The notes below the pieces were generated by a model. That model was not told the origin of the DNA. It did not search any database and was given only the letters and a program-made list of their open reading frames with translations. Of a stretch of DNA of 64,000 nucleotides, positions 1 through 64,000 are shown one piece after another; the first letter of the stretch is position 1; each line of letters starts with the position of its first letter. Location: contig NZ_FNGY01000001.1 in the NCBI RefSeq assembly GCF_900103665.1, positions 186,001 through 250,000 on the forward strand, read 5' to 3'. The stretch comes from Pedobacter steynii. GTDB taxonomy: Bacteria; Bacteroidota; Bacteroidia; Sphingobacteriales; Sphingobacteriaceae. Both the position numbers and the translations under genes were made by a program.

Positions 1-420
1 CGTCCATATAATAAAGTTCCGAAATCTCAGCTCGGCAATATCTGGTCGCCTGAAAACCCGGATGCTTACTTCCCAAGATACAGAGGTTATATCGCGCAAA
101 ATGGTTCTGCAACGCTGACACAGGTGCAAACAAAATACCTGCAGAATGCTGCTTATATCAGAATGAAGAACCTGCAGGTGGGTTATAATGTACCACCGGC
201 CTTCATTAAAAGAATAGGCCTGAGCAATTTGAAAGTCTTCTTTACCGGGGAAAACCTCTGGTCATGGTCGCCTTTGTATAAAATTACCAGAGATCTTGAC
301 GTGGAAAATATTGGAAAATCAGATCGGGTACTGGAAACAGACCCTACTAAAAGCTCTGGTAATGGCAACAATTATCCGATTCTGAAAAGCTTCAGTTTGG
401 GTTTATCCGCAACATTTTAA
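1..420 (+). CDS. SusC-family TonB-dependent outer-membrane transporter, C-terminal end (partial)
   Basis: The frame is open from the first base of the window to the stop at 418-420, so only the last 139 residues are present. The segment reads through the motif region ending YIRMKNLQVGYNVP and finishes SLGLSATF, the typical last beta strand of SusC/RagA TonB-linked receptors. Such proteins form the outer-membrane barrel that imports a ligand captured by the SusD lipoprotein encoded directly downstream. The plug domain and TonB box lie outside the window, so the substrate cannot be inferred. Confidence 0.93.
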   Translation, partial: RPYNKVPKSQLGNIWSPENPDAYFPRYRGYIAQNGSATLTQVQTKYLQNAAYIRMKNLQVGYNVPPAFIKRIGLSNLKVFFTGENLWSWSPLYKITRDLDVENIGKSDRVLETDPTKSSGNGNNYPILKSFSLGLSATF

Positions 421-456
421 TCAGGACAAATGAACAATATTTTTAAAGATATAGAT

Positions 457-2238
457 ATGAAAAAATTCTTATTGTGGTTTATAGCAACCGGAATTCTGTT
501 CTCAGGTTGTAAGAAATTAGATCAAACACCACAGGATACGGCAACAAATGCAGCCGTATTTGGAAATGAAAAAGGACTGGAGTTGTATGCAAATTCATTT
601 TATAAGCTATTGCCAAGGGCCTCGGACGCCCATAAAGGAGATGCAATGTCTGATTATGCCGCGCGCAGTCAGGCGCCTAATTTTTTACTGGAAGGGGCTT
701 TTGGTTCCAGACAGAGTGATGGTTGGAAATGGGAGAACCTGAGGAACATTAATTATTTTCTGGAGAATAACAAGGATCCTAAAGTGCCTGTTGCCATCAG
801 AACGCAATACAACGCACTGGCGAGATTTTTCAGGGCTTATTTTTATTATGATAAGGTGAGGAGGTTTGGCGATGTACCCTGGATCAACAAAACATTTAAA
901 GTAGATGATCCGGACCTATATAAGGGTAGGGATACCCGTAGTTTAGTGATGGATTCTGTGCTGGCAGATTTGAATTACGCCTGCGATAACCTGACGAGAA
1001 TAACCGATAATTCCCGTTCATTGATTACTAAATATGTGGCCCTTGGTTTTAAATCAAGAATTTGTTTATATGAAGGAACTTACCGTAAATACCATACAGA
1101 AGCATCCCTAACAGGGACTGCGGATCAATGGTTAAAGGAAGCAGCCGATGCGGCAAAAAAGGTAATCAGCTCAGGCAGTTTCACGTTGAATACTGCTGGT
1201 GGTACGGATCTGGCTTATAGAAATCTTTTTATCAGCACTGCGCCGGTGGCGACAGAGGTGATGTTGGCTTCTGTGGCCGATGCGAACCTGGCGGTTTATA
1301 ATGACGCCAACTGGTGGTGGACAAGTGCAACTTATGGTTCGAGAATCAGCTTAACAAGAATGTTTGTCAACACTTACCTTAATATTGATGGTACACCTTT
1401 TACAGCGCGGGCAGGTTATCAGATCCTTCCATTTACAGAAGAGGTGAAGGGCAGGGATAAACGATTGCAGCAAACCATTAGAATGGGGAGTTACAAACGC
1501 TTAAACGGTGGTACACCTGAGGCAGCTCCGCCTATATTCTCTTACACTTATACCGGTTATCAGCCGATCAAGTGGGTGCTTGATGAGACCGGATATGATG
1601 GTGGTGAAAAGAACATCAATTCTATTTCTTTAATGCGCTACGCGGAAATATTGTTAAACTATGCCGAAGCAAAGGCGGAGTTAGGTGGATTTAATGATAC
1701 CGATTGGCTAACAACAATTGGTGCCTTACGCCAAAGGGCCGGCATCACCGGAGGCTTAACCTCAAAACCTGTCATTCCGGATGCTTATCTGAGAGAAAAC
1801 TATTTCCCTGATATTTTTGATGCAACGCTTTTAGAGATTCGCAGAGAGCGTGGTATTGAACTCTCCCTGGAAGGACTTCGCTTTGATGATATCGTGAGGT
1901 GGAAAAGAGGAGAACTGATGACTAAGGTTTGGAATGGTTTTTATGTTCCGGCATTGAATGTACCAATGGACCTCAACGAAGATGGGGTAATGGATGTTTG
2001 TTTCTATCAGGTCATGCCTGGCACAAAGGTTCCGGGAGTCACTTATGTCAATGTAGCTGCGAAAGTAAACGGACAGGACAATCCTCAGCGTTTGTCAAAT
2101 GATACCTATGGAGAACTTACCTGGCTGGCCACGACTACCCGTATTTTTAAGCAGAGACATTATGTATACCCAATTCCTGAAGCAGATGTATTGTTCAATC
2201 CCAACCTTCAACAACATCCGGATTGGCTTGGCCTGTAA
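457..2238 (+). CDS. RagB/SusD family nutrient-uptake outer-membrane lipoprotein
   Basis: A SusD-type surface lipoprotein that partners the SusC barrel upstream. The chosen start at 457 gives a clean lipoprotein signal (MKKFLLWF..., lipobox LFSGC with Cys18); an in-frame ATG at 430 would add nine residues before it. SusD hallmarks are visible: an N-terminal TPR-like helical part (residues ~40-200), the helix LLNYAEAKAEL, the motif GIELSLEGLRFDDIVRWKRGE-like segment, and the C-terminal YPIP...NPNLQQHPDW tail. About 593 residues is within the family range. It is 36 bp after susC, so the two are co-transcribed. The ligand is unknown. Confidence 0.93.
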   Translation: MKKFLLWFIATGILFSGCKKLDQTPQDTATNAAVFGNEKGLELYANSFYKLLPRASDAHKGDAMSDYAARSQAPNFLLEGAFGSRQSDGWKWENLRNINYFLENNKDPKVPVAIRTQYNALARFFRAYFYYDKVRRFGDVPWINKTFKVDDPDLYKGRDTRSLVMDSVLADLNYACDNLTRITDNSRSLITKYVALGFKSRICLYEGTYRKYHTEASLTGTADQWLKEAADAAKKVISSGSFTLNTAGGTDLAYRNLFISTAPVATEVMLASVADANLAVYNDANWWWTSATYGSRISLTRMFVNTYLNIDGTPFTARAGYQILPFTEEVKGRDKRLQQTIRMGSYKRLNGGTPEAAPPIFSYTYTGYQPIKWVLDETGYDGGEKNINSISLMRYAEILLNYAEAKAELGGFNDTDWLTTIGALRQRAGITGGLTSKPVIPDAYLRENYFPDIFDATLLEIRRERGIELSLEGLRFDDIVRWKRGELMTKVWNGFYVPALNVPMDLNEDGVMDVCFYQVMPGTKVPGVTYVNVAAKVNGQDNPQRLSNDTYGELTWLATTTRIFKQRHYVYPIPEADVLFNPNLQQHPDWLGL

Positions 2239-2273
2239 TTTATCATTCCATAACATTTTTTAAATCACATATA

Positions 2274-3116
2274 ATGAACATCAAACATTTAATACTATCT
2301 GCATTTTTTATAGGATTTGGCCTGACTGGTTTTGCCCAGCAATTGACTGTTGGCTCATTTAACCTGCGATACGACAATCCAGGAGATGAAGGCAACCGTT
2401 GGGAAAAGAGAGGTCCTGTAGCGGCTAACCTGATTCGCTTTCATCAGTTCGATATTTTTGGCACCCAGGAGGGCTTGAAAAACCAGATCAGTGACCTGGA
2501 TGGACTGCTTCCTGAATTTGTACATTATGGTTCCGGACGTGATGATGGAAAGGATGGCGGAGAACATTCGGCTATTTTCTACCGTAAGGATAAGTTTAAG
2601 CTGTTAAATAAAGGCGATTTCTGGTTGTCAGAAACACCGGACAAACCAGGACTGGGTTGGGATGCGACCTGCTGCAACAGAATCTGCAGCTGGGTATACC
2701 TGGAGGATGTGAAAAGTAAAAAGAAGTTCTACTACTTTAATGCGCATTTTGACCATCAGGGAAAAATCGCCAGGATAGAAAGCGGAAAACTGATGTTGAA
2801 GAAGATCAAAGAAATTGCAGGAAACAGCCCGGCAATTTTTACAGGAGACCTAAACGGCGGACAAAAAAGTGACTGGTACTTAACATTGGCAAACTCCGGT
2901 CTTTTAACGGATACCTATACGCAGGTGAAATATCCGTATGTAAATAACTCCTCGTTTAATTCCTGGGGAAAAGATGTTGGAGGGTATGAAATTATTGACC
3001 ATGTATTCGTGACCAAAGGCATCACTGCAAAGCGATGGGGGATACTGACCGATACCTATCATGGTAAATATGTTTCGGATCATTTCCCTATCCTGGTGGA
3101 TGTAAACCTGAAGTAA
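2274..3116 (+). CDS. exported endonuclease/exonuclease/phosphatase (EEP) family hydrolase
   Basis: A 280-residue metal-dependent phosphoesterase of the EEP (DNase I-like) fold. The start at 2274 gives a signal peptide ending near GFAQQ; an upstream in-frame ATG at 2223 overlaps susD and lacks this. Active-site motifs are in order: FNLRYDN near residue 30, FGTQEG (metal-binding Glu), NAHFDHQG, FTGDLNGG (Asp-x-Asn), and SDHFPI near the C-terminus (catalytic His). Placed in a SusCD operon it probably cleaves a phosphodiester or phosphomonoester in an imported or surface substrate (phosphorylated glycan, phospholipid head group or nucleic acid); the sequence does not decide which. Confidence 0.88.
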   Translation: MNIKHLILSAFFIGFGLTGFAQQLTVGSFNLRYDNPGDEGNRWEKRGPVAANLIRFHQFDIFGTQEGLKNQISDLDGLLPEFVHYGSGRDDGKDGGEHSAIFYRKDKFKLLNKGDFWLSETPDKPGLGWDATCCNRICSWVYLEDVKSKKKFYYFNAHFDHQGKIARIESGKLMLKKIKEIAGNSPAIFTGDLNGGQKSDWYLTLANSGLLTDTYTQVKYPYVNNSSFNSWGKDVGGYEIIDHVFVTKGITAKRWGILTDTYHGKYVSDHFPILVDVNLK

Positions 3117-3140
3117 TTTAACATTCTTTTAAAAATGTCG

Positions 3141-3173
3141 CGGGGTTTTCTGTCTTAACAGAGAACCCCGTTT
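3141..3173 (+). terminator. intrinsic terminator of the susCD-EEP operon
   Basis: Arms CGGGGTTTTCTGT (3141-3153) and ACAGAGAACCCCG (3158-3170) pair over 13 bp with one G-T wobble and a CTTA loop, followed by a short T run. It lies 24 bp after the EEP stop codon. Confidence 0.85.
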
Positions 3174-3299
3174 CAGTACAAAGTATTTGTGGCGAAGTTT
3201 AGGGCAATCAGTAAAGAACTTGCGTAACAAGTCAAAAAAGCCCGTTTATGATGACATACGGGAATATTTCGGCTTAGAATGAACTGTTCGATATGTTTT

Positions 3300-3312
3300 G
3301 TACTGATCGGTA
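3300..3312 (+). promoter_or_regulatory. candidate TetR operator, copy 1
   Basis: GTACTGATCGGTA holds a near-palindrome (TACTGATCGGTA, 10 of 12 positions symmetric about GATC). Eleven of 13 bases recur as GTACTGTTTGGTA at 3952-3964, upstream of the MFS gene. It sits between the presumed -33 and -7 elements of tetR. Assignment as operator is inference from the repeat and its position. Confidence 0.5.
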
Positions 3313-3322
3313 AAAAAAAGTA

Positions 3323-3330
3323 TATCTTTG
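3323..3330 (+). promoter_or_regulatory. Bacteroidota -7 promoter box of the TetR gene
   Basis: TATCTTTG matches TAnnTTTG exactly. A TTTG at 3297-3300 could be the -33 element, with a somewhat long 22-bp spacer. Transcription would begin about 15 nt before the ATG at 3350. The candidate TetR operator at 3300-3312 lies inside the spacer, ideal for autorepression. Confidence 0.6.
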
Positions 3331-3349
3331 TGGCTTAGTTTTTAGAAAT

Positions 3350-3934
3350 ATGTCTGGAAGACCAAAAATATTTGAGGAAGAAGAAGTCATCAGTAAAGCT
3401 GCGGCCCTATTTTGGTTAAAAGGATACGAAGCCAGTTCTACAGAGGAATTGCTGGTGGCTATGGGAATCGGAAAGGGGAGTTTTTACCTGGCTTTTAAAG
3501 GCGGTAAAAGAGAACTTTTTGAGAAGGTTTTAACGTCGGTGAGTAAGAAAGAACTGAAGCAGCTCAGGGACAAACTGGCCATTGCGGATAATCAGGTTGA
3601 GGTGATTAAAAATCTTTTCAGGAGTATCGGCCTCGCCTCAAAAGAAACCAATGAAAAAGGCTGCCTGTTCGGTCATACCATCGCCGACTTTTCCGCCAGA
3701 GATCTGGCTTTGACGAACATCGCCGCACAGCATTTACAGCAACTGGAAGAAATTTTTCATCAGGTCATTCTCCAGGCCTCTGAAAAGGAACAGCTCAAGA
3801 CCAATGAAGATCCGCAGTTGTTGGCCAGCCATCTGATCACCATGTGGAATGGTCTGGGGATTTCCAGAAGGATATCTTCCCAATCCGGGTCTCTAAGTCC
3901 TCTAATTGAAATGCAACTGAAAGTGTTGCTCTAG
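3350..3934 (+). CDS. TetR/AcrR family transcriptional repressor
   Basis: A 194-residue one-component repressor. The N-terminal helix-turn-helix covers residues ~8-50, with the recognition region TEELLVAMGIGKGSFYLAF typical of the AcrR/YxaF branch. The C-terminal part (residues ~75-190) is the helical ligand-binding and dimer domain and contains a Cys (KGCLFGH), a pattern common in this branch. It is followed 71 bp later by an MFS exporter on the same strand and shares a probable operator with it, so the exporter is its likely target. The inducer is unknown. Confidence 0.92.
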   Translation: MSGRPKIFEEEEVISKAAALFWLKGYEASSTEELLVAMGIGKGSFYLAFKGGKRELFEKVLTSVSKKELKQLRDKLAIADNQVEVIKNLFRSIGLASKETNEKGCLFGHTIADFSARDLALTNIAAQHLQQLEEIFHQVILQASEKEQLKTNEDPQLLASHLITMWNGLGISRRISSQSGSLSPLIEMQLKVLL

Positions 3935-3943
3935 TTTTTTTAT

Positions 3944-3973
3944 CCTATTGTGTACTGTTTGGTACATAATAGG
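3944..3973 (+). promoter_or_regulatory. inverted repeat before the MFS gene: candidate TetR operator copy 2
   Basis: Arms CCTATTGTGTAC (3944-3955) and GTACATAATAGG (3962-3973) pair at 11 of 12 positions around a 6-base centre. The core GTACTGTTTGGTA (3952-3964) matches the sequence in the tetR promoter at 11 of 13 bases. It could alternatively act as a weak terminator of tetR; the shared core favours an operator, and both roles are compatible. Confidence 0.5.
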
Positions 3974-4005
3974 TTTGTCTCCCTAAACCTTATATACAAT
4001 TCAAA

Positions 4006-5208
4006 ATGATCGCTGAACAAGAAGAAATGCCGCTCCCTCCGTTGCCCCGTTTAATGGTTTTACTGTTTGCCGTTGCAGCTGGATTAGCTGTTGCCAATGT
4101 ATATTATGCACAACCAATGCTCCACCTGATGGCTGCCGAATTTGGGATTCCGAAGGGCTCCGCAGGAATCATTGTAACTGTTACTCAAATCGGATATGGC
4201 CTTGGACTGCTGCTGATCGTTCCGTTGGGAGATGTGCTGAACCGAAGGAAACTGATTTCCGGACAAATGCTGCTGTCTGTACTGGCATTGATGATCATTG
4301 GTTTTGCCCATCATCGTTTTGTTTTTTTTACGGGAATGGTATTATTGGGTTTACTTGCAGTAGTGACGCAGGTGCTGGTGGCCTATTCGGCTACTTTAGC
4401 CGCTCCATTTGAACGTGGACGTGTGGTTGGCCTGGTGACTAGCGGGATCGTAACAGGCATATTGCTGGCGCGTACGGTGTCGGGAACAATGGCAGATCTT
4501 GGCGGTTGGCGTTCTGTTTATTTGCTCTCCGCAGGCCTGACTTTAGTTTTAACAGGGATACTATTGAAGGTCTTGCCGGTAGCCGATCAGCACAAAACAT
4601 TGACCTCTTATCCGAAATTGCTGATTTCCATGTTCAGACTATTTGCTGCTGAACCCTTGTTGCTGATTCGCTCGCTGATTGCCATGTTTCTTTTCGCTGC
4701 TTTTAGCACACTTTGGACAGCACTGGTATTCCCATTGAGTGCCCCTCCATTTTCGCTGTCTTCCACGGAAATAGGTCTGTTTGGCCTGGTGGGAGTGCTT
4801 GGTACATTAGGGGCAACAAAAGCCGGGCAACTTGCGGATCGGGGCAAAGCACAATGGACCACAGGTATCGCGTTATCGCTCTTGCTGCTATCCTGGCTTT
4901 CAATTGGCTTTACGGAATCGTCCCTCTGGGCGTTGGTTTTGGGAATCATTATACTTGACCTGGCCGTTCAGGCCGTTCATGTGACCAATCAGAGTCTGAT
5001 TTATACTTTGCAGCCCGAAGCAAGGAGCAGGATCGTTGCAGGATATATGATCTTTTATTCCATCGGTAGCGGACTGGGCTCCATCACCTCGACTAAAGTA
5101 TTTGCGGCCTCAGGCTGGACCGGAGTTTGTGTTTTGGGTGCAGGCTTTAGTCTGTTGGCATTGCTCTTTTGGGTGCTAACGCGGAAGTATGGTAAGGCTA
5201 AGCTTTAG
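4006..5208 (+). CDS. MFS transporter (drug/metabolite exporter type)
   Basis: A 400-residue, roughly 12-helix major facilitator. After a short cytoplasmic N-terminus rich in Pro and Glu the first helix region reads AAGLAVANVYYAQPML, typical of the YgaY/YdhP-like exporter group. The loop 2-3 motif A appears as LGDVLNRRKL. A second, weaker motif A (GQLADRGKAQW) starts the second half. Co-located with a TetR repressor, it is probably an inducible efflux pump. The last 11 bp overlap the convergent barstar-like gene. Confidence 0.9.
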   Translation: MIAEQEEMPLPPLPRLMVLLFAVAAGLAVANVYYAQPMLHLMAAEFGIPKGSAGIIVTVTQIGYGLGLLLIVPLGDVLNRRKLISGQMLLSVLALMIIGFAHHRFVFFTGMVLLGLLAVVTQVLVAYSATLAAPFERGRVVGLVTSGIVTGILLARTVSGTMADLGGWRSVYLLSAGLTLVLTGILLKVLPVADQHKTLTSYPKLLISMFRLFAAEPLLLIRSLIAMFLFAAFSTLWTALVFPLSAPPFSLSSTEIGLFGLVGVLGTLGATKAGQLADRGKAQWTTGIALSLLLLSWLSIGFTESSLWALVLGIIILDLAVQAVHVTNQSLIYTLQPEARSRIVAGYMIFYSIGSGLGSITSTKVFAASGWTGVCVLGAGFSLLALLFWVLTRKYGKAKL

Positions 5209-5488
5209 AAAATTCAATATGGTCATGCTCTTCAATAATCCTGACGAGTTTGTCGGCCAGCTTTTTTCCTAAGTCCAGTTTGCTCTTTGAAAAATCTTTC
5301 CAGATGAGCTTTATGGGCTCTTTATATTCATGGACGCCAAAGCCTCCTTCCAAAAGGTCGCTGAAAGCGTCCAGATTATGACCGGTTTGCCAATCCAGAT
5401 CTTTACTCAATACCTTATCTGTTTCTAAGTAAAATGTGGCTAATTCTGAAAAGTTTTCCCCGTTGATGATGATTGTTTTCTTATCCAT
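5198..5488 (-). CDS. barstar-like ribonuclease inhibitor family protein
   Basis: A 96-residue protein with the barstar layout: strand 1 KTIIINGENF, a helix, DWQTGHNLDAFSDLLEGGFG (equivalent of YGxNLDALWDxLTG in barstar), a strand KLIWKDF, and a C-terminal helix/strand. Barstars bind and inhibit secreted or toxin-type ribonucleases of the barnase group. No barnase-like gene is nearby, so this is an orphan immunity or regulatory protein. Its 3' end overlaps the MFS gene by 11 bp, tail to tail. Confidence 0.75.
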   Translation of the reverse strand: MDKKTIIINGENFSELATFYLETDKVLSKDLDWQTGHNLDAFSDLLEGGFGVHEYKEPIKLIWKDFSKSKLDLGKKLADKLVRIIEEHDHIEFSKA

Positions 5489-5616
5489 TTGATACTGCTG
5501 TTAGACCGGATTCAATTCTTCCCTGTCGAAATACATTAGGACTTAACAATCCTGATCAGCAAATAGTTTTAAATTTGAATACATTTGTAATTTGATTAAT
5601 ATTTTGTTACCCACGC

Positions 5617-5916
5617 ATGAAATACGAGATAGATACTGTTCATCCATCGGAATACCAAGATTTGGGAAGCATCGGTGCGGGCAACACATCATTTTCTTAA
5701 AGAAGAAGATATCCTTTTCTTTAAATCACTTATTTTAAATGAATATTTAGCGGCAGTTGAACTCAGTTGTATCAGAGGTAAAAACGGCAAAACCGATACC
5801 CGGGGAATGGGTATTGGAAAAGCGATTTTATGAACACATGCATTTTCAGACCATTAGCCGCTCTGAACTGGATGGGAAAACCATTTCCAATATTACATAT
5901 GGAACTTAAATTATAA
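5617..5916 (+). pseudogene. decayed GNAT family N-acetyltransferase
   Basis: Three reading frames carry consecutive pieces of one GNAT protein. Frame 1 starts MKYEIDTVHPSEYQDL at 5617. A +1 frame continues IWEASVRATHHFLKEEDI, FFKSLILNEYLAAVEL and then RGMGIGKAIL before a stop. Another frame gives YEHMHFQTISRSELDG and a further shift gives PFPILHMELKL with a stop at 5914-5916. In intact relatives about 25 residues separate the CIR..GK segment from the acetyl-CoA loop RGxGIGKxL, and about 25 more separate that loop from YEHMGF; both are missing here. So the gene has two internal deletions plus frameshifts and cannot be functional. Confidence 0.85.
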
Positions 5917-5971
5917 AATAAAGACGCCGGAAGACAACCCTATGGAACGTGATTTATTCAAATACATATTT

Positions 5972-5979
5972 TATATTTG
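5972..5979 (+). promoter_or_regulatory. candidate -7 promoter box for the mini ABC pair
   Basis: TATATTTG matches TAnnTTTG, 37 bp before the ATG at 6017. No clear TTTG -33 element lies at the expected distance. An AAGGAGG stretch at 5985-5991 is too far from the ATG to be a normal ribosome binding site. Confidence 0.45.
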
Positions 5980-6016
5980 GAATTAAGGAGGCCTGATTTA
6001 TTCAATTTGCAATCAC

Positions 6017-6325
6017 ATGACCATAAGAAAAACATTACGGCTTTTACTGACTTTTTATTCCAGCTTTTTCCCGGCTACATTTCTGATCTCCCTGGCCTGT
6101 ACAGGCCTTTTTATGTACCTCGGGATGGCTTCACTAACAGTGCTGATCTGGTTTAAGATTTTTACACTTGGTATTATTGTTTATTATATCAGCAACTATA
6201 AGTATAAAGAATTCCTTTACTATCAAAATCTGAGCATTTCTAAGATTTTTCTTTGGAGCTGTACGCTGAGTGCCGAGCTGCTGGTCTTTGCGCTGCTCTT
6301 CATTTTATCTTTAAAACTGGCATGA
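6017..6325 (+). CDS. small three-helix membrane protein, partner of an ABC ATPase
   Basis: A 102-residue protein of unknown family with three predicted membrane segments (residues ~18-38, ~42-58 and ~80-100) separated by a short basic/aromatic loop NYKYKEFLYYQN. Its stop overlaps the start of the ABC ATPase gene (ATGA at 6322-6325), a strong sign of translational coupling and a shared complex. It is far too small to be a normal six-helix ABC permease, so it may oligomerise or serve as a scaffold. I do not recognise a described function. Confidence 0.75.
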   Translation: MTIRKTLRLLLTFYSSFFPATFLISLACTGLFMYLGMASLTVLIWFKIFTLGIIVYYISNYKYKEFLYYQNLSISKIFLWSCTLSAELLVFALLFILSLKLA

Positions 6326-6984
6326 TTCACAAACTTGAAATAGACGGTGTTCTTCTTGAATATGGCTCCAGAAGAATTTTATCTGATGTTTACCTGAAAT
6401 GTGAAACGGGAAAGGTCAGCGGCTTGCTGGGAAGAAATGGAAATGGGAAAACGAGTTTGATGAACATCATTTTTGGAAGCCTTGTTCCCAACAGTAAGTC
6501 TGTTCGTTTTGATGGGGTATCGGTTCCAAAGGCTTACTCGGTTCCGGCCTTGCTGTCTTACCTTCCTCAGTTTAATTTTATCCCCGGAAGCTTAACGCTA
6601 AAAAGAGTATTTGCTGATTTTAATATGGATTACAGCAGTTTTGAAAAGCACTTTCCCGAATTTAAATCAGCATTATATAGTCAGGTGCTCGGGTTATCGG
6701 GAGGACAAAGACGCCTGCTGGAACTTTATGTGATCCTGAAGTCCAAATCGAAATTCGTCCTGTTGGATGAGCCTTTTTCTCATTTGAGCCCTTTGATGAT
6801 CGGGGGGATTAAAGAACATCTGGAAGAAGAAAAGAAAAACAAAGGAATCCTGATTACAGATCATTTATACCGTCATGTAATTGATGCTGCGGATGATCTT
6901 TATTTATTAGCAGAAGAAAATGTTCATCTGATTAAACATATAGCCGACATCGAACGCTTAGGATATGCGCATTTAGACCATTAA
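6322..6984 (+). CDS. ABC transporter ATP-binding protein
   Basis: A 220-residue ABC ATPase. Start chosen at 6322 (MIHKLEIDG) because an upstream in-frame ATG at 6253 would lie within the preceding gene. Motifs: Walker A GRNGNGKTS (residues ~34-42), Q-loop YLPQFN, signature LSGGQRRLLE, Walker B FVLLDEPFSHL and H-loop ILITDH. The C-terminal stretch (LITDHLYRHVIDAADDLYLL) resembles LptB-like ATPases. It is coupled by an ATGA overlap to a 102-residue membrane protein and there is no conventional permease nearby. Confidence 0.9.
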   Translation: MIHKLEIDGVLLEYGSRRILSDVYLKCETGKVSGLLGRNGNGKTSLMNIIFGSLVPNSKSVRFDGVSVPKAYSVPALLSYLPQFNFIPGSLTLKRVFADFNMDYSSFEKHFPEFKSALYSQVLGLSGGQRRLLELYVILKSKSKFVLLDEPFSHLSPLMIGGIKEHLEEEKKNKGILITDHLYRHVIDAADDLYLLAEENVHLIKHIADIERLGYAHLDH

Positions 6985-7039
6985 TTCAAATTACTTTCCA
7001 GTAAAATTTAAATATCTTAGCGGTGTAATTTATATAAAC

Positions 7040-8002
7040 ATGAATAAAACCGGCTTATTTTTTATTACTTTTCTTGGCTTTGCCTCAGGAACATTCGCAC
7101 AACGACAAAATCAGTATTTCTTAAAAGATAACGGGATCCAGGTGAAGCTCCGTGACAGTGCTGATTACCTGCGTATTGTGCAGGAGCCGGAGCAGGGGAG
7201 TAAGCTGTATAAAGTAAATGAATATTACCTTGATGGAACGGAAAAGAGTTCGGGTTTTTCAAAAACCATAAATCCGCCGAAATATGAAGGGCCCTATATT
7301 TCCTATTATAAAAATGGAAATAAGCATGTCAGCGGAAATTATAGCGACGGACTGCTGAGAGATAGTGTAGATACTTATTATCCAAATGGAAAATTGTATA
7401 CTCGTCTGGTTTGGCCCTTAGATCCGGAACAGAATATTTTAAAGCAAACGTATATGCATACGGTAATGGATTCTACAGGAAGATTTTTGGTGAAGAACGG
7501 AAATGGAGACGGGATTTTTTACAATCATGACTTTACTGAAATTGTTGAGCAGGGGAAGGTTAAGGATGGTACTTACGATGGGCTTTGGACAGGTGGAGAC
7601 AAGGAAAATGGATTTCAATTCAAAGAAACTTATGAAAATGGGAAGCTCCTTTCCGGAGAAAGCAGGGACGCCAATGGACAGGTTTATACGTATACAAAGA
7701 AAGAATCCCTGCCAGAGTTTACAGGAGGAATGAACCAATTTTATAAATACCTGGGACGCAAAATTCAATACCCAAATGGAGCACAAAAGCGGGGGGTGCA
7801 AGGGGTAGTGTATCTGCGCTTTGTGGTGAAGAAGGATGGATCTATAAAAGATATTACTCTGATGAACGATATCGATCGGGAACTTGCGACTGAGGCGATA
7901 AGAGTGATGCGGCAAAGCCCGCCCTGGATACCAGGGATGCAAAGAGGGGTTCCGGTGAATGTACTCTATAACATTCCCATTTCCTTTAGTCTTGGGAGGT
8001 AA
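7040..8002 (+). CDS. exported TonB C-terminal domain protein with MORN/YwqK-type repeats
   Basis: A 320-residue protein with an N-terminal signal peptide (FITFLGFASGTFAQ). Residues ~45-215 contain repeats of the form YYxxGxxxxxGxYxxG (for example GPYISYYKNGNKHVSGNYSD), as in MORN/YwqK-like proteins. Residues ~235-320 form a TonB_C domain (GVQGVVYLRFVVKKDGSI, then AIRVMRQSPPWIPG and NVLYNIPISFSL). There is no membrane anchor after the signal, so it is not a classical energy transducer; a soluble periplasmic or surface role is more likely. Such TonB_C fusions are common in Bacteroidota but mostly uncharacterised. Confidence 0.85.
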   Translation: MNKTGLFFITFLGFASGTFAQRQNQYFLKDNGIQVKLRDSADYLRIVQEPEQGSKLYKVNEYYLDGTEKSSGFSKTINPPKYEGPYISYYKNGNKHVSGNYSDGLLRDSVDTYYPNGKLYTRLVWPLDPEQNILKQTYMHTVMDSTGRFLVKNGNGDGIFYNHDFTEIVEQGKVKDGTYDGLWTGGDKENGFQFKETYENGKLLSGESRDANGQVYTYTKKESLPEFTGGMNQFYKYLGRKIQYPNGAQKRGVQGVVYLRFVVKKDGSIKDITLMNDIDRELATEAIRVMRQSPPWIPGMQRGVPVNVLYNIPISFSLGR

Positions 8003-8170
8003 ATTTCTGAACCATGGAAATTTTATGCAGTTTCTCCTCTGCTCAATGGGATGGTCCACAGACTTTCAAAAAACATAAATAGTTCGGATGGCGATCTTTT
8101 TAGAAATCATTGTATTTTCTAAATAAAAGATGAACCTTTGACCGCATAAATATTCCTGAAAAAAGAAAAT

Positions 8171-9640
8171 ATGGCAATAGGATTTACCCCGAAATATGTA
8201 GAAGAGATTCCCTTAAACGCTGGAGAGGGGCAAGCCTTTCTGGTTCGCAGTGTTGAAGCAGTACATCAATTAGGCTGGAAGATCTTCCAGCTTAGTGAAT
8301 CAGGAGTGATTGCTCATACGGATAATGGTCCTTTCTACGGGGATTCAGAGTTAAGGGTAACGGTTGAAGAAGAAACTGTGCGCATTGAAAGTTCCTCTTT
8401 GGGAAGCGAAATGGTAGATTGGGGAAGAAATAAAAAAAACGTGGATCAGTTTTTGGCTGTTTACAATGAATTGAAACCTCTTTCTGCAGAAGAACTTTCC
8501 TTTAAGTATGAACTTTTGAAAACTGATTTCGTTGCTCCAGAAGCTGATGTTTTGAAGCTTCCTCCGGCAACAACTGCAGAAAGTATTAAAGAGTTCTTCT
8601 ATATTTTCCGGCCGGTAAATGGGTATGTGGTCACTCCGGTTTTAATGTACCTGAATATCCTCGTTTTCATTATAATGGCCATTGCAGGGGTTAATGTTTT
8701 TGAACCTACTACAGAAAGCCTGCTCAGTTGGGGGGCTAATTTTCGCCCTTTGACCTTAGAAGGACAATCCTGGAGACTGCTGACCAATTGCTTTTTGCAC
8801 ATCGGGGTTTTGCACCTGCTGATGAATATGTATGCATTGGTCTATATCGGCCTTCTTCTGGAACCTTATCTGGGTAAAGTCCGGTTTATTTCTGCTTATC
8901 TGCTCAGTGGCATCACGGCAAGTGTTGCCAGTTTATGGTGGAATGACCTGACGGTGAGCGCGGGTGCCTCAGGTGCAATTTTTGGAATGTATGGGGTATT
9001 CCTTGCGATGTTGACTACGAACCATATCGAAAAAACAGCGCGTAAAGCATTGCTGACAAGTATCATGATCTTCGTTGCGTTCAACCTTTTAAATGGAATC
9101 CGGGGAGGAATAGACAATGCTGCCCATATCGGCGGATTGATTGGCGGATTAATCATTGGTTATGCCTTCCTTCCAGGCTTGAAAAAAGCAGATGATGCCA
9201 GGTTGAAATTTGGAGCAATCGCATTGATGGGCTTGTTGGTATTGACGAGCTCCTTTGTGGTCTATAAACAAATCCCGAATGATTATGGCATTTACGATCG
9301 GAAGTTCGCTGTATTTACGGAGTTAGAGGCTAAAGCATTGGCCGTCTATGAATTGCCAAAAGATGCACCAAAAGAACAATTACTGAAAGGGCTTAAAGAA
9401 GATGGCCGGGACAACTGGCAGAAAAGTTTAAATATCATTAAGGAACTGGATGAATTGAACCTTCCTGAAGTGTTTCATGAACGGAATGTGATGCTTAAAA
9501 AATATTGTGAACTCAGGATTAAAAGCTATGATCTCGCGTATAAAGCTATAGCTGAAAATACGGAAAAGTATAAAGATGAAATGCTGGGTTATAATGTAGA
9601 AATACAAAACCTCCTGAATGAACTGACCGCTCAGAAATAA
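8171..9640 (+). CDS. rhomboid family intramembrane serine protease with N- and C-terminal extensions
   Basis: A 489-residue protein. The core rhomboid domain spans residues ~155-340 with the oxyanion/fold motif HIGVLHLLMNM, catalytic serine in GASGAIFG (Ser267) and catalytic histidine in NAAHIGG (His319). An N-terminal soluble domain of about 130 residues and a charged C-terminal region of about 140 residues flank it, a layout seen in Bacteroidota. It would cleave membrane-spanning substrates within the inner membrane; its substrate is not evident from neighbours. Confidence 0.92.
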   Translation: MAIGFTPKYVEEIPLNAGEGQAFLVRSVEAVHQLGWKIFQLSESGVIAHTDNGPFYGDSELRVTVEEETVRIESSSLGSEMVDWGRNKKNVDQFLAVYNELKPLSAEELSFKYELLKTDFVAPEADVLKLPPATTAESIKEFFYIFRPVNGYVVTPVLMYLNILVFIIMAIAGVNVFEPTTESLLSWGANFRPLTLEGQSWRLLTNCFLHIGVLHLLMNMYALVYIGLLLEPYLGKVRFISAYLLSGITASVASLWWNDLTVSAGASGAIFGMYGVFLAMLTTNHIEKTARKALLTSIMIFVAFNLLNGIRGGIDNAAHIGGLIGGLIIGYAFLPGLKKADDARLKFGAIALMGLLVLTSSFVVYKQIPNDYGIYDRKFAVFTELEAKALAVYELPKDAPKEQLLKGLKEDGRDNWQKSLNIIKELDELNLPEVFHERNVMLKKYCELRIKSYDLAYKAIAENTEKYKDEMLGYNVEIQNLLNELTAQK

Positions 9641-9642
9641 AA

Positions 9643-10375
9643 TCAAAAGGAGGGAACGGAAATCGACCTCAAATGTCTGGTCAGGCTCTGCAGGTTCCTG
9701 ATTGCATCACCTATGGTGTTGTTAAAATAGACATATACTGTTTTTCCTTCCTCATTCCAGTCTTTGATATAACCGGCATATTCCATCAGAAAATCATCGG
9801 TATAAGTGCCTTTGTAATCTCCCTCTGGTCCATGAAAACGAAGGTATACAAAATCCTGTTCCTGCTCAATCATTGGAGTTGCAGAACCTGGTTTATCATG
9901 AAGTACGAGCGAAATCCTGAATTTACGCATCAAATCGTAGGTGTTTTCCTGATACCAGGAAGGATGACGGAACTCTAAAGCGATTTTCCACTGTTCTTCC
10001 CGATCGCCAAGCCGGATATGATGGAGCAGTTGCGTCAGTTGATGCAGCTGATCACTTCTGAGGCTGGGGGGGAACTGAAGCAGCAGGCAGCCTTTCAAAT
10101 TCGAGATCTTTACGATGGGTGATCTCTCTCCAGAGCTTAAAGGTAAACAGGAAATCTTCCGGAACACTGTCTGCCCATTTTTGTACGGTGGATGCCATCG
10201 GGATCTTATAAAAAGAACTGTTAATTTCTATGCTGTTGAATAAAGTTCCGTAAAAGGTTAACCGGCTTTTATCACGGAATTCTGTAGGGTAGTGTTGCTT
10301 ATTGGGAAAGGGAAGGAGCAGGCCGCTGGTCCCTGAGAAATAACGGCGCTGATGAGGAATTCCTGTTGCTTTCAT
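9643..10375 (-). pseudogene. DUF72 family protein, broken by an internal deletion with frameshift
   Basis: The N-terminal half (10375 down to about 10110) reads as DUF72: GTSGLLLPFPNKQHYP, NSIEINSSFYKIP, then FTFKLWREITHRKDLEF. The next family segment, KGCLLLQFPPSLRSDQLHQL, follows at once but in another frame and continues to the stop at 9643-9645. In intact DUF72 proteins about 20 residues separate LEF from KKGCLL, so the junction near 10110-10125 is a deletion that also shifted the frame. Two open frames remain (107 and 174 codons), neither a full protein. DUF72 proteins are TIM-barrel-like and of unknown function. Confidence 0.82.
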
Positions 10376-10434
10376 ATGATATAGAACAGTTGAAGAGTAG
10401 ATTGGGTTTTAAACATTGTTTTGCAATAAATGTT

Positions 10435-10442
10435 TAATTTTG
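10435..10442 (+). promoter_or_regulatory. -7 promoter box of the bestrophin gene, very close to the ATG
   Basis: TAATTTTG matches TAnnTTTG exactly and ends 5 nt before the ATG at 10448. A TTG at 10416-10418 (16-bp spacer) may serve as -33 element. Transcription would start on or next to the initiation codon, giving a leaderless message. Confidence 0.55.
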
Positions 10443-10447
10443 GGACC

Positions 10448-11368
10448 ATGATCCAAAGGAAAAACGAACATTGGTTTAGCATGCTTTTTATATGGAAAGG
10501 CTCTGTCTTACCACAACTCCTTCCAAGGTTGCTCATGCTGTTTCTGATGTCGGTGGGAATTGTATGGCTTAAGGGGACGTTGTTTCATTTCAAAATTCCG
10601 CTGAGCCCGGCGCCATTTACCCTTTTTGGGATCGCATTGGCCTTATTTCTCGGTTTCAGAAACAATGCGAGCTATGATCGCTTCTGGGAAGCACGTAAGC
10701 TCTGGGGAGCCTTGTTAAACGATACCCGCTCGCTTGCCAGACAAGCCATCACCTTTAGCGGCTATCACCGGGATGGTAAAGAGGTGGATACCTTTCTTCG
10801 CTACCTGATTGCTTTTACCTATGCTTTAAAACATCAGTTAAGGGGAACAGATTCGGGCGAAGACCTCAGGGAAAGGCTCGATCCAACACTTGCAAAAAGA
10901 TTAAGCACAGCGATATATAAACCGATTATGCTGATGAAGGAAATGGGACTTTGGGTTCAACAGGCTAAGGAAAGCGGAAAAATTGATACCATCCTTCAGA
11001 CGGCATTCGATGAAAATCTGAATAAACTATCGGATATTGTAGGAGGTTGTGAGCGAATTGCTTCCACACCAATTCCTTATACTTATCATATCCTGCTGCA
11101 TCGTACGGTTTATATTTATTGCTTTCTGCTGCCTTTTGGATTTGTAGACAGCCTCAGCTGGTTCACCCCTTTCATCGTTATTTTTATCGCCTATACTTTT
11201 GTAGCACTCGAAGCAATTGCAGATGAAATAGAAGAACCTTTTGGGACAGCACCCAATGATCTGGCTTTAAATGCAATGACACAAATGATTGAAACGACTT
11301 TGCTGGAAATGGGAGGGAAACACCTTCCTGATTATGGGAAAAAGAGTATCGATGAGATCCTTGATTAG
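10448..11368 (+). CDS. bestrophin family ion channel (UPF0187)
   Basis: A 306-residue membrane protein. The start at 10448 (MIQRKNEHWF) matches family N-termini; an upstream ATG at 10430 lies within the promoter. Family features are LFWKG-like MLFIWKGSVLPQLLPRLL, then FRNNASYDRFWEARKLWGALLNDTRSLARQ, and the late motif EAIADEIEEPFGTAPNDLALNAM. Bacterial bestrophins form pentameric anion or cation channels in the inner membrane. No neighbour suggests a specific role. Confidence 0.93.
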   Translation: MIQRKNEHWFSMLFIWKGSVLPQLLPRLLMLFLMSVGIVWLKGTLFHFKIPLSPAPFTLFGIALALFLGFRNNASYDRFWEARKLWGALLNDTRSLARQAITFSGYHRDGKEVDTFLRYLIAFTYALKHQLRGTDSGEDLRERLDPTLAKRLSTAIYKPIMLMKEMGLWVQQAKESGKIDTILQTAFDENLNKLSDIVGGCERIASTPIPYTYHILLHRTVYIYCFLLPFGFVDSLSWFTPFIVIFIAYTFVALEAIADEIEEPFGTAPNDLALNAMTQMIETTLLEMGGKHLPDYGKKSIDEILD

Positions 11369-11429
11369 GTTAGCCTTCTGCAGGTTGGATGATCACAATG
11401 CGTATAAACTAGATTCTACTTTAGGTGGA

Positions 11430-11736
11430 TCAGAGAACCGCAGCCAGACTTCCGGTAATGATCCCTCCTGCAACTTCCGCCAGAAGGTACAGGGCGGTGA
11501 AACCAAGAACAAGCTTTAGCTTCTTTTTGGTTTTTCCTGAGGCAGAGAGGGGGATGGAAGTCATTGGCGATGAACAAAGTAAATACAGCGATGATTAGTT
11601 CATTAACAAAAAATCTTTTCAATAGTTCAGGCATTTTACTATCCTGGTTTATCTCCTCCCCATTAATATTATACTTAGATTGTGCACATCCGGAGAAAGG
11701 TAAAGCAAGAAGAAATAATAGGCAGGCTATTCTCAT
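11430..11736 (-). pseudogene. small lipoprotein/membrane gene with a probable frameshift
   Basis: The start at 11736 gives a convincing lipoprotein signal (CLLFLLALPFSGC) followed by a short linker and a hydrophobic helix (FFVNELIIAVFTLFIAND). The frame then becomes Cys/His/Arg-rich and unlike a protein. A one-base shift near 11550 instead yields SASGKTKKKLKLVLGFTALY and LAEVAGGIITGSLAAVL, with a stop at 11430-11432, a plausible second membrane helix. I read this as a small two-helix envelope protein broken by a frameshift. If the shift is a sequencing error the gene is intact. Confidence 0.5.
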
Positions 11737-11838
11737 GTGAAATGTTTTTTAAGGGCATTAAGTTTTTATACCGGCAGAAAAACACTTATAATAGGAATGA
11801 TATAATTAGCGTTAGTTATTTAAAATAGAGCATTATCA

Positions 11839-12831
11839 ATGAAAAAATGTTTACCCCTGTTCCTTTTTGTGATTATTTTCCCTGGCCTGGCCATTTGTCA
11901 GGATGTCTTTAAGGGAGGATCAAAAGAGAAGTTTGAAGAGTCGAGAAAAAAGATTGAAGCAGGAATAACCGAAAAGGAAAAAGATAAATTGGAGGTCGCC
12001 ATGCGGGTCCTGGCTCTTTCTGTGATTTATGAAAGGGGAGATGAGTCTGCAAATAGAAAGCGATCTTTTGATGAGGTGGTACGAAAAAGAGTGAATGGGA
12101 AATCTCTGTCTGAGGTGTTCAGCATGGCTGAAAACTTTGTGAAACAAGACCATCAGCGGAGAATAGAGAAAATGGAAGCAGAGGTAAAAGTAGAAGAGCT
12201 TAAAAAGCAGAAAACAGGTCAGCTAAAAGCCAGGTTAAATGTATTACAGGCGAAACCCCTAAAAGCAGATCTTGTGAATGGTCAGCTGATCATCTATTGT
12301 GCTTTTACCAATCAGGGCGACCGGGCAATCCTTAATTATACCACTGTAATCGGGTATTCTTCTACGGAGGATGAGAATGATGGCTGGAGTTGCAGCAAAG
12401 GATCTTCCGGCACAGACATCTTTAAGGCTCAGGAGACAAAAATATTTAGTTGCAGCTATCCCTTTGAGGCGGCTAAGAAAAATTCTACTGCTATAAAATG
12501 GGATAAGATGACTTTCCCTATCAAAGATTTTTCCGCCTATAATCTGGTGATGGATTGTTATACCGAAAAGCTGGAGATTGCCGGAACAAGTTATGCTTTG
12601 GGCAATAATGAATTTACAAAAGAAGAAGAGCGGGCTTTGATAAAAAGCAAACTGGAATTGGATAAACTAAAGGCTGAGCAGGTCAGCCTTGATGATTTTA
12701 TGATGGTCAGGAAGAAAATAAAACAGGACTATTTGAAGTCAGGAAAGGTCTGGCGTAAGAATTGGCAAACGGCCTTTACATTAGCAACACTGGAGAATCA
12801 GCCAGCTGTTTTCAAACTTTTCTTCCTTTAA
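11839..12831 (+). CDS. exported hypothetical protein
   Basis: A 330-residue protein with a signal peptide (MKKCLPLFLFVIIFPGLAIC). A lysine- and glutamate-rich region with coiled-coil character (residues ~30-135) leads to a beta-rich domain (residues ~135-255) with four cysteines that could form disulfides (DGWSCSKGS, IFSCSYPF, VMDCYTE). A short helical tail (KLKAEQVSLDDFMMVRKKI) ends the protein. I do not recognise the family. The last 51 bp overlap the convergent DUF1963 gene, so the final ~16 residues may not be original. Confidence 0.65.
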   Translation: MKKCLPLFLFVIIFPGLAICQDVFKGGSKEKFEESRKKIEAGITEKEKDKLEVAMRVLALSVIYERGDESANRKRSFDEVVRKRVNGKSLSEVFSMAENFVKQDHQRRIEKMEAEVKVEELKKQKTGQLKARLNVLQAKPLKADLVNGQLIIYCAFTNQGDRAILNYTTVIGYSSTEDENDGWSCSKGSSGTDIFKAQETKIFSCSYPFEAAKKNSTAIKWDKMTFPIKDFSAYNLVMDCYTEKLEIAGTSYALGNNEFTKEEERALIKSKLELDKLKAEQVSLDDFMMVRKKIKQDYLKSGKVWRKNWQTAFTLATLENQPAVFKLFFL

Positions 12832-13635
12832 ATCTGTTTCTTTAATCCAGAAGTATAACCTACCCGAATCGCCCCACATCATTCCGCATTCCTCCTCATT
12901 GCTGTCTATCTGCAATAGTAAATTCCAGTTCCCGGAATTGTCTTTTAAGGCCTGCGCTTTGGGATCTTCATAAGCGGTGGCATCACCACAATAGAATCCA
13001 TTGCTGACAAGTTCACACTCATATTCCATTCCTCCCTGAATGTTGTTGGAATGTCCCAGTACTTTATTGACGTTTCCTTCATGGAGATCTTCATTCAGGT
13101 TATAGTAACTGTCGTACTCTTCATCACTTAAATTAACCTCTTCCATGAGGCTGCTTTGGTAGTCAGGTACGTCGTAGGCGGCGCTATAAGTCATGGAGGC
13201 AGCATTAAAGAAGGCCCAGTCTTCCAGAAGTTCTGGCTTTTCTTTTCTCTCCAGGGTACTGACAGCTCCTTTGTAATAGTATACCTTTGATTTTTCTTTA
13301 TCCTCCGGATCATAGCCCCAGGTTTCCTGACTGGAATCGTAAAAAAAGTAGAGCATTCCTGTAGCCGGGAGTTTATTCTCCAGATCTAAATGATGCAGCT
13401 CTGTGAGGTTGATCTGTGCAATAAAAGACATTGGAATGCTTTCGGCTGTAAACCAGTTCATGTTTGTCGGTAAATCAGGTAATCCTCCGATTTTGGATTG
13501 CCCTAAAGGGATGTGTTCCTCGTTTTTTTTATTTAAAGTAATATGAATGCCGTTTTTTATTTTTGGGGCTGCAATTTCCCAGATCCTGGATAGGTGATTT
13601 TCTTCAAATAACTGCTTTAACTGTTCTTTATTCAT
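12781..13635 (-). CDS. DUF1963 (YwqG-like) family protein
   Basis: A 284-residue cytoplasmic protein. The start at 13635 (MNKEQLKQLFEEN) is preceded by AAAAG; a longer in-frame start at 13794 adds an improbable leader. DUF1963 hallmarks are QSKIGGLPDLPTNMNWF, then MSFIAQINLTEL, GMLYFFYDSS, and the C-terminal LLQIDS...MMWGDSGRLYFWI and WLILQCC. The family is of unknown function and widespread. It ends inside the convergent upstream gene (51-bp overlap), and its ending agrees with family ends, so the overlap is more likely due to its neighbour. Confidence 0.9.
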   Translation of the reverse strand: MNKEQLKQLFEENHLSRIWEIAAPKIKNGIHITLNKKNEEHIPLGQSKIGGLPDLPTNMNWFTAESIPMSFIAQINLTELHHLDLENKLPATGMLYFFYDSSQETWGYDPEDKEKSKVYYYKGAVSTLERKEKPELLEDWAFFNAASMTYSAAYDVPDYQSSLMEEVNLSDEEYDSYYNLNEDLHEGNVNKVLGHSNNIQGGMEYECELVSNGFYCGDATAYEDPKAQALKDNSGNWNLLLQIDSNEEECGMMWGDSGRLYFWIKETDLKEEKFENSWLILQCC

Positions 13636-13851
13636 CTTTTGGCTGATTGGTCTACTCAGAATAAATTTATGTAATTTAATCTGTAAAAAAGGTATGTATA
13701 AACCGATAAAAAGTTTCCGTGTAGATCGCGTTCCAAAATGGAATAGGGGAAGGAAAGGCTGACTGGCCGTAGTGAAATTAACGTACCGAAGCAAATGAAA
13801 TGCTTCGGTACTAAAATAAAGATGACCTGGATCAGGCCTATAAGTAAAATT

Positions 13852-14526
13852 TTACGCCTCAGTAACTGCGGTGCTTGATTTTATTTTTAAGTTCTTGAAT
13901 TGGTATTCAGAAATGATGTGTTTCTTTTCACTGATCTGAGTAAACTCGAATTGTTGCTCTTCCTGCAGGGAAAGGTAAGCTTCTTTGGCTTTTAGGTAAG
14001 CACAACGGTACAATTCGCCTCCATTTTGTAGTTTACCGCTTTTTTCATGCTGATAAGCTGCTTTGTATTCGCTCAGTTTATCTTGAAACATGCGTTCTAC
14101 TCTTCCTAAAGTTGTGGTTTTTGCACTGAATAACAATTCCCAGTCATCATAACCGCCATCTCTTGCAGTGCTTAAATTTAAGGTGAGTGTTTTACTTTTG
14201 CCTTCATTAGAAGAACCGATTTTGATTAAACCACCTCTCCTTGATCCGGAGATGTAGATATAACCTGGTTTTAGTTCTCTTAGGGCAGCAGCAATTTTAG
14301 TCGTATCGCATTGTGGACAAAAGCCTCCGATAGTTTTTAAGGTGTGTGTGTCATTTTCGCTGCAGTTAGCTGTGTTACAGGCGATCACCTTGTCCGCTTC
14401 AGTCATACTTTTCTGTAGATCTTCTGTAATGTCTCCCCCCTCGGCATCGAACAATAGTTCTGATGAGATCTTGTGCTTCTTTAGAAAGGTTTCCTGTTCC
14501 TTTGTTAATAGGTGCTTAATTGTCAT
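13852..14526 (-). CDS. GIY-YIG / T5orf172-like nuclease family protein with Cys motif
   Basis: A 224-residue protein. ATG at 14526 is preferred to a TTG six bases upstream. Residues ~45-80 contain CNTANC and CPQC, a possible zinc site. Residues ~90-190 resemble the GIY-YIG-like T5orf172/MUG113 fold: GYIYISGSRRGGLIKIGSS, an Arg in the following helix, DWELLFSAKTTTLGRVERMF and a late GGELYRC. GIY-YIG nucleases cut DNA with a Tyr/Arg/Glu site. It faces TerD across a 280-bp AT-rich intergenic region. The specific role is unknown. Confidence 0.7.
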   Translation of the reverse strand: MTIKHLLTKEQETFLKKHKISSELLFDAEGGDITEDLQKSMTEADKVIACNTANCSENDTHTLKTIGGFCPQCDTTKIAAALRELKPGYIYISGSRRGGLIKIGSSNEGKSKTLTLNLSTARDGGYDDWELLFSAKTTTLGRVERMFQDKLSEYKAAYQHEKSGKLQNGGELYRCAYLKAKEAYLSLQEEQQFEFTQISEKKHIISEYQFKNLKIKSSTAVTEA

Positions 14527-14529
14527 TTC

Positions 14530-14537
14530 CAAAATTA
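14530..14537 (-). promoter_or_regulatory. -7 promoter box of the GIY-YIG-like gene, next to the ATG
   Basis: On the minus strand TAATTTTG matches TAnnTTTG and ends 3 nt before the ATG at 14526. A TTTA at about 14555-14558 gives a -33 element at an 18-bp spacer. The message would be leaderless or nearly so. Confidence 0.55.
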
Positions 14538-14809
14538 GTCATATTTATTGGCTTTAAATTGATTTAGCTTAATCGGGTTTTATTTGGACAATTAATTATT
14601 ATTATGCATTTTTATTATCATGTTGAAATATTTTTTGTGATTATTGATTAAGTATGTTATTAATTACGTAATAATGGAGCCGTCGATATTTTTTTGGTAC
14701 TGTTTTAAAATAGCATAACAGATTTGTTATAAAATAATTTGAGCTGGTATTGTTTATGTAAAATAATGTGCCAATATTTGAGAGTAAAGCAAAAAACAAA
14801 TCAATACAT

Positions 14810-15358
14810 ATGGCTATTAACTTACAAAAAGGGCAGAGGGAGAATTTAAATGCCCCAAAATTTACTGTTGGACTTGGATGGGATACGAATAGTTCAAACG
14901 GGCATGATTTCGATTTGGACGCTTCAGTTTTTATGCTTGGCGAGGATAAAAGGCTGGTTTCAGATGGACACTTTATCTTTTACAACAACTTGAATTCTCC
15001 GGATGGCGCAGTAGAACATACCGGTGATAACCTTACAGGTGCAGGGGATGGGGATGATGAATCTATTAAAGTTGACCTTACTAAAGCCGATGCCAAAGTT
15101 TCAGAACTATGTATTGTAGTAACGATACATGAAGCACAGGCCCGCAAACAGAATTTCGGTCAGGTGAAGAATTCATTTGTCCGCATTATTGATCAGAATG
15201 GTGTTGAACTAATGAAGTATGAGCTGGAGGAAGATTTTTCTATTGAGACTGCTGTAGAGTTTGGCCGGATTTACCGCAGAAACGGAGAGTGGAAATTTGA
15301 AGCGGTAGGTGTGGGGATGAATGGTGGATTACAAGACTATCTGAATAAATACCAGTAA
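14810..15358 (+). CDS. TerD family calcium-binding stress protein
   Basis: A 182-residue TerD-domain protein. The start at 14810 (MAINLQKGQRENL) matches family N-termini; an in-frame ATG at 14768 would add 14 unrelated residues. The Ca2+-binding acidic motifs are complete: GLGWD, DFDLDASVFML, GDNLTGAGDGDDE, and the C-terminal GRIYRRNGEWKF typical of TerD/TerE. The family occurs in tellurite-resistance, phage-inhibition and general stress clusters, but no other ter genes (terC, terB, terZ) are nearby. A strong hairpin terminator follows. Confidence 0.93.
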   Translation: MAINLQKGQRENLNAPKFTVGLGWDTNSSNGHDFDLDASVFMLGEDKRLVSDGHFIFYNNLNSPDGAVEHTGDNLTGAGDGDDESIKVDLTKADAKVSELCIVVTIHEAQARKQNFGQVKNSFVRIIDQNGVELMKYELEEDFSIETAVEFGRIYRRNGEWKFEAVGVGMNGGLQDYLNKYQ

Positions 15359-15375
15359 TCATTCTGGAAATAGAT

Positions 15376-15423
15376 AAAAGGCTGTCCGTTTTTGGAGTAT
15401 ACTTCATTTCGGGACAGCCTTTT
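15376..15423. terminator. bidirectional terminator between terD and the DUF1634 operon
   Basis: Arms AAAAGGCTGTCC (15376-15387) and GGACAGCCTTTT (15412-15423) are perfectly complementary over 12 bp with a 24-nt loop. A-rich and T-rich ends allow it to work for terD on the plus strand and for the convergent operon ending at 15426. Confidence 0.85.
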
Positions 15424-15425
15424 CG

Positions 15426-15821
15426 TTAAATCTTTAATCCGCCGAACATACTAAATAAGATGATCGATAGTACAAGAAGCGTGATTGCCACATAAAGCTT
15501 ATCTTTCTCGAATACAAAGGCCACAAGAGAAAAACCAATCCTCAGAATGGGTGTGGCAATCAAAATAACAACACCAAGTTGTATAATCTCTTTGGCACTT
15601 CCCTGGCCGAGGCCTTTTAAAATACCGGTTAAACTCGTATAACCTGCAGGTTCTCCATTAAAAACGGCATAATGGGGGATACCTGATCCATGTTGATATA
15701 AATACCAGATCCCACCAATGATTGCTACTATTCCTGAGATCAGAACCCCATATCGTAAAACCTGACCGATGAGCTGCTGCATGTCATAGTCGGTCACTTT
15801 TTTTATCTTTTCCAGATTCAT
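15426..15821 (-). CDS. DUF1634 family membrane protein
   Basis: A 131-residue protein with three membrane segments (residues ~20-42, ~82-102 and ~108-128) and a glycine-rich middle. DUF1634 genes are habitually linked to TauE/SafE permeases, as here: its start is 4 bp after the permease stop, so it is the third gene of the GntR-permease operon and probably an accessory subunit of that permease. Confidence 0.85.
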   Translation of the reverse strand: MNLEKIKKVTDYDMQQLIGQVLRYGVLISGIVAIIGGIWYLYQHGSGIPHYAVFNGEPAGYTSLTGILKGLGQGSAKEIIQLGVVILIATPILRIGFSLVAFVFEKDKLYVAITLLVLSIILFSMFGGLKI

Positions 15822-15825
15822 TTTG

Positions 15826-16659
15826 TTAAAATTTATGATGAATGCCGTTGTAAATCATGTTAATTGCTATTAAAGTAATGGCAGTACAAAAGATAATCTT
15901 CAGCCATTTTACGTTAATTCTCATGAGCAGTTTAGAACCGGTAAAAGCACCTGCAAGTACACCAATGATCACTGGAAAGGCAATTCCCGGATCTATGTAT
16001 CCCCTTTGCAGATAAACTACAGCACTGGCGGCCGCAGTTACGCCAACCATAAAATTGCTGGTGGTGGTACTTACCCGAAAGGGGACCCGCATGGCACTGT
16101 CCATGGCAAGTACTTTGAGTGCACCTGAACCAATCCCCAATAAACCGGAAAGCACTCCTGCAACGGTCATGATGGAAAATCCACCTGCAACATTCTTTAG
16201 TTTATATTCAACGATACCCTCTTTGGTCGGATAGCTACTGTTCAATTTTAAAGTGTAAGAAAGTTTGCTGCCCTCAGTCAGCGCATTTTCATGTTTTTTT
16301 CGCAGTGTCATGGCTGCGGAGAAAATAAGCATGACACCAAACAGGATGGCCACGATATTTACTGGTGTGTAAATCGCCAGGATAGCACCAATTACGGCCC
16401 CCGAGGTGGTTGCAATTTCCAGGAACATCCCAAGCCTGATATTTGTGATCCCTTCTTTTACATAGGCACTGGCGGAACCTGAAGAGGTGGCTATCGAAGC
16501 CACCAATGCCGCACCAATTGCATAACGGATGTCTACATGGAAGCCTAGTGTTAAAAGAGGGATGATGACCACACCTCCACCCAGGCCTGTTAACGAACCT
16601 GCAAGGCCGGCAAGATAAGCACCCATTAAAAGGATGAGGGTAAAGAATAAAATATTCAT
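15826..16659 (-). CDS. TauE/SafE family sulfite/anion permease
   Basis: A 277-residue inner-membrane protein with about eight helices arranged as two homologous halves. The first half opens with the family signature GLAGSLTGLGGGVVIIPLLT and the second with GVLSGLLGIGSGALKV; both glycine-rich half-repeat motifs are intact. TauE/SafE proteins move sulfite, organosulfonates or related small anions. It lies in a compact operon with a GntR regulator upstream (4-bp gap) and a DUF1634 protein downstream (4-bp gap). The substrate is not visible from the sequence. Confidence 0.9.
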   Translation of the reverse strand: MNILFFTLILLMGAYLAGLAGSLTGLGGGVVIIPLLTLGFHVDIRYAIGAALVASIATSSGSASAYVKEGITNIRLGMFLEIATTSGAVIGAILAIYTPVNIVAILFGVMLIFSAAMTLRKKHENALTEGSKLSYTLKLNSSYPTKEGIVEYKLKNVAGGFSIMTVAGVLSGLLGIGSGALKVLAMDSAMRVPFRVSTTTSNFMVGVTAAASAVVYLQRGYIDPGIAFPVIIGVLAGAFTGSKLLMRINVKWLKIIFCTAITLIAINMIYNGIHHKF

Positions 16660-16663
16660 GATG

Positions 16664-17317
16664 TTAATAGTTGTTGTCTAAAATGGTTAGGACCAGTTGC
16701 TCCGCGAGTTGAGGATTTTTTTGTACAATGGCTGCGGCCAATGATTCATGTAAATGCTGACTATTGGCGAAATTTTTAATGTCTTCCGCATCCCGGAGGG
16801 AGAAGAAGTTGCGCATCACCGTACTGAAATTTTCATACAGATCAGAAAGGACATGATTACCTGAAGATTTTGCGATGCTGATGTGAAAGGCAATGTCTGC
16901 TTCTGCACATTTCTTTTGCTGATTCCCCTCAATGGCTTTCCTGCGCTGTTGTAGGTGTTCCTGCATCATCAGGATGTCCTGATCACAGCGATGTTGACAG
17001 GCCAGCCTGACGATTTCCTTCTCCAATAAAGAACGCACGCTGTTGATCTCTTCAAAATCAGCCCTCTTTAAACGTTGGGAAAGTGTTTCATCCTTGATTT
17101 TCGAGGCAACAAAAGTACCCGAACCCTGCTGGACCTTCAGAATTCCGGAGATGGCGAGTGTTTTTATGGCTTCACGGATGCTGGAACGCCCCACATCATA
17201 AAGTGCCATGAGTTCCGGTTCAGCAGGGATCTTTTCTCCCTTTTTCAATTTCCCGGAAGCGATATCTTTTTGGATTCCAATAATGACTTTATCGGAAAGT
17301 TTTATAGTTGTTTTCAT
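16664..17317 (-). CDS. GntR family (FadR subfamily) transcriptional regulator
   Basis: A 217-residue repressor. The N-terminal winged helix (residues ~8-72) contains GKLKKGEKIPAEPELMALYDVGRSSIREAIKTL and the wing GILKVQQGSGTFV. The C-terminal FCD domain (residues ~85-210) has the expected helices with metal-binding-type His residues (ADIAFHISIAKSSGNHVL and HLHESLAAAI). It is first in an operon with a TauE/SafE permease and DUF1634. Two identical-arm palindromes flank its promoter, so autorepression relieved by a small anion or acid is likely. Confidence 0.93.
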   Translation of the reverse strand: MKTTIKLSDKVIIGIQKDIASGKLKKGEKIPAEPELMALYDVGRSSIREAIKTLAISGILKVQQGSGTFVASKIKDETLSQRLKRADFEEINSVRSLLEKEIVRLACQHRCDQDILMMQEHLQQRRKAIEGNQQKKCAEADIAFHISIAKSSGNHVLSDLYENFSTVMRNFFSLRDAEDIKNFANSQHLHESLAAAIVQKNPQLAEQLVLTILDNNY

Positions 17318-17321
17318 ATTT

Positions 17322-17336
17322 AAACATCAGATGTTT
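17322..17336. promoter_or_regulatory. GntR operator, promoter-proximal palindrome
   Basis: AAACATCAGATGTTT is a perfect palindrome around A17329, 5 bp before the GntR start codon at 17317. The same 7-bp arms recur at 17357-17371, 35 bp away centre to centre. FadR-type GntR proteins bind short palindromes of this kind as dimers. Confidence 0.8.
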
Positions 17337-17344
17337 CAAAGGTA
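17337..17344 (-). promoter_or_regulatory. -7 promoter box of the GntR operon, between the two operators
   Basis: On the minus strand TACCTTTG matches TAnnTTTG exactly. It directly abuts the proximal palindrome (over the start site) and lies 12 bp from the distal one (over the -33 region), so bound repressor would cover the whole promoter. Confidence 0.7.
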
Positions 17345-17356
17345 ACGGCTGATCTT

Positions 17357-17371
17357 AAACATCTGATGTTT
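17357..17371. promoter_or_regulatory. GntR operator, distal palindrome
   Basis: AAACATCTGATGTTT is a perfect palindrome around T17364, with the same arms as the site at 17322-17336. Confidence 0.8.
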
Positions 17372-17446
17372 GTATTGATTTTATGACATTTTTATTAGCG
17401 TTTCTCTATTTCAGCGATGGAAAGGCTGGTTGCTTATATGATATAG

Positions 17447-18925
17447 TTAAAATGGGTACTTTAGTTCCTCCTGCCTGACGATGCGGGTTCTCTTTCTCAT
17501 TTTTCCTTTGATCATCTTATGATGTGTTTCGGCGATCCTGTCTCCATCCATATCCCTGATTTCATAGTATTCTACCAGCGTTAGCCTATGATTGATCCAT
17601 TTGTATTTTTCAGCGCCCCAGTTTCCCGCACCATTGCGCCAGGCGGCGAAAATAGTTTTGCTTTTTACATTGACATCAGGTTGTAATAAACCAGATAGTT
17701 TTGCATGATAATCGAACTGTTTTGTTTTCGGATTATACAGGTAGTAATTATTGCCATTGTTCGGCCCTGCACCTCCGGAATGTGAATAGATTTGCAAATC
17801 AGGATAACCATCGAAGTTGACATCAACGGGATGAATGATCTGAATCGTATCGGTTACCAGACCCGGTTCTTTAATCACCTGTATCAATTTTTTGTTTTTA
17901 TAGATCTTTATTCCTAAAATGATACCCGCGGCATCTGGACGATACTCGTCTTCCGAGTGTAAATTATACTTTATCTGAAACTGCAGGTCGTTTATGGTTT
18001 GAAATTTCTGTTTTCCAATCCATAAATCATCAATGTATATCCTTCCTGGAGTGATCTGACCATCAATTGAAATATGCTCTCCCCAATACCATTCGTCAGT
18101 TTCCTTCGTAATGGCAATAAAATCACCTGCGTGAAGACTTTTTAACGGATTGCTTCCCAGCGGTCCGGTATGGAATTTAACTTCAAGTGGAAGGTATAAG
18201 AAAGACTGATATGCTTTTGCTTCTTTAAGTTTAAATGTGCTAAAAGCTTGTTTATAAGTCAGGTGTTTTGTTGCGGTCCTATAACCAAAATCTCCTAAAG
18301 GATAGCTGTAATAAGTACTTGAATCTACCTTTACAGAATCAGATATAAGCTCAAATTTCTTTGATTTGAGTATAAACAGATTTTTATCTGAGTAGAAATT
18401 GCTGTCACTTAGTTTATACCTGTAACTGTCGTCTGAGGAGTAATCGTCAAATGCCTGATTCCATATAAAACCATTGTTGAAGAATGGCCGGACAGGATTC
18501 CAGTAGTTTCTTTTTTTTCCTATATAGAGCTCCATTCCTACAAATTTTCTAATCAGGGAATCACTGTAAGTGATGTGGAAGTTATCCGGGGAATGTTTAT
18601 TTAGCCAAACCATTTGAAGAGGGGGATGCTCCCCGCTATCCGGGTCGTTTTTACTGATAACCACTACATATTTGACACCGATAGCAGTATCTAAAAGCGG
18701 TTTGTACTGGTAATTGTAAAAAGTGCTGATGTTTAAATTTGGATTGGTATTTTGTTGATTATAGGGACGAAAGTAAGCGTTTATAAAAGCGCTGTCCGTC
18801 CGGTCATCAACTTTGTAAATTCCGGTCTTTACCTGTGCACTTACTAAAGAACTGAAGAGGAAGAGGAGTAGCGATAAACTAATTTTACCAATGAAAACCG
18901 GAAAGGAAGATTTAAGCAGGAACAT
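17447..18925 (-). CDS. exported protein with C-terminal XAC2610-like domain
   Basis: A 492-residue protein with a signal peptide (SLLLFLFSSLVSAQ). The middle is beta-rich without recognised motifs. The C-terminal 160 residues resemble the XAC2610-related family: VDVNFDGYPDLQIYSHSGG, NYYLYNPKTKQFDYHAKLSGLL, a glycine/asparagine turn and KYKWINHRLTLVEYYEI. The DxNxDGxxD motif can bind calcium. The family is found in the periplasm or secreted and has no settled function. The gene stands alone. Confidence 0.75.
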   Translation of the reverse strand: MFLLKSSFPVFIGKISLSLLLFLFSSLVSAQVKTGIYKVDDRTDSAFINAYFRPYNQQNTNPNLNISTFYNYQYKPLLDTAIGVKYVVVISKNDPDSGEHPPLQMVWLNKHSPDNFHITYSDSLIRKFVGMELYIGKKRNYWNPVRPFFNNGFIWNQAFDDYSSDDSYRYKLSDSNFYSDKNLFILKSKKFELISDSVKVDSSTYYSYPLGDFGYRTATKHLTYKQAFSTFKLKEAKAYQSFLYLPLEVKFHTGPLGSNPLKSLHAGDFIAITKETDEWYWGEHISIDGQITPGRIYIDDLWIGKQKFQTINDLQFQIKYNLHSEDEYRPDAAGIILGIKIYKNKKLIQVIKEPGLVTDTIQIIHPVDVNFDGYPDLQIYSHSGGAGPNNGNNYYLYNPKTKQFDYHAKLSGLLQPDVNVKSKTIFAAWRNGAGNWGAEKYKWINHRLTLVEYYEIRDMDGDRIAETHHKMIKGKMRKRTRIVRQEELKYPF

Positions 18926-18990
18926 AGAAAGGGAACAGTATCAAATTTGAAACTGTAAAGATAATAGAAGAATTACGGGCATTCTATTAA

Positions 18991-19242
18991 TTACTTCTTT
19001 TTGTCTTTCTCTTCCTTTTTAGGCGCAATTCCTCTATCTACATTTAAGGTGTACGCGGATTCCGAAGCATCGAAAGCCTGTTTCAAGATCTGGGTATTCG
19101 GCCGCTCATTTCCTTCGGGAAGGTCAAATTTTTCATCGATGCCATTAGAATGAATATCTTTTTGGCTTTGCTGATCCTCCGATTCTGAGTTTACAGCGTC
19201 ATCTAGCGGAACATTGTCTTCTGGATTTATAGGCGTAGTCAT
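18991..19242 (-). CDS. small acidic, probably disordered hypothetical protein
   Basis: An 83-residue protein starting MTTPINPEDN at 19242; an in-frame start at 19359 would run into the neighbouring gene's end and add an unlikely leader. It is rich in Asp, Glu, Ser, Asn and Lys with no hydrophobic core (NSESEDQQSQKD, ending KKEEKDKKK). Such short low-complexity proteins are common in Pedobacter-like genomes. No function is inferred. Confidence 0.6.
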   Translation of the reverse strand: MTTPINPEDNVPLDDAVNSESEDQQSQKDIHSNGIDEKFDLPEGNERPNTQILKQAFDASESAYTLNVDRGIAPKKEEKDKKK

Positions 19243-19318
19243 GGCTTTTGCTTTAAATATATATGGGTAACAAATTATTGCATTGCTTGTTTCAGAAATA
19301 AATAGGATGCGGTACGGC

Positions 19319-19753
19319 TTATTCAGACTCAGGCCAATGGAATACAAGCAGGAAACCATCAGGATCTCTTACATATATTGCCTTAAACCCGTAAGAAGTT
19401 GTGGAGGGCTCCTGTACATCAACTCCATTTGAAGACAGATAGGTGTATACCTTATCGAGCTCTTTGCAGCCAAAATAGATCGACATGTCATGTCTGTCAA
19501 GCCAGGCATTTGCGGTAATTGGTTTCGGACAGCTCTTTTCGCCCCTGGGCTCTAACATAAGCTCAATTCCATTTAGCCGAAGTAAGGCCCATTGGAAATC
19601 ATCTTTTCGTTCCGGTTTATGATCAGTTTGTACCAGGTCAAAACCCAGTAAATCGCGGTAAAAGCGAACCGATGCAGGCATATTAAAAACAGACAATAAA
19701 GGGGCCGATCCCTCAAGGTTAATCGGTTTGGCTGGGTTGTTCGTATTTGACAT
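19319..19753 (-). CDS. VOC (glyoxalase/bleomycin-resistance) family protein
   Basis: A 144-residue protein with paired beta-alpha-beta-beta-beta modules: APLLSVFNMPASVRFYRDLLGFDL at the start and GVDVQEPSTTSYGFKAIYVRDPDGFLLVFH at the end. The DPDGFxLVFH ending carries a typical metal-ligand or equivalent position. The family covers metal-dependent lyases, isomerases and antibiotic-binding proteins. Length fits single-domain bleomycin-resistance-like proteins. The ligand is unknown. Confidence 0.88.
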   Translation of the reverse strand: MSNTNNPAKPINLEGSAPLLSVFNMPASVRFYRDLLGFDLVQTDHKPERKDDFQWALLRLNGIELMLEPRGEKSCPKPITANAWLDRHDMSIYFGCKELDKVYTYLSSNGVDVQEPSTTSYGFKAIYVRDPDGFLLVFHWPESE

Positions 19754-19921
19754 AGTAGTTCTCCTTATATCTTAACCATCTTGATGAGCATAAGTTAGTT
19801 GAATATTTATAAATTACGAAACAGTATTCAGAATTTCAGTTAATACCTGTCTGTGACATTGCGTTAAGGGAATATTCCTAATTTAGGCGCTCAACAGGGA
19901 TACGATAAAATAAAAAGAATC

Positions 19922-20578
19922 ATGAGAATTAAGGAATTACATCTGCTGACGAATAATTTAAAGGATACCGCTCAATTTTATACTCAGGTGCTTGGCGCTA
20001 CAGTAAAAGGAGAAAATGAGCAGGAGATTTCACTTTTATTGGGAGAAACGCTGATTTCTTTTCAAAATTCCCCGGAAGAAAATCCTGTTTACCACCTTGC
20101 TTTTGATATTCCAGGGAATAAACTGGAGGAGGCCTATCACTGGTTAAAACAGAGAACAACGATCTTACCGGTAACTGCAGAGACTGAATTCTCCGATTTC
20201 CAGCTATGGAATGCAAAGTCCTTTTATTTCTATGATAACAATGGAAACCTTCTGGAACTGATTTGTCGTTATGATCTTGACAATAATTCGGATCTTATTT
20301 TTGATGGTTCCTCAATTTTGTATGTTAGTGAAATCGGACTGGTTTCTGATGATGTTCCCTTTTTAGCCGAAACGCTGATGAACAAATATGGACTAGAGGT
20401 CTATTCAAAACAACCTGCACAAGATAATTTTACAGCGTTGGGGGACGAAGAAGGTTTGTTAATCATTGTGAATGCGGATAGAAACTGGTTTCCCACTGAC
20501 AAGAAAGCGAAATCATTCCGGACTAAAATAGTTTTCAATACCGGAACAAACGAAGATCAGGAGCTCAGTATATCTTAA
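19922..20578 (+). CDS. VOC family protein
   Basis: A 218-residue protein. The N-terminal VOC module reads MRIKELHLLTNNLKDTAQFYTQVLGA and closes with SFYFYDNNGNLLELICR. Residues ~135-200 form a shorter second module (SEIGLVSDDVPFLAETLMNKYGLEVY). It is divergent from the other VOC gene and tail-to-tail with a histidine kinase (3-bp gap). Substrate unknown. Confidence 0.85.
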   Translation: MRIKELHLLTNNLKDTAQFYTQVLGATVKGENEQEISLLLGETLISFQNSPEENPVYHLAFDIPGNKLEEAYHWLKQRTTILPVTAETEFSDFQLWNAKSFYFYDNNGNLLELICRYDLDNNSDLIFDGSSILYVSEIGLVSDDVPFLAETLMNKYGLEVYSKQPAQDNFTALGDEEGLLIIVNADRNWFPTDKKAKSFRTKIVFNTGTNEDQELSIS

Positions 20579-20581
20579 CGG

Positions 20582-21904
20582 TCAAAGAACCCCGTGGTCG
20601 AGTGGGAGCGCTACATAAAAAGTAGTTCCTATGCCTACCTGGCTTTCAAACCAGATCTTTCCCCCCTGGGCCTGTGTATATTCCTTGCATAGGAAGAGTC
20701 CAAGTCCAATCCCTTTTTCATTGGCAGTCCCGTAGGTAGATTGCGCTTTCAGGGAGAAAATTTCCGCCTTGCTTTCTTTGGGAATCCCGTTGCCATTGTC
20801 CTGAATTTTAATCAGGCAATGTTGTTCTGATTTGCTAACGCTAAGTTGAATGAGCCCTTCTTCAGGCGTAAATTTAATCGCATTTCCGATGATGTTCCGC
20901 ACGATGAGCTGAAGCATATGTACATCTGACATGACGGCCAGTACAGGGTCGATCTGGTGGGTCAGTTTGATTTTCTTTTCTTTTGAGGCCGCTTTCTGAA
21001 TACTGATTACCGGTGCAAGCGCTTCGCTTAAGTTGTTAACTTCCAGATTTATCTTCCCGTCGTTGAGTTGAGCCTTAGACCAGGAAAGCATATTGTCCAG
21101 CATTTCCTGAGTACTGCTTACCGCATTGGTCAGCTTCCTTTCCATCATTTCTTTCTCTTCTTCAGTAAGGATATCCATTCTGAACAACTCCATATAGCTT
21201 TGAATAGAGGCCAATGGCGAACGTAGATCATGTGAAATGATAGAGAAGAATTTTGTTTTCTCATGGTTCATCCTTTCCAGCATCTGCGCTTTCGCTTCGG
21301 CAGATCTTTTTTCCTTATAATAAGCGGTCTTCAGGTAATACAGGCCCACAAATATGACGAGAATGTTGATGATATAGGTAGAGGCCATATCAATAAACAT
21401 GGCGGCATTATTGGTATAGGTGCTCTGGATATACTGTGGATTTTTGTATTCAAAAAAGAGTAGGCCAAGGCCGGTACCTAAAGAGAGGACAGACCATAAC
21501 CAATATTGTTTCCTGGGAGAAATGATCATAATCAGGAAAAAGGCAAGGGTGAAGGAGAGTAACGAAGGTCCTCTTACTCCGGCATTGAAGAAATAATTGG
21601 TGCCCAACATCAGCAAAACCATGACCGAAGAAATGATGACACTGAATTTGAGTTGCCTTTTGAAACGGGCAAGGTAATAGGTGATACAGAAACTAAGGAA
21701 TAAGATCCCAAATATCGCTGCTGCTACTTTTAACCCAGTATAATAACTGAAAGGGATGTTATATCCGACAATGACAATGGCTATGACACAGATTGCATTA
21801 AAGACCTGATTCTCCAGTTTAAACTGCCCTGGGGCGCCAATGAGAATGTAGATCACTCTTTTTAGAAGGTTAAGGAAAGGAGGGGTGCTTTCTGGTAGTA
21901 GCAT
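20582..21904 (-). CDS. membrane-bound sensor histidine kinase
   Basis: A 440-residue kinase. Six hydrophobic helices fill residues ~30-195, with no sizeable periplasmic domain. HisKA follows with the phosphoacceptor in FFSIISHDLRSPLASI (His225), then a HATPase_c domain with the N box IVRNIIGNAIKFTPEEG, G1 IKIQDNGNGIP and G2 EKGIGLGLFLCKEY. No cognate response regulator is adjacent. It is divergent from a second kinase, 86 bp apart, so the two may act together. Confidence 0.92.
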   Translation of the reverse strand: MLLPESTPPFLNLLKRVIYILIGAPGQFKLENQVFNAICVIAIVIVGYNIPFSYYTGLKVAAAIFGILFLSFCITYYLARFKRQLKFSVIISSVMVLLMLGTNYFFNAGVRGPSLLSFTLAFFLIMIISPRKQYWLWSVLSLGTGLGLLFFEYKNPQYIQSTYTNNAAMFIDMASTYIINILVIFVGLYYLKTAYYKEKRSAEAKAQMLERMNHEKTKFFSIISHDLRSPLASIQSYMELFRMDILTEEEKEMMERKLTNAVSSTQEMLDNMLSWSKAQLNDGKINLEVNNLSEALAPVISIQKAASKEKKIKLTHQIDPVLAVMSDVHMLQLIVRNIIGNAIKFTPEEGLIQLSVSKSEQHCLIKIQDNGNGIPKESKAEIFSLKAQSTYGTANEKGIGLGLFLCKEYTQAQGGKIWFESQVGIGTTFYVALPLDHGVL

Positions 21905-21990
21905 GGCGTAAAAATAAGGAAAGTATTGTAGAAAAGAATTCAGTCAGGAGTTAATGATTAAGAAATGAGTACTAATTTGATATAAATGGT

Positions 21991-23913
21991 ATGAGTCTTG
22001 TACCATTGAGTCCAGAAGATATGGAAGAAAAAAATCTACCCGCAGTTGAACGCTTAATCGCATACGAAACCGTACCAGGAATGTTTCTTGTTCTTTCAGA
22101 GCAACTAATAATCCTGACCGCCAGTAATGCTTATTTAAAAGCAAGGGGCTTGAGCAGGGCCGGAATTACCGGGCAGTTCGTGTTTGACATCTTTCCGCCT
22201 GATCCCGCAATTCCCTATGAGTTGGGCTTTGCAGGCTCTCTTCAGGAAGTACTGAGCACAGGTAAACCGCATCAGTTGCCGCTAATACGGCAGGAATTAC
22301 CCGATCAGGGAAATAAAAACTATAACAGGCAACGGTATTGGGATGTCACCCATACACCTTTCTTCAATGAGGAAGGAGAAATTCAATATATTGTTCAGCA
22401 TTGCTTTGATGTCACAGACCTGGTTCAGGCAAAAAAAGGACTGGAACAACGCGAAAAAGAGCGCTGGGCAACGGAGAAACACCTTGGTTTTCTTTTAAAT
22501 GCGATGCCTCAACAGGTTTGGACTGCTACTGCGGATGGCGTGATCAATTACGTGAACCAGATCTGTTGTTTTGATTTTGGTAAAAATGCGGAGGAGCTTA
22601 AGGCACTTGGCTGGGAAAGCTTTGTGCATCCTGAAGATCTTCCCGGCTGTTTGAATGCCTGGAAAAAAGCATTACAGACCCAGTTGGAATATATGGTAGA
22701 ATTTCGTCTGCTGATGTGGGACGGACAATATAAATGGTTCCTTGGGAAAGCCATCCCGCTGATGGAAGAGGGAAAGCTGAGGTTATGGATGGGGACGAAT
22801 ACCAATATCGACCATCAAAAAAGTAATGAACAAAAAAAAGATGAGTTTCTGTCTATTGCCAGTCATGAGCTTAAAACGCCGTTAACCACGATTAAGGCTT
22901 TCAACCAGCTCATGAAACGAACCAACGACATCGATAAATTACATGGTTTCGTGGAAAAGTCTGCCAGTAACATCTTCCGCCTGGAAAAACTCATCAGCGA
23001 CCTGCTGGATGTAACCAAAATCAATGCAGGTAAAATGAGCTATACGATAAAAGAATTTGACTTCGGGCAAATGCTGCAGGAAAGTGTGGAAAGTGTACAG
23101 TATACCTCCTCAAACCATGAATTGATATTAACCAAAATAGAAAATGTCCTTTATACAGGTGACCGCTTTAGAATTGAACAGGTCCTGAATAATTTCTTAA
23201 CCAATGCCGTTAAATACTCTCCGCGAGGAGGGAAGGTGCTGATCAATAGTAAAGTGCAATTGGATAATATCATTGTTTCTGTGCAGGATTTTGGAATTGG
23301 AATTGCCAGCAATGACCTTCAACGATTGTTTGAACGGTATTATAGGGTGGATAATTCTGCATTAAGGTTTGAAGGTCTTGGTCTGGGCTTGTTTATTTCT
23401 TCGGAGATATTGAAAGGCCATCAAGGTAGTTTTTGGCTGGAGAGTAAACTGGGAGAGGGTTCTACCTTTTATTTCAGACTCCCGCTATCGACCACCTCAT
23501 CCTTACAACCGATCATTGAAAAACATCTTTTTTATAAGGACGAGAGCATCACCGTTTCCTACAATAAACAATACCGTCGACTGGATGTAGACTGGACAGG
23601 CTTTCAGAGTTTTGAATCCGTGCAGCGGGGTGGAATGCTGCTGTTGGAGATGTTGAGGGAAAATCAATGCAATAAGATCCTGAATGATAACAGAAATGTT
23701 TTGGGCACCTGGTCTGAGGCTTCCGAATGGGCGGGCGAAGTTTGGTTTCCCATGATTGAAAAAGCAGGTCTTGAATACTTTGCATGGATCTATTCGCCGA
23801 GTGTATTCAGTCAGCTGTCTGCCAAAAAAAGTGTAGACATTGCCGTAGGGAATGTCGTTACACAGTTTTTTACAGATATCAGTTTTGCCGAAGACTGGCT
23901 CAATAACAAGTAG
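21991..23913 (+). CDS. PAS-domain histidine kinase with C-terminal STAS-like extension
   Basis: A 640-residue soluble kinase. Two PAS modules (residues ~20-150 and ~165-280, the second PAS_3-like with FVHPEDLPGCL) precede HisKA (FLSIASHELKTPLTTI, His292) and HATPase_c (N box NNFLTNAVKYSPRGG, G1 VQDFGIGI, G2 GLGLGLFISSEI), ending near residue 505. A further ~130 residues (KDESITVSYNKQYRRLDVDW, NKILNDNRNVLGTWSEASEW, YFAWIYSPSVFSQLSAKKSV) resemble stand-alone STAS/SEC14-like proteins of Bacteroidota. This appended module is unusual. No membrane segments, so it senses cytosolic signals. No response regulator is adjacent. Confidence 0.9.
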   Translation: MSLVPLSPEDMEEKNLPAVERLIAYETVPGMFLVLSEQLIILTASNAYLKARGLSRAGITGQFVFDIFPPDPAIPYELGFAGSLQEVLSTGKPHQLPLIRQELPDQGNKNYNRQRYWDVTHTPFFNEEGEIQYIVQHCFDVTDLVQAKKGLEQREKERWATEKHLGFLLNAMPQQVWTATADGVINYVNQICCFDFGKNAEELKALGWESFVHPEDLPGCLNAWKKALQTQLEYMVEFRLLMWDGQYKWFLGKAIPLMEEGKLRLWMGTNTNIDHQKSNEQKKDEFLSIASHELKTPLTTIKAFNQLMKRTNDIDKLHGFVEKSASNIFRLEKLISDLLDVTKINAGKMSYTIKEFDFGQMLQESVESVQYTSSNHELILTKIENVLYTGDRFRIEQVLNNFLTNAVKYSPRGGKVLINSKVQLDNIIVSVQDFGIGIASNDLQRLFERYYRVDNSALRFEGLGLGLFISSEILKGHQGSFWLESKLGEGSTFYFRLPLSTTSSLQPIIEKHLFYKDESITVSYNKQYRRLDVDWTGFQSFESVQRGGMLLLEMLRENQCNKILNDNRNVLGTWSEASEWAGEVWFPMIEKAGLEYFAWIYSPSVFSQLSAKKSVDIAVGNVVTQFFTDISFAEDWLNNK

Positions 23914-23914
23914 T

Positions 23915-25303
23915 TTATTCTCCGGCCAGGGACGGACTTTGAACAGAAACGTGCTTTTTAGTATAAGAAGCCAGCCAGATCAATGCCGCAAGGGCATAGA
24001 TACAAAGGACAATGATCGCCGAATTGCTGACTGAATTTCCAGGTCCTTTGGCAATGATGAATAAGGAAAGGATGGACAAGCCGATTCCTCCACCCAGAAA
24101 ATAAGAGGTAGAGGCCAGACTGGAAGCCAGACCATAATGCTTTGCCGGAATTCCCTGTACCGAAATTACTGATAGACTGGTATAACAAATGGTCATTCCA
24201 AGCCCCGAGACGCAGGCTGCAGAGCACAATAGTAAAATCAGGTTATGGTTCATCAATACGGAGCCAAGAAGGAAGCCTGCGCCACCTACCATTAGCGACA
24301 TCCCAAAAACACCTGTTTGCCATACATTTAACCTTTTCATCACTGATGGTAAAGCAAATTTAGCAAAGAGTGCAGATAAGAGACTAAAAGGAACGAGTGT
24401 TACCCCGGCCCTGGCAGCGGTAAAATGCATGTCTTTTTGTATCAGTAAGGATAGGATGAACATATATCCCGTAAAGTAAGCGCCCAGAAGAAGGAATACG
24501 CCTATGCCGGTAACCGTAGCTTTAGAGCGGAAAAGAGACATATCTATTAAAGGTTCTTTTTGTACTTTTAAGCGGTGCAGGATAATCTTTGTGCCAACAA
24601 TTACTGCTATGGTCAACGCAATCAGCATACCGTAATGTTCGCGGATCCCACCTAGTTCATGAACACCATAACTCAGCATCAATAATACAAGGACCAGTAA
24701 GAAACCGGAAATAAGGTCGGGTTTGGATTTGGATTCCTTTGCCGGATCAGCTGATAAATAATACCATGCGAGGATAATGATTGCCGTTAAAACGGGCACG
24801 TTGATGAAAAATATCCAATGCCATCCCCAAAAAGTAGTGATAATGCCACCAAGCGCGAGTCCGCTTCCTGATCCGATGGCCGCAAATGAGCTGAATATCC
24901 CGATGGCTTTTGCGCGTTCACGGGGTTCGGTAAAAGTATGGGTAACGATAGAAAATGCAGAAGGCATGATTAAAGCAGCACCGATTCCCTGAGCGGCCCG
25001 GAAAAAGGCAAGCAGCTCAAAAGATGGAGATAATCCTGCCCCTAAAGAAGTCAGCATAAATAAAACCGAGCCGGCGATAAAGATGTTCTTTTTACCAATA
25101 AGGTCAGAAAGCTTCCCTCCAATGATTAGAAAACCTCCATATAATAGAACATAGAGCGTCTGTAACCACTGCACCTTATCACTGCTTAAGCCGTAATCCG
25201 ATTGTATAGATGGAATCGCCAGATTGACAATCGCAATGTCAAGGGCTTCTACAAATATACCAACAGAGGCGATGGCAAGGATGAGGTTCTTTCTTTGAAT
25301 CAT
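23915..25303 (-). CDS. DHA2 family (14-helix) MFS drug efflux transporter
   Basis: A 462-residue major facilitator of the EmrB/QacA type. It opens with FVEALDIAIVNLAIPSIQSDYGLS, carries motif A GGKLSDLIGKKN, the 14-helix motif C-like GSGSGLALGGIITTFWGWHWIFFINVP, and about 14 hydrophobic helices. It diverges from an Lrp/AsnC regulator across a 123-bp region with an inverted repeat at 25370-25390, suggesting control by that regulator. The stop lies 1 bp from the convergent kinase gene. Confidence 0.92.
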   Translation of the reverse strand: MIQRKNLILAIASVGIFVEALDIAIVNLAIPSIQSDYGLSSDKVQWLQTLYVLLYGGFLIIGGKLSDLIGKKNIFIAGSVLFMLTSLGAGLSPSFELLAFFRAAQGIGAALIMPSAFSIVTHTFTEPRERAKAIGIFSSFAAIGSGSGLALGGIITTFWGWHWIFFINVPVLTAIIILAWYYLSADPAKESKSKPDLISGFLLVLVLLMLSYGVHELGGIREHYGMLIALTIAVIVGTKIILHRLKVQKEPLIDMSLFRSKATVTGIGVFLLLGAYFTGYMFILSLLIQKDMHFTAARAGVTLVPFSLLSALFAKFALPSVMKRLNVWQTGVFGMSLMVGGAGFLLGSVLMNHNLILLLCSAACVSGLGMTICYTSLSVISVQGIPAKHYGLASSLASTSYFLGGGIGLSILSLFIIAKGPGNSVSNSAIIVLCIYALAALIWLASYTKKHVSVQSPSLAGE

Positions 25304-25369
25304 ATAGTATAATTTTCTTACAAAGGTAAGTGGAGGGAAACAGAGTAAAAATAAGTTCCGATTATTTAG

Positions 25370-25390
25370 AACAAATGATCATTATTTGTT
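25370..25390. promoter_or_regulatory. inverted repeat between the efflux and Lrp genes, candidate operator
   Basis: Perfect 7-bp arms AACAAAT (25370-25376) and ATTTGTT (25384-25390) surround a 7-base centre. It lies in the divergent promoter region, where Lrp-family proteins typically bind AT-rich palindromes. Function is inferred from position. Confidence 0.45.
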
Positions 25391-25426
25391 ATTTTCACAG
25401 AACAAACGTAATTTTTGATCTTAGAT

Positions 25427-25918
25427 ATGGCACTGCAAACAGAACAAGTCGGACAAGCACCTATTGTATTAGACGATAAAGACTATGAAATCCTCAGGCT
25501 GCTTCAGGAAAATTCGAAGTTAACCATCCGTGAAATTGCCTCAAAAGTACACCTGAGCCCAACGCCAACGCACGAACGCATCAAACGGCTTGAAAGGGAA
25601 GGGGTGATCAGAAAATATGTAGCCTTGCTAGACAACCGGAAAATCAATAAAGGAATTACCGTTATTGTGCAGATCTCTCTGAAAGAACACAACAAAAGAG
25701 CTGCTCAGGAATTTATTGATGCAGTCCTGGATTTTAAAGAAGTGACCGAGTGTTATAACATTTCCGGAGATTTTGATTTTATGCTCAAAATTGTGGTGGA
25801 AAGCATGGGAAGCTTCCACTATTTCTCTGTAAATAAACTGAGCGAAATCTCTGGAATCGCCCAGACAAAAAGCATTTTTGTGATGGATACAATTAAAGAA
25901 ACACCATTACTGCTTTAA
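25427..25918 (+). CDS. Lrp/AsnC family transcriptional regulator
   Basis: A 163-residue regulator. ATG at 25427 (MALQTEQ) is preferred to an in-frame TTG at 25415. The N-terminal HTH covers residues ~17-65 (LDDKDYEILRLLQENSKLTIREIASKVHLSPTPTHERIKRLEREGVI). The RAM/AsnC ligand domain follows (VIVQISLKEHN, VTECYNISGDFDFMLKI). It is divergent from a DHA2 exporter, a layout typical of amino-acid or drug export control. Confidence 0.93.
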   Translation: MALQTEQVGQAPIVLDDKDYEILRLLQENSKLTIREIASKVHLSPTPTHERIKRLEREGVIRKYVALLDNRKINKGITVIVQISLKEHNKRAAQEFIDAVLDFKEVTECYNISGDFDFMLKIVVESMGSFHYFSVNKLSEISGIAQTKSIFVMDTIKETPLLL

Positions 25919-25990
25919 TTGGATGATGGCCTGGAAATGTAACAAATGATCTGCAGTTTGGTCTTATAACTGAACCAAAACTATCAGATG

Positions 25991-26719
25991 ATGAAACGAT
26001 TAACGACCTTTTTATTGCTTTTAACAGTCTCTGCTTTAAATGCTCAGGATAAGCTAATCCCCTCAAAAAAGAATGGGACAGAGAAATGGCTCAAAAATGA
26101 GCAATTTCAAATGAAATGGTATGCCTTGAAAGATACCTTGAAGTTTGAAATCGGATCGGTCAATACCAAAATTGCCCTGGATAAAGAGAAAGTGACCGTC
26201 ACGACGGCCGTAGAAATGAAACAAATGAAAGGACAATGGGCAGATACGACTGTCGCCTTGCGCAAAGATCTGAAGCCTTTATATCACTCTTCCTTTAATC
26301 CACAACGTGATATGGCACTTAGTTTCGGCGAGGTTGTGACCGGATTTTATAATGATAAAATTAAAAAGACAAAAAATGATATCAATGAGGTCACAGCTGT
26401 GACTTATTTTGATAGCAATTTGTACCCTACACTTGTCCGTTGGTTGCCCTTAAAGGAAGGGTATCAACAGGAGATCTCCATTTTTGAATATAATCCTTCA
26501 GGTAAAAAAGGAATCATCAGTGCCTTTGTTAAGGACGTGAAAAAAGGAAACTTTCAGACTCAGAAATCAGGGCTAAGAAAGGTATGGGTAGTGGTGGTAT
26601 CTGATGAAATCTCCAATAATACGTTAAGTACCTACTATATCGATGAGCAGGACAGGAGGCTCTGGAAACACGAGATCAACGCCGGCCCAAGAAAGATGAA
26701 CATGGAACGGGTGGAGTAA
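25991..26719 (+). CDS. exported hypothetical protein
   Basis: A 242-residue protein (ATG ATG at 25988-25993; the second is taken as start) with a signal peptide ending ALNAQ. The mature part is beta-rich and lysine-rich (KLIPSKKNGTEKWLKNEQFQ, YHSSFNPQRDMALSFG, WVVVVSDEISNNTLSTYYID). The layout resembles the Bacteroidota outer-membrane lipoprotein-sorting or DUF3108-like proteins that carry a substrate-binding half-barrel, but I cannot assign it firmly. It stands alone upstream of yqhD. Confidence 0.65.
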   Translation: MKRLTTFLLLLTVSALNAQDKLIPSKKNGTEKWLKNEQFQMKWYALKDTLKFEIGSVNTKIALDKEKVTVTTAVEMKQMKGQWADTTVALRKDLKPLYHSSFNPQRDMALSFGEVVTGFYNDKIKKTKNDINEVTAVTYFDSNLYPTLVRWLPLKEGYQQEISIFEYNPSGKKGIISAFVKDVKKGNFQTQKSGLRKVWVVVVSDEISNNTLSTYYIDEQDRRLWKHEINAGPRKMNMERVE

Positions 26720-26755
26720 TATGACATTCTAAGGGTAATAAATGCGGCAAACTCC

Positions 26756-26786
26756 TTGGGATTACCAGCTATGGGTGATAATTTTG
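26756..26786 (+). promoter_or_regulatory. promoter of yqhD
   Basis: TTG (26756-26758), a 20-bp spacer and TAATTTTG (26779-26786) match the Bacteroidota consensus in both elements and in spacing, 22 bp before the ATG at 26809. This is the cleanest consensus promoter in the window. Confidence 0.65.
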
Positions 26787-26808
26787 CTTCATCACAAATC
26801 CTATAGAA

Positions 26809-27969
26809 ATGTTAAATTTTGAATTTAAAAACCCAACCAAAATCATTTTTGGAAAAGGTGAAATAGAAAAGATAGGCAGAGAGATTCCAACCGGAGCTAA
26901 AGTAATGATGCTTTATGGTGGTGGGAGTATCAAAACCAATGGTGTTTATGATCAGGTGATCCATGCATTAAAAGCCTTTGAAGTAGTCGAGTTTGCCGGA
27001 ATCCCTGCGAATCCGGAATATGAAGTATTGATGCAGGCCTTGAAAGTGATTAAAGAGGAAAAGATTACTTATATGCTGGCTGTTGGTGGTGGATCTGTAA
27101 TCGACGGGGTGAAATTCCTTTCTGCTGCGGCCGTATATCAGGGCGAACATCCATGGGATATCTTAACAAAGAGCATCAGAACTGAAGTCGGATTGCCTTT
27201 CGGTTCGGTACTGACTTTGCCAGCAACAGGTTCGGAAATGAATTCCGGTGCGGTAATTACCCGTGCAGAAACCCAGGAAAAGCTGGCTATGGGTGGACCT
27301 GGTTTATTCCCGGAGTTCTCTATCCTTGATCCTGAAGTGGTGAAATCCATTCCGAAACGCCAACTGGTGAATGGTGTAACCGATGCTTTTACCCACGTGT
27401 TGGAACAATATATGACTTATCCAGCGGGAGCGCATTTGCAGGATCGTTTTTCAGAAAGTATTATGCAGACGCTGATAGAAGTAGGCCCGAAGGTGATAGA
27501 AAACCCTGCGGATTATGAAGCTGCGGCCAATTTTATGTGGAGCTGTACGATGGCGCTGAATGGCTTGATTCAAAAAGGAGTGCCTACGGACTGGGCTGTA
27601 CATGCCATGGGGCATGAGTTGACTGCTTTGTTTGGTATCGACCACGCGAGGACACTGGCGATCATTGCGCCAAGTCATTACCGTTATAACTTCGAAGCAA
27701 AAAAAGAAAAACTTGCGCAGTATGGTCAGCGCGTATGGGGCATTCATGAAGGTACAGTAGAGCAGATCGCAACTGTTGCCATTGCAAAAACTGAAGATTT
27801 TTTCCATTCGATGGAGATTAAAACAACACTTGGGGAGTATACAGATGATTATGAGGGAACTGCAGAGAAAATCTCCAAACGCTTCACAGAAAGAGGGTGG
27901 TTGGGATTAGGTGAGCATAAAACACTTTCTCCTTCGGATGTAGAGAAAATTGTGGCCATGAGTTACTAA
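26809..27969 (+). CDS. yqhD: YqhD-type iron-containing alcohol dehydrogenase / NADPH-dependent aldehyde reductase
   Basis: A 386-residue group III (Fe/Zn) alcohol dehydrogenase, colinear with E. coli YqhD throughout. The cofactor part has KVMMLYGGGSIKTNGVYDQV and LAVGGGSVIDGVKF. Metal ligands fall in NGVTDAFTHVLEQY (Asp, His) and HAMGHELTALFGIDHARTLAI (two His). YqhD reduces toxic short-chain aldehydes from lipid peroxidation with NADPH. It has its own consensus promoter and a hairpin terminator, so it is probably monocistronic. Confidence 0.92.
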   Translation: MLNFEFKNPTKIIFGKGEIEKIGREIPTGAKVMMLYGGGSIKTNGVYDQVIHALKAFEVVEFAGIPANPEYEVLMQALKVIKEEKITYMLAVGGGSVIDGVKFLSAAAVYQGEHPWDILTKSIRTEVGLPFGSVLTLPATGSEMNSGAVITRAETQEKLAMGGPGLFPEFSILDPEVVKSIPKRQLVNGVTDAFTHVLEQYMTYPAGAHLQDRFSESIMQTLIEVGPKVIENPADYEAAANFMWSCTMALNGLIQKGVPTDWAVHAMGHELTALFGIDHARTLAIIAPSHYRYNFEAKKEKLAQYGQRVWGIHEGTVEQIATVAIAKTEDFFHSMEIKTTLGEYTDDYEGTAEKISKRFTERGWLGLGEHKTLSPSDVEKIVAMSY

Positions 27970-27992
27970 GTCCTTTTTGTAAATAACAAGAT

Positions 27993-28034
27993 CAATTCCG
28001 GATGCTTAAATTAAGGTCCGGAATTGTTGTTTTA
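27993..28034 (+). terminator. intrinsic terminator of yqhD
   Basis: Arms CAATTCCGGA (27993-28002) and TCCGGAATTG (28017-28026) are perfectly complementary over 10 bp, followed by a T-rich tract (TTGTTTTATTG). Confidence 0.8.
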
Positions 28035-28121
28035 TTGCAAAATGACAGCTATCCTGTGCGCAAAGGATTAATCCGAAATAATTCTGGATATTTGCCGGAA
28101 CAAGTCTTTTAATTTATCAAT

Positions 28122-28805
28122 ATGGAACTGTTATTAGTGGAAGATGATCTTCGTGTTTCCGAACTCATTAAAAGAGGGCTGGAGGAGCAGGGGTACCTGG
28201 TTACGCTGGCTTACGACGGATTGATGGGAAAGAAATTAATGACTTCCAACCGTTACGACCTGATCATTACGGATATTGTGCTTCCACAGATGAATGGGAT
28301 TGAGCTGTGTAAAGAAATCAGAATGATCTGGCCCGAAATTCCGGTCATCATGCTCACTGCCCTCGGTACTACAGATGATAAAATTGATGGTTTTGATGCT
28401 GGCGCTGATGACTATCTGGTGAAACCTTTTGACTTCCGGGAGCTTCATGCAAGAATAAAAGCCTTGTTGAATCGTTCCCAAAGCACATCGCAGGCCCCGC
28501 TAACGAACTTATTGAAATATGCAGACCTGGAAATGAACCTGCAAACAAATGTCGTGAGCAGGATGGGAATGGAAATCAGCCTTACGCCTAAAGAATTTAA
28601 GCTCCTGGAGTATATGCTGCGGAATAAAGAGCGGATTCTGACGCGAACAGAAATCGCGGAAAAAGTATGGGATACCCATTTTGATACCGGGACGAACTTC
28701 ATAGACGTCTATATGAACTATCTTAGAAAGAAAATCGATAAGAACTTTGATCATAAACTAATTCATACCAAAATCGGAATGGGCTTTATTTTCAAAGAAA
28801 ACTGA
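28122..28805 (+). CDS. OmpR/PhoB family response regulator
   Basis: A 227-residue regulator. The receiver domain (residues 1-118) has Asp8/Asp9, the phospho-acceptor Asp51 (LIITDIVLPQMNG), Thr79 and Lys101 (LVKPF). The DNA-binding winged helix (residues ~130-226) has LTPKEFKLLEYMLRN and TNFIDVYMNYLRKKID, typical of the CusR/CopR/MprA branch. It pairs with the kinase 19 bp downstream. Members of this family bind direct repeats of 11-bp period; four such repeats lie just after the kinase gene, upstream of mgtC. Confidence 0.94.
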   Translation: MELLLVEDDLRVSELIKRGLEEQGYLVTLAYDGLMGKKLMTSNRYDLIITDIVLPQMNGIELCKEIRMIWPEIPVIMLTALGTTDDKIDGFDAGADDYLVKPFDFRELHARIKALLNRSQSTSQAPLTNLLKYADLEMNLQTNVVSRMGMEISLTPKEFKLLEYMLRNKERILTRTEIAEKVWDTHFDTGTNFIDVYMNYLRKKIDKNFDHKLIHTKIGMGFIFKEN

Positions 28806-28824
28806 TCCTGAAAAATATAGAACC

Positions 28825-30192
28825 TTGAAAATCCGTTATAAACTCAGCCTTTTATTTACCCTGCTTTTTGCGGTGATCATCTGCGGGTTTGCCTTTTTTA
28901 TCTATTTCTCTTCGGCAGAAAACAGGGAGGAGGAGTACTATAAGCGCCTGAGGCAACTGGCGGTTACTAAAACCAATCTGTTATTGGATGCTAAAGTAGA
29001 ACCAGGTGTTTTACAAACGATCTATAAAAATTCGCCCGGCTCTTTATTCCAGGAAGAAGTGGCAGTTTATGATACGGATTTTCACCTGTTGTACCATGAT
29101 GCGGTAAATATTGACAAGATCAAAGAAACCAGGGGGATGATTGCCGAGATTGTCAGCAAGGGGGAAATTCAGTTTAATCAGGGACAACTCCAGGCGGTCG
29201 GTTTTTTATATCGGTATAAAGGAGCGGACTATGTCATCACTGCTGCCGCAAAAGATGAATATGGATTGATAAAGTTGGGTAACCTTCGTTTTATCCTGAT
29301 TTTATCTGTGCTCGGAAGCATCGTTCTGACCGTTTTTGCGGGTTATCTTTTTGCAAAACATGCCCTGAAGCCGGTGGCGGAGATGGTCGATGAGGTGGAA
29401 GAAATTACGGCTAAAAATCTTGACCTGAGGCTTAAAGTCGAGAACAGCAAAGATGAAGTCGGAGAGCTGGCCATTACTTTTAACCGGATGCTCGACAGGA
29501 TTGAGAACTCCTTTGATGCCCAGAAAGAATTTGTCTCCCATATCTCTCATGAGCTGAGAACCCCATTGGCTACCGTAATTGCAGAACTGGAAATCTCTCA
29601 GAATAAAGAACGAAGCACAGCAGAATACAAAAAAGCAATTGAACTGGCCCTAACGGATGCCCGTAAACTTGCCCGTTTAAGCACCAGTTTACTGAATCTG
29701 GCCAATGCGAGCTATGATCAGGCAGAGATCAGCTTTAAGGAAATCCGTCTGGATGAAGTGCTGCTGGATGCAAGAACGGAGGTGATGCACAACCAGCCAG
29801 GATACCAGGTGAACATCATCTTTGATCAGGAAGCAGAAGACGATGATTTTATCTCGATCCAGGGGAATGAACACCTGTTAAAGGTTGCCTTTATCAACCT
29901 GATGGAGAACAATTGCAAGTTTTCTGAAAACCAGGAATCAGTGGTCTCCATTTCCTATTATAAAGAAAAAACGATCCTGCGCTTTTCGGATCAGGGAATC
30001 GGTATTGCCGAAAAAGACATTGAAAATATCTTTAAACCCTTTTACAGAGGGAATAATAAAGAATATGCAGAAGGGAATGGCATCGGCCTTGCCCTGACTA
30101 AAAAGATTGTCGGCCTCCATAACGGAGAAATTCTGCTGACTTCCAAAGAGAATGAAGGAACTACTTTTATCCTCATCCTAAACCACGTTTAG
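28825..30192 (+). CDS. sensor histidine kinase (CusS/PhoQ-like layout), TTG start
   Basis: A 455-residue kinase. The best start is the TTG at 28825 (reads MKIRYKLSLLFTLLF); no ATG lies suitably. Helix 1 (residues ~7-28), a periplasmic sensor of ~125 residues, helix 2 (residues ~152-175), HAMP (KHALKPVAEMVDEVEEITAKNLDLRL), HisKA with His242 (VSHISHELRTPLATV) and HATPase_c (N box MENNCKFSENQ, G1 RFSDQGIGIAEKD, G2 GNGIGLALTKKI). It phosphorylates the regulator upstream. Position before mgtC-mgtA suggests it senses Mg2+ or another divalent cation; that is inference. Confidence 0.92.
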   Translation: MKIRYKLSLLFTLLFAVIICGFAFFIYFSSAENREEEYYKRLRQLAVTKTNLLLDAKVEPGVLQTIYKNSPGSLFQEEVAVYDTDFHLLYHDAVNIDKIKETRGMIAEIVSKGEIQFNQGQLQAVGFLYRYKGADYVITAAAKDEYGLIKLGNLRFILILSVLGSIVLTVFAGYLFAKHALKPVAEMVDEVEEITAKNLDLRLKVENSKDEVGELAITFNRMLDRIENSFDAQKEFVSHISHELRTPLATVIAELEISQNKERSTAEYKKAIELALTDARKLARLSTSLLNLANASYDQAEISFKEIRLDEVLLDARTEVMHNQPGYQVNIIFDQEAEDDDFISIQGNEHLLKVAFINLMENNCKFSENQESVVSISYYKEKTILRFSDQGIGIAEKDIENIFKPFYRGNNKEYAEGNGIGLALTKKIVGLHNGEILLTSKENEGTTFILILNHV

Positions 30193-30209
30193 GGAAATTC
30201 CCGCCTTTT

Positions 30210-30248
30210 CTAATGACTTTCTAATGCCATTCTAATGGTCCCCTAACG
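30210..30248 (+). promoter_or_regulatory. four 11-bp-spaced direct repeats: response-regulator binding sites upstream of mgtC
   Basis: CTAATG occurs at 30210-30215, 30221-30226 and 30232-30237, and the variant CTAACG at 30243-30248, each exactly 11 bp apart. OmpR/PhoB-family regulators bind tandem half-sites with 11-bp period. The last repeat ends 21 bp before the -7 box at 30270, over the -33 position. The regulator encoded at 28122 is the natural candidate. Confidence 0.75.
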
Positions 30249-30269
30249 GCGATCCGGCAGCGCCTGCCT

Positions 30270-30277
30270 TACTTTTG
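30270..30277 (+). promoter_or_regulatory. -7 promoter box of the mgtC-mgtA operon
   Basis: TACTTTTG matches TAnnTTTG exactly. The -33 region reads GATCCGGC with no TTTG, so the promoter probably needs an activator, consistent with the repeats just upstream. Transcription would start near 30282, leaving a leader of about 118 nt before mgtC. Confidence 0.65.
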
Positions 30278-30301
30278 CATCACAATAAAAAAACAAACCT
30301 T

Positions 30302-30358
30302 ATGGATAAGCCTCCGTGTGATAAGCCATTATTTTTTCACCTCCCCTCCTCAGAATAG
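30302..30358 (+). CDS. 18-codon proline-rich leader ORF upstream of mgtC (mgtL-like)
   Basis: ATG at 30302 opens an ORF reading MDKPPCDKPLFFHLPSSE and ending at TAG 30356-30358. It lies wholly in the predicted mRNA leader and its stop is 1 nt before a long hairpin. Four of 18 residues are proline (including a Pro-Pro pair) and three are acidic. Proline-rich leader peptides (MgtL, MgtP, CorL) control Mg2+ transporter genes in enterobacteria by ribosome stalling or destabilisation when Mg2+ or proline is low. Sequence similarity to these is limited to composition and position; the function is inferred. Confidence 0.5.
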   Translation: MDKPPCDKPLFFHLPSSE

Positions 30359-30359
30359 T

Positions 30360-30398
30360 GCTTTGTTGCTGTCCCTGAGTTGGGACAACAACAAAAGC
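30360..30398 (+). promoter_or_regulatory. hairpin sequestering the mgtC start region
   Basis: Left arm GCTTTGTTGCTGTCCC (30360-30375), loop TGAGTT, right arm GGGACAACAACAAAAGC (30382-30398) give 15 base pairs with one mismatch and one bulged A. It begins 1 nt after the leader ORF stop and ends 1 nt before the mgtC ATG. No T tract follows, so it is not a terminator. A ribosome on the leader ORF stop would melt the left arm. Confidence 0.65.
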
Positions 30399-30399
30399 T

Positions 30400-31110
30400 A
30401 TGTTAACTACATTAGACTTCACAACCCGTCTGTTGCTGGCGCTTACTTTGGGTGCAGGAATCGGCATAGAACGCCAATGGCGTCAGCGTATTGCAGGTTT
30501 ACGCACCAACACGCTGGTATCCCTGGGTGCCGCAATCTTCATTACGCTCGCCGTAAAAATCGGTGGGGACGCCAGTGGCAGAGTTGCCTCTTATATCGTT
30601 AGTGGCATCGGATTTCTCGGCGCAGGCGTCATCATGAAAGATGGAACGAGTGTGCGCGGACTCAATACTGCAGCCACACTCTGGTGTTCCGCTGCAATCG
30701 GCGCACTGTGTGGAATGGGCTTTATTTCGGAAGCAGCCATCGGCGCGATCTTTATTGTGATGGCACACCTGATGTTACGCCCATTGGGGCTGAAATTGGG
30801 TAAAATCTCCATTTTTCATAAAAGCGAATCTTCAGATACGGAATACCTGATCTCCATCAAGTGTAAAGAAACCGTAGAAAATCACATCCGTGTCCTCTTG
30901 CTGCAACACCTGGGTAACCATGATAAGTTAATGCTGCGGGCATTGACCAGCAGCGATAATGGAGATCCTGCAAATGCGATCATCACTGCGGAGATCATTG
31001 CGGCGGGCAATCAGGACGAGCTGATGGAGAAAATGGTGAGCAGGCTGACGATCGAGAGCGAGGTAATGCGGGTAAGCTGGGAATTAACAGGACAACAATC
31101 AGAGTTATGA
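30400..31110 (+). CDS. mgtC: MgtC/SapB family membrane protein
   Basis: A 236-residue inner-membrane protein. The N-terminal ~135 residues hold about five helices with the family motif RLLLALTLGAGIGIERQWRQRIAGLRTNTLV-type stretch, then YIVSGIGFLGAGVIMKDG and RGLNTAATLWCSAAIGALCG. The C-terminal ~90 residues form a small cytoplasmic domain. MgtC promotes growth in low Mg2+ and modulates ATP synthase in pathogens. It overlaps mgtA by ATGA (31107-31110), so the two are translationally coupled, as in Salmonella mgtCB. Confidence 0.9.
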   Translation: MLTTLDFTTRLLLALTLGAGIGIERQWRQRIAGLRTNTLVSLGAAIFITLAVKIGGDASGRVASYIVSGIGFLGAGVIMKDGTSVRGLNTAATLWCSAAIGALCGMGFISEAAIGAIFIVMAHLMLRPLGLKLGKISIFHKSESSDTEYLISIKCKETVENHIRVLLLQHLGNHDKLMLRALTSSDNGDPANAIITAEIIAAGNQDELMEKMVSRLTIESEVMRVSWELTGQQSEL

Positions 31111-33791
31111 AAACACTAAAAACGAACCATCAGAAAGCGGTCTCAGGCTTCGACGACGTAGCAGTAACCAAATTGAGAAACGCCGCAAGGGGAGACCAGG
31201 ACTTCTTTTATGCCATGCTGAGTAGTAATAAAGAAGGATTGGGCCCATCCCAAATTGCAGAAAAGAGAAAGATGTTTGGATTAAATGAAATTCAGCACGA
31301 AAAAGCACCATCCTGGTATGTTCAGTTATTTCAAGCCTTTCTAAACCCTTTTATTGCGGTGTTGATGATCTTAGCTGTCATTTCCTATATCATGGATGTA
31401 TGGCTGGTTAAAACGCCTGAGCGGGATTATAAAACGGTGATCGTAGTAGGTCTGATGGTAGTGCTAAGTTCTTTGCTGCGCTTCTGGCAGGAATACAGTA
31501 GCAATCGTGCGGCAGAACAATTGAAAAGTATGGTGAAAACGACCGTTAACGTGCTCCGTAAAATAGGCGGCAGAAAGGAGATCGATATCAAAAATATCGT
31601 TCCGGGAGATGTGATCTTTTTAAGTGCAGGAGATATGATTCCGGCAGATATCCGCATTATCCAGTCAAAAGACCTGTTTGTAAGTCAGGCGATGCTGACC
31701 GGAGAATCTCTTCCTCTGGAAAAGAACGGAGAACTCATCCCGGATGCCGATCATAAATCTCCTTTGGAATTGGATAACATCTGCTTTATGGGAACCAATG
31801 TGTTGAGTGGAACGGCAACGGCCATTGTCGTGACGACCGGCAATCTGACCTATTTCGGTTCTATCGGAAAGGCGATCACTGGAAAACGTGCAGAAACAAG
31901 CTTCGATAAAGGAGTCAACAAAGTGAGCTGGCTGCTGATTCGCTTTATGCTGGTGATGGTGCCGCTTATTTTCCTCCTGAACGGATTGACCAAGGGGGAT
32001 TGGTTTGAGGCTTTATTGTTCGGAATTGCCGTTGCAGTAGGTCTTACGCCCGAAATGCTGCCTATGATTGTAACAGCAAATCTGGCCAAAGGGGCAAAGA
32101 ACATGAGCAAACGTAAAGTGATTGTGAAACGGTTGAATGCCATTCAGAATATTGGCGCTATGGATGTGCTCTGTACGGATAAAACAGGAACGCTGACGAT
32201 GGATAGGATCATTCTGGAAAGGCATTTGAATGTGTTTGGTGAAGAAGATGATGAAGTGCTGAAATGGGCCTATTTCAATAGTTTCCATCAGACCGGATTG
32301 AAAAATCTGCTTGATCTGGCGGTTCTGGAGCATGTAGAGCTGCATGACTACCTGAAGGTGGAAGAAGATTACGTGAAGGTAGATGAGATTCCGTTTGACT
32401 TTCAGCGGAGACGCATGAGCGTGATCCTGGAACAGAAAAACGGGAAACAGCTGTTGATCTGCAAAGGAGCAGTAGAAGAAATGCTGGACCTCTGTTCACA
32501 TGCTTTCGATCCGGGAGAAGACCGCCGGCTTCACATCGAAAAAGATGGCATTGTACCGATGGATGAAACGATGAGGAATACGGTGCTCCGCATTTCCCGT
32601 AAACTCAATGCAGATGGACTGAGGGTGCTGTTGGTAGCCATAAAGGAACATGAAGAACGCCCGGCGAACTACACGGTAGGGGATGAGCAGAAGATGATCC
32701 TAACGGGGTTTATCGGCTTCCTTGACCCGGCAAAGCCCTCTGCTAAACCTGCAATTGAAGGATTGCAGAAACTGGGCGTCAGTGTAAAAGTCCTGACCGG
32801 CGACAATGATATCGTGACGAGGAAAATCTGCAGGGATGTCGGAATTCCTTTTCAGCAGGTCTTATTGGGCAATGAAATCGAGCAACTAAGTGATGAGGAG
32901 CTTTCTGCTCAGCTTGCGGAGACCAGTATTTTTGCCAAGCTCAGTCCGATTCAAAAATCAAGAATTGTAAAATTGCTGCAGGCGAAAGGTCATACCGTTG
33001 GTTTTATGGGCGATGGCATCAATGATGCGGCGGCGCTAAGAGATGCAGATGTGGGTATTTCAGTAGATACGGCTGTAGATATAGCCAAGGAAAGTGCCGA
33101 TATCATTTTGCTGGAAAAGGACCTGATGGTACTCCGGAAAGGAGTGGTCTATGGACGCAGGACTTTTGGAAACATCATCAAATATATCAAAATGACTGCC
33201 AGCAGTAATTTTGGAAACATGTTCAGCATGCTGGGGGCCAGTGCATTTCTTCCCTTTTTGCCCATGTTGCCCATCCACCTGTTGATTCAGAACCTCTTGT
33301 ACGACATCTCACAGATTTCTATTCCCTGGGACAGAATGGATGAGGACTTCCTGGAAAAACCTCAAAAGTGGGATGCAGCCGGGATCAGCCGGTTTATGAT
33401 GTACATAGGGCCGATCAGCTCCATCTTCGATTATGCCACATTTGCAGTGTTGTTCTTTGTTTTTAAAGCCAATGCCCCGGAACACCAGACGCTGTTCCAG
33501 ACCGGCTGGTTTGTAGAAGGACTGTTGTCGCAAACGCTGATTGTACACATGATCCGGACCCGGAAAATTCCTTTTATTCAAAGCTGGGCAACGACTCCGG
33601 TAGTCGCATTAACGACCTTGATTATGCTGGTTGGAATCGCAATTCCTTTTAGTCCTTTTGCCGGAATATTGAAGCTGCAAGCCTTGCCGGCTGCCTATTT
33701 TCCATGGCTCATTGGCATCCTGACTGGCTATTGTTTACTGACTCAATATGTGAAATCATTGTTCATTAAAAAGTTTAGTCAATGGTTGTAA
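31107..33791 (+). CDS. mgtA: Mg2+-importing P-type ATPase (MgtA/MgtB type)
   Basis: An 894-residue P3B-ATPase. The actuator loop has MLTGESLPLEK, the phosphorylation site is CTDKTGTLTMD (Asp358), the nucleotide domain has KGAVEEM, and the hinge has GFMGDGINDAAALRDADVGISVDTAVDIAKESADIILLEKDL-type sequence. About ten membrane helices are visible. It imports Mg2+ (and Ni2+) driven by ATP and is normally induced at low Mg2+. It is the second gene of the operon with mgtC and lies behind a two-component system, leader ORF and hairpin. Confidence 0.94.
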   Translation: MKTLKTNHQKAVSGFDDVAVTKLRNAARGDQDFFYAMLSSNKEGLGPSQIAEKRKMFGLNEIQHEKAPSWYVQLFQAFLNPFIAVLMILAVISYIMDVWLVKTPERDYKTVIVVGLMVVLSSLLRFWQEYSSNRAAEQLKSMVKTTVNVLRKIGGRKEIDIKNIVPGDVIFLSAGDMIPADIRIIQSKDLFVSQAMLTGESLPLEKNGELIPDADHKSPLELDNICFMGTNVLSGTATAIVVTTGNLTYFGSIGKAITGKRAETSFDKGVNKVSWLLIRFMLVMVPLIFLLNGLTKGDWFEALLFGIAVAVGLTPEMLPMIVTANLAKGAKNMSKRKVIVKRLNAIQNIGAMDVLCTDKTGTLTMDRIILERHLNVFGEEDDEVLKWAYFNSFHQTGLKNLLDLAVLEHVELHDYLKVEEDYVKVDEIPFDFQRRRMSVILEQKNGKQLLICKGAVEEMLDLCSHAFDPGEDRRLHIEKDGIVPMDETMRNTVLRISRKLNADGLRVLLVAIKEHEERPANYTVGDEQKMILTGFIGFLDPAKPSAKPAIEGLQKLGVSVKVLTGDNDIVTRKICRDVGIPFQQVLLGNEIEQLSDEELSAQLAETSIFAKLSPIQKSRIVKLLQAKGHTVGFMGDGINDAAALRDADVGISVDTAVDIAKESADIILLEKDLMVLRKGVVYGRRTFGNIIKYIKMTASSNFGNMFSMLGASAFLPFLPMLPIHLLIQNLLYDISQISIPWDRMDEDFLEKPQKWDAAGISRFMMYIGPISSIFDYATFAVLFFVFKANAPEHQTLFQTGWFVEGLLSQTLIVHMIRTRKIPFIQSWATTPVVALTTLIMLVGIAIPFSPFAGILKLQALPAAYFPWLIGILTGYCLLTQYVKSLFIKKFSQWL

Positions 33792-33910
33792 GTATTTGAA
33801 TAAAAAATAGTTAAAAATTGTAAAAATAGAGAGTTTAGTCCTTGTAAACATCGGATTGTGAGATTTTGCGCTGGAAATTCTCTCTTTCAAACCTCCAAAA
33901 AACAACACGA

Positions 33911-35017
33911 ATGAAACAGATTTTACTGACCGGCAGTTTCGTACTGCTGATGGCTTCCTGTGCCAAAAAAAAAGAGAAGGAACAAGCTGCAAATTATCAG
34001 CTCGCTGGTGATACCGTGATCATCTCAGTCAACTCAAACCTGCAGCATAAACTAAAACTGGATACGGTTGCAGAAACTGCCTACCGCATGACACTCAGTA
34101 GTGCCGGAACGGTAAAGGCAATTCCAAACTTCTTCGCAGACATCGCAGCACCATTCTCCGGAAGGGTGGTCAAAGTGTTTCTGAAGCTGGGAATGAAGGT
34201 CGAACCCGGAACTCCGCTTTTCGAAATGGTATCCGCCGAATTTATAGAAACCCAGAAGAACTATTTCGCCGCAAAGTCCGAATTAAAGAGGGCGTTGTTG
34301 AATTTAAAACGTCAGCGGGACCTCAAAAAAAATGAGGTGGGTTCAGTTAAAGACCTGGAAGAGGCGGAGACCTCTTATGAGCTGATTTTAAAAGAGTATG
34401 AAAATGTGAGGGCTGCCCTCAGGATCTACCAGACTGACCCGGATAAACTGGTTCTGGGACAACCGTTGATCATCCGCTCTCCCATCAAAGGGGAGGTCAT
34501 TCAAAACGACCTGGTGACCGGCCATTACCTGAAAAGCGACGAACCCCCTCATGCAAAAATCGCAGAACTGAACAAAGTCTGGATCGCCGGACAGGTGAAG
34601 GAAAAGGACATCCGGTTTATACATCAGGGCGACGAAACGACGATTGCAGTAGCGGCCTATCCGGGACGGAAAATAAAGGGAAAGGTCTATCGCGTCGAAG
34701 ATCTGATCGACGAAGAGACCAGAAGCGTCAAGGTCCTGATCGAATGTGAAAATAAGGATTATGCCCTCAAACCCGGGATGTACGTGATGGTTAGTTTCAA
34801 GGATAGCCCCCAAAATACAGCTGGGGTGCCTGTTAAGTCTGTTTTCCAGATGAACGACAACAGTTTCGTGTTCCTGCAGACTGCCCCGGGGAAATTTGTA
34901 CGCCGGAAAGTCGAAACAGCGGCGGTTGATCAGGGAGAAATGATGATTACATCTGGGCTTAAACAAGGGGAAACGATTGTCACTGAAGGTGGTTTTTACC
35001 TGCTGGAAGCAAAATAA
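33911..35017 (+). CDS. efflux RND transporter periplasmic adaptor lipoprotein (CzcB/CusB type)
   Basis: A 368-residue membrane-fusion protein. The start at 33911 (MKQILLTG) gives a lipoprotein signal with lipobox LLMASC; an in-frame ATG at 33866 has no signal sense. Features: barrel-sandwich halves (AAPFSGRVVKVFLKLGMKVEPGTPLFEM and RSPIKGEVIQNDLVTGHYL), a helical hairpin between them, and a C-terminal beta-barrel (VKSVFQMNDNSFVFLQTAPG, GLKQGETIVTEGGFYLL). It links the RND pump to the outer-membrane factor encoded downstream. Confidence 0.92.
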   Translation: MKQILLTGSFVLLMASCAKKKEKEQAANYQLAGDTVIISVNSNLQHKLKLDTVAETAYRMTLSSAGTVKAIPNFFADIAAPFSGRVVKVFLKLGMKVEPGTPLFEMVSAEFIETQKNYFAAKSELKRALLNLKRQRDLKKNEVGSVKDLEEAETSYELILKEYENVRAALRIYQTDPDKLVLGQPLIIRSPIKGEVIQNDLVTGHYLKSDEPPHAKIAELNKVWIAGQVKEKDIRFIHQGDETTIAVAAYPGRKIKGKVYRVEDLIDEETRSVKVLIECENKDYALKPGMYVMVSFKDSPQNTAGVPVKSVFQMNDNSFVFLQTAPGKFVRRKVETAAVDQGEMMITSGLKQGETIVTEGGFYLLEAK

Positions 35018-35063
35018 AAGCTGAATTAATACAAGTCATAACCATTAAGCGACAAATATTACA

Positions 35064-38000
35064 ATGAAAAATATTGTACTTACCGCCATACAAAAACGCT
35101 GGCTGATGCTGGCCCTATTCCTCCTCCTGGGAGTATTTGGGTATTATTCCTGGACAAAGCTTGCAGTGGAAGCCTATCCTGATATTGCCGATGTGACTTC
35201 CCAGGTCGTTACACAGGTTCCTGGCTTGGCCGCGGAAGAAGTAGAACAACAAATCACCATCCCTGTGGAAAGAGCCTTAAATGGAATGCCTGGGATGCAC
35301 GTCATGCGAAGCAAAAGCACTTTTGGACTGTCTATCATCACCATTGTGTTTAACGACGGCACAGACGATTATTTTGCACGTACACGCATTCAGGAGCGGC
35401 TCACTGAAGTGCAGCTTCCCTACGGTGCCGCGCCTGGCCTTGACCCGCTGACTTCGCCAACAGGCGAAATCTACCGGTATATCATTGAAAGTAAGAGACA
35501 TGACCTCCGGGAGCTGACTGATCTTCAAAACTGGCTGATCATCCCAAAGATCAAGCAGATTTCGGGCGTGGCCGATGTGACCAATTTTGGGGGCATTACC
35601 ACCCAGTATCAGATCGAACTCGATCCTGCAAAGCTGGAACAGTATCAGCTGAATATTGATGATGTCGAAGAAACGATTGCTAAAAATAATTCAAATGTTG
35701 GGGGAAGCATCCTGAACAGGGGAGAACAGGGCTATGTGGTTCGTGGAATCGGCCTGCTGAGAAACCTGGAAGACATTGGCCGCATCGTAGTCAGGTCGGA
35801 AAAGGGAGTATCCATTCTGCTGAGCGATCTCGGAGCATTAAAGTATGGAAAACTGGAGCGTAAAGGTGTCCTGGGTTATACGGATTGCAGTCGTGATTAT
35901 AGCGAAAGTATCCAGGGGATCGTATTGCTTTTGAAAGGAGAAAATCCTTCGGATGTCCTTGCAGGAATCAATAAATCCGTAGATGAGCTCAACAATGGCC
36001 TGCTTCCTGAAGGGGTAAAGATCCATACTTTTCTGGACCGTACGGATCTGGTCGATACCACGCTAAAGACGGTGTCGCATACTTTGATCGAAGGAATGGC
36101 ACTGGTCATCATTGTCCTGATCGTTTTTCTGGGCAGCTGGAGAGGTGCATTGCTGGTGGCGATTACCATTCCCATCTCCTTGCTCATTGCTTTTATCCTG
36201 ATGAAACTGACGAATATTCCAGCCAATCTGCTTTCTCTGGGGGCGATAGACTTTGGGATCATTGTGGACGGGGCCATTGTGATGATGGAAACGATTCTCA
36301 AAAAAAGGGAAGACCATCCGGAGGAGTTTCTGGAAGAGCAATCTATTGCTGATCGTGCTTTTAGTGTGGCAAAACCGATCCTCTTTGCCACCCTGATTAT
36401 CATCACTGCATACCTGCCTTTATTTGCTTTTGAGCGGGTAGAAAAGAAGCTGTTTACACCGATGGCATTTACTGTAGGCTATGCTTTATTTGGTGCATTA
36501 GCTGTTGCCTTGTTGTTGATTCCCGGACTTGCTTACCTGACTTACCGCAAGCCTAAAAAGCTATATCATAACAAATGGCTGGAGAAATTAAGCCTTGCTT
36601 ATCACAGCAGAACCAGCAAAATCATGGCGCGGCCGGGCAAGATTTTTCTCCCTTTAGCATTGGTGCTGGTATCGGGTCTTGTTTTGAGTATTACTGTAGG
36701 AAAGGATTTCTTACCTCCTCTTGATGAGGGTTCTATATGGCTGCAGGTTCAACTTCCTCCGGGGATCACGGTGGAGAAATCCAGAGAGATGAGTGATACG
36801 CTTCGTCATCGGACGATGAAGCATAAAGAGGTGACTTATATGATGATTCAGGCCGGAAGAAACGACGACGGAACTGACCCATTTACCGCTGCTCACTTTG
36901 AATGTTCCATCGGGATTTTGCCTTATAGCGAATGGCCCCGGGGAAAAACCAAAGCAGACCTGATCGGGGAATTGTCGAAAGAATACGAAAGCATGCCTGG
37001 CTATACTGTGGGGTTTGCGCAACCGATGATTGATGGAGTGATGGATAAGATTTCAGGGGCACATAGTGAGCTGGTCGTAAAGGTTTACGGCGATGATTTT
37101 AAGGAAAGCAGGAGAATCGCAGAGGACATCAGGCGAACGCTGAAAACCGTCAAAGGAGCGGTAGACATCGCGATCGATCAGGAACCGCCATTGCCGCAAT
37201 TGCAAATTCTGGCAGATAGGGAGAAGATCGCTCAGTATGGATTAAATGTAGCTGATGTCGGAAACCTGATCGAGGTGGCAATAGGTGGAAAAGCAATTTC
37301 GCAGGTATTCATGGGCAATAAGGTTTATGAGCTGACCTGCCGCTATAAAGAAAGCAGCCGGGATAGCCCTGAAAAAATCGGAAACCTGATGCTGACGAAC
37401 AATGAAGGTGCTAAAATTCCTTTGTCTCAGGTCGCAGACATCAGGCTGAGTACGGGAGAAAGTACCATTACCAGGGAGACGAACCGGAGGCATCTTACGG
37501 TAAAGCTTAACATGAGAGGTGCGGATCTATCTTCCTTACTTAAAGAAGCTAAAACAAAAATTGAAAAGGATATTACGTATGATCATCAGAAATACAGCAT
37601 CGAGTGGGGTGGGCAGTTTGAAAACCAGAATCGTGCCTATTCCAGGTTGCTGGTTATCGTTCCCCTGGCCTTGGCGATCATGTTTTTATTGCTGTATGTC
37701 GCCTTCGGAAAGTTTAGTCAGGCGGGACTGATACTGACCATTGTTCCCCTTGCTTTGTTTGGCGGAATGCTGGCTTTAAACCTGAGAGGAATGACGCTCA
37801 ATGTTTCTTCTGCTGTTGGCTTTATTGCACTTTTTGGCGTGGCCATACAAAACGGAGTCATCATGATTTCGCATATCAATAGCCTGCGAAAGCAGGGGAT
37901 GGCGTTAAAGACCGCGGTAGTTGAAGGTGCAAAACACCGTTTCCGACCAGTATTGATGACGGCCACAGTAGCGGTTCTTGGCTTGTTGCCTGCCTCATTG

Positions 38001-38195
38001 GCTACGGGGATCGGTTCAGATGTGCAACGGCCTCTGGCTACCGTCATCGTTTACGGTTTACTTTTCTCTACAGCCATCACTTTGTATGCCCTTCCAGCAC
38101 TTTATTACCTGTTGGAGCGTAAGGCTGAAGCGGATTCTTCAGCTGGTAAAATCCGATTATTAACCACTAATTCTAACACCGATGAACTTAATTAA
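35064..38195 (+). CDS. heavy-metal efflux RND pump (CzcA family)
   Basis: A 1043-residue inner-membrane proton/metal antiporter of the HME-RND group. Helix 4 carries AIDFGIIVDGAIVMMET with Asp396, Asp402 and Glu409 in the spacing of CzcA (DFGxxxDGAxxxxE), which points to divalent ions such as Co, Zn, Cd or Ni rather than Cu+. The porter loops contain SKSTFGLSIITIVFNDGTD and ISGAHSELVVKVYG. It sits between adaptor and TolC-like genes in a czcBAC order and overlaps the latter by 14 bp. Confidence 0.94.
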   Translation: MKNIVLTAIQKRWLMLALFLLLGVFGYYSWTKLAVEAYPDIADVTSQVVTQVPGLAAEEVEQQITIPVERALNGMPGMHVMRSKSTFGLSIITIVFNDGTDDYFARTRIQERLTEVQLPYGAAPGLDPLTSPTGEIYRYIIESKRHDLRELTDLQNWLIIPKIKQISGVADVTNFGGITTQYQIELDPAKLEQYQLNIDDVEETIAKNNSNVGGSILNRGEQGYVVRGIGLLRNLEDIGRIVVRSEKGVSILLSDLGALKYGKLERKGVLGYTDCSRDYSESIQGIVLLLKGENPSDVLAGINKSVDELNNGLLPEGVKIHTFLDRTDLVDTTLKTVSHTLIEGMALVIIVLIVFLGSWRGALLVAITIPISLLIAFILMKLTNIPANLLSLGAIDFGIIVDGAIVMMETILKKREDHPEEFLEEQSIADRAFSVAKPILFATLIIITAYLPLFAFERVEKKLFTPMAFTVGYALFGALAVALLLIPGLAYLTYRKPKKLYHNKWLEKLSLAYHSRTSKIMARPGKIFLPLALVLVSGLVLSITVGKDFLPPLDEGSIWLQVQLPPGITVEKSREMSDTLRHRTMKHKEVTYMMIQAGRNDDGTDPFTAAHFECSIGILPYSEWPRGKTKADLIGELSKEYESMPGYTVGFAQPMIDGVMDKISGAHSELVVKVYGDDFKESRRIAEDIRRTLKTVKGAVDIAIDQEPPLPQLQILADREKIAQYGLNVADVGNLIEVAIGGKAISQVFMGNKVYELTCRYKESSRDSPEKIGNLMLTNNEGAKIPLSQVADIRLSTGESTITRETNRRHLTVKLNMRGADLSSLLKEAKTKIEKDITYDHQKYSIEWGGQFENQNRAYSRLLVIVPLALAIMFLLLYVAFGKFSQAGLILTIVPLALFGGMLALNLRGMTLNVSSAVGFIALFGVAIQNGVIMISHINSLRKQGMALKTAVVEGAKHRFRPVLMTATVAVLGLLPASLATGIGSDVQRPLATVIVYGLLFSTAITLYALPALYYLLERKAEADSSAGKIRLLTTNSNTDELN

Positions 38196-39477
38196 TGAAT
38201 ATAAAAATGGTTTTCTAATGCTGCTGCTGATGGTTCTCGGCAGGAGTGTTCATGCTCAGGTCGATACCAGTTTTTATCAGTTGAAACTCTCTTTTCCGGC
38301 TTATTTGAAAATGGTAGGGCAAAATAACCTGGGTTATGCAGCCGAGAAGTTTAAAGTGAGCATTGCTGAGGCGGATGCGCTGAGTGCAAAGGTTTTTCCT
38401 GATCCTGAATTGAGCTTTGGTGCTGGAGATCATGGACAACGCCGTATGAAAATGGGATATGAAATCAGCTCTGGGCTGAGCTATACGCTGGAAATGGGAG
38501 GTAAACGAAGGGCCAGAATTAACCTTGCCAACAAGGAAGCAGAGTTGGCTCAGCTTTTACTCGACGACTATTTCAGAAACCTGAGGGCGGATGCGACCGT
38601 GGCTTATCTGAATGCGGTAAAGGAAAAGGCATTGTTGCGGTTAAAAATGAATTCTTATGACATGATGAAAAAGCTCAGCAACTCGGATAGCGTTCGCTTA
38701 AAGCTGGGTGCCATACCAGGAGTTGACGCCAGACAGTCCAGACTGGAGGCCGGATCACAGCTGAACGAAGTATTTCAACAGGAGGCGGAATGGAAAGCCG
38801 CTTTGGCGAACCTGAACATGTGGAGTGGATCAAAACAACAGGATACCTTTTACGAGCCTGAAGTTGATATGAAAAAGCTAGATAGAATTTTCAACCTGCA
38901 AGAGCTGATCCTGAATGCTCAGAATCGCCGTACGGACCTGTTGGCTGCATTAAAAAGCAATGAGGTGTCTACTTGGGTGCTTAAATTGGCTAAAGCCAGC
39001 AGAACGCTTGATTTGGGCTTATCTCTTGGTGTCACTTCAAATTCAGTGGTAGCGAATGCCGTGGCACCAACACCTTCCTCAACGAATGTCACGATAGGGC
39101 TCAGCATTCCTTTGAAGTTTTCCAACCAAAATCCAGGAGCATTAAGAGCTGCCAGGTATGGGGTTCTGCAGAGCGAAGTCTTATACCGGCAAACGGAACT
39201 CCAGATTCAAACAGAGGTGACACAGGCTTATTACAATTACCTGGCAAGCCGAAAGCAGGTCGCACAGTTTTCGGGAGGGATGCTGTCGGATGCGCAGAAA
39301 GTACTGGATGGCAAAGTGTACAGCTATAAACGGGGAGAGACATCTCTTCTGGAAGTGCTCAATGCCCAGCGAACATTTAATGTGGTGCAGCAAAGTTATG
39401 TGGAAACATGGAATGGCTGTGGAAATACTTTGCTGGAACTGGAAAGAGCCGCAGGGATATGGGATATCGAGTTTTAA
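38182..39477 (+). CDS. TolC family outer-membrane efflux protein (CzcC type)
   Basis: A 431-residue outer-membrane factor with a signal peptide (GFLMLLLMVLGRSVHAQ). Two internal repeats of long helices and short strands are visible (AEADALSAKVFPDPELSFGAG and later GVLQSEVLYRQTELQIQTEVTQAYYNYLASRKQ). It completes the tripartite efflux complex with the adaptor and pump genes upstream. Confidence 0.92.
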   Translation: MNLINEYKNGFLMLLLMVLGRSVHAQVDTSFYQLKLSFPAYLKMVGQNNLGYAAEKFKVSIAEADALSAKVFPDPELSFGAGDHGQRRMKMGYEISSGLSYTLEMGGKRRARINLANKEAELAQLLLDDYFRNLRADATVAYLNAVKEKALLRLKMNSYDMMKKLSNSDSVRLKLGAIPGVDARQSRLEAGSQLNEVFQQEAEWKAALANLNMWSGSKQQDTFYEPEVDMKKLDRIFNLQELILNAQNRRTDLLAALKSNEVSTWVLKLAKASRTLDLGLSLGVTSNSVVANAVAPTPSSTNVTIGLSIPLKFSNQNPGALRAARYGVLQSEVLYRQTELQIQTEVTQAYYNYLASRKQVAQFSGGMLSDAQKVLDGKVYSYKRGETSLLEVLNAQRTFNVVQQSYVETWNGCGNTLLELERAAGIWDIEF

Positions 39478-39502
39478 TAGGATTAACGATAAAAAATAAG
39501 AG

Positions 39503-40237
39503 ATGAAAAAGATAAGTATGGTGCTGTTGGGACTGCTCCTCGCCAATGCAGGGCTGGCTCAGATAGCGGTTAGACCAGTACAGACCACGGCAGAGGTCGG
39601 GAAAGAAAATAAAGAATCAATGGAGCCGGGAAAACTAAGTTTTGGTCTGAAAGCAGGTTATTCCCACTTTACGATTGCCGGCGCAGGAGTAAAGGAGTTT
39701 TCAACAGGAGGGAGACCGGTTTTTTTAGGCGGGCTTTACCTGGGCCTGGAACTGAACACCAAAATAAGTCAGCATTGGGGCTTTAAACATGAGCTTTCTA
39801 TCCTGCAAAAAGGAGCAGTATTAAAGATGGAGGAAGAAGCTGATCCAGCTTTCAATAGCAAATATAAAAATGCCTACCTGGATATTGCCCCTTTCAGCCT
39901 GACTTTTCAGCTGGAAGGATTGCAGCTTTTTTTTGGCCCCTATGCCGGAGTACTATTGTCGTCCTCCATTCAGCGGAAAAATGAATCAGGGGAGGTTTTT
40001 ACCGATAAAAGCATTTTTGGTGACGCAAAACAGACTGGCAATTACACACAGAAACTGGATGCCGGATGGCTAACCGGGCTAGGTTACGGGTTTAAAAATG
40101 GCTTTAACATGCAGGCTAAATATGCACATGGTCTTGCACCGTTAATAGAACATACAGAGAGAAATGAGGGCCAATGGAAGGTTTATAACCGGGGCTTTTC
40201 AGTTACTCTTGGCTACACACTTTCTGGGAAAAGGTAA
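39503..40237 (+). CDS. outer-membrane beta-barrel protein (PorT/OmpW-like)
   Basis: A 244-residue protein with a signal peptide (VLLGLLLANAGLAQ) and about eight amphipathic strands, such as LSFGLKAGYSHFTIAGAG, LGLELNTKISQHWGFKHELSILQKGAVLKM, PFSLTFQLEGLQLFFGPYAGVLLS and the closing GFSVTLGYTLSGKR. It is 25 bp after the TolC-like gene and probably belongs to the same operon. Role unknown. Confidence 0.8.
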   Translation: MKKISMVLLGLLLANAGLAQIAVRPVQTTAEVGKENKESMEPGKLSFGLKAGYSHFTIAGAGVKEFSTGGRPVFLGGLYLGLELNTKISQHWGFKHELSILQKGAVLKMEEEADPAFNSKYKNAYLDIAPFSLTFQLEGLQLFFGPYAGVLLSSSIQRKNESGEVFTDKSIFGDAKQTGNYTQKLDAGWLTGLGYGFKNGFNMQAKYAHGLAPLIEHTERNEGQWKVYNRGFSVTLGYTLSGKR

Positions 40238-40310
40238 GGTTGACTTTCCAAAATACCTGATTCTGCATCATGAAAAACTATTTCGTTGCGCAGAGTCAGG
40301 TAATCTTTAT

Positions 40311-41159
40311 TCATTTCTTCATGCGGTTTTTTTTGACCACAGCCTGGCGCTTTGCTTTAACAAAAGCAATCGTTACCCCCGCCAATACCGCGATGACCTC
40401 ATTGGTATAGCCCGTACCCAGAATTAGCCTTTCTGTAAATTCAGACGAGGCTTTGATTCTTTCCTTTTCTGCCCCTTTTTTAAATCCTTTGATATAATAA
40501 GGATCTCTTTCTTCTTTAAAAACTGTGCTTGCTGGTTCCATAACATGATTAAATTGTGTTTCTAAATTCCTTAACTGTACCAATACCCTCAACTGATTCA
40601 GATACCTCTGTTCAGCCAGGCCTCCCTCTGCCTTTGCTTTTATTCCTTCAATTATTTTCCTTAAAACGACCTCCGGAGCTTCAAAATTGAAATTTCCAAG
40701 TACAGCCAGTATTTTCTGTTCCGGTTTTTCTGAAGCCAAAAACAACTTGTAATCTATTTTATATAAAACAATCAGGCGGTAACTGAACTTCAGATCTCTT
40801 TCCTCAATGCTATCCACCATTGTTGATGCCATTTGCCCCATAAAAAATACATACTGACGAATGTTGATCCTATATTTCCTTCTCAACATCGCCCGGTATT
40901 CCAACATCCGGTCTATCATTTCTGCATCATTCTTCAATTGCCATTCTATATGCAATACAAAGGTTTCTCCTGAATCATCCGTGATCTTTTTCAGCTGATC
41001 AGGAATTCTTTCCTTCGTATGTTGTATGCGTTCTGCAAGATCCTCCGCTTTTGCAGCCTGAATACCAAGAACACCACTGAGTATATCCGGCATTGCTCCA
41101 TTCATATTCTCTTTGATAATCTTATCATACTGACAGGCTTGAACCGGGGAATTCGACAT
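40311..41159 (-). CDS. Rpn family PD-(D/E)XK nuclease-like protein
   Basis: A 282-residue protein of the Rpn (recombination-promoting nuclease; formerly transposase_31/PDDEXK_2) family. The nuclease core is at residues ~10-130: DIIKENMNGAMPDIL-like start, TFVLHIEWQLKND (the E-x-Q/K strand) and MIDRMLEYRAMLRRKY. Residues ~195-240 are charged and helical and contain IKGFKKGAEKERI, typical of the family tail. These proteins are not true transposases; no terminal repeats flank the gene. Confidence 0.85.
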   Translation of the reverse strand: MSNSPVQACQYDKIIKENMNGAMPDILSGVLGIQAAKAEDLAERIQHTKERIPDQLKKITDDSGETFVLHIEWQLKNDAEMIDRMLEYRAMLRRKYRINIRQYVFFMGQMASTMVDSIEERDLKFSYRLIVLYKIDYKLFLASEKPEQKILAVLGNFNFEAPEVVLRKIIEGIKAKAEGGLAEQRYLNQLRVLVQLRNLETQFNHVMEPASTVFKEERDPYYIKGFKKGAEKERIKASSEFTERLILGTGYTNEVIAVLAGVTIAFVKAKRQAVVKKNRMKK

Positions 41160-41264
41160 TATAAAATCTTTTTCATGTCTAATATTCGTAATTAATTTTA
41201 CTTTAACAACATTACATTAAAAATAAGTAGTTTTTTTGTGTTTTATTTGATCCGCACATAGCAG

Positions 41265-41272
41265 TATCTTTG
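41265..41272 (+). promoter_or_regulatory. -7 promoter box of the DUF6122 gene, next to the ATG
   Basis: TATCTTTG matches TAnnTTTG and ends 5 nt before the ATG at 41278. TTTT at 41241-41244 (20-bp spacer) or TTTG at 41246-41249 (15 bp) could be the -33 element. The transcript is predicted to be leaderless. Confidence 0.55.
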
Positions 41273-41277
41273 AAGCC

Positions 41278-41571
41278 ATGTTTCATATCTTCTTACATTT
41301 TCTGGTACCCGCGATTGTTGCTGTTGTTTTTTATAGAAAAATCCTGCTGAAAGCATGGTTGATTATGATGGCTACCATGGCGGTAGACCTGGATCATTTA
41401 CTGGCGGTACCTATCTATGATCCTAACCGATGTAGCATTGGCTTCCATCCTCTGCATTCTTATTATGCAATAGCAGTGTATGTGATTTTACTTTTCTTTC
41501 CAAAGACAAGAATTGTTGGAATAGGGCTGGTAATCCACATGATTCTGGATTACATCGATTGCTTTATGTAA
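41278..41571 (+). CDS. DUF6122 family small membrane protein
   Basis: A 97-residue protein with three or four helices and well-placed His/Asp residues: MFHIFLHFLVPAIV, MAVDLDHLLAVP, FHPLHSYYAIAVYV and VIHMILDYIDCF. The HxxxH/DxDH pattern within membrane helices recalls YdjM-like membrane metal-dependent hydrolases, in reduced form. Ends 6 bp from the convergent cardiolipin synthase gene. Confidence 0.8.
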   Translation: MFHIFLHFLVPAIVAVVFYRKILLKAWLIMMATMAVDLDHLLAVPIYDPNRCSIGFHPLHSYYAIAVYVILLFFPKTRIVGIGLVIHMILDYIDCFM

Positions 41572-41577
41572 GCTAAA

Positions 41578-43029
41578 TTACAATAACGGAGAAAGCAAAC
41601 GTGCAATTTTTTCAGGGAACTGCACTCTTGCTGACCTTGCCGCCCAGCTTTCTGCATCAATTGGAACCGAAAAAGTGAGATCTTCCTCAAAAGCATTTTT
41701 CAACTGTTTGGCAATCCCGCTATCATAAATGACGGTATTTACTTCAAAATTAAGCTCAAAACTGCGTTCGTCCATATTTGCGGTTCCTATAAAGGACAGC
41801 TGTTCGTCAATGACCATTGTTTTGGCATGAATAAAACCTTTCTGGTATTGGAAAATCTCAACACCAACATCCAGCAATTCCTGGTAATAAGAGCGGGCGG
41901 CAGCCGCTACCCAGATGGAATCCGATTCAAAAGGAACGAGAAGCTTTACTTTTATCCCGCTTAAAGCCGCTACAAAGAGCGCATCCAGCAGACTGATTCC
42001 CGGAATGAAATATGGGCTGGTAATCAGAATTTCCTGATCTGCCATCCCTATAGCCTGGATGAGGTTGAGCAGAATGGTCGGATGGTCGGAATCTGGCCCA
42101 CTCGCTGCAATTTGTACTTCTACATCTCCCTTGAGCTTTTCATGTGTATTAAAGAATGCTTCCTGAATCTCCAAAGACTCTTCTGAACAAAAATTCCAGT
42201 CGGAAATAAACAAATGTTGCAGGTAATGTACCCCAGGGCCCATGATTTTTACATGGGTGTCTCTCCAAAACAAGGATTTAGTGTCATTTGCATCGTTGAT
42301 ATAGCGGTCGCTGATATTGATGCCGCCCGTAAATCCAATGTTCCCATCCACAATGATGATCTTCCTGTGGTTTCGGTAGTTGAGGCGGTTAGCCAGGGCA
42401 ATAAAAATGATCTGATAAAAAGGAAAGGCCTGTACTCCGGCTGCTTTGAGCTCCGGAACCAACTTTTTCCTGATAGAGCGACTACCAAAATCATCATAAA
42501 TAAAACGCACTTGAACCCCCTGTTTGGCTTTCTCAATGAGAATATCTTTGATCTCATTTCCGATCTTTTCATCTTCGAAAATGTAATACTCCATATGGAT
42601 GTGGTGCCTGGCCTCTCTTAATGCCTGCAGTACCTCGGGGAATTTTTGCTCACCATTTAACAACAGCTTAACTTCATTCCTTCCGGATAGCCCGCTCATA
42701 TTGCTATTCAATAGCAGCTGAGCTAGCTTTTTAAATTTTTTAAGCTCCGGGTTCATCTGGTCAATCGTCTTCTCTGAGTTCAAGATAATCCTGGCATTGA
42801 TCCTTTGAGAAATGATGTCATCGGAAATAATCTTCTTGTTGTAAATCTTTCTTACCCGGTAATTGATGCCAAAAGAAAAATAAATGATCACACCCACCAC
42901 TGGCAGGAATACAGCCAGCATCAGATAGGCCAGGGTCTTGCTCACAGATCGGGTATCGTAGATGATGCGCAGACAAACGGCGATAATGAAAAGTACATAA
43001 ACAATTTCAAAGACAAGTATCCATTTCAT
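41578..43029 (-). CDS. cls: cardiolipin synthase (phospholipase D superfamily)
   Basis: A 483-residue bacterial Cls. Two N-terminal helices (residues ~3-22 and ~33-54) anchor it. Two HKD motifs are complete: NHRKIIIVDGNIGFTGG and FIHAKTMVIDEQLSFIGTAN-like with NMDERSFELNFE. It joins two phosphatidylglycerols (or PG and PE) into cardiolipin at the inner membrane. It is 10 bp after the SAM hydrolase gene on the same strand and may be co-transcribed with that group. Confidence 0.93.
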   Translation of the reverse strand: MKWILVFEIVYVLFIIAVCLRIIYDTRSVSKTLAYLMLAVFLPVVGVIIYFSFGINYRVRKIYNKKIISDDIISQRINARIILNSEKTIDQMNPELKKFKKLAQLLLNSNMSGLSGRNEVKLLLNGEQKFPEVLQALREARHHIHMEYYIFEDEKIGNEIKDILIEKAKQGVQVRFIYDDFGSRSIRKKLVPELKAAGVQAFPFYQIIFIALANRLNYRNHRKIIIVDGNIGFTGGINISDRYINDANDTKSLFWRDTHVKIMGPGVHYLQHLFISDWNFCSEESLEIQEAFFNTHEKLKGDVEVQIAASGPDSDHPTILLNLIQAIGMADQEILITSPYFIPGISLLDALFVAALSGIKVKLLVPFESDSIWVAAAARSYYQELLDVGVEIFQYQKGFIHAKTMVIDEQLSFIGTANMDERSFELNFEVNTVIYDSGIAKQLKNAFEEDLTFSVPIDAESWAARSARVQFPEKIARLLSPLL

Positions 43030-43039
43030 ATCAGCTGCT

Positions 43040-43954
43040 TTATCTTTTTTCGATCAGTTTTACTTCTACTGTCCATTCATTGCCACTTTCTATCCGATGC
43101 TCAGCAGCAAAATTGCCGCGATTGATCGCAAACGACAATTCTAACAAGCTGTTCAGATAAGCTAAAGGCTTTCCCTGATCTACTGCACCAAATGTAGCAC
43201 TATAAGGCATCGTTCCTTCATAAACTTTTTTATCCAGGTGATAAACAGCAATATGAATCAAATCTCCGTATTTGATGCCTAGTTGTCCGAGTAGTTCGGC
43301 TCCGATATTTGTCCAGATGTTTCCATACTGAACATCTAAAACCGGAATATTTCCTTTGATTTTACCGCTTTCCAACAAGGCTTTTTGATAAGAAATAAGA
43401 ACCACCTGATTTGGCAATTGCTTTCCGACCTGTTCAAAACTGATTACTCCGGCTGCCAGTCGTGCTGCGGTAAAAGCATACACATCTCTTCCATGAAAGG
43501 TATAGGATTTTCCGGAATCTTTACGCCTGTTCACCGCCTCATCAATCTCTCTGACTGCTTCAATTCCCAAAGATTCGGCGACCAGCGTAAGTGTTCCGTT
43601 ATCAGGGCTGACAATATAATGTCCGCTTTTTGTTTTCAGGACGACAGATTTTCGTTCTGTTCCAACCCCGGGATCAACCACAGAAACGAAAACCGTACCT
43701 TTCGGGTAATAAGTGACGGTTTGTAATAAACGGTAACTCGCCTCCCATATATTGTATGCAGGGATCTCATGACTGAGGTCGTATAATTTTAAATCTGTAG
43801 AAACGCCCATTGCCACGCCCTTCATTGCAGAAACCGCACCGTCCTTTAATCCAAAATCAGATTGAAAGACGACAATCTTATTTTGTGCAGAGGCAGTACG
43901 ACAGACACTGAGGATAAATAATAGTAAAACCAGAGGTAGTAATTTGAGCTTCAT
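43040..43954 (-). CDS. exported SAM hydroxide adenosyltransferase (DUF62; SAM hydrolase)
   Basis: A 304-residue member of the chlorinase/fluorinase/SAM hydrolase superfamily. The start at 43954 gives a signal peptide (LPLVLLLFILSVCRTASAQ); a longer start at 44077 lacks one. The hydrolase triad is intact: Asp94 and Arg101 (VVDPGVGTER) and His154 (TFHGRD), and there is no fluorinase loop. Family members split S-adenosylmethionine to adenosine and methionine. Export is odd because SAM is cytosolic. Neighbours are an exported Rid-like protein and an exported esterase. Confidence 0.88.
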   Translation of the reverse strand: MKLKLLPLVLLLFILSVCRTASAQNKIVVFQSDFGLKDGAVSAMKGVAMGVSTDLKLYDLSHEIPAYNIWEASYRLLQTVTYYPKGTVFVSVVDPGVGTERKSVVLKTKSGHYIVSPDNGTLTLVAESLGIEAVREIDEAVNRRKDSGKSYTFHGRDVYAFTAARLAAGVISFEQVGKQLPNQVVLISYQKALLESGKIKGNIPVLDVQYGNIWTNIGAELLGQLGIKYGDLIHIAVYHLDKKVYEGTMPYSATFGAVDQGKPLAYLNSLLELSFAINRGNFAAEHRIESGNEWTVEVKLIEKR

Positions 43955-44094
43955 TCCATTTTGTTTAACCTGGAATAAATTTACTCGATTTAGGGGAATA
44001 AAACCTGTAATAATCTCAATATGTCCTGAAATAATCACGATGAGATACATTTCAGGACATAAATGCTTCCGGAACAAACCGGAACAAGGAATTG

Positions 44095-44559
44095 TTAATC
44101 GTTGATCAGGACAGCAGTTGCGTCAATCTCAATCTGCATTCTATCCAATGCGAGTCTGGATACAGGAATGAGTGTGTTTACAGGATATTTCCCGTCAGGC
44201 CACGCTTTTTTACATTCTTCAATGAGCACTTTGTGCTTTTCTGAATCGTAATTTACGACAAGCGTAGTTAGCTTGACAATATGTTTAGGTGTTAATCCCT
44301 TACTTTTAAGTGCGATTTCGATGTTTTTGAGGGTGTACTTAACCTGAGTCCTGAAATCTGAAGAAAGATTTCCTTCTTCATCTGTTCCTGCTTGTCCGGC
44401 AACAAAGACCAGTGTGCTGTTGCCCGGAACAGTGGCTACATGTGAGTACCCATGCGGGCGAGGGTCGTAAAGTCCTTTCGGGTTGCTGATTTCCTGTGAT
44501 TTAACTTGAATTGCCATAATGCTTAAGGTGATAATTAGTGCGGATTTGAGTTGTTTCAT
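44095..44559 (-). CDS. exported Rid (YjgF/YER057c/UK114) family protein lacking the catalytic Arg
   Basis: A 154-residue protein: signal peptide (LIITLSIMAIQVKSQ) followed by a Rid fold (GYSHVATVPGNSTLVFVAGQAGTDEEGNL, then QVKYTLKNIEIALKSKGLTPKHIVKLT). In RidA the imine-hydrolysing Arg lies in PARS before the VARLPKD strand; here the same place reads PVNTLIPVSRLALD, so that Arg is absent. It is therefore closer to Rid subgroups without deaminase activity. Its start overlaps the esterase stop (4 bp), indicating coupling. Confidence 0.85.
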   Translation of the reverse strand: MKQLKSALIITLSIMAIQVKSQEISNPKGLYDPRPHGYSHVATVPGNSTLVFVAGQAGTDEEGNLSSDFRTQVKYTLKNIEIALKSKGLTPKHIVKLTTLVVNYDSEKHKVLIEECKKAWPDGKYPVNTLIPVSRLALDRMQIEIDATAVLIND

Positions 44560-45380
44560 GATTGACTGAAATAATTATGAATAAAAAGGAGCTGAAAGGT
44601 AGAGGCTTTTGACCAATACGTATTGTCGTGCACACCCGGGCGCTCGATATAATCGTGGTCAATTTTCAGATCAATCAGTTTTTGATGCAAGGCTCTGTTG
44701 ACTTCCAAAAGAGGATCTTGCAGTCCGCAATCTATGATCAGTTTTAATTCCTGATTTTTCAGGGTATTCACATTATAAGTTACGGTGTGTGCTTCCCAGC
44801 TTTTTTCATGACCGGAATAGTCGCCCAGATTCTTTTCTATGCCATACCCCTTTGTCGCCGCTCTGAAATCCACTGCGCCACAAATACTGCCTGCAGCACC
44901 ATATAATTCTTTATGACGTATGGCGAGATATAAAGCACCATGCCCACCCATGCTCCAGCCATAAATTGCCCTTTTAGTTCTATCAGCAATGGTAGGGTAG
45001 GTCTTATCTGTAAATTGAACAAGCTCTTTGGTAATAAAGCTTTCGTATCTGATTTTTTCATTTAGCTGACTGTCGAAATACCAGCTGTCGTATCCGCCAT
45101 CAGCAAGGACAATGATCATTTGGAGAGCATCTGCCTGAGCTTTCAGATCAGGGATATCCAGCCTTAAAGTTCTTCTTGCATCCCCGGTATAACCATGGAG
45201 GAGGTACACTGTAGGATAGTGCTTCTTTTCTTTTGGCTGTTTATACCCCTCCGGACTGATAAAAAGACAAGTGATGTCTTTCTTCATCGCCTCACTATAC
45301 ACCTTCAGCGTATCAACCCTGGCGGCAAAAACTGCGTTTGCAAAGAAAATTGCAGTTAAAATAAACAGTAATCGTTTCAT
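44556..45380 (-). CDS. exported alpha/beta hydrolase, esterase D / feruloyl esterase-like
   Basis: A 274-residue hydrolase with a signal peptide (FILTAIFFANAVFAA). Catalytic features: YPTVYLLHGYTGD (oxyanion HG), nucleophile IYGWSMGGHGALYLA (Ser in GWSMGG), acid near LIIDCGLQDPLLEVNR and histidine in ERPGVHDNTYW. Resembles tributyrin esterase and S-formylglutathione hydrolase-like proteins. Probably periplasmic; first of the group with the Rid-like and SAM hydrolase genes. Confidence 0.88.
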   Translation of the reverse strand: MKRLLFILTAIFFANAVFAARVDTLKVYSEAMKKDITCLFISPEGYKQPKEKKHYPTVYLLHGYTGDARRTLRLDIPDLKAQADALQMIIVLADGGYDSWYFDSQLNEKIRYESFITKELVQFTDKTYPTIADRTKRAIYGWSMGGHGALYLAIRHKELYGAAGSICGAVDFRAATKGYGIEKNLGDYSGHEKSWEAHTVTYNVNTLKNQELKLIIDCGLQDPLLEVNRALHQKLIDLKIDHDYIERPGVHDNTYWSKASTFQLLFIHNYFSQS

Positions 45381-45457
45381 ATTCTTTTTGTTTTATGAAA
45401 CAAAGTACCGCTTCCTTTAACTGCAAAACATGTACATATGTTGAGGAAAGGAAAAAG

Positions 45458-47065
45458 TTAATTGATTTTGGCTTCATCAAGATCCAGTTGGCTTTCCTGT
45501 TTCCTGATTTCTTCGTCGCTGTAACGGTTTTCTTTACGTAAAAGGTGCAGCTCTTTGCGTTGTACCGCGTATAAGTCCATTAATATAGAATTGTAGAACT
45601 CCAGTTCTTCCTTTCTTATGGTATCGCATTCCAAAGATTCCAGTCGCTGGTTCTCAATAGACTGATCGCTTTCCATTTGTTCCTTCAGGAAACCCACCAG
45701 TTCATTCTCCCTGACTTCCTTCGCAAACTTCTCTTCCAGTCTTTTAAGCGAGACCTGTATCAGCCGCAGGCGAATTCCGGCTTCCTGTTCTCCTTCCGGC
45801 GGGAAATCATCAATTTCTTTAATCTTGGTCCACCTGATGACTAAAGGTAAGGTCAGCCCCTGAAATACCAGTGTTACCAGGATCACCACAAAGGTGATAA
45901 ACAGGATGAGGCTTCGATGGGGGAAAGCTTCGCCATTGTTCATTAACAAGGGAATGGAAAGTGCAGAAGCCAGTGATACCACGCCCCTCATACCCGCCCA
46001 ACCCACAATAACCGGCCCTTTCCAGAGCGGATTTACCGGGTCAGCTCTTTTTCTGTTGCCCAGCCATGCCGGAACATAGGCAATGAGTATCACGTATAAT
46101 AAGCGGATCACAATAATGATCACGCTGATGATCAATCCATAATTGATGGCTTGTCCGATGGAATAATCACCCAGGCTTTCCATAATCACAGGTAGTTCTA
46201 AGCCAATCAGAATAAAGACGAGACCATTTAAAACAAATGCGAGCGTCGCCCAGACGCCAACAGCCTGTATCCTGGAATTGCTATGGGCAAAAATTTCATG
46301 AGACCTGTAGGACAGAAACAATCCGCCGCTGACTACCGCCATGACTCCTGAAAAATGGAAATGTTCTGCTCCGATATACATAAAATATGGAGTCATGAGG
46401 GTTAATGCGGCATCAATACTGGGGGTAGTAGGTAGAAAACGATGCACCACATAAACGATATGGGCAATTGCAAGTCCGATAACGATGCCCATTCCAGCGG
46501 CAAGAAAAAACTGTCCGACGGCCTGCTGCATAGAGAATTGCCCGGAAAGTATCGCTGCGAGCGCAAAGCGGAAGACAATTAAACTGGAGGCATCATTGAT
46601 GAGGCTTTCTCCTTCAAGAACAGCAGTCAGCCGTTTTGGAATTTTAATGTTTTTTAATACAGAATTTGCAGCTACCGCATCGGGTGGAGAGATAATTCCT
46701 CCTAGTAAAAAGCCCATTGCCAGGGTAAAACCGGGAATCATCGAGCTGGAGATATAAGCTACGATGATTGAAGTAAAGAATACCAGACCAAAAGCCAGCA
46801 TTCCAATAGGCCTTTTCCATTTCCAAAAGTCATTCCAGGAGGTATACCAGGCGGATTCATAGAGTAGAGGGGGAAGGAAAATCAGGAAAATCATTTCCGG
46901 TTCAATCTCGACCTTTGGGATCCCCGGAATAAAGCTGATGCCCAATCCGGCGATTACCAGAAATATAGGATAAGATATTTTAAGTTTCTGTGCCAGCATG
47001 GTGAGCATAAACACTGCAAAAAGAAGGACGAGCACAAGAAAAAGGGTTTCAGTAAACATAGGCAT
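45458..47065 (-). CDS. Na+/H+ antiporter (CPA1, NhaP/YjcE type)
   Basis: A 535-residue monovalent cation/proton antiporter. The start at 47065 (MPMFTETLF) is preferred to 47101; 47059 is also possible. About twelve helices are followed by a ~130-residue charged cytoplasmic tail. Family motifs: FLPPLLYESAWYTSW, GGIISPPDAVAANSVLKN (ion-binding Asp region) and LEGESLINDASSLIVFRFAL. It contributes to pH and sodium homeostasis. Confidence 0.92.
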   Translation of the reverse strand: MPMFTETLFLVLVLLFAVFMLTMLAQKLKISYPIFLVIAGLGISFIPGIPKVEIEPEMIFLIFLPPLLYESAWYTSWNDFWKWKRPIGMLAFGLVFFTSIIVAYISSSMIPGFTLAMGFLLGGIISPPDAVAANSVLKNIKIPKRLTAVLEGESLINDASSLIVFRFALAAILSGQFSMQQAVGQFFLAAGMGIVIGLAIAHIVYVVHRFLPTTPSIDAALTLMTPYFMYIGAEHFHFSGVMAVVSGGLFLSYRSHEIFAHSNSRIQAVGVWATLAFVLNGLVFILIGLELPVIMESLGDYSIGQAINYGLIISVIIIVIRLLYVILIAYVPAWLGNRKRADPVNPLWKGPVIVGWAGMRGVVSLASALSIPLLMNNGEAFPHRSLILFITFVVILVTLVFQGLTLPLVIRWTKIKEIDDFPPEGEQEAGIRLRLIQVSLKRLEEKFAKEVRENELVGFLKEQMESDQSIENQRLESLECDTIRKEELEFYNSILMDLYAVQRKELHLLRKENRYSDEEIRKQESQLDLDEAKIN

Positions 47066-47106
47066 CAGGTAAATCAGCCTTGAATATAAGAAAAAATGCA
47101 AAAGGC

Positions 47107-47820
47107 TTAGGTCAGTGCATCATGAAAAATGATGCCCAGGGTATGTCTTTCTCCGCTGTGTAAGGGACTTACTCCGTGTTTCATGTTCACTCTGTAATAA
47201 CCTTTGCTTCCTTTTACAGGTCGGAAATTGGTGCTGAAAATCAATATATCGCCTCTTTTTGGACGTAATACATTCGCCTTGGACTGTGCTCTTGGAATTT
47301 GTTCGGTCAGCACAAACTCGCCACCGGTATAATCTTCCTCCGGTTCATTTAAAAAGAGGACCAGCTGCATCGGGAAATAAATTTCACCATATAAATCCTG
47401 ATGAAGGGTATTGAAACCTCCATGGCCATATTTAAGAATCAGAACAGTAGGTTTCGTTTGCCCATTTTCATGACAGGTGTTTTTAAATTCCTGATGGCTT
47501 GAGGGGAAGGCCTTGTCAATATGAAGTACCTGCATCCACTGATTGGCAATTGGAGCGAGAAGTGTATAGATGTTCTCTCTGATTTCTGTGATCAGTTCGG
47601 GTAGCGGGTACTGGAAGTATTTATATTCGCCAAGGCCAAAACGATAACGTTCCATTGTGATGGTCTTTCTATAAGTATGGTCTGCCTGGTATGCCTGAAT
47701 GAGTTGGTCACATTCTTCGGTGGTCAGCATGTTTTTCAAGGTGGTATATCCCTGGTCATGCAGCTCATTTGTAGCTTTATCCCGGTTGATGTCTTTCAGT
47801 CTCTCTATAATTTTGTTCAT
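47107..47820 (-). CDS. 2OG-Fe(II) dioxygenase family protein
   Basis: A 237-residue protein with a jelly-roll oxygenase core at residues ~120-237. Fe ligands are His and Asp in FNTLHQDLYGEIYFPMQ and His in NMKHGVSPLHSGERHTLGIIFHD; the Arg after the last His binds 2-oxoglutarate. The N-terminal ~90 residues resemble those of prolyl-hydroxylase-like or DNA-repair-type family members. Substrate not determinable. Confidence 0.88.
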   Translation of the reverse strand: MNKIIERLKDINRDKATNELHDQGYTTLKNMLTTEECDQLIQAYQADHTYRKTITMERYRFGLGEYKYFQYPLPELITEIRENIYTLLAPIANQWMQVLHIDKAFPSSHQEFKNTCHENGQTKPTVLILKYGHGGFNTLHQDLYGEIYFPMQLVLFLNEPEEDYTGGEFVLTEQIPRAQSKANVLRPKRGDILIFSTNFRPVKGSKGYYRVNMKHGVSPLHSGERHTLGIIFHDALT

Positions 47821-47898
47821 CGCCTTTAGTATGATATATAAGGTATGACAAAAATAGATCGAGGGGCCTTTCCGAAGAACCCGTTTCTTGCGGAAAGG

Positions 47899-48108
47899 TT
47901 AAACTAAATACATTTCGGGTAAATCCATCCATCCGCTCACCTTCAGACAAGGACTTAAATTTTCCTCTTCCTGCAATTCCCATTCCTGGAGATGGGTATT
48001 GAATCTGGCGATCTGATATCCGTATTCCAGCTCTGGATTCACTACCGTAATCAACTTGTACTCTTGGTCTTCGGGCAATCTCTCATTCGTTGAAATCCAT
48101 TCTTTCAT
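47899..48108 (-). CDS. DUF551-like small protein
   Basis: A 69-residue protein beginning MKEWISTNERLPEDQEYKLITV and containing ARFNTHLQEWEL and VSGWMDLPE. The W-I-x-x-x-E-R-L-P-E start and the late GWMxLPE motif match the DUF551 family, usually phage or accessory proteins of unknown function. Confidence 0.75.
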   Translation of the reverse strand: MKEWISTNERLPEDQEYKLITVVNPELEYGYQIARFNTHLQEWELQEEENLSPCLKVSGWMDLPEMYLV

Positions 48109-48274
48109 TGTTGTTTGATTTATGTAAACCTTTAGTTGTCAGCCGTCTATATAACAATGTTGTGTTTGTTTTGTTTGAGAAAATGAATTAAAACTTTAAC
48201 AAAATAAGGGAGGTGTTCATTTGGGGTTAAAACGCTGTTTTTTCTACATTCCAATCCGCATGTTTAGCAGATCA

Positions 48275-48436
48275 CTACTTCTGTTTTTTTGTTCGTTTTC
48301 TTAGTGCTTCTTCGGCCATTTTAACTTCATCTTTCTCTGCTATAGGTTCTTCTGTTTTCGGCGATTTCAATTTGACAGAACCGACCGCCGCCAGTGCATG
48401 ATCCAGATCGCTGGCCTTGTTTCTATTTTTCTTCAT
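48275..48436 (-). CDS. 53-residue lysine-rich hypothetical protein
   Basis: ATG at 48436 opens a 53-codon frame to TAG at 48275-48277: MKKNRNKASDLDHALAAVG, then EPIAEKDEVKMAEEALRKRT and a KKQK end. Highly charged, with a helical C-terminal half. It lies next to another small basic protein gene and upstream of stress genes. Length is below usual cut-offs, but codon use and charge pattern look genuine. Confidence 0.55.
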   Translation of the reverse strand: MKKNRNKASDLDHALAAVGSVKLKSPKTEEPIAEKDEVKMAEEALRKRTKKQK

Positions 48437-48470
48437 AGCTGGTTATTGTTTTTGTAAAGTAGAGTTATAT

Positions 48471-48498
48471 TGATGAAGCGATCATGATCGCTTCATCA
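48471..48498. repeat. perfect 28-bp palindrome between two small genes
   Basis: Arm TGATGAAGCGATCA (48471-48484) is followed directly by its exact reverse complement (48485-48498), with no spacer. It lies 13 bp after the stop of the DUF6496 gene and 34 bp before the 53-residue gene on the same strand. It may be a terminator or processing hairpin; no T tract follows on the minus strand. Confidence 0.7.
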
Positions 48499-48511
48499 TG
48501 AACAGTAAGTG

Positions 48512-48688
48512 TCAGGATTTTTTTTTCGGAACTTTTGCGCCTTCTTTTTTGGCTTCGGAAAGTCCAATGGCTACCGCCTGTTCTTTAGAGGTTACCTTTT
48601 TGCCGCTGCCGGATTTAAGTTTGCCTTCTTTCATTTCGTGCATGGCTTTTTCAACTTTTTCTCCGGCTTTTTTTGAATATTTTGCCAT
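48512..48688 (-). CDS. DUF6496-like small basic protein
   Basis: A 58-residue protein (ATG 48688, TGA 48512-48514): MAKYSKKAGEKVEKAMHEMK, then LKSGSGKKVTSKEQAVAIGL and EAKKEGAKVPKKKS. It matches the widespread DUF6496 pattern (helix, SGKxVTSRxQAIAIGLSEARxxG, basic tail). Probably a nucleic-acid- or stress-associated protein; function unknown. Confidence 0.8.
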   Translation of the reverse strand: MAKYSKKAGEKVEKAMHEMKEGKLKSGSGKKVTSKEQAVAIGLSEAKKEGAKVPKKKS

Positions 48689-48871
48689 AGTTCTTGAATC
48701 TAATTCATACCACTAAAAAACAAATGAGAGAAAAAATGGTTTTTTAAAGCTCTTTTTTCTTGATTTAATTTTATGTAACTTGTTTTAAATCAGTGTTTTT
48801 TGTTGGTTTTTATGATTTATTTTACGAAATTTATGCTGAATTTTTCTTGAATTGAATAGATATTCCTGACT

Positions 48872-49390
48872 ATGATAGATGAACCTAAAACAATGGGACT
48901 GCAGGATTTCTTCATTGATGGCTTAGAAGAGATATATGATGCAGAACGAAAATTTACAAAGTGCGCTGCTGCGCTTGGTATAGCGGCAGTGAATGAAGAA
49001 CTTAAAACTATTCTTACTTCACATTCCGCAATTACAGAAAAACATCTGGGCCACCTGGATGCCATTTTAAACCGATTATCCCATCCGGCAGGAACCGGAA
49101 CCTGTGCTTTTATTGGTTGTTTAAGTGATAAAGCATCAGAAATGATGAGGCGTACGGAAACAGGTACTGCCTTGAGGGATGTTGCCGTTTTAAACCTCGT
49201 TCAGATCATCCAGCACTATAAGATCGCCACCTATGGTAATCTCGTTACTCTGGCAACAGAAACAAAGCATCAAAAGATAACGACGTTGCTGGAGGAATGC
49301 CTGAATGATGAAATAAAGACAAAGACCGATTTATCTGAAATCGGAAGACGCTTTATTTATCCGGCGGCAAAGGCCGAAGATTTAAAATAA
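48872..49390 (+). CDS. DUF892 (YciE/YciF) ferritin-like protein
   Basis: A 172-residue four-helix protein. It opens with MGLQDFFIDGLEEIYDAERKFTKCAAAL; metal-ligand positions fall in the Glu and His pairs of the helices (EEIYDAE, TEKHLGHLD, QHYKIATYG and LLEECLNDE). YciF homologues are stress-induced and hold a di-metal site. It begins a run of stress-type genes. Confidence 0.9.
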   Translation: MIDEPKTMGLQDFFIDGLEEIYDAERKFTKCAAALGIAAVNEELKTILTSHSAITEKHLGHLDAILNRLSHPAGTGTCAFIGCLSDKASEMMRRTETGTALRDVAVLNLVQIIQHYKIATYGNLVTLATETKHQKITTLLEECLNDEIKTKTDLSEIGRRFIYPAAKAEDLK

Positions 49391-49747
49391 GAATTTTTCC
49401 TGAAAATGATGGTAAGATGTGATTGAAATCCTTTGCATATCCTGTTTATTTCAATTGACCGTCATTTGATCATCAATAGGGGGTTGATAGGTCCATGATT
49501 GGTCTACCAGACCTTTTAACGATGTTTTCAAGGCCTAGTGCAGCTTAATTTTAACCAAGCGCATATGAACCGGATAGGAAAAGGAATCAGGTTGGCAGGG
49601 CTCTGCCTTGCTATAGAATGCTCTTCATGGGGGAAAAGAACCAGCTCTACCCGAACCTTAGGGGGGTAGAGCCGGCCAATATGGTAATCAATCCTGATTT
49701 TCAGGCGTCGAATGATCTTTATGCGCAAACTAGAGGCCTGAGGCCTG
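49391..49747. other. 357-bp region without a convincing gene; three short hairpins
   Basis: Short open frames here are not protein-like. Structures present: GGTCT/AGACC arms (49501-49513) followed by a T run, a possible weak terminator for the DUF892 gene; GGCAG/CTGCC arms (49594-49607); and GCTCTACCC (49644-49652) with GGGTAGAGC (49664-49672), a perfect 9-bp stem. Confidence 0.5.
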
Positions 49748-50389
49748 CTATTTTTTTAGAAGTCCTTTACTAAGCATATCCTGAATCAGGGCATTAGTGA
49801 AATCTGTTGCCAAAATCTGCGGGCTATCCGGAGCAGATGTTTTGGTCTGTGCAGAATAAATGAGTTGATCGGCACCTAACTTATAAAAATTGGCTTCCAG
49901 TATAAAGTTGGTGCTGACGGTATAATACCCAGGTTCGTAAATTCTGCCATAAACGTGTCTGTAGTACCCCCAGAATCCAAAATATGGGTATGGCGCAAAA
50001 CCAACAGAAGGAGGGGTGTATCTTTTTTCCTTTCTCCTGTCCAGCAAGGCAATAGTAAAAGTGCCGTCGTATCCTTTATCTCTTATTTTTTTTAGGGCTT
50101 CCTGTTCGCTTAATCCCTGAAATGCTTTGGGGCCATATTCTGCATAAGCAGAACCCGCGTTTATTCCATGTGCATTCAGGGCTTTCATCATTGAATTCTC
50201 GACTTCTTCCTGTAAAGGCCTGTCCTTTGATCCCATTAATCCAATCACCAGAACCTTCTGATATTGTACAGATGGTACGTCTGGCTTGGTCCAGGAAGAA
50301 ACAATACTCGTTCTTGGGCTACAGGAACTGAGCAAAATGACCAATAGAAAAAACATTCCTATTGTGCCGGCAGACATTAATTTTTTCAT
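49748..50389 (-). CDS. DUF4136-like lipoprotein
   Basis: A 213-residue lipoprotein. The start at 50389 (MKKLMSAG) gives a signal with lipobox LLSSC. The mature protein has KVLVIGLMGSKDRPLQEEVENSMMKAL and FQGLSEQEALKKIRDKGYDGTFTIALLDR, an alpha/beta fold, then an aromatic Gly/Tyr/Pro-rich segment and a C-terminal ADQLIYSAQTKTSAP. It resembles envelope-stress DUF4136 proteins. Function unknown. Confidence 0.75.
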   Translation of the reverse strand: MKKLMSAGTIGMFFLLVILLSSCSPRTSIVSSWTKPDVPSVQYQKVLVIGLMGSKDRPLQEEVENSMMKALNAHGINAGSAYAEYGPKAFQGLSEQEALKKIRDKGYDGTFTIALLDRRKEKRYTPPSVGFAPYPYFGFWGYYRHVYGRIYEPGYYTVSTNFILEANFYKLGADQLIYSAQTKTSAPDSPQILATDFTNALIQDMLSKGLLKK

Positions 50390-50509
50390 GATATAATATA
50401 ACTTATTTTCAAAACAATTCAAAATACATTTGGTTTCTTATTGTTCATAAAAAAAGTAAACCGGATGGTTAACTTAATTGTTTAGAACAAAGGAGAATTC
50501 CTATCGGAT

Positions 50510-51619
50510 ATGAACAGATACCAATCGACCATAGAAACCTTAATCTTGCCTGCAGGAATACATCTGAACGGAACAGATGATTTCGATATCCATGTTTACG
50601 ATGACCGCTTTTACCGTCATGTGTTGCGTTATGGCTCCTTAGGACTAGGAGAATCTTATATGAACGGATGGTGGGATTGTAAAGCGCTGGACACTTTTTT
50701 GTATCGGTTATTGACTGTGAATCTGGAGAAACGCATCAAACATTATTTGCAATGGCAAAGCCTCAAAGCGAAAATCTTCAACTTGCAATCTATTACCAGA
50801 GCGGTAGAAGTGGCAAAAAAACATTACAATATCGGTAATGAACTGTTCGAATACATGCTGGATAAATACATGATTTATTCCTGCGCTTATTGGAGCAACG
50901 CAAGTACGCTGGAGCAAGCTCAGGAAGATAAGCTCGACCTGATCTGCAGGAAGTTAAAACTATCTCCAGGAATGGAAATCCTGGATATTGGCTGTGGATG
51001 GGGAGGATTTGCGCAGTTTGCTGCCGAAAGATATCAGGTGAGGGTAACCGGTGTCACAATTTCTTCTGAGCAGGCCATGCTGGCTAAAGAACGTTGTGAA
51101 GGTCTTCCTGTTCGTGTTTTACTGGAGGATTACCGACTGTTGAAAGGAAGTTACGACCGCATTGTGTCCATCGGGATGTTCGAACATGTCGGCTATAAAA
51201 ACTACGATACTTTTATGAAGGTTGTAAAGCAGTGCCTGAGAAAGGAGGGCCTGTTTTTGCTTCATTGTATTGGCAATAATGAGAGTGGCATCCATACCGA
51301 TCCCTGGATTGACCGTTATATTTTTCCAAATGGAATGATGCCTTCCCCGACACAAATCAGTAGAGCTGCAGAACCTTATTTTGCCCTGCAGGACTGGCAT
51401 AATTTCGGAATGGACTACGACCTCACCCTGATGGAGTGGCTAAAAAGATTCAGGGCTTCCTGGGAGCAGATCAGACATCATTATGATGACCAATTTTATA
51501 GAATGTGGGAATATTACCTATCTATCAGTGCGGCTTCCTTCAGGGCACGTAAAAATAACCTCTGGCAAATCATTTACACTCATCCGGATTATCCGGAACG
51601 TTATTCGGGAGTCCGCTAA
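50510..51619 (+). CDS. cfa: cyclopropane-fatty-acyl-phospholipid synthase
   Basis: A 369-residue SAM-dependent methyltransferase that converts unsaturated acyl chains of membrane lipids to cyclopropane. SAM-binding motif ILDIGCGWGGFAQFAAERY (residues ~158-176); catalytic-region motifs KHYNIGNELFEYMLDKYMIYSCAYW and FEHVGYKNYDTFM; C-terminal NFGMDYDLTLMEWLKRF and YYLSISAASFRARKNNLWQI. Near-complete agreement with E. coli Cfa layout. Typically stationary-phase or acid induced, which fits its stress-type neighbours. Confidence 0.95.
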   Translation: MNRYQSTIETLILPAGIHLNGTDDFDIHVYDDRFYRHVLRYGSLGLGESYMNGWWDCKALDTFLYRLLTVNLEKRIKHYLQWQSLKAKIFNLQSITRAVEVAKKHYNIGNELFEYMLDKYMIYSCAYWSNASTLEQAQEDKLDLICRKLKLSPGMEILDIGCGWGGFAQFAAERYQVRVTGVTISSEQAMLAKERCEGLPVRVLLEDYRLLKGSYDRIVSIGMFEHVGYKNYDTFMKVVKQCLRKEGLFLLHCIGNNESGIHTDPWIDRYIFPNGMMPSPTQISRAAEPYFALQDWHNFGMDYDLTLMEWLKRFRASWEQIRHHYDDQFYRMWEYYLSISAASFRARKNNLWQIIYTHPDYPERYSGVR

Positions 51620-51645
51620 ATGTTTAATCAGGAGAGGGTGTAGGT

Positions 51646-52494
51646 TTAATCCAGAAATTGCGTTTTTTTAATAAAGAGCAGAGGAATATGGGTGTGATAA
51701 GCAAGCCTTTCAGTCAGGCTTCGATGAAATAAGCTTTCAAAGAAGCTGTGTTTTCTTGGGATCGCAATAACGAGCTGGATGTCTCTTTCTTCGGCAAATG
51801 CCATAATCCCTGCAGCACAATCTTTGTGATCAGTAAAATGATACTCCGGATTTTCGGCATCCCATAATTTGTGTAAAGCACTTTGCTGTGCAATAATATC
51901 CGGGCTGTAATGCTCGCTTTCATTGTGATCTACGTTGAGGATGAATAACTTGGCCTGTAAAGCATGGATGAGGTTTTTGATCGCCATCACGGGACTGATT
52001 TCCGCGACTTCTTTTAAATCTGTGGCCAGGACAATGCGCTTGATGCGTTCTACCGGTGCCTCATAGGGAACCAATAATAGGGGGACGGTGCATTCTTTAG
52101 CCAGAGATAAGCAGTTGCTGCCGAGTAATATCTTTTCGATTTTGCTCTTACCGGTAGTTCCCATGACCACCAATTGAATATCTTCTTCTTCTATAAAGGT
52201 CTCGATTGCGAGTATCAGGGGGCTTTCATTGGTATGGATGTCTACGGTCATTTGCTTACCGGCAACTGTCATCAGATCATTTTTCAGGTATTCCAGAAAT
52301 TCGACACTTTTCTCGTGTAATTGTCGGATGTTGTCCGGTTCAGGAAGCGGAATGTCGGAGCTGGCATAGGGAATGTCGTAAGAATGGTACAGGATGATTC
52401 TTGGAAATCCAATTTGCATCGCCACTGAAACTGCGTAATAGGCTGCGTGACTCGCAGTTTCTGAAAAATCCGTCGCCACTAATATGGTTTTCAT
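51646..52494 (-). CDS. universal stress protein with two UspA domains
   Basis: A 282-residue tandem Usp. Domain 1 (residues 1-145) has ILVATDFSETASHAAYYAV and the ATP-binding signature VVMGTTGKSKIEKILLGSNCLSLA. Domain 2 (residues ~150-280) has IVLATDLKEVAEI but its later ATP motif is degenerate (VIAIPRKHSFFESLFHRSLT). Such tandem Usps respond to starvation and oxidative stress. Confidence 0.92.
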   Translation of the reverse strand: MKTILVATDFSETASHAAYYAVSVAMQIGFPRIILYHSYDIPYASSDIPLPEPDNIRQLHEKSVEFLEYLKNDLMTVAGKQMTVDIHTNESPLILAIETFIEEEDIQLVVMGTTGKSKIEKILLGSNCLSLAKECTVPLLLVPYEAPVERIKRIVLATDLKEVAEISPVMAIKNLIHALQAKLFILNVDHNESEHYSPDIIAQQSALHKLWDAENPEYHFTDHKDCAAGIMAFAEERDIQLVIAIPRKHSFFESLFHRSLTERLAYHTHIPLLFIKKTQFLD

Positions 52495-52691
52495 GATTGC
52501 TGGTTTTTAAGACAATACCTATCGGTTTTATAAATTCGCATATACGATATAAACAAATCAAAACTTCCTCTGTTTTAAGTATTTGTAGTTTGTAGCAGCT
52601 TTTTTTAGGTACTTGATTTTATTTTATCGAGATCCTGCGAAACAATAGAAATGATCGGGTGTTGTAGGAATATCAGCATCGTTATTTCATT

Positions 52692-54278
52692 ATGTTAAAG
52701 GCCGTTGGTTGTTGTTGGATTTCGAAATTGGTTAGCATTTTACTGTGGTCTGCATTCCTGTTTTTCTCTGCCTGCACCGTAAAAAGATCAATTGTTCCTC
52801 CAGAGGTGCCTGGGCATACTATGGGCTCAGTTCCCGGAGAGCGGCAAACTACGAGTTTAAAAATCGTCAGGCTTAAAGAAAGTCTGATCAGCAGCGCATT
52901 CCAAAGGGCTTTGGAGCTGAAGAAGGAGGATGTGGAAACGTCAGGTTGGCTGGGACGTTATTATAAGGATCATGATTACCAACTTATTCTTCAGGACCGT
53001 TACTTTTCGGAAAAGCAATTGGAGGTACTGATGACCTACCTGGACAGCGCGGTACGTCATGGCCTGAATCCCGAAATATTCTATGCTGCCGAAATTCGAA
53101 ATTTATGGCAGAAAATGGAGGATGTGAAACCTGAAAATACGAGGGATGCTTACCGGGATAAAGTCAGAATGGAAGTGCTTCTGGCAGCTTCCTTAATAAA
53201 ATATAGCCGGGCAATGCAATACGGTATGGTAAAGCCGGACAGCCTCTATGCCAATTATTTTGTCGCTACAAGATCTCCCGACAGCAGCATGGCCATTAAA
53301 ATATTTGCCATCAGGGACCTCAAAAGTTACCTGGACAGTATTCAACCTAAATCACCGCAATACCTTGCGTTACAAAAAGCACTGCAAATGGGCGCGGGTA
53401 CAAAAGTAATGAGCAAAGCAGAAGCTGATCTTGTGATCAAAATAAATCTGGAGCGTTTAAGGTGGAAGAACAAACCCGCTGCCATAAAATATGTGTCGGT
53501 TAACATTCCCGATTTCAGCCTTGAAGTGATCGATCAGGGTAAAGTGATAATACAAATGAAAGTTTGCGTGGGAGAGGGGCGAAATAAAGACTATAAAAAT
53601 CTCCTCAGCAATGATCCGGATACTGGTTTAGTCAGAGATCAGCCCATCGCGAGAGAAACACCTCAGTTGAGCAGCATCATTCATAGTGTTCAGGTAAACC
53701 CCATATGGAATATCCCTGCGAGCATCGCCAGAGCTGAAATTGCTAAATACGTCGCATCAGATCCGGATTACCTGAGCGACAATGATATTGATGTATATAA
53801 GGATGGCAAACTTGTTTCCGCGGAAGTGATAGATTGGGAACAGGTTGACCACTATTCTTTTAAACAAAGACCTGGCGAGCAGAATTCATTGGGAAAGATT
53901 AAATTCCTGTTTAATAATAACAGCAGCGTTTACCTGCATGATACTCCTGTCAAATCTGCTTTTAAAAAGACAAACCGGGCAATCAGTCATGGCTGTGTTC
54001 GCGTAGAAAAACCATTAGAACTTGCATTCGCGTTATTTGGAAAAGGAAAAACCTATGATCAGATTAAAAGGGCGATGGAAAACGCTTATCCAAGAGCAAA
54101 GAACATTTCTTTACCGGTAAAAATACCAGTTTACCTCAATTATCTCACCGCCTGGGCTGATGTGAAAGGTAACTTACAGCTAAGGAAAGACGTATATGGG
54201 CTCGATATGGTCTTATATAGCTATATGAAAAATCATCAGCTGATTCCTTTGGAAGATCTCAGTTCAGCTAATAACTAA
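52692..54278 (+). CDS. L,D-transpeptidase (YcbB/LdtD-like) lipoprotein
   Basis: A 528-residue cell-wall cross-linking enzyme. N-terminal lipoprotein signal with lipobox FFSAC (Cys28); a long helical region (residues ~60-260); YkuD catalytic domain at residues ~275-450 with VYLHDTPVKSAFKK and NRAISHGCVRVEKPLELA, where Cys435 is the nucleophile and His433 is nearby. It forms 3-3 peptidoglycan links or attaches proteins. The stop overlaps the convergent DUF4142 gene by 11 bp. Confidence 0.92.
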   Translation: MLKAVGCCWISKLVSILLWSAFLFFSACTVKRSIVPPEVPGHTMGSVPGERQTTSLKIVRLKESLISSAFQRALELKKEDVETSGWLGRYYKDHDYQLILQDRYFSEKQLEVLMTYLDSAVRHGLNPEIFYAAEIRNLWQKMEDVKPENTRDAYRDKVRMEVLLAASLIKYSRAMQYGMVKPDSLYANYFVATRSPDSSMAIKIFAIRDLKSYLDSIQPKSPQYLALQKALQMGAGTKVMSKAEADLVIKINLERLRWKNKPAAIKYVSVNIPDFSLEVIDQGKVIIQMKVCVGEGRNKDYKNLLSNDPDTGLVRDQPIARETPQLSSIIHSVQVNPIWNIPASIARAEIAKYVASDPDYLSDNDIDVYKDGKLVSAEVIDWEQVDHYSFKQRPGEQNSLGKIKFLFNNNSSVYLHDTPVKSAFKKTNRAISHGCVRVEKPLELAFALFGKGKTYDQIKRAMENAYPRAKNISLPVKIPVYLNYLTAWADVKGNLQLRKDVYGLDMVLYSYMKNHQLIPLEDLSSANN

Positions 54279-54840
54279 CACCGGCATTGATATCGCCTGC
54301 CTCTTTAAAATGACGTTCCAGCGCACGTAAGGTTTTTGATGCGAAGTTTCTTATTTTCACATCTCCGGATACAGCTGCGGATTTAAACAGGTCCAATGCT
54401 TTTACGTGATCTTTGACCATCATTTTCATGTAATGCTTGTCGAAAGCAGCTCCAGTCATTTTTTTCATTTCTTCCATATGCTTGCTGTCGGCAGTAGGAA
54501 GCGAGGTTGGAAGACTGACTTTTTTACTATCGGCAAGTACTTTTAGATCTGCAGCAATTCTGGTATGATCCTTTGCCATCTTTTCTCCGAACTTTTTGAT
54601 CCTGCTACTGCTGGCGTTTTGCTGAGCAATTTTTCCCAGTTCGATCTCCATGATCCCGATAATAGCTGCGGTTTTCATAAAGTCACCAGCATCAGCGCCC
54701 CTGTTGATTGCCGTGGTATCCGTCATGGTTTGCTCAATGCTGGAATCTGTGACCCCTGAATTGACCTTGTCTGTGTTCCTGCAAGCACTAACAGTAAGTG
54801 CAACCAATGATAAAGATGTGATTAAGTGTTTCGTTTTCAT
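54268..54840 (-). CDS. DUF4142 family lipoprotein
   Basis: A 190-residue protein with a lipoprotein signal (LVALTVSAC) and a helical, ferritin-like DUF4142 domain: DFMKTAAIIGIMEIELGKIAQQNASS, KKFGEKMAKDHTRIAADLK and FDKHYMKMMVKDHVKALDLFK. Periplasm-facing, function unknown, often with stress genes. Confidence 0.9.
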   Translation of the reverse strand: MKTKHLITSLSLVALTVSACRNTDKVNSGVTDSSIEQTMTDTTAINRGADAGDFMKTAAIIGIMEIELGKIAQQNASSSRIKKFGEKMAKDHTRIAADLKVLADSKKVSLPTSLPTADSKHMEEMKKMTGAAFDKHYMKMMVKDHVKALDLFKSAAVSGDVKIRNFASKTLRALERHFKEAGDINAGVSY

Positions 54841-55040
54841 GGTCTTAGGTTTGTTGTTTAACTGTGCTATAGTACAAATCAGAAACTTAAATGTTTTAAA
54901 ATTGTGTCTTCTGCTGTTATTTTTTCTATCGACAGCATTGGGAAGTTTCTGAGTAATTTAATGGCCTGAGGAACAGGGTGTTCGATTCTTGGATTCAAAC
55001 TTTTAAATAGGGAAGGTGTTATTAGGGAAACAGAATGCAA

Positions 55041-55712
55041 ATGAAGAATGGACAAAAAAAATATTCTTTTTTCTATCGCAACGGTCTAACCATCGTGTTT
55101 TTGTCGTTGTTTCTGGTTACGCTCTTTGCACAGGCGCTAACCGGTTGGAAAGCGCACAATAGGGAACTGGCTGAAAACCATGGCAGTAGTTTAGCCCTGA
55201 CAACTTACCTGAAAAGCGGTCATTTCATCTCTGCCACTTTTGAAAACTTTGAGAGTGAGTTCCTTCAGATGGCTTTATATGTCATTTTAACTGTTGGTTT
55301 GCGGCAAATCGGATCTGCGGAGTCGAAATCGCTGGATGAGGAGGAAGAGGTTGACCGGGAGCCACAGCAGCGTAAGAATGCACCCTGGCCTGTTCGAAAA
55401 GGAGGGTGGATGCTGAAACTATACAGCAACTCTTTAGCGATTTGCTTTTGTCTGTTATTTCTGATCAGCTGGGGGCTTCATCTGTATGGAAGCTGGCAGG
55501 ACCATAACGTTGCGCAGGTGTTACACCATCAGTCGGAGGACAGTATTATTGAATTTCTGACGATGCCTGAGTTCTGGTTTGAGACTTTTCAAAACTGGCA
55601 AAGTGAGTTTCTTTCTGTGGCGTCCATTGTTTTCTTTACCATATACCTGCGGCAAAAAGGATCTCCGGAATCTAAACCTGTAGATGCGGCACATATGGAA
55701 ACAGGTAAATAA
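55041..55712 (+). CDS. DUF6766 family membrane protein, internally duplicated
   Basis: A 223-residue protein (second of two close ATGs chosen). It consists of two tandem copies of one module: NGLTIVFLSLFLVTLFAQ...ENFESEFLQMALYVILTVGLRQIGSAESK at residues ~11-95 and NSLAICFCLLFLISWGLHLYG...QNWQSEFLSVASIVFFTIYLRQKGSPESK at residues ~132-218. Each has two membrane helices with an acidic ESEF/QSEF turn. Function unknown. Confidence 0.85.
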   Translation: MKNGQKKYSFFYRNGLTIVFLSLFLVTLFAQALTGWKAHNRELAENHGSSLALTTYLKSGHFISATFENFESEFLQMALYVILTVGLRQIGSAESKSLDEEEEVDREPQQRKNAPWPVRKGGWMLKLYSNSLAICFCLLFLISWGLHLYGSWQDHNVAQVLHHQSEDSIIEFLTMPEFWFETFQNWQSEFLSVASIVFFTIYLRQKGSPESKPVDAAHMETGK

Positions 55713-55748
55713 CTACACATCATAACCTTAAAAAACAATTATATACCG

Positions 55749-56282
55749 ATGAAAAAGAACGCTGAGAATTTTTTTGAAAAGATTTCTACGAAGATTACCA
55801 ATTGGACCGGAAGCCCTGTCGCCTTTGGGGTCGCTTTTTTTGTGGTGATGGCCTGGGTGCTCTCCGGTCCAATCTTTAATTATTCTGATACCTGGCAGCT
55901 GGTGATCAATACCGGGACTACGATCATCACCTTTTTGATGGTCTTTCTGATCCAGAAAAGTCAGAATAAGGATTCCAAAGCGATTCAGCTCAAACTAAAT
56001 GAACTGATTGCGGCAAGCAGACATGCCAGTAACCGGATGGTGGACATTGAAGACCTGACTGAATCCGAGCTGGATGTTCTTCATAAATATTACCAAAAGA
56101 TATCAGATATTTCTGAAGCAGATGAGGATATTCATAAATCACATTCTATAGATGCTGCAAAGGATCTGCAGGAACAAAAATCAGGACGAAGTACAATTGC
56201 TAAGACTCGAAAACCCGGCTCAGGAGCGGGAAGAACTGGATCTAAAACCGAAAAACCGCTGCCTAAAACGAGAAAGCCATAA
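55749..56282 (+). CDS. low-affinity iron permease family protein
   Basis: A 177-residue protein with two helices (residues ~22-42 and ~50-70). The core NWTGSPVAFGVAFFVVMAW, then GPIFNYSDTWQLVINTGTTIITFLMVFLIQ and ELIAASRHASNRMVDIEDL is the family signature. The last 45 residues are a Lys/Pro/Gly-rich disordered tail. The family name derives from yeast Fet4 similarity; bacterial function is unproven. Confidence 0.88.
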   Translation: MKKNAENFFEKISTKITNWTGSPVAFGVAFFVVMAWVLSGPIFNYSDTWQLVINTGTTIITFLMVFLIQKSQNKDSKAIQLKLNELIAASRHASNRMVDIEDLTESELDVLHKYYQKISDISEADEDIHKSHSIDAAKDLQEQKSGRSTIAKTRKPGSGAGRTGSKTEKPLPKTRKP

Positions 56283-56421
56283 TCTGAATGAGCATGGAGG
56301 TCTGTATTTTTTTGTTTACAAAAATGCAATCCAGCTTATTAAGAATCATTCTTGATTTAGCTATTTGCATATTTAGTAATATTTTTATTAATATTAGATC
56401 ATCAACCATTCAACCAAATAT

Positions 56422-58158
56422 ATGAGTGAATTTCAAATCAAGAAATCGTCTGCCGTCTATGATGTCGTTATCGTAGGGTCAGGAGCGGGCGGAGGTATGG
56501 CCGGATATGTATTGGCCAATGCCGGGCAAAAAGTGCTGATGCTGGAAGCTGGTGCTTATTTCGACCCACGTATCGACGCACAACAGTTAAAATGGCCATG
56601 GGAATCTCCCAGACGCGGCGCATCAACCACAAGACCTTTTGGAGATTTTGATGCCTCTTATGGAGGTTGGGAATTAGATGGGGAGCCTTATACTCAGAAA
56701 TCAGGAACTGAATTTGCCTGGTTCAGATCGAGAATGCTTGGTGGAAGAACCAATCACTGGGGAAGAATTTCTTTAAGAATGGGTCCTTTGGATTTCAAAT
56801 GTAAGGATGGACTAACCGACGACTGGCCTATTACGTATGATGAGCTAAAACCTTTTTATGACAAGGTAGACCGCCTTATTGGAGTTTATGGTACTGTCGA
56901 AGGAATCGAAAATGAACCTGATGGAATCTTTCTTCCTCCTCCAAAACCAAGACTCAATGAATTGTTCATTAAGAAGGCCGGATTGAAAACCGGGGTAAAG
57001 GTTATTCCAGGTCGTGGATCTGTTTTAACAGAGGCATTACCGGGAAATAAAGACCGTGCTCCTTGTTTTTACTGCGGACAATGCGGACGCAGCTGTAAAG
57101 TTTACGGAGATTTCTCTTCTTCTTCCTGCCTGGTCATCCCGGCGGTGAAAACAGGAAACTTAACCGTAATTACCAATGCCATGGTGAGAGAGGTGCTGAC
57201 CGATAAAAACGGATTGGCTACAGGCGTATCTTATATCAATAAAAAAGACGGAATGGAATACCAGGTAAACGCTAAAACCGTGATCCTTGGTGCCAGTGCC
57301 TGTGAATCCGCAAGGATTCTGTTGAATTCCAAATCTGTTGCCCATCCCGGTGGATTGGCCAATGGCAGTGGTATCGTAGGTAAATATCTACACGATTCAA
57401 CAGGAGCGAGTTTAGGGGGCTTTCTGCCGCAATTAATGGATCGTAAGCGCTATAATGAAGATGGTGTGGGCAGTGTCCATATCTATTCTCCATGGTGGCT
57501 GGACAATAAAAAACTGGATTTCCCCCGTGGTTACCATATTGAGTACTGGGGTGGAATGGGCATGCCGGCCTATGGATTTGGTGGAGGTACTGCCAAATTG
57601 AACGGAATGGTGCCGGGAAGAGATGGGAAAATGAAAGAAGCGGGTGGTTATGGTGCTTCATTAAAAGACGATTACAGACGTTTCTATGGTACATCGGTAG
57701 GAATGGCTGGTAGGGGAACTGCCATCGCCAGAGAAACCAATTATTGCGAGATAGATCCTAAAGTGGTGGATAAATACGGAATTCCGGTATTGAGGTTTAA
57801 CTATAAATGGGCCGATGAGGAAATCAAACAAGCGAAACACATGCAGGAGACTTTCCAATCGATGATGCATGCCATGGGCGCGATCATTACTTCGGATATT
57901 CCGGGGGCAGATACCAATTATGGTTTGGAAGCACCGGGTAAAATTATCCATGAGGTAGGAACGATCAGAATGGGAGATGATCCTAAGAAATCAGCACTGA
58001 ATAAATGGTGTCAGGCACATGAATGTAAAAACCTGTTCGTCGTGGATGCTGCACCTTTCGTACAACAAGGAGATAAAAATGCCACATGGACCATTCTTGC
58101 CCTTTCAATGAGGACTGCCGAATACATCCTGGAGCAAAAGAAAAAACAAAATATTTAA
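56422..58158 (+). CDS. GMC family FAD-dependent oxidoreductase
   Basis: A 578-residue flavoenzyme. FAD-binding motif DVVIVGSGAGGGMAGYVLA (residues ~11-29), then LGGRTNHWGRISLRMG and the C-terminal GMC_oxred_C signature KNLFVVDAAPFVQQGDKNATWTILAL. Residues ~214-225 form a tight cysteine cluster (APCFYCGQCGRSC), reminiscent of the Fe-S site of FAD-dependent glucose dehydrogenases. No signal peptide is present; the subunit-3 partner downstream has one, so co-export is possible. Acts on sugars or polyols. Confidence 0.92.
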   Translation: MSEFQIKKSSAVYDVVIVGSGAGGGMAGYVLANAGQKVLMLEAGAYFDPRIDAQQLKWPWESPRRGASTTRPFGDFDASYGGWELDGEPYTQKSGTEFAWFRSRMLGGRTNHWGRISLRMGPLDFKCKDGLTDDWPITYDELKPFYDKVDRLIGVYGTVEGIENEPDGIFLPPPKPRLNELFIKKAGLKTGVKVIPGRGSVLTEALPGNKDRAPCFYCGQCGRSCKVYGDFSSSSCLVIPAVKTGNLTVITNAMVREVLTDKNGLATGVSYINKKDGMEYQVNAKTVILGASACESARILLNSKSVAHPGGLANGSGIVGKYLHDSTGASLGGFLPQLMDRKRYNEDGVGSVHIYSPWWLDNKKLDFPRGYHIEYWGGMGMPAYGFGGGTAKLNGMVPGRDGKMKEAGGYGASLKDDYRRFYGTSVGMAGRGTAIARETNYCEIDPKVVDKYGIPVLRFNYKWADEEIKQAKHMQETFQSMMHAMGAIITSDIPGADTNYGLEAPGKIIHEVGTIRMGDDPKKSALNKWCQAHECKNLFVVDAAPFVQQGDKNATWTILALSMRTAEYILEQKKKQNI

Positions 58159-58179
58159 GCTGTTTAAAACAAAGAAATT

Positions 58180-58806
58180 ATGAACAGACGTGAATCGCTG
58201 AAAGTCCTTGGACTTACCACCATCAGTACTGCCGTATTATTAGAAGCCTGCAAACCTGGCGAAGATAAAAAAGTAGCGGAAACTCCGGAAGGAGCTGCTT
58301 CGGAGGCAGGAAGAGAAGAATGGGAGATTGAAAGAGATAAGAAATTAAAATCAGAAAAGTTCTTTACTGCACATGAAATGGCCAGCATTGCCCTTCTGGC
58401 AGATATCATCATTCCTAAGGACGATAAGTCCGGAAGTGCAACCGATGCGAAAGTGCCGGAATTTATCGAGTTTATTGTAAAGGACATGCCGGAACATCGG
58501 ACTCCAATGAGGGGCGGGCTGAGGTGGCTGGATCTGCAATGCCTGAACCGCTATGAAAAGTCTTTCAAAGACACTTCATATGCGCAGAAGATAGAAATGA
58601 TCGACCAGATTGCCTATCCTAAAAAAGCAAAACCAGGAATGGAGCAGGGAGTCGCTTTTTTTAACCTGATGAGAAACCTTACCGCTTCCGGATTCTTTAC
58701 CAGCGAAATCGGAGTGAAGGACATCGGCTATGTAGGTAACGTTCCTAACAAATGGGAAGGTGTGCCTGCAGATGTACTGAAGCAGTATGGAATGGAAGGC
58801 GTTTAA
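58180..58806 (+). CDS. gluconate 2-dehydrogenase subunit 3 family protein, Tat-type signal
   Basis: A 208-residue partner subunit. The N-terminus MNRRESLKVLGLTTISTAVL carries the twin-arginine pattern RRxSLK and a lipoprotein-like LEAC. The family domain (residues ~60-190) includes FTAHEMASIALLADIIIPKDD and GVAFFNLMRNLTASGFFTSEIGVKDIGY. It is 22 bp downstream of the GMC gene and forms a dehydrogenase complex with it; the Tat signal probably carries the folded FAD subunit. Confidence 0.9.
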   Translation: MNRRESLKVLGLTTISTAVLLEACKPGEDKKVAETPEGAASEAGREEWEIERDKKLKSEKFFTAHEMASIALLADIIIPKDDKSGSATDAKVPEFIEFIVKDMPEHRTPMRGGLRWLDLQCLNRYEKSFKDTSYAQKIEMIDQIAYPKKAKPGMEQGVAFFNLMRNLTASGFFTSEIGVKDIGYVGNVPNKWEGVPADVLKQYGMEGV

Positions 58807-58822
58807 AAAAGATTATTTTATG

Positions 58823-58859
58823 AAAAAGAGGTGTCAGATTTGATTTGACACCTCTTTTT
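58823..58859. terminator. bidirectional terminator between the GMC operon and the ankyrin operon
   Basis: Arms AAAAAGAGGTGTCA (58823-58836) and TGACACCTCTTTTT (58846-58859) pair perfectly over 14 bp, followed by a T run. It serves the GMC pair on the plus strand and the ankyrin genes on the minus strand. Confidence 0.9.
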
Positions 58860-58861
58860 TT

Positions 58862-60214
58862 TTATCCTTTAAGGATCTTCTGTTTTTCTGTGTCAAACTC
58901 TTCCTGACTAAGAATACCTGCATCCAGTAATTCTTTAAGGTCCAGAAGGGCCTGTTTCTTTAAGGCCATTGGGTTTTCCGGAGCAGCTCCATTTGTGGCG
59001 ACTGTTTGTACTGTTGGCACAGGAGCCGCAGCAATGTCTTTAGGACTATACTTTAAAAGTGCTTCCGTAATTTCATTATAACCTTTGATATTGGAATAAT
59101 CTATCGCTTTCTGCTCTTTAACATTTACTACAGACGGATCTGCATGATTTTCCAGCAGGAGTTTGACAATGTCTTTTTTACCATTGGCAGCAGCATAATG
59201 TAATGCTGTATTTCCGCTCTCATCAGCGAGGTTAATGGAAGCGCCATTTTCTATCAAAAGCTTAACCAGACTGAGGTGACCTTTCTTTACGGCCACATGG
59301 AGCAAGGTTTCGCCACCATAACTATAGCTGTTGTCTAAAGTAAAGCTGCTGTCTAAGGAAATATTCGTAGCACTTTCTATCCAGTCAAGGTAAGTATTCA
59401 TGGATTCGTCGGCACCGGATAATGGCTTACTAAAGTTGACATCCAGTCCACTCTGCAAAAATAAGCTGACAATTTCTTTCTGGTTGTTGCTGCAGGCATA
59501 CCAAATCGGAGAAAGCCCGTTTTTGGTAGAAACCTTCAGATCGGCACCGCGCTGTACGAGGAGCTTGATGAGCATGTTGTTGCCCTGATAGCAGGCCAAT
59601 AGCAATGGTGTTTCTCCTCCATGACTGGCATGGTTTATTTCTGCCGAGTGGTCCAGCAACAACTCCACAATTGTGTTATTTTTTGAGTTTACGGCATAGA
59701 TCAGTGGCGTGTTTCCAACTTTATCTGTTGTATTCGGATCGGCACCCAGTTCCAGCAATCTTTGCACGATTTCCTTATTTCTAAGGCCCGAAGCCAGCAA
59801 TAAAGGTGTTTCTGCCTGGTTATTTTGGAGTTCAACTTCCAGTCCTTTTTGTATCAATTGATTGAGTACTTCAATCTGAGCAGTTTTTGCCGTCAGGTGA
59901 AGGAGGCTATTGCCCTGTAGGTCGTTGATGTTGACTTTTGCGCCCTGATCTATTAAATAAATAGCGGTCTGTTTTTGTTTTTGTAAACAGGCAAAGAAGA
60001 GTGGGGTTTCTCCATTATGATCCTCATAATCGAGATTAGTTCCGGCTTCAATCAATGATTTTACAATGTCCAGGTAACCCTGATAGGCTGCATAGTGTAA
60101 AGCTGTTCTTCCTTTCTCATCGGTATAAGCGACATCGACTTCATTGTTTTTAAGCAGTATTTCTGCAATCTTTCTTTTTCCAGCCTCGCAGGCAATTATA
60201 AATGACATCGACAT
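58862..60214 (-). CDS. ankyrin-repeat protein with C-terminal SHOCT domain
   Basis: A 450-residue protein with about eleven ankyrin repeats (units like GRTALHYAAYQGYLDIVKSL and GETPLFFACLQKQKQTAIYL) over residues ~15-395. The last 30 residues (ALLDLKELLDAGILSQEEFDTEKQKIL) form a SHOCT domain, a short oligomerisation module. A second ATG six bases in (60208) is also possible. No signal peptide. It follows the second ankyrin gene by 3 bp. Partners unknown. Confidence 0.92.
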   Translation of the reverse strand: MSMSFIIACEAGKRKIAEILLKNNEVDVAYTDEKGRTALHYAAYQGYLDIVKSLIEAGTNLDYEDHNGETPLFFACLQKQKQTAIYLIDQGAKVNINDLQGNSLLHLTAKTAQIEVLNQLIQKGLEVELQNNQAETPLLLASGLRNKEIVQRLLELGADPNTTDKVGNTPLIYAVNSKNNTIVELLLDHSAEINHASHGGETPLLLACYQGNNMLIKLLVQRGADLKVSTKNGLSPIWYACSNNQKEIVSLFLQSGLDVNFSKPLSGADESMNTYLDWIESATNISLDSSFTLDNSYSYGGETLLHVAVKKGHLSLVKLLIENGASINLADESGNTALHYAAANGKKDIVKLLLENHADPSVVNVKEQKAIDYSNIKGYNEITEALLKYSPKDIAAAPVPTVQTVATNGAAPENPMALKKQALLDLKELLDAGILSQEEFDTEKQKILKG

Positions 60215-60217
60215 TCT

Positions 60218-61408
60218 TTAGGATTTTTGGTTGGCAAGGAGTATTTCTACCGTTTTGGATTTTAGGTTGTCATTTGAGGCCAGGGCCATCGCAGTTTCAT
60301 CTTGACGGTTGGTGATATTGGTATCAGCGCCCTTTTCAATAAGGAGCTTCACTTTCTTGTAAGTGTCTTTTGCCGCTTCTTTATCATAGTTGACATTAAA
60401 TGCACATACATAATGTAAAAGCGTGTTTCCATCTTCATCCTGTGCATTGATGTCCACCAGGTCCATATTCAGGATGGCTTCCAGGATTTCAAATTGTTTT
60501 TCAGCTGCGACTTCCAGTGGGGTTTTTCCCTGGCCATACCAGGTGGAACGCGCTAAAAGATCCGCTCCATCTTCTAACAGTTTAATTAGAAAAGCGACGG
60601 TATCCCGGTCAGATCTGTAGATTCTTCTCATGAATTCAAAGAACATCGTTACGCCTTCTTTATTGAGCTGGTCAAAGTCAGGGCTATGATATTCCCGGAG
60701 TTTGAGGTACCATTTCAGATCTGCCTTATGAACTATAGTCCAAAAGAATGCAGACTCGCCTGATTTGTCCTGGTGATTGGGATCAGCACCATTTTGCAGG
60801 AGTAAGTCTAGATATGCCGGTTTATTAAATTCTATTGCTTCTATCAGCGGAGTTTTGTCGACAATATCTTTTGCATTTACATCCAGGCCTTCTTCAATAA
60901 GAAACTGAACATAAGCCAATGATTTTTCCGGTTTGATTCTTCCGTTTTTTATCACTGCATGAAGGAAAGTCGACTCGTAATTGTTCTTATAATTCAGGTC
61001 AAGACCAGCATTGACGAACCGTTTGATCAGCCATAGTTCTGCTCCTTCTTCAAAAGCATAACTCAGTAAAGTCTGATCTGCCACTTCATCTTTGAGGTTT
61101 TCCATTTGCCCAAGAAGGTCGTCCAGAAACTGAATGGATTCTTCGTCTTCTTTAAGGTTGGTGATGATGCTTGCAAAAATGGATTTCCTGAAAGAATCGT
61201 ACTCGTAAACATCTGTTCCGATTAGCTTTTGGGAGATGAGAACGGGGATCAGATCAAAGGCTTTATGGCTGATGATTTTGTCCAGAATCTGAGTATGGTA
61301 ATATTCATTGAGGTCAGAAGTAAGGTTTTTATCATTTTCTAGCAGCAGTTTCGCTTCCTGGAAGTTGTTTTCTCTGAATGCTTGTAATAAAGCGGTAGTA
61401 TCTGGCAT
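60218..61408 (-). CDS. ankyrin-repeat protein
   Basis: A 396-residue cytoplasmic protein. Ankyrin units are clear in the centre and end (ESTFLHAVIKNGRIKPE, DKTPLIEAIEFNKPAYLDLLLQNGADPN, DEDGNTLLHYVCAFN) while the first ~100 residues are degenerate helices. First gene of a two-gene operon with the SHOCT-bearing ankyrin protein. Confidence 0.9.
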   Translation of the reverse strand: MPDTTALLQAFRENNFQEAKLLLENDKNLTSDLNEYYHTQILDKIISHKAFDLIPVLISQKLIGTDVYEYDSFRKSIFASIITNLKEDEESIQFLDDLLGQMENLKDEVADQTLLSYAFEEGAELWLIKRFVNAGLDLNYKNNYESTFLHAVIKNGRIKPEKSLAYVQFLIEEGLDVNAKDIVDKTPLIEAIEFNKPAYLDLLLQNGADPNHQDKSGESAFFWTIVHKADLKWYLKLREYHSPDFDQLNKEGVTMFFEFMRRIYRSDRDTVAFLIKLLEDGADLLARSTWYGQGKTPLEVAAEKQFEILEAILNMDLVDINAQDEDGNTLLHYVCAFNVNYDKEAAKDTYKKVKLLIEKGADTNITNRQDETAMALASNDNLKSKTVEILLANQKS

Positions 61409-61550
61409 ATCTATAAATACTTAATTTTTTATAGAGTCTCAAAAATCAGGCCGTATCAACAGAATATTTACTCCTGTTGATCAGCGTTAGATCAGCTGAA
61501 TGGCGTCGGAAATGGAGTGGATATTTGTAGGAAGCTGATCATAAAAGTGT

Positions 61551-61558
61551 TAACTTTG
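61551..61558 (+). promoter_or_regulatory. -7 promoter box of the 130-residue membrane protein gene
   Basis: TAACTTTG matches TAnnTTTG and ends 8 nt before the ATG at 61567; TTTG at 61524-61527 (23-bp spacer) is a possible -33 element. Confidence 0.5.
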
Positions 61559-61566
61559 AAATAGGA

Positions 61567-61959
61567 ATGAAAAACGAACCCTTAACCCATCAAAAGAAAT
61601 TATTGTCGGGCTTTTTGCTGACTGTAACTTTACTGTTGAGCTTTTTTATGCTCAGCGGGAATGTGGGGTTTTCTGTGATTCCGGCTCAAAAAACGCAAAC
61701 CGAGGTTCTGGCCCGCTTTAGGCCACTTGCTGTCGCTGGAATTAATTATTATGATAATACTGCTGTAGTAAAAAAACTACATTTTCCCTGGTCCGATAAA
61801 AATCAGGTAAATGCCTTGTTCTTTCATCATAAAATGATGCTGATCAAATTTATTGCGCTGAAGCAAAAGGCTTTTCTGATCAGCGCTGCAACTTCTTTCT
61901 ACCGGCCTAAAACGATTCCCCAGAGCCAGGATGAAGACAGTTTTTCTTTAATGGGATAA
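61567..61959 (+). CDS. hypothetical membrane-anchored protein
   Basis: A 130-residue protein with one N-terminal hydrophobic segment (LLSGFLLTVTLLLSFFMLSG, residues ~12-32) and a basic remainder ending SQDEDSFSLMG. I do not recognise it. A consensus -7 box lies directly upstream, which supports it being a gene. Confidence 0.55.
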   Translation: MKNEPLTHQKKLLSGFLLTVTLLLSFFMLSGNVGFSVIPAQKTQTEVLARFRPLAVAGINYYDNTAVVKKLHFPWSDKNQVNALFFHHKMMLIKFIALKQKAFLISAATSFYRPKTIPQSQDEDSFSLMG

Positions 61960-62023
61960 ATATTGTCCCTGATGCCATGATCCGGCATTAAAAAGTCTAT
62001 TGTCTTCATTTTATCCATTAAAC

Positions 62024-62221
62024 ATGAAATACTTCAAAAAGGCATGGAGGCTGTTGTGCCTTGTGCTATTGGTTACGCTTGCTGTAGCAGGAATTGGCCT
62101 GGGTGGCGGAGTTCCTATACCTGCCAGTAGCAGAAAAGAAAACCACATAGAAATTTCCGTAGAACTACCCGAGTCAAAGGAGGAATCAAAAGAGGTTGAA
62201 GAATTCTTCCAGAAAGTGTAA
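62024..62221 (+). CDS. small membrane protein
   Basis: A 65-residue protein: MKYFKKAWRLLCLVLLVTLA, a glycine-rich end of the helix (GIGLGGGVPIP) and an acidic tail (ESKEESKEVEEFF). The start at 62024 is preferred to a TTG at 62000. This layout (one helix, GGGVPIP, acidic tail) is seen in short Bacteroidota proteins near large secreted or tail-like proteins; the role is unknown. Confidence 0.55.
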   Translation: MKYFKKAWRLLCLVLLVTLAVAGIGLGGGVPIPASSRKENHIEISVELPESKEESKEVEEFFQKV

Positions 62222-62624
62222 AAGAGAATAAGACCAGCTCGTTTCCATGCAGGCTATTCTACTGGTTCCTGGAAACAGGTAAAATTACGCATGAAACTTC
62301 TTAAATCATTATTTACATTTGATCAATGTCTTGCTTCATCCCGGCCAGACAAATGGTTTCTGAAAGGTAAACCTGTTTTTCGTGGTCTGAGGGCTGGGAA
62401 AACATATAAGCTTTATCCCCTCATAAAATAGCATATTCTGTGCTGTGAAATGATCAATAGCTGACCGATGGTTGGTAACTGAACAAGAATATACAAAGAT
62501 TTTCAAATTAACCGCTCTCATGGATAACCGAAAATTCGTTACCGACGTGTTTATCTCCTTCTGAGCACAATGAAAAATTGCGCATTAAGCGCTTTTTAAA
62601 AAAGCAACTTTAAAACTAAAGCAG
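62222..62624. other. 403-bp non-coding region before the right-edge gene
   Basis: No credible gene. It contains short arms GTTTCCA (62241-62247) and TGGAAAC (62270-62276), a possible weak terminator, and TACATTTG (62314-62321), which matches the -7 consensus but would give a leader of about 300 nt for the gene at 62625. I see nothing else. Confidence 0.45.
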
Positions 62625-64000
62625 ATGAATACGTCACAAACGCCTCCGGGATTGTCCTTTGCCATAAACAGCCAGGATCAGGACAATACGATTTACATTA
62701 CCCAAGACCCATTGGTAAACAAGCTTACCTTTACGATAGATACCAATGTTAGCAATACTGTTTTTACTCCGGGCAGCCTGGTTGATCCGGATGATGTTTC
62801 CAATACCAAGGCCTCTCTGATCTATCTTGATTTAAGCCCACTGCAGATTCCGGTTAAAGACTTTAACCAAATTGTCTGCGAGGCTACAGGCTGGCAATTT
62901 CAGCATTTTGCAAATAGCATCATTGGGATGGCACCTCTTGCGGGGCTGAACATTAATGCGTCATCACCGTCGGTGGAAATCAGCATCAGCAAACTGATTC
63001 TGCCAAATCCGCCATCCGGTTCCAATGTTAATCTTTGGGTCCGGTATTACCATGTCAGCCCTATAAATTATCTGAACATTCCTGGCGTAACCTACTTTAA
63101 AGTTTCCTTACTTAATGCGCCGGAAAACAAAAAAGACCTGCACGAAGCGATAGATTGTGTGCTGGTCTCTCCATCCTTTATTGTGAACACGATAGACGGA
63201 TACCCCCAGGTCAAAAACAGCATTACTTTTGCATTTAAGCCTGGTGCAAATCCGGTTCCTGTAATTGCTAATGCAAATACCAGCTTTACCCTTAGTTTTG
63301 TATATGCGCCTTCGGCGCCGGGTTGTGGCGCCTTAACCAGTCCTCAGTCTGCACTTGATTTCATTAAGGTTCAACAGGAGGGAAGCGGGGCCGCATGGAC
63401 CGTCACACCCGATAATAATGTGCAAAATCCAGGTTGGATACTGCAACCACCCAGTCAGAAAGCCATAATAGGTGTTGACGCAGTGGTTTCTTTTGATGTT
63501 AATGACATCATTACCCGGTTTGAACCTGGTCCAACCTTAATGCATGTTCAATACCATAATGTCCCTGGTTATAACGATGGAGCTTACAGCATCGTCTTAG
63601 ATAAAATCCCGCATGTATCGATTGCTTCGCTGGAAGTCTCACCTAATCCTTCAGTAATCGTTGATGGAACGGCATCCGTTGAGCTCTCCTGGATTGCCTC
63701 AGATTACACCTCACTGATGCTGATGCCTTTTTATGAGGATGTGACGCAATTGAATACCTATACCGCTAAGCTGGAAAAATCGGAAGTCATCACCCTTGTG
63801 GCCACAGGTTCCGGGAGCAGTGCCAATCAGGCTATTTCCAGGGCTAGTGCGGATGTGTTGCCGGTGATCAACGCTTTTGGTGTAACGCCATCTGATGTTT
63901 ATTTCCATGATTATCCTCATGAATCCCGGTTTTTCTGGGATGTAGCAACGAATGATACGGTGTTGCTGGCGGATGACAGCTCTAAAAATACTGAAATCGT
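62625..64000 (+). CDS. large beta-rich hypothetical protein, N-terminal part (runs off the window)
   Basis: ATG at 62625 opens a frame with no stop to the window end (458 codons so far). No signal peptide (MNTSQTPPGLSFAINSQDQD). The sequence is beta-rich and Asn/Pro/Ser-rich, with segments like YITQDPLVNKLTFTID, PLQIPVKDFNQIVCEATGW and ITFAFKPGANP. From residue ~335 an Ig-like unit appears (VSIASLEVSPNPSVIVDGTA, then ELSWIASDYTSL) and may begin a tandem series. I cannot name the family. Confidence 0.8.
   Translation, partial: MNTSQTPPGLSFAINSQDQDNTIYITQDPLVNKLTFTIDTNVSNTVFTPGSLVDPDDVSNTKASLIYLDLSPLQIPVKDFNQIVCEATGWQFQHFANSIIGMAPLAGLNINASSPSVEISISKLILPNPPSGSNVNLWVRYYHVSPINYLNIPGVTYFKVSLLNAPENKKDLHEAIDCVLVSPSFIVNTIDGYPQVKNSITFAFKPGANPVPVIANANTSFTLSFVYAPSAPGCGALTSPQSALDFIKVQQEGSGAAWTVTPDNNVQNPGWILQPPSQKAIIGVDAVVSFDVNDIITRFEPGPTLMHVQYHNVPGYNDGAYSIVLDKIPHVSIASLEVSPNPSVIVDGTASVELSWIASDYTSLMLMPFYEDVTQLNTYTAKLEKSEVITLVATGSGSSANQAISRASADVLPVINAFGVTPSDVYFHDYPHESRFFWDVATNDTVLLADDSSKNTEI

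Follow-up and report, generated by a model that had tools for sequence, protein, structure and literature searches.

Organization of the mgtC–mgtA locus

The window, a 64,000-nucleotide stretch of the Pedobacter steynii genome to whose positions all coordinates below refer, carries on its forward strand an mgtC gene of the MgtC/SapB family (PF02308, 30400–31110) and an mgtA gene (31107–33791). The mgtA product, a magnesium-translocating P-type ATPase, matched the NCBIfam model TIGR01524 at 1307.7 bits (cut-off 610.75), and the window MgtC is 99% identical to that of Pedobacter sp. KBW06. Upstream, on the same strand, domain matches identify an OmpR/PhoB-type response regulator (28122–28805) and a sensor histidine kinase (28825–30192); the best NCBIfam matches of this pair were to heavy-metal systems, below their cut-offs. 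Past a gap 3' of mgtA, CzcB/CusA-type metal efflux genes occupy positions 33866–38195.

Four direct repeats (CTAAT/CTAAC), 11 bp apart, lie on the forward strand between the kinase gene and mgtC (30210–30247) and are the probable binding site of the neighbouring response regulator. The pattern of this cluster, with up to 3 mismatches allowed, had one match in the 8.06-Mb genome. The repeats are followed by a TAnnTTTG promoter box (TACTTTTG) at 30270–30277. Transcription probably starts a few bases past the box, at about 30283–30286 and thus upstream of the leader ORF described below, a placement that uses what we take to be the box-to-start-site distance; the two-component system probably activates transcription at this repeat promoter. 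A transcription start downstream of 30302, with which the sequence-only reading had held its leader to be incompatible, is unlikely given the conserved box.

The leader ORF (30302–30358) has 18 codons, encodes MDKPPCDKPLFFHLPSSE and ends in a TAG codon at 30356–30358. Its conserved codons 2–6 (30305–30319; D K P P C) form an acid/proline N-terminal motif. A single base separates the stop codon from a hairpin at 30360–30398 ('3:4'), and another single base separates the hairpin from the mgtC ATG at 30400. The hairpin has 15 pairs (2+3+4+6), with one bulged A and one C·A mismatch, and the leader TAG is also able to pair with a CTA at the mgtC ATG. The ORF, the 15-bp hairpin and the 1-nucleotide spacings had been reported in the sequence-only reading, and re-reading the sequence recovered all three. 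Folding further predicts that the leader tail ('region 2', 30343–30360) is able to pair with the apical part of the hairpin ('region 3', 30367–30385) in place of the start-codon hairpin.

Leader ORFs at related loci

Related loci were collected by searching with MgtC. Matches were obtained in 65 of 99 relatives (E <= 0.001), in 52 of 399 genomes of the family (E <= 1e-60) and in 10 of 395 genomes of the class (E <= 1e-50), the genome's own match being counted each time; from a named genome collection, the best 80 loci among the matches listed were used. We parsed 103 loci (L001–L019, L031–L065 and L111–L159, L001 being the window); distant paralogues (L020–L030) and a set that is mostly non-Bacteroidota (L066–L110) lie outside this set. 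At least three repeats in register were present in 89 of the 103, and in 84 of these 89 a TTTG lay 31 bases past the last repeat. Repeats plus box defined 87 promoter loci, with near offsets allowed and the repeats of L033 entered by hand.

At 58 of the 87 promoter loci, the first ATG past the promoter belongs to a short ORF that terminates upstream of mgtC. The other 29 have no leader, their first ATG being that of mgtC or of an ORF running into the mgtC start; these are mostly from Sphingobacterium and Chryseobacterium. At L050, L051, L136–L139, L142–L143 and others, mgtC is the first ORF behind the same repeat promoter. The genus taken as Sphingobacterium contains both kinds, with a leader in L128, L129, L132 and L133. 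Four of the 58 ORFs (L060, L064, L113 and L145) were unlike the rest and were excluded after inspection, leaving 54; among these, the first ATG of L124 gives MQ and a stop, so that the next ORF was chosen by eye, and the start used at L052, an in-frame ATG that precedes the tblastn match by 42 bases, is doubtful. The 54 leaders represent 46 distinct loci, eight being judged to duplicate a genome already included (in five pairs leader and hairpin are identical; the other three are cut at different ends).

Leader length across the 46 distinct loci is 11–27 codons. Leader loci occur in Pedobacter, Mucilaginibacter, a genus taken as Sphingobacterium, Pseudarcicella (Flectobacillaceae), Siphonobacter, Nitritalea, Arthrospiribacter (Cyclobacteriaceae), Mongoliibacter, a Filimonas MAG and another member of the Chitinophagaceae, Weeksella and another member of the Weeksellaceae, Myroides, a Flavobacteriaceae MAG, Thermoflexibacter and further families. 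At L008–L012, L035, L036, L123, L124, L127 and L130–L133, the leader hairpin is separated from mgtC by a small ORF of 67–83 codons (beginning MFNFSKTQ in Pedobacter, and MFKF, MFHF or MHKR elsewhere), whose 3' end falls near or inside the start of mgtC; at these loci it is the start of the small ORF that the hairpin covers.

Conservation of the leader peptide is confined to its N terminus

Within the group of leaders beginning MDKPPC, the length of 18 codons and the first six residues are unchanged in all nine tabulated sequences, window included, while third positions of mgtC in the group are only 44–81% identical to those of the window. Across lineages, conservation is confined to the N terminus, where M-[D/E] is followed nearly always by proline or an acid (MDKPP, MDxGP, MENVPP, MEPD, MDPEP, MDLD). 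Of 21 lineage representatives, 18 have an acidic residue 2 (18 of 25 if four doubtful ORFs are included), all 21 have an acid somewhere in residues 2–5, and 15 have a proline within residues 3–6. The remainder of these peptides is poor in both (acid, 8 of 216 residues; proline past residue 6, 9 of 195). For comparison, D or E occupies residue 2 in 4.7% of 215 ORFs of at least 200 aa and in 6.6% of 2397 ORFs of 11–27 aa. N-terminal entropy over the 21 representatives was 1.45 bits at residue 2 and 1.30 at residue 5, against 2.4–3.9 at the other residues up to 11.

At the level of families, residue 2 is acidic in eight of nine lineages, one of the nine having been found with the motif; lineages share ancestry, and binomial p-values for residue 2 would overstate the case. 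The leaders at L206, L208 and L212, located with an MD-x-GP pattern, and six g69 leaders, spotted by eye and placed by the motif, are likewise not independent evidence for it.

The sequence-only reading had proposed conservation of the ORF among relatives as a check, and an acid/proline N terminus is indeed conserved in most relatives. Codon usage differs between groups: 28 leaders of the MD[S/A/T]GP type vary silently (GAC/GAT, GGC/GGT, CCC/CCG), whereas codons 1–6 of the MDKPPC group are nearly identical even at silent positions. Codons 2–6 of the window, GAT AAG CCT CCG TGT, are almost invariant in that group and include CCTCC, which we take to be the anti-Shine–Dalgarno core; an RNA-level role of these codons is possible.

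A hairpin over the downstream start codon

The RNA from 30283 to 30440 of the window folds with a z-score of −2.42 (2 of 200 shuffles as good), and the stretch past the leader stop with a z-score of −3.95. The corresponding stretch was more stable than the dinucleotide-shuffle mean at all 46 distinct loci, with z < −2 at 36. The 12 bases before the next start had a mean pairing probability above 0.6 in 28 of 46, although start-region pairing clearly exceeds that of shuffles only in some loci (on average, a fraction of 0.29 of the shuffles paired at least as strongly). At 35 of 46 loci the predicted 5' pairing partner of the start region is no more than 15 bases away from the leader stop, the stop-to-start distance being 36–74 bases; a helix to the start region is absent from the best fold in 8 of 46. 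In several loci the leader stop codon itself closes the stem, pairing just before or in the AUG, an arrangement partly dependent on starts taken from tblastn matches, which at nine loci (L042, L045, L047, L052, L055, L056, L059, L065 and L112) miss the start codon by 3 to 42 bases; the statistics given here for folding past the stop, arm and tail swaps, ribosome masking and synonymous codons use corrected starts. As at mgtQ of Salmonella, then, a structure is predicted to hide the downstream start region, both in the window and in most relatives.

The two arms of the hairpin co-vary. When arms were swapped between 23 lineage representatives, which were not picked by fold, cognate arms paired at −16.0 kcal/mol and non-cognate arms at −9.3 (p 5e-5); for 15 diverse hairpins the values were −17.1 and −7.6. 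Within groups, the cognate advantage held for MDKPPC (p 7.5e-4) and for the MDSGP leaders with a small ORF (p 0.015) and was weak for the MD[A/S]GP leaders before mgtC (p 0.095), whose hairpins are alike. Alignment with MAFFT and RNAalifold retained only 5 pairs for the MDKPPC hairpins, 1 of them changed on both sides, with stems that we judged to be misaligned, and 18 pairs for the MD[A/S]GP–mgtC hairpins, 2 changed on both sides. Arm swapping supports the kind of compensatory change that the sequence-only reading had suggested looking for. Two other roles for the inverted repeat were rejected: a DNA operator, since the arms differ between relatives yet stay complementary, and a terminator, since there is no T run 3' of the hairpin.

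Possible alternative pairing of the leader tail and the predicted effect of a masked ribosome

A fold in which the leader tail pairs with the hairpin apex is plausible for part of Pedobacter. In swap tests, which may partly reflect shared base composition, cognate tail–apex pairing exceeded non-cognate pairing for MDKPPC (p 0.011), for the MDSGP small-ORF group (p 2e-4) and for the 23 representatives (p 0.004), with no cognate advantage in the MD[A/S]GP–mgtC group (p 0.55). Measured against synonymous codons, the pairing of the 54 leaders gave a mean z of −0.27, with p < 0.05 in four. This control yielded a Fisher p of 0.047 over 32 hand-chosen representatives and was null over the 23 unselected ones (Fisher p 0.66); six members of the MDKPPC group ranged from 0.01 to 0.25, the window itself being at 0.25.

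In the window, the two folds are predicted to prevail at different transcript lengths. Full-length window RNA favours the closing hairpin (12.8 expected pairs to the AUG region vs 1.0 for tail–apex), so that an ON state would depend on folding kinetics or on a ribosome holding the RNA open. For a transcript extending only 26 bases beyond the stop, tail–apex pairing of the window reaches 11.6 expected pairs, and it gives way to the long hairpin once the last arm is added; at L003 the tail–apex fold persists even in full-length RNA. Before the last arm is transcribed, expected tail–apex pairs reach 6 in 48 of 54 leaders, with a mean of 10.9 against 7.0 for synonymous tails, a control biased by being judged at the 3' end that best suits the observed sequence.

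The sequence-only reading held that a ribosome finishing or stalling on the leader would open the hairpin. With a ribosome masked at the stop codon, 19 of the 54 leaders had their start opened by more than 0.2, 7 had it closed by more than 0.1 (including three Mucilaginibacter-type and three g69 leaders) and 28 gave intermediate values. The opening was significant overall (Wilcoxon p 0.012), and the window start rose from 0.22 to 0.57. Opening by a ribosome at the end of the ORF is predicted for the window and for a share of its relatives; it is one of two possible mechanisms. Masking at codon 5 opened the start by more than 0.2 in only 2 of 54, and the RNA otherwise stayed near its free state.

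Leaders directly before mgtA

MgtA was also used as a query (E <= 1e-200), matching 32 of 119 genomes of the genus and 19 of 385 genomes of the class. A TTTG-ATG-MDxGP pattern search of the 119 genus genomes matched 28; nine pattern-matched loci were inspected, of which three precede mgtA, two precede mgtC and four are without a repeat promoter. Three Pedobacter genomes have promoter and leader (MDSGPSYY...) directly 5' of mgtA. In a genus from a different family, six genomes carry before mgtA a hairpin together with a 15-codon leader (MDSGPSAKTYLIITV and related peptides), the hairpin ending at the AUG of a tiny ORF that precedes mgtA; this genus has a TTTG box and, in the sequence inspected, no repeats or mgtC. 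The occurrence of such leaders immediately 5' of mgtA, including in a genus where neither repeats nor mgtC were observed, indicates that the leader follows the Mg2+ operon. A similar leader is absent at several other mgtA loci (L221–L228, L234, L237 and L238). A dependence of the leader on the presence of mgtA was considered and rejected: counting duplicates, 40 of 53 leader loci have mgtA downstream, as do all 12 leaderless loci whose sequence extends far enough. Upstream of mgtA at L214 (genome G186), the leader position reads ACG GAC ATT GAT CCT GAA (DIDPEIILQF), with ACG in place of ATG; the leader there is either decayed or read from a non-AUG codon, and its start is strongly acid/proline.

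Discussion

We tentatively propose that a leader-peptide switch could control translation of the Mg2+ operon mgtC–mgtA, a reading to which we give a little under even weight. It builds on the conserved peptide start, the co-variation of the hairpin arms, the position of the leader and its geometry. The leader, the first ORF of the mRNA, would be translated, and its M-D-K-P-P start resembles sequences that pause or drop E. coli and Salmonella ribosomes and may, by that resemblance, act likewise. Two mutually exclusive folds would be available to the tail, the bases past the stop and the sequence preceding the AUG: tail paired with apex, leaving the AUG free, or the long hairpin, hiding it. At low Mg2+, ribosomes would be lost in the first codons, leaving the tail free to pair with the apex first during transcription, and mgtC–mgtA would be translated; ribosomes reaching the stop would cover the tail, and the start-codon hairpin would form on their departure. 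Such a switch would follow the logic of Salmonella mgtQ (PMC8092293), and its sign of control would be sensible, early ribosome loss giving more Mg2+ transporter. Marginally more guarded is our suggestion that an N-terminal acid/Gly-Pro motif, destabilizing ribosomes at low Mg2+ and wired to a fold over the mgtC or mgtA start, may be the Bacteroidota's own Mg2+ sensor.

Several observations count against the switch. Tail–apex pairing does not extend to all groups, and full-length window RNA favours the closing hairpin. A stop-masked ribosome tends to open the start, window included, which fits plain translational coupling. At L121, a locus outside the nine-sequence table, the MDKPPC leader is frameshifted to 12 codons yet the hairpin is intact; L214 has no ATG; and a third group of facts is the 29 leaderless loci among the 87. 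The motif MDxGP, with one acid and one proline, is also weaker than EPDP.

Plain coupling is nearly as likely as the switch, and we regard it as a serious if somewhat less probable account. A ribosome ending the leader would melt the lower hairpin, or the hairpin would juxtapose stop and start for re-initiation, so that a hidden start could be used whether or not the peptide start senses anything. The leader stop at the hairpin base, the closeness of the 5' partner to that stop and the significant opening by stop masking are all consistent with such coupling. It leaves unexplained why only the first residues are conserved, and in the seven closed cases a ribosome at the stop acts in the opposite direction.

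The remaining explanations are far less probable. The sequence-only reading had inferred Mg2+ or proline control of mgtC, and an attenuator responding to charged tRNA-Pro, like Salmonella mgtP, might be suspected from the four prolines of the window leader and from the proline in residues 3–6 of 17 of 23 representatives, two of which were found via a proline-containing motif. Proline control is unlikely, since a stall at the conserved proline codons 4–5 is too far upstream to reach the hairpin (masking there opens the start in 2 of 54) and since acidic residue 2 is conserved at least as well as proline. Three leaders from Weeksellaceae and Flavobacteriaceae (MDLD, MEVE and MDTE) have no early proline and a second acid instead, proline is rare past residue 6, and consecutive proline codons at the edge of a switching stem, as in mgtP, were not found here.

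A metal-binding riboswitch or another RNA-only sensor, the ORF being incidental, is slightly less probable still. Although the hairpin is conserved and codons 2–6 of the MDKPPC group hardly vary even silently, the hairpin sequence differs between lineages while the peptide start stays constant, and the 28 MD[S/A/T]GP leaders carry silent changes. No Rfam family, riboswitch covariance models such as the M-box included, reached its gathering score in the window, the one match near the site (E 0.54) being far below its own. Least probable is an ErmCL/TnaC-type arrest peptide that would stall ribosomes at the leader stop. The stop does lie at the hairpin base, but the C terminus before it has no conserved residues (entropy of 3.05–3.78 bits for every one of the last ten C-aligned positions, 21 representatives).

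The arrangement invites comparison with the leaders of enterobacterial Mg2+ genes. The sequence-only reading had likened the leader to mgtL, and the conserved acid/proline N terminus, the hairpin and the similar leaders before mgtA have strengthened that likeness. In MgtL of E. coli, ribosomes drop off at EPDP (PMC11282234); the Bacteroidota leaders, which likewise precede mgtA or mgtC with acid or proline at residues 2–5, begin MDPEP, MEPDS, MDxGP or MDKPP, and mgtL too is the leader of an Mg2+-transporting P-type ATPase. By the account drawn on here, mgtL acts on Rho-dependent termination (PMC11282234), whereas the Bacteroidota leaders have a start-codon hairpin.

The closest parallel in arrangement is mgtQ of Salmonella mgtCBRU, a short ORF (Asp2, Pro4, Glu5) beside a structure hiding a Mg2+-operon start. 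It requires Asp2 as well as Glu5, and the ribosome-binding site of mgtB is hidden or exposed according to which of the alternative folds is adopted (PMC8092293). Folds of this kind that involve the ORF, translational control and transcription driven by a two-component system are described for mgtQ (PMC8092293); the Bacteroidota leaders may share them, the alternative fold being only partly supported. As that source describes it, mgtQ has 8 codons and lies between mgtC and mgtB; the Bacteroidota leaders, of 11–27 codons, lie at the 5' end before mgtC, the small ORF or mgtA, and the place of the second acid is mostly taken by Gly-Pro or Pro-Pro (PMC8092293). The mgtM and mgtP leaders of Salmonella mgtCBR also combine short ORFs, proline-rich in mgtP, with alternative stem-loops before mgtC; in the account cited they mediate transcription attenuation by ATP and tRNA-Pro, and the required proline codons of mgtP are 10–11 rather than the 4–5 conserved here (PMC3641672).

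Short leaders before structural genes have also been linked to re-initiation, with Bacteroidetes among the groups showing an excess (PMC4833913). That excess is statistical and centred around 10–11 bp from stop to start, unlike the 36–74 bases, hairpin and conserved peptide start found here (PMC4833913). Bacteroidota are described as naturally without Shine–Dalgarno sequences, initiation being tuned by mRNA structure (PMC6847099), so that start hairpins gated by leader ribosomes are a plausible means of control in this phylum. A search of open-licence PMC papers (titles and the starts of abstracts) for Bacteroidota leader peptides with mgtC, mgtA or Mg2+ and for ribosome stalling found no report of such a system, in agreement with the sequence-only reading, which knew of no described case.

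The cases drawn on here of Mg2+ sensing through ribosome instability on acid/proline leaders are enterobacterial. The Bacteroidota leader with its hairpin looks like an independently built version of the Mg2+-sensing leader switches of gut bacteria. The peptide start is constant over several families, while the RNA arms, peptide length, promoter and first gene vary, and the dozens of natural leaders (MDxGP, MENVPP, MEPD, MDPEP, MDLD, MEVE) provide a test set for ribosome-destabilizing N termini. If the switch is real, the Bacteroidota leaders would be counterparts of mgtL and mgtQ, either convergent or very ancient, and ribosome destabilization would be suggested as a general bacterial readout of Mg2+.
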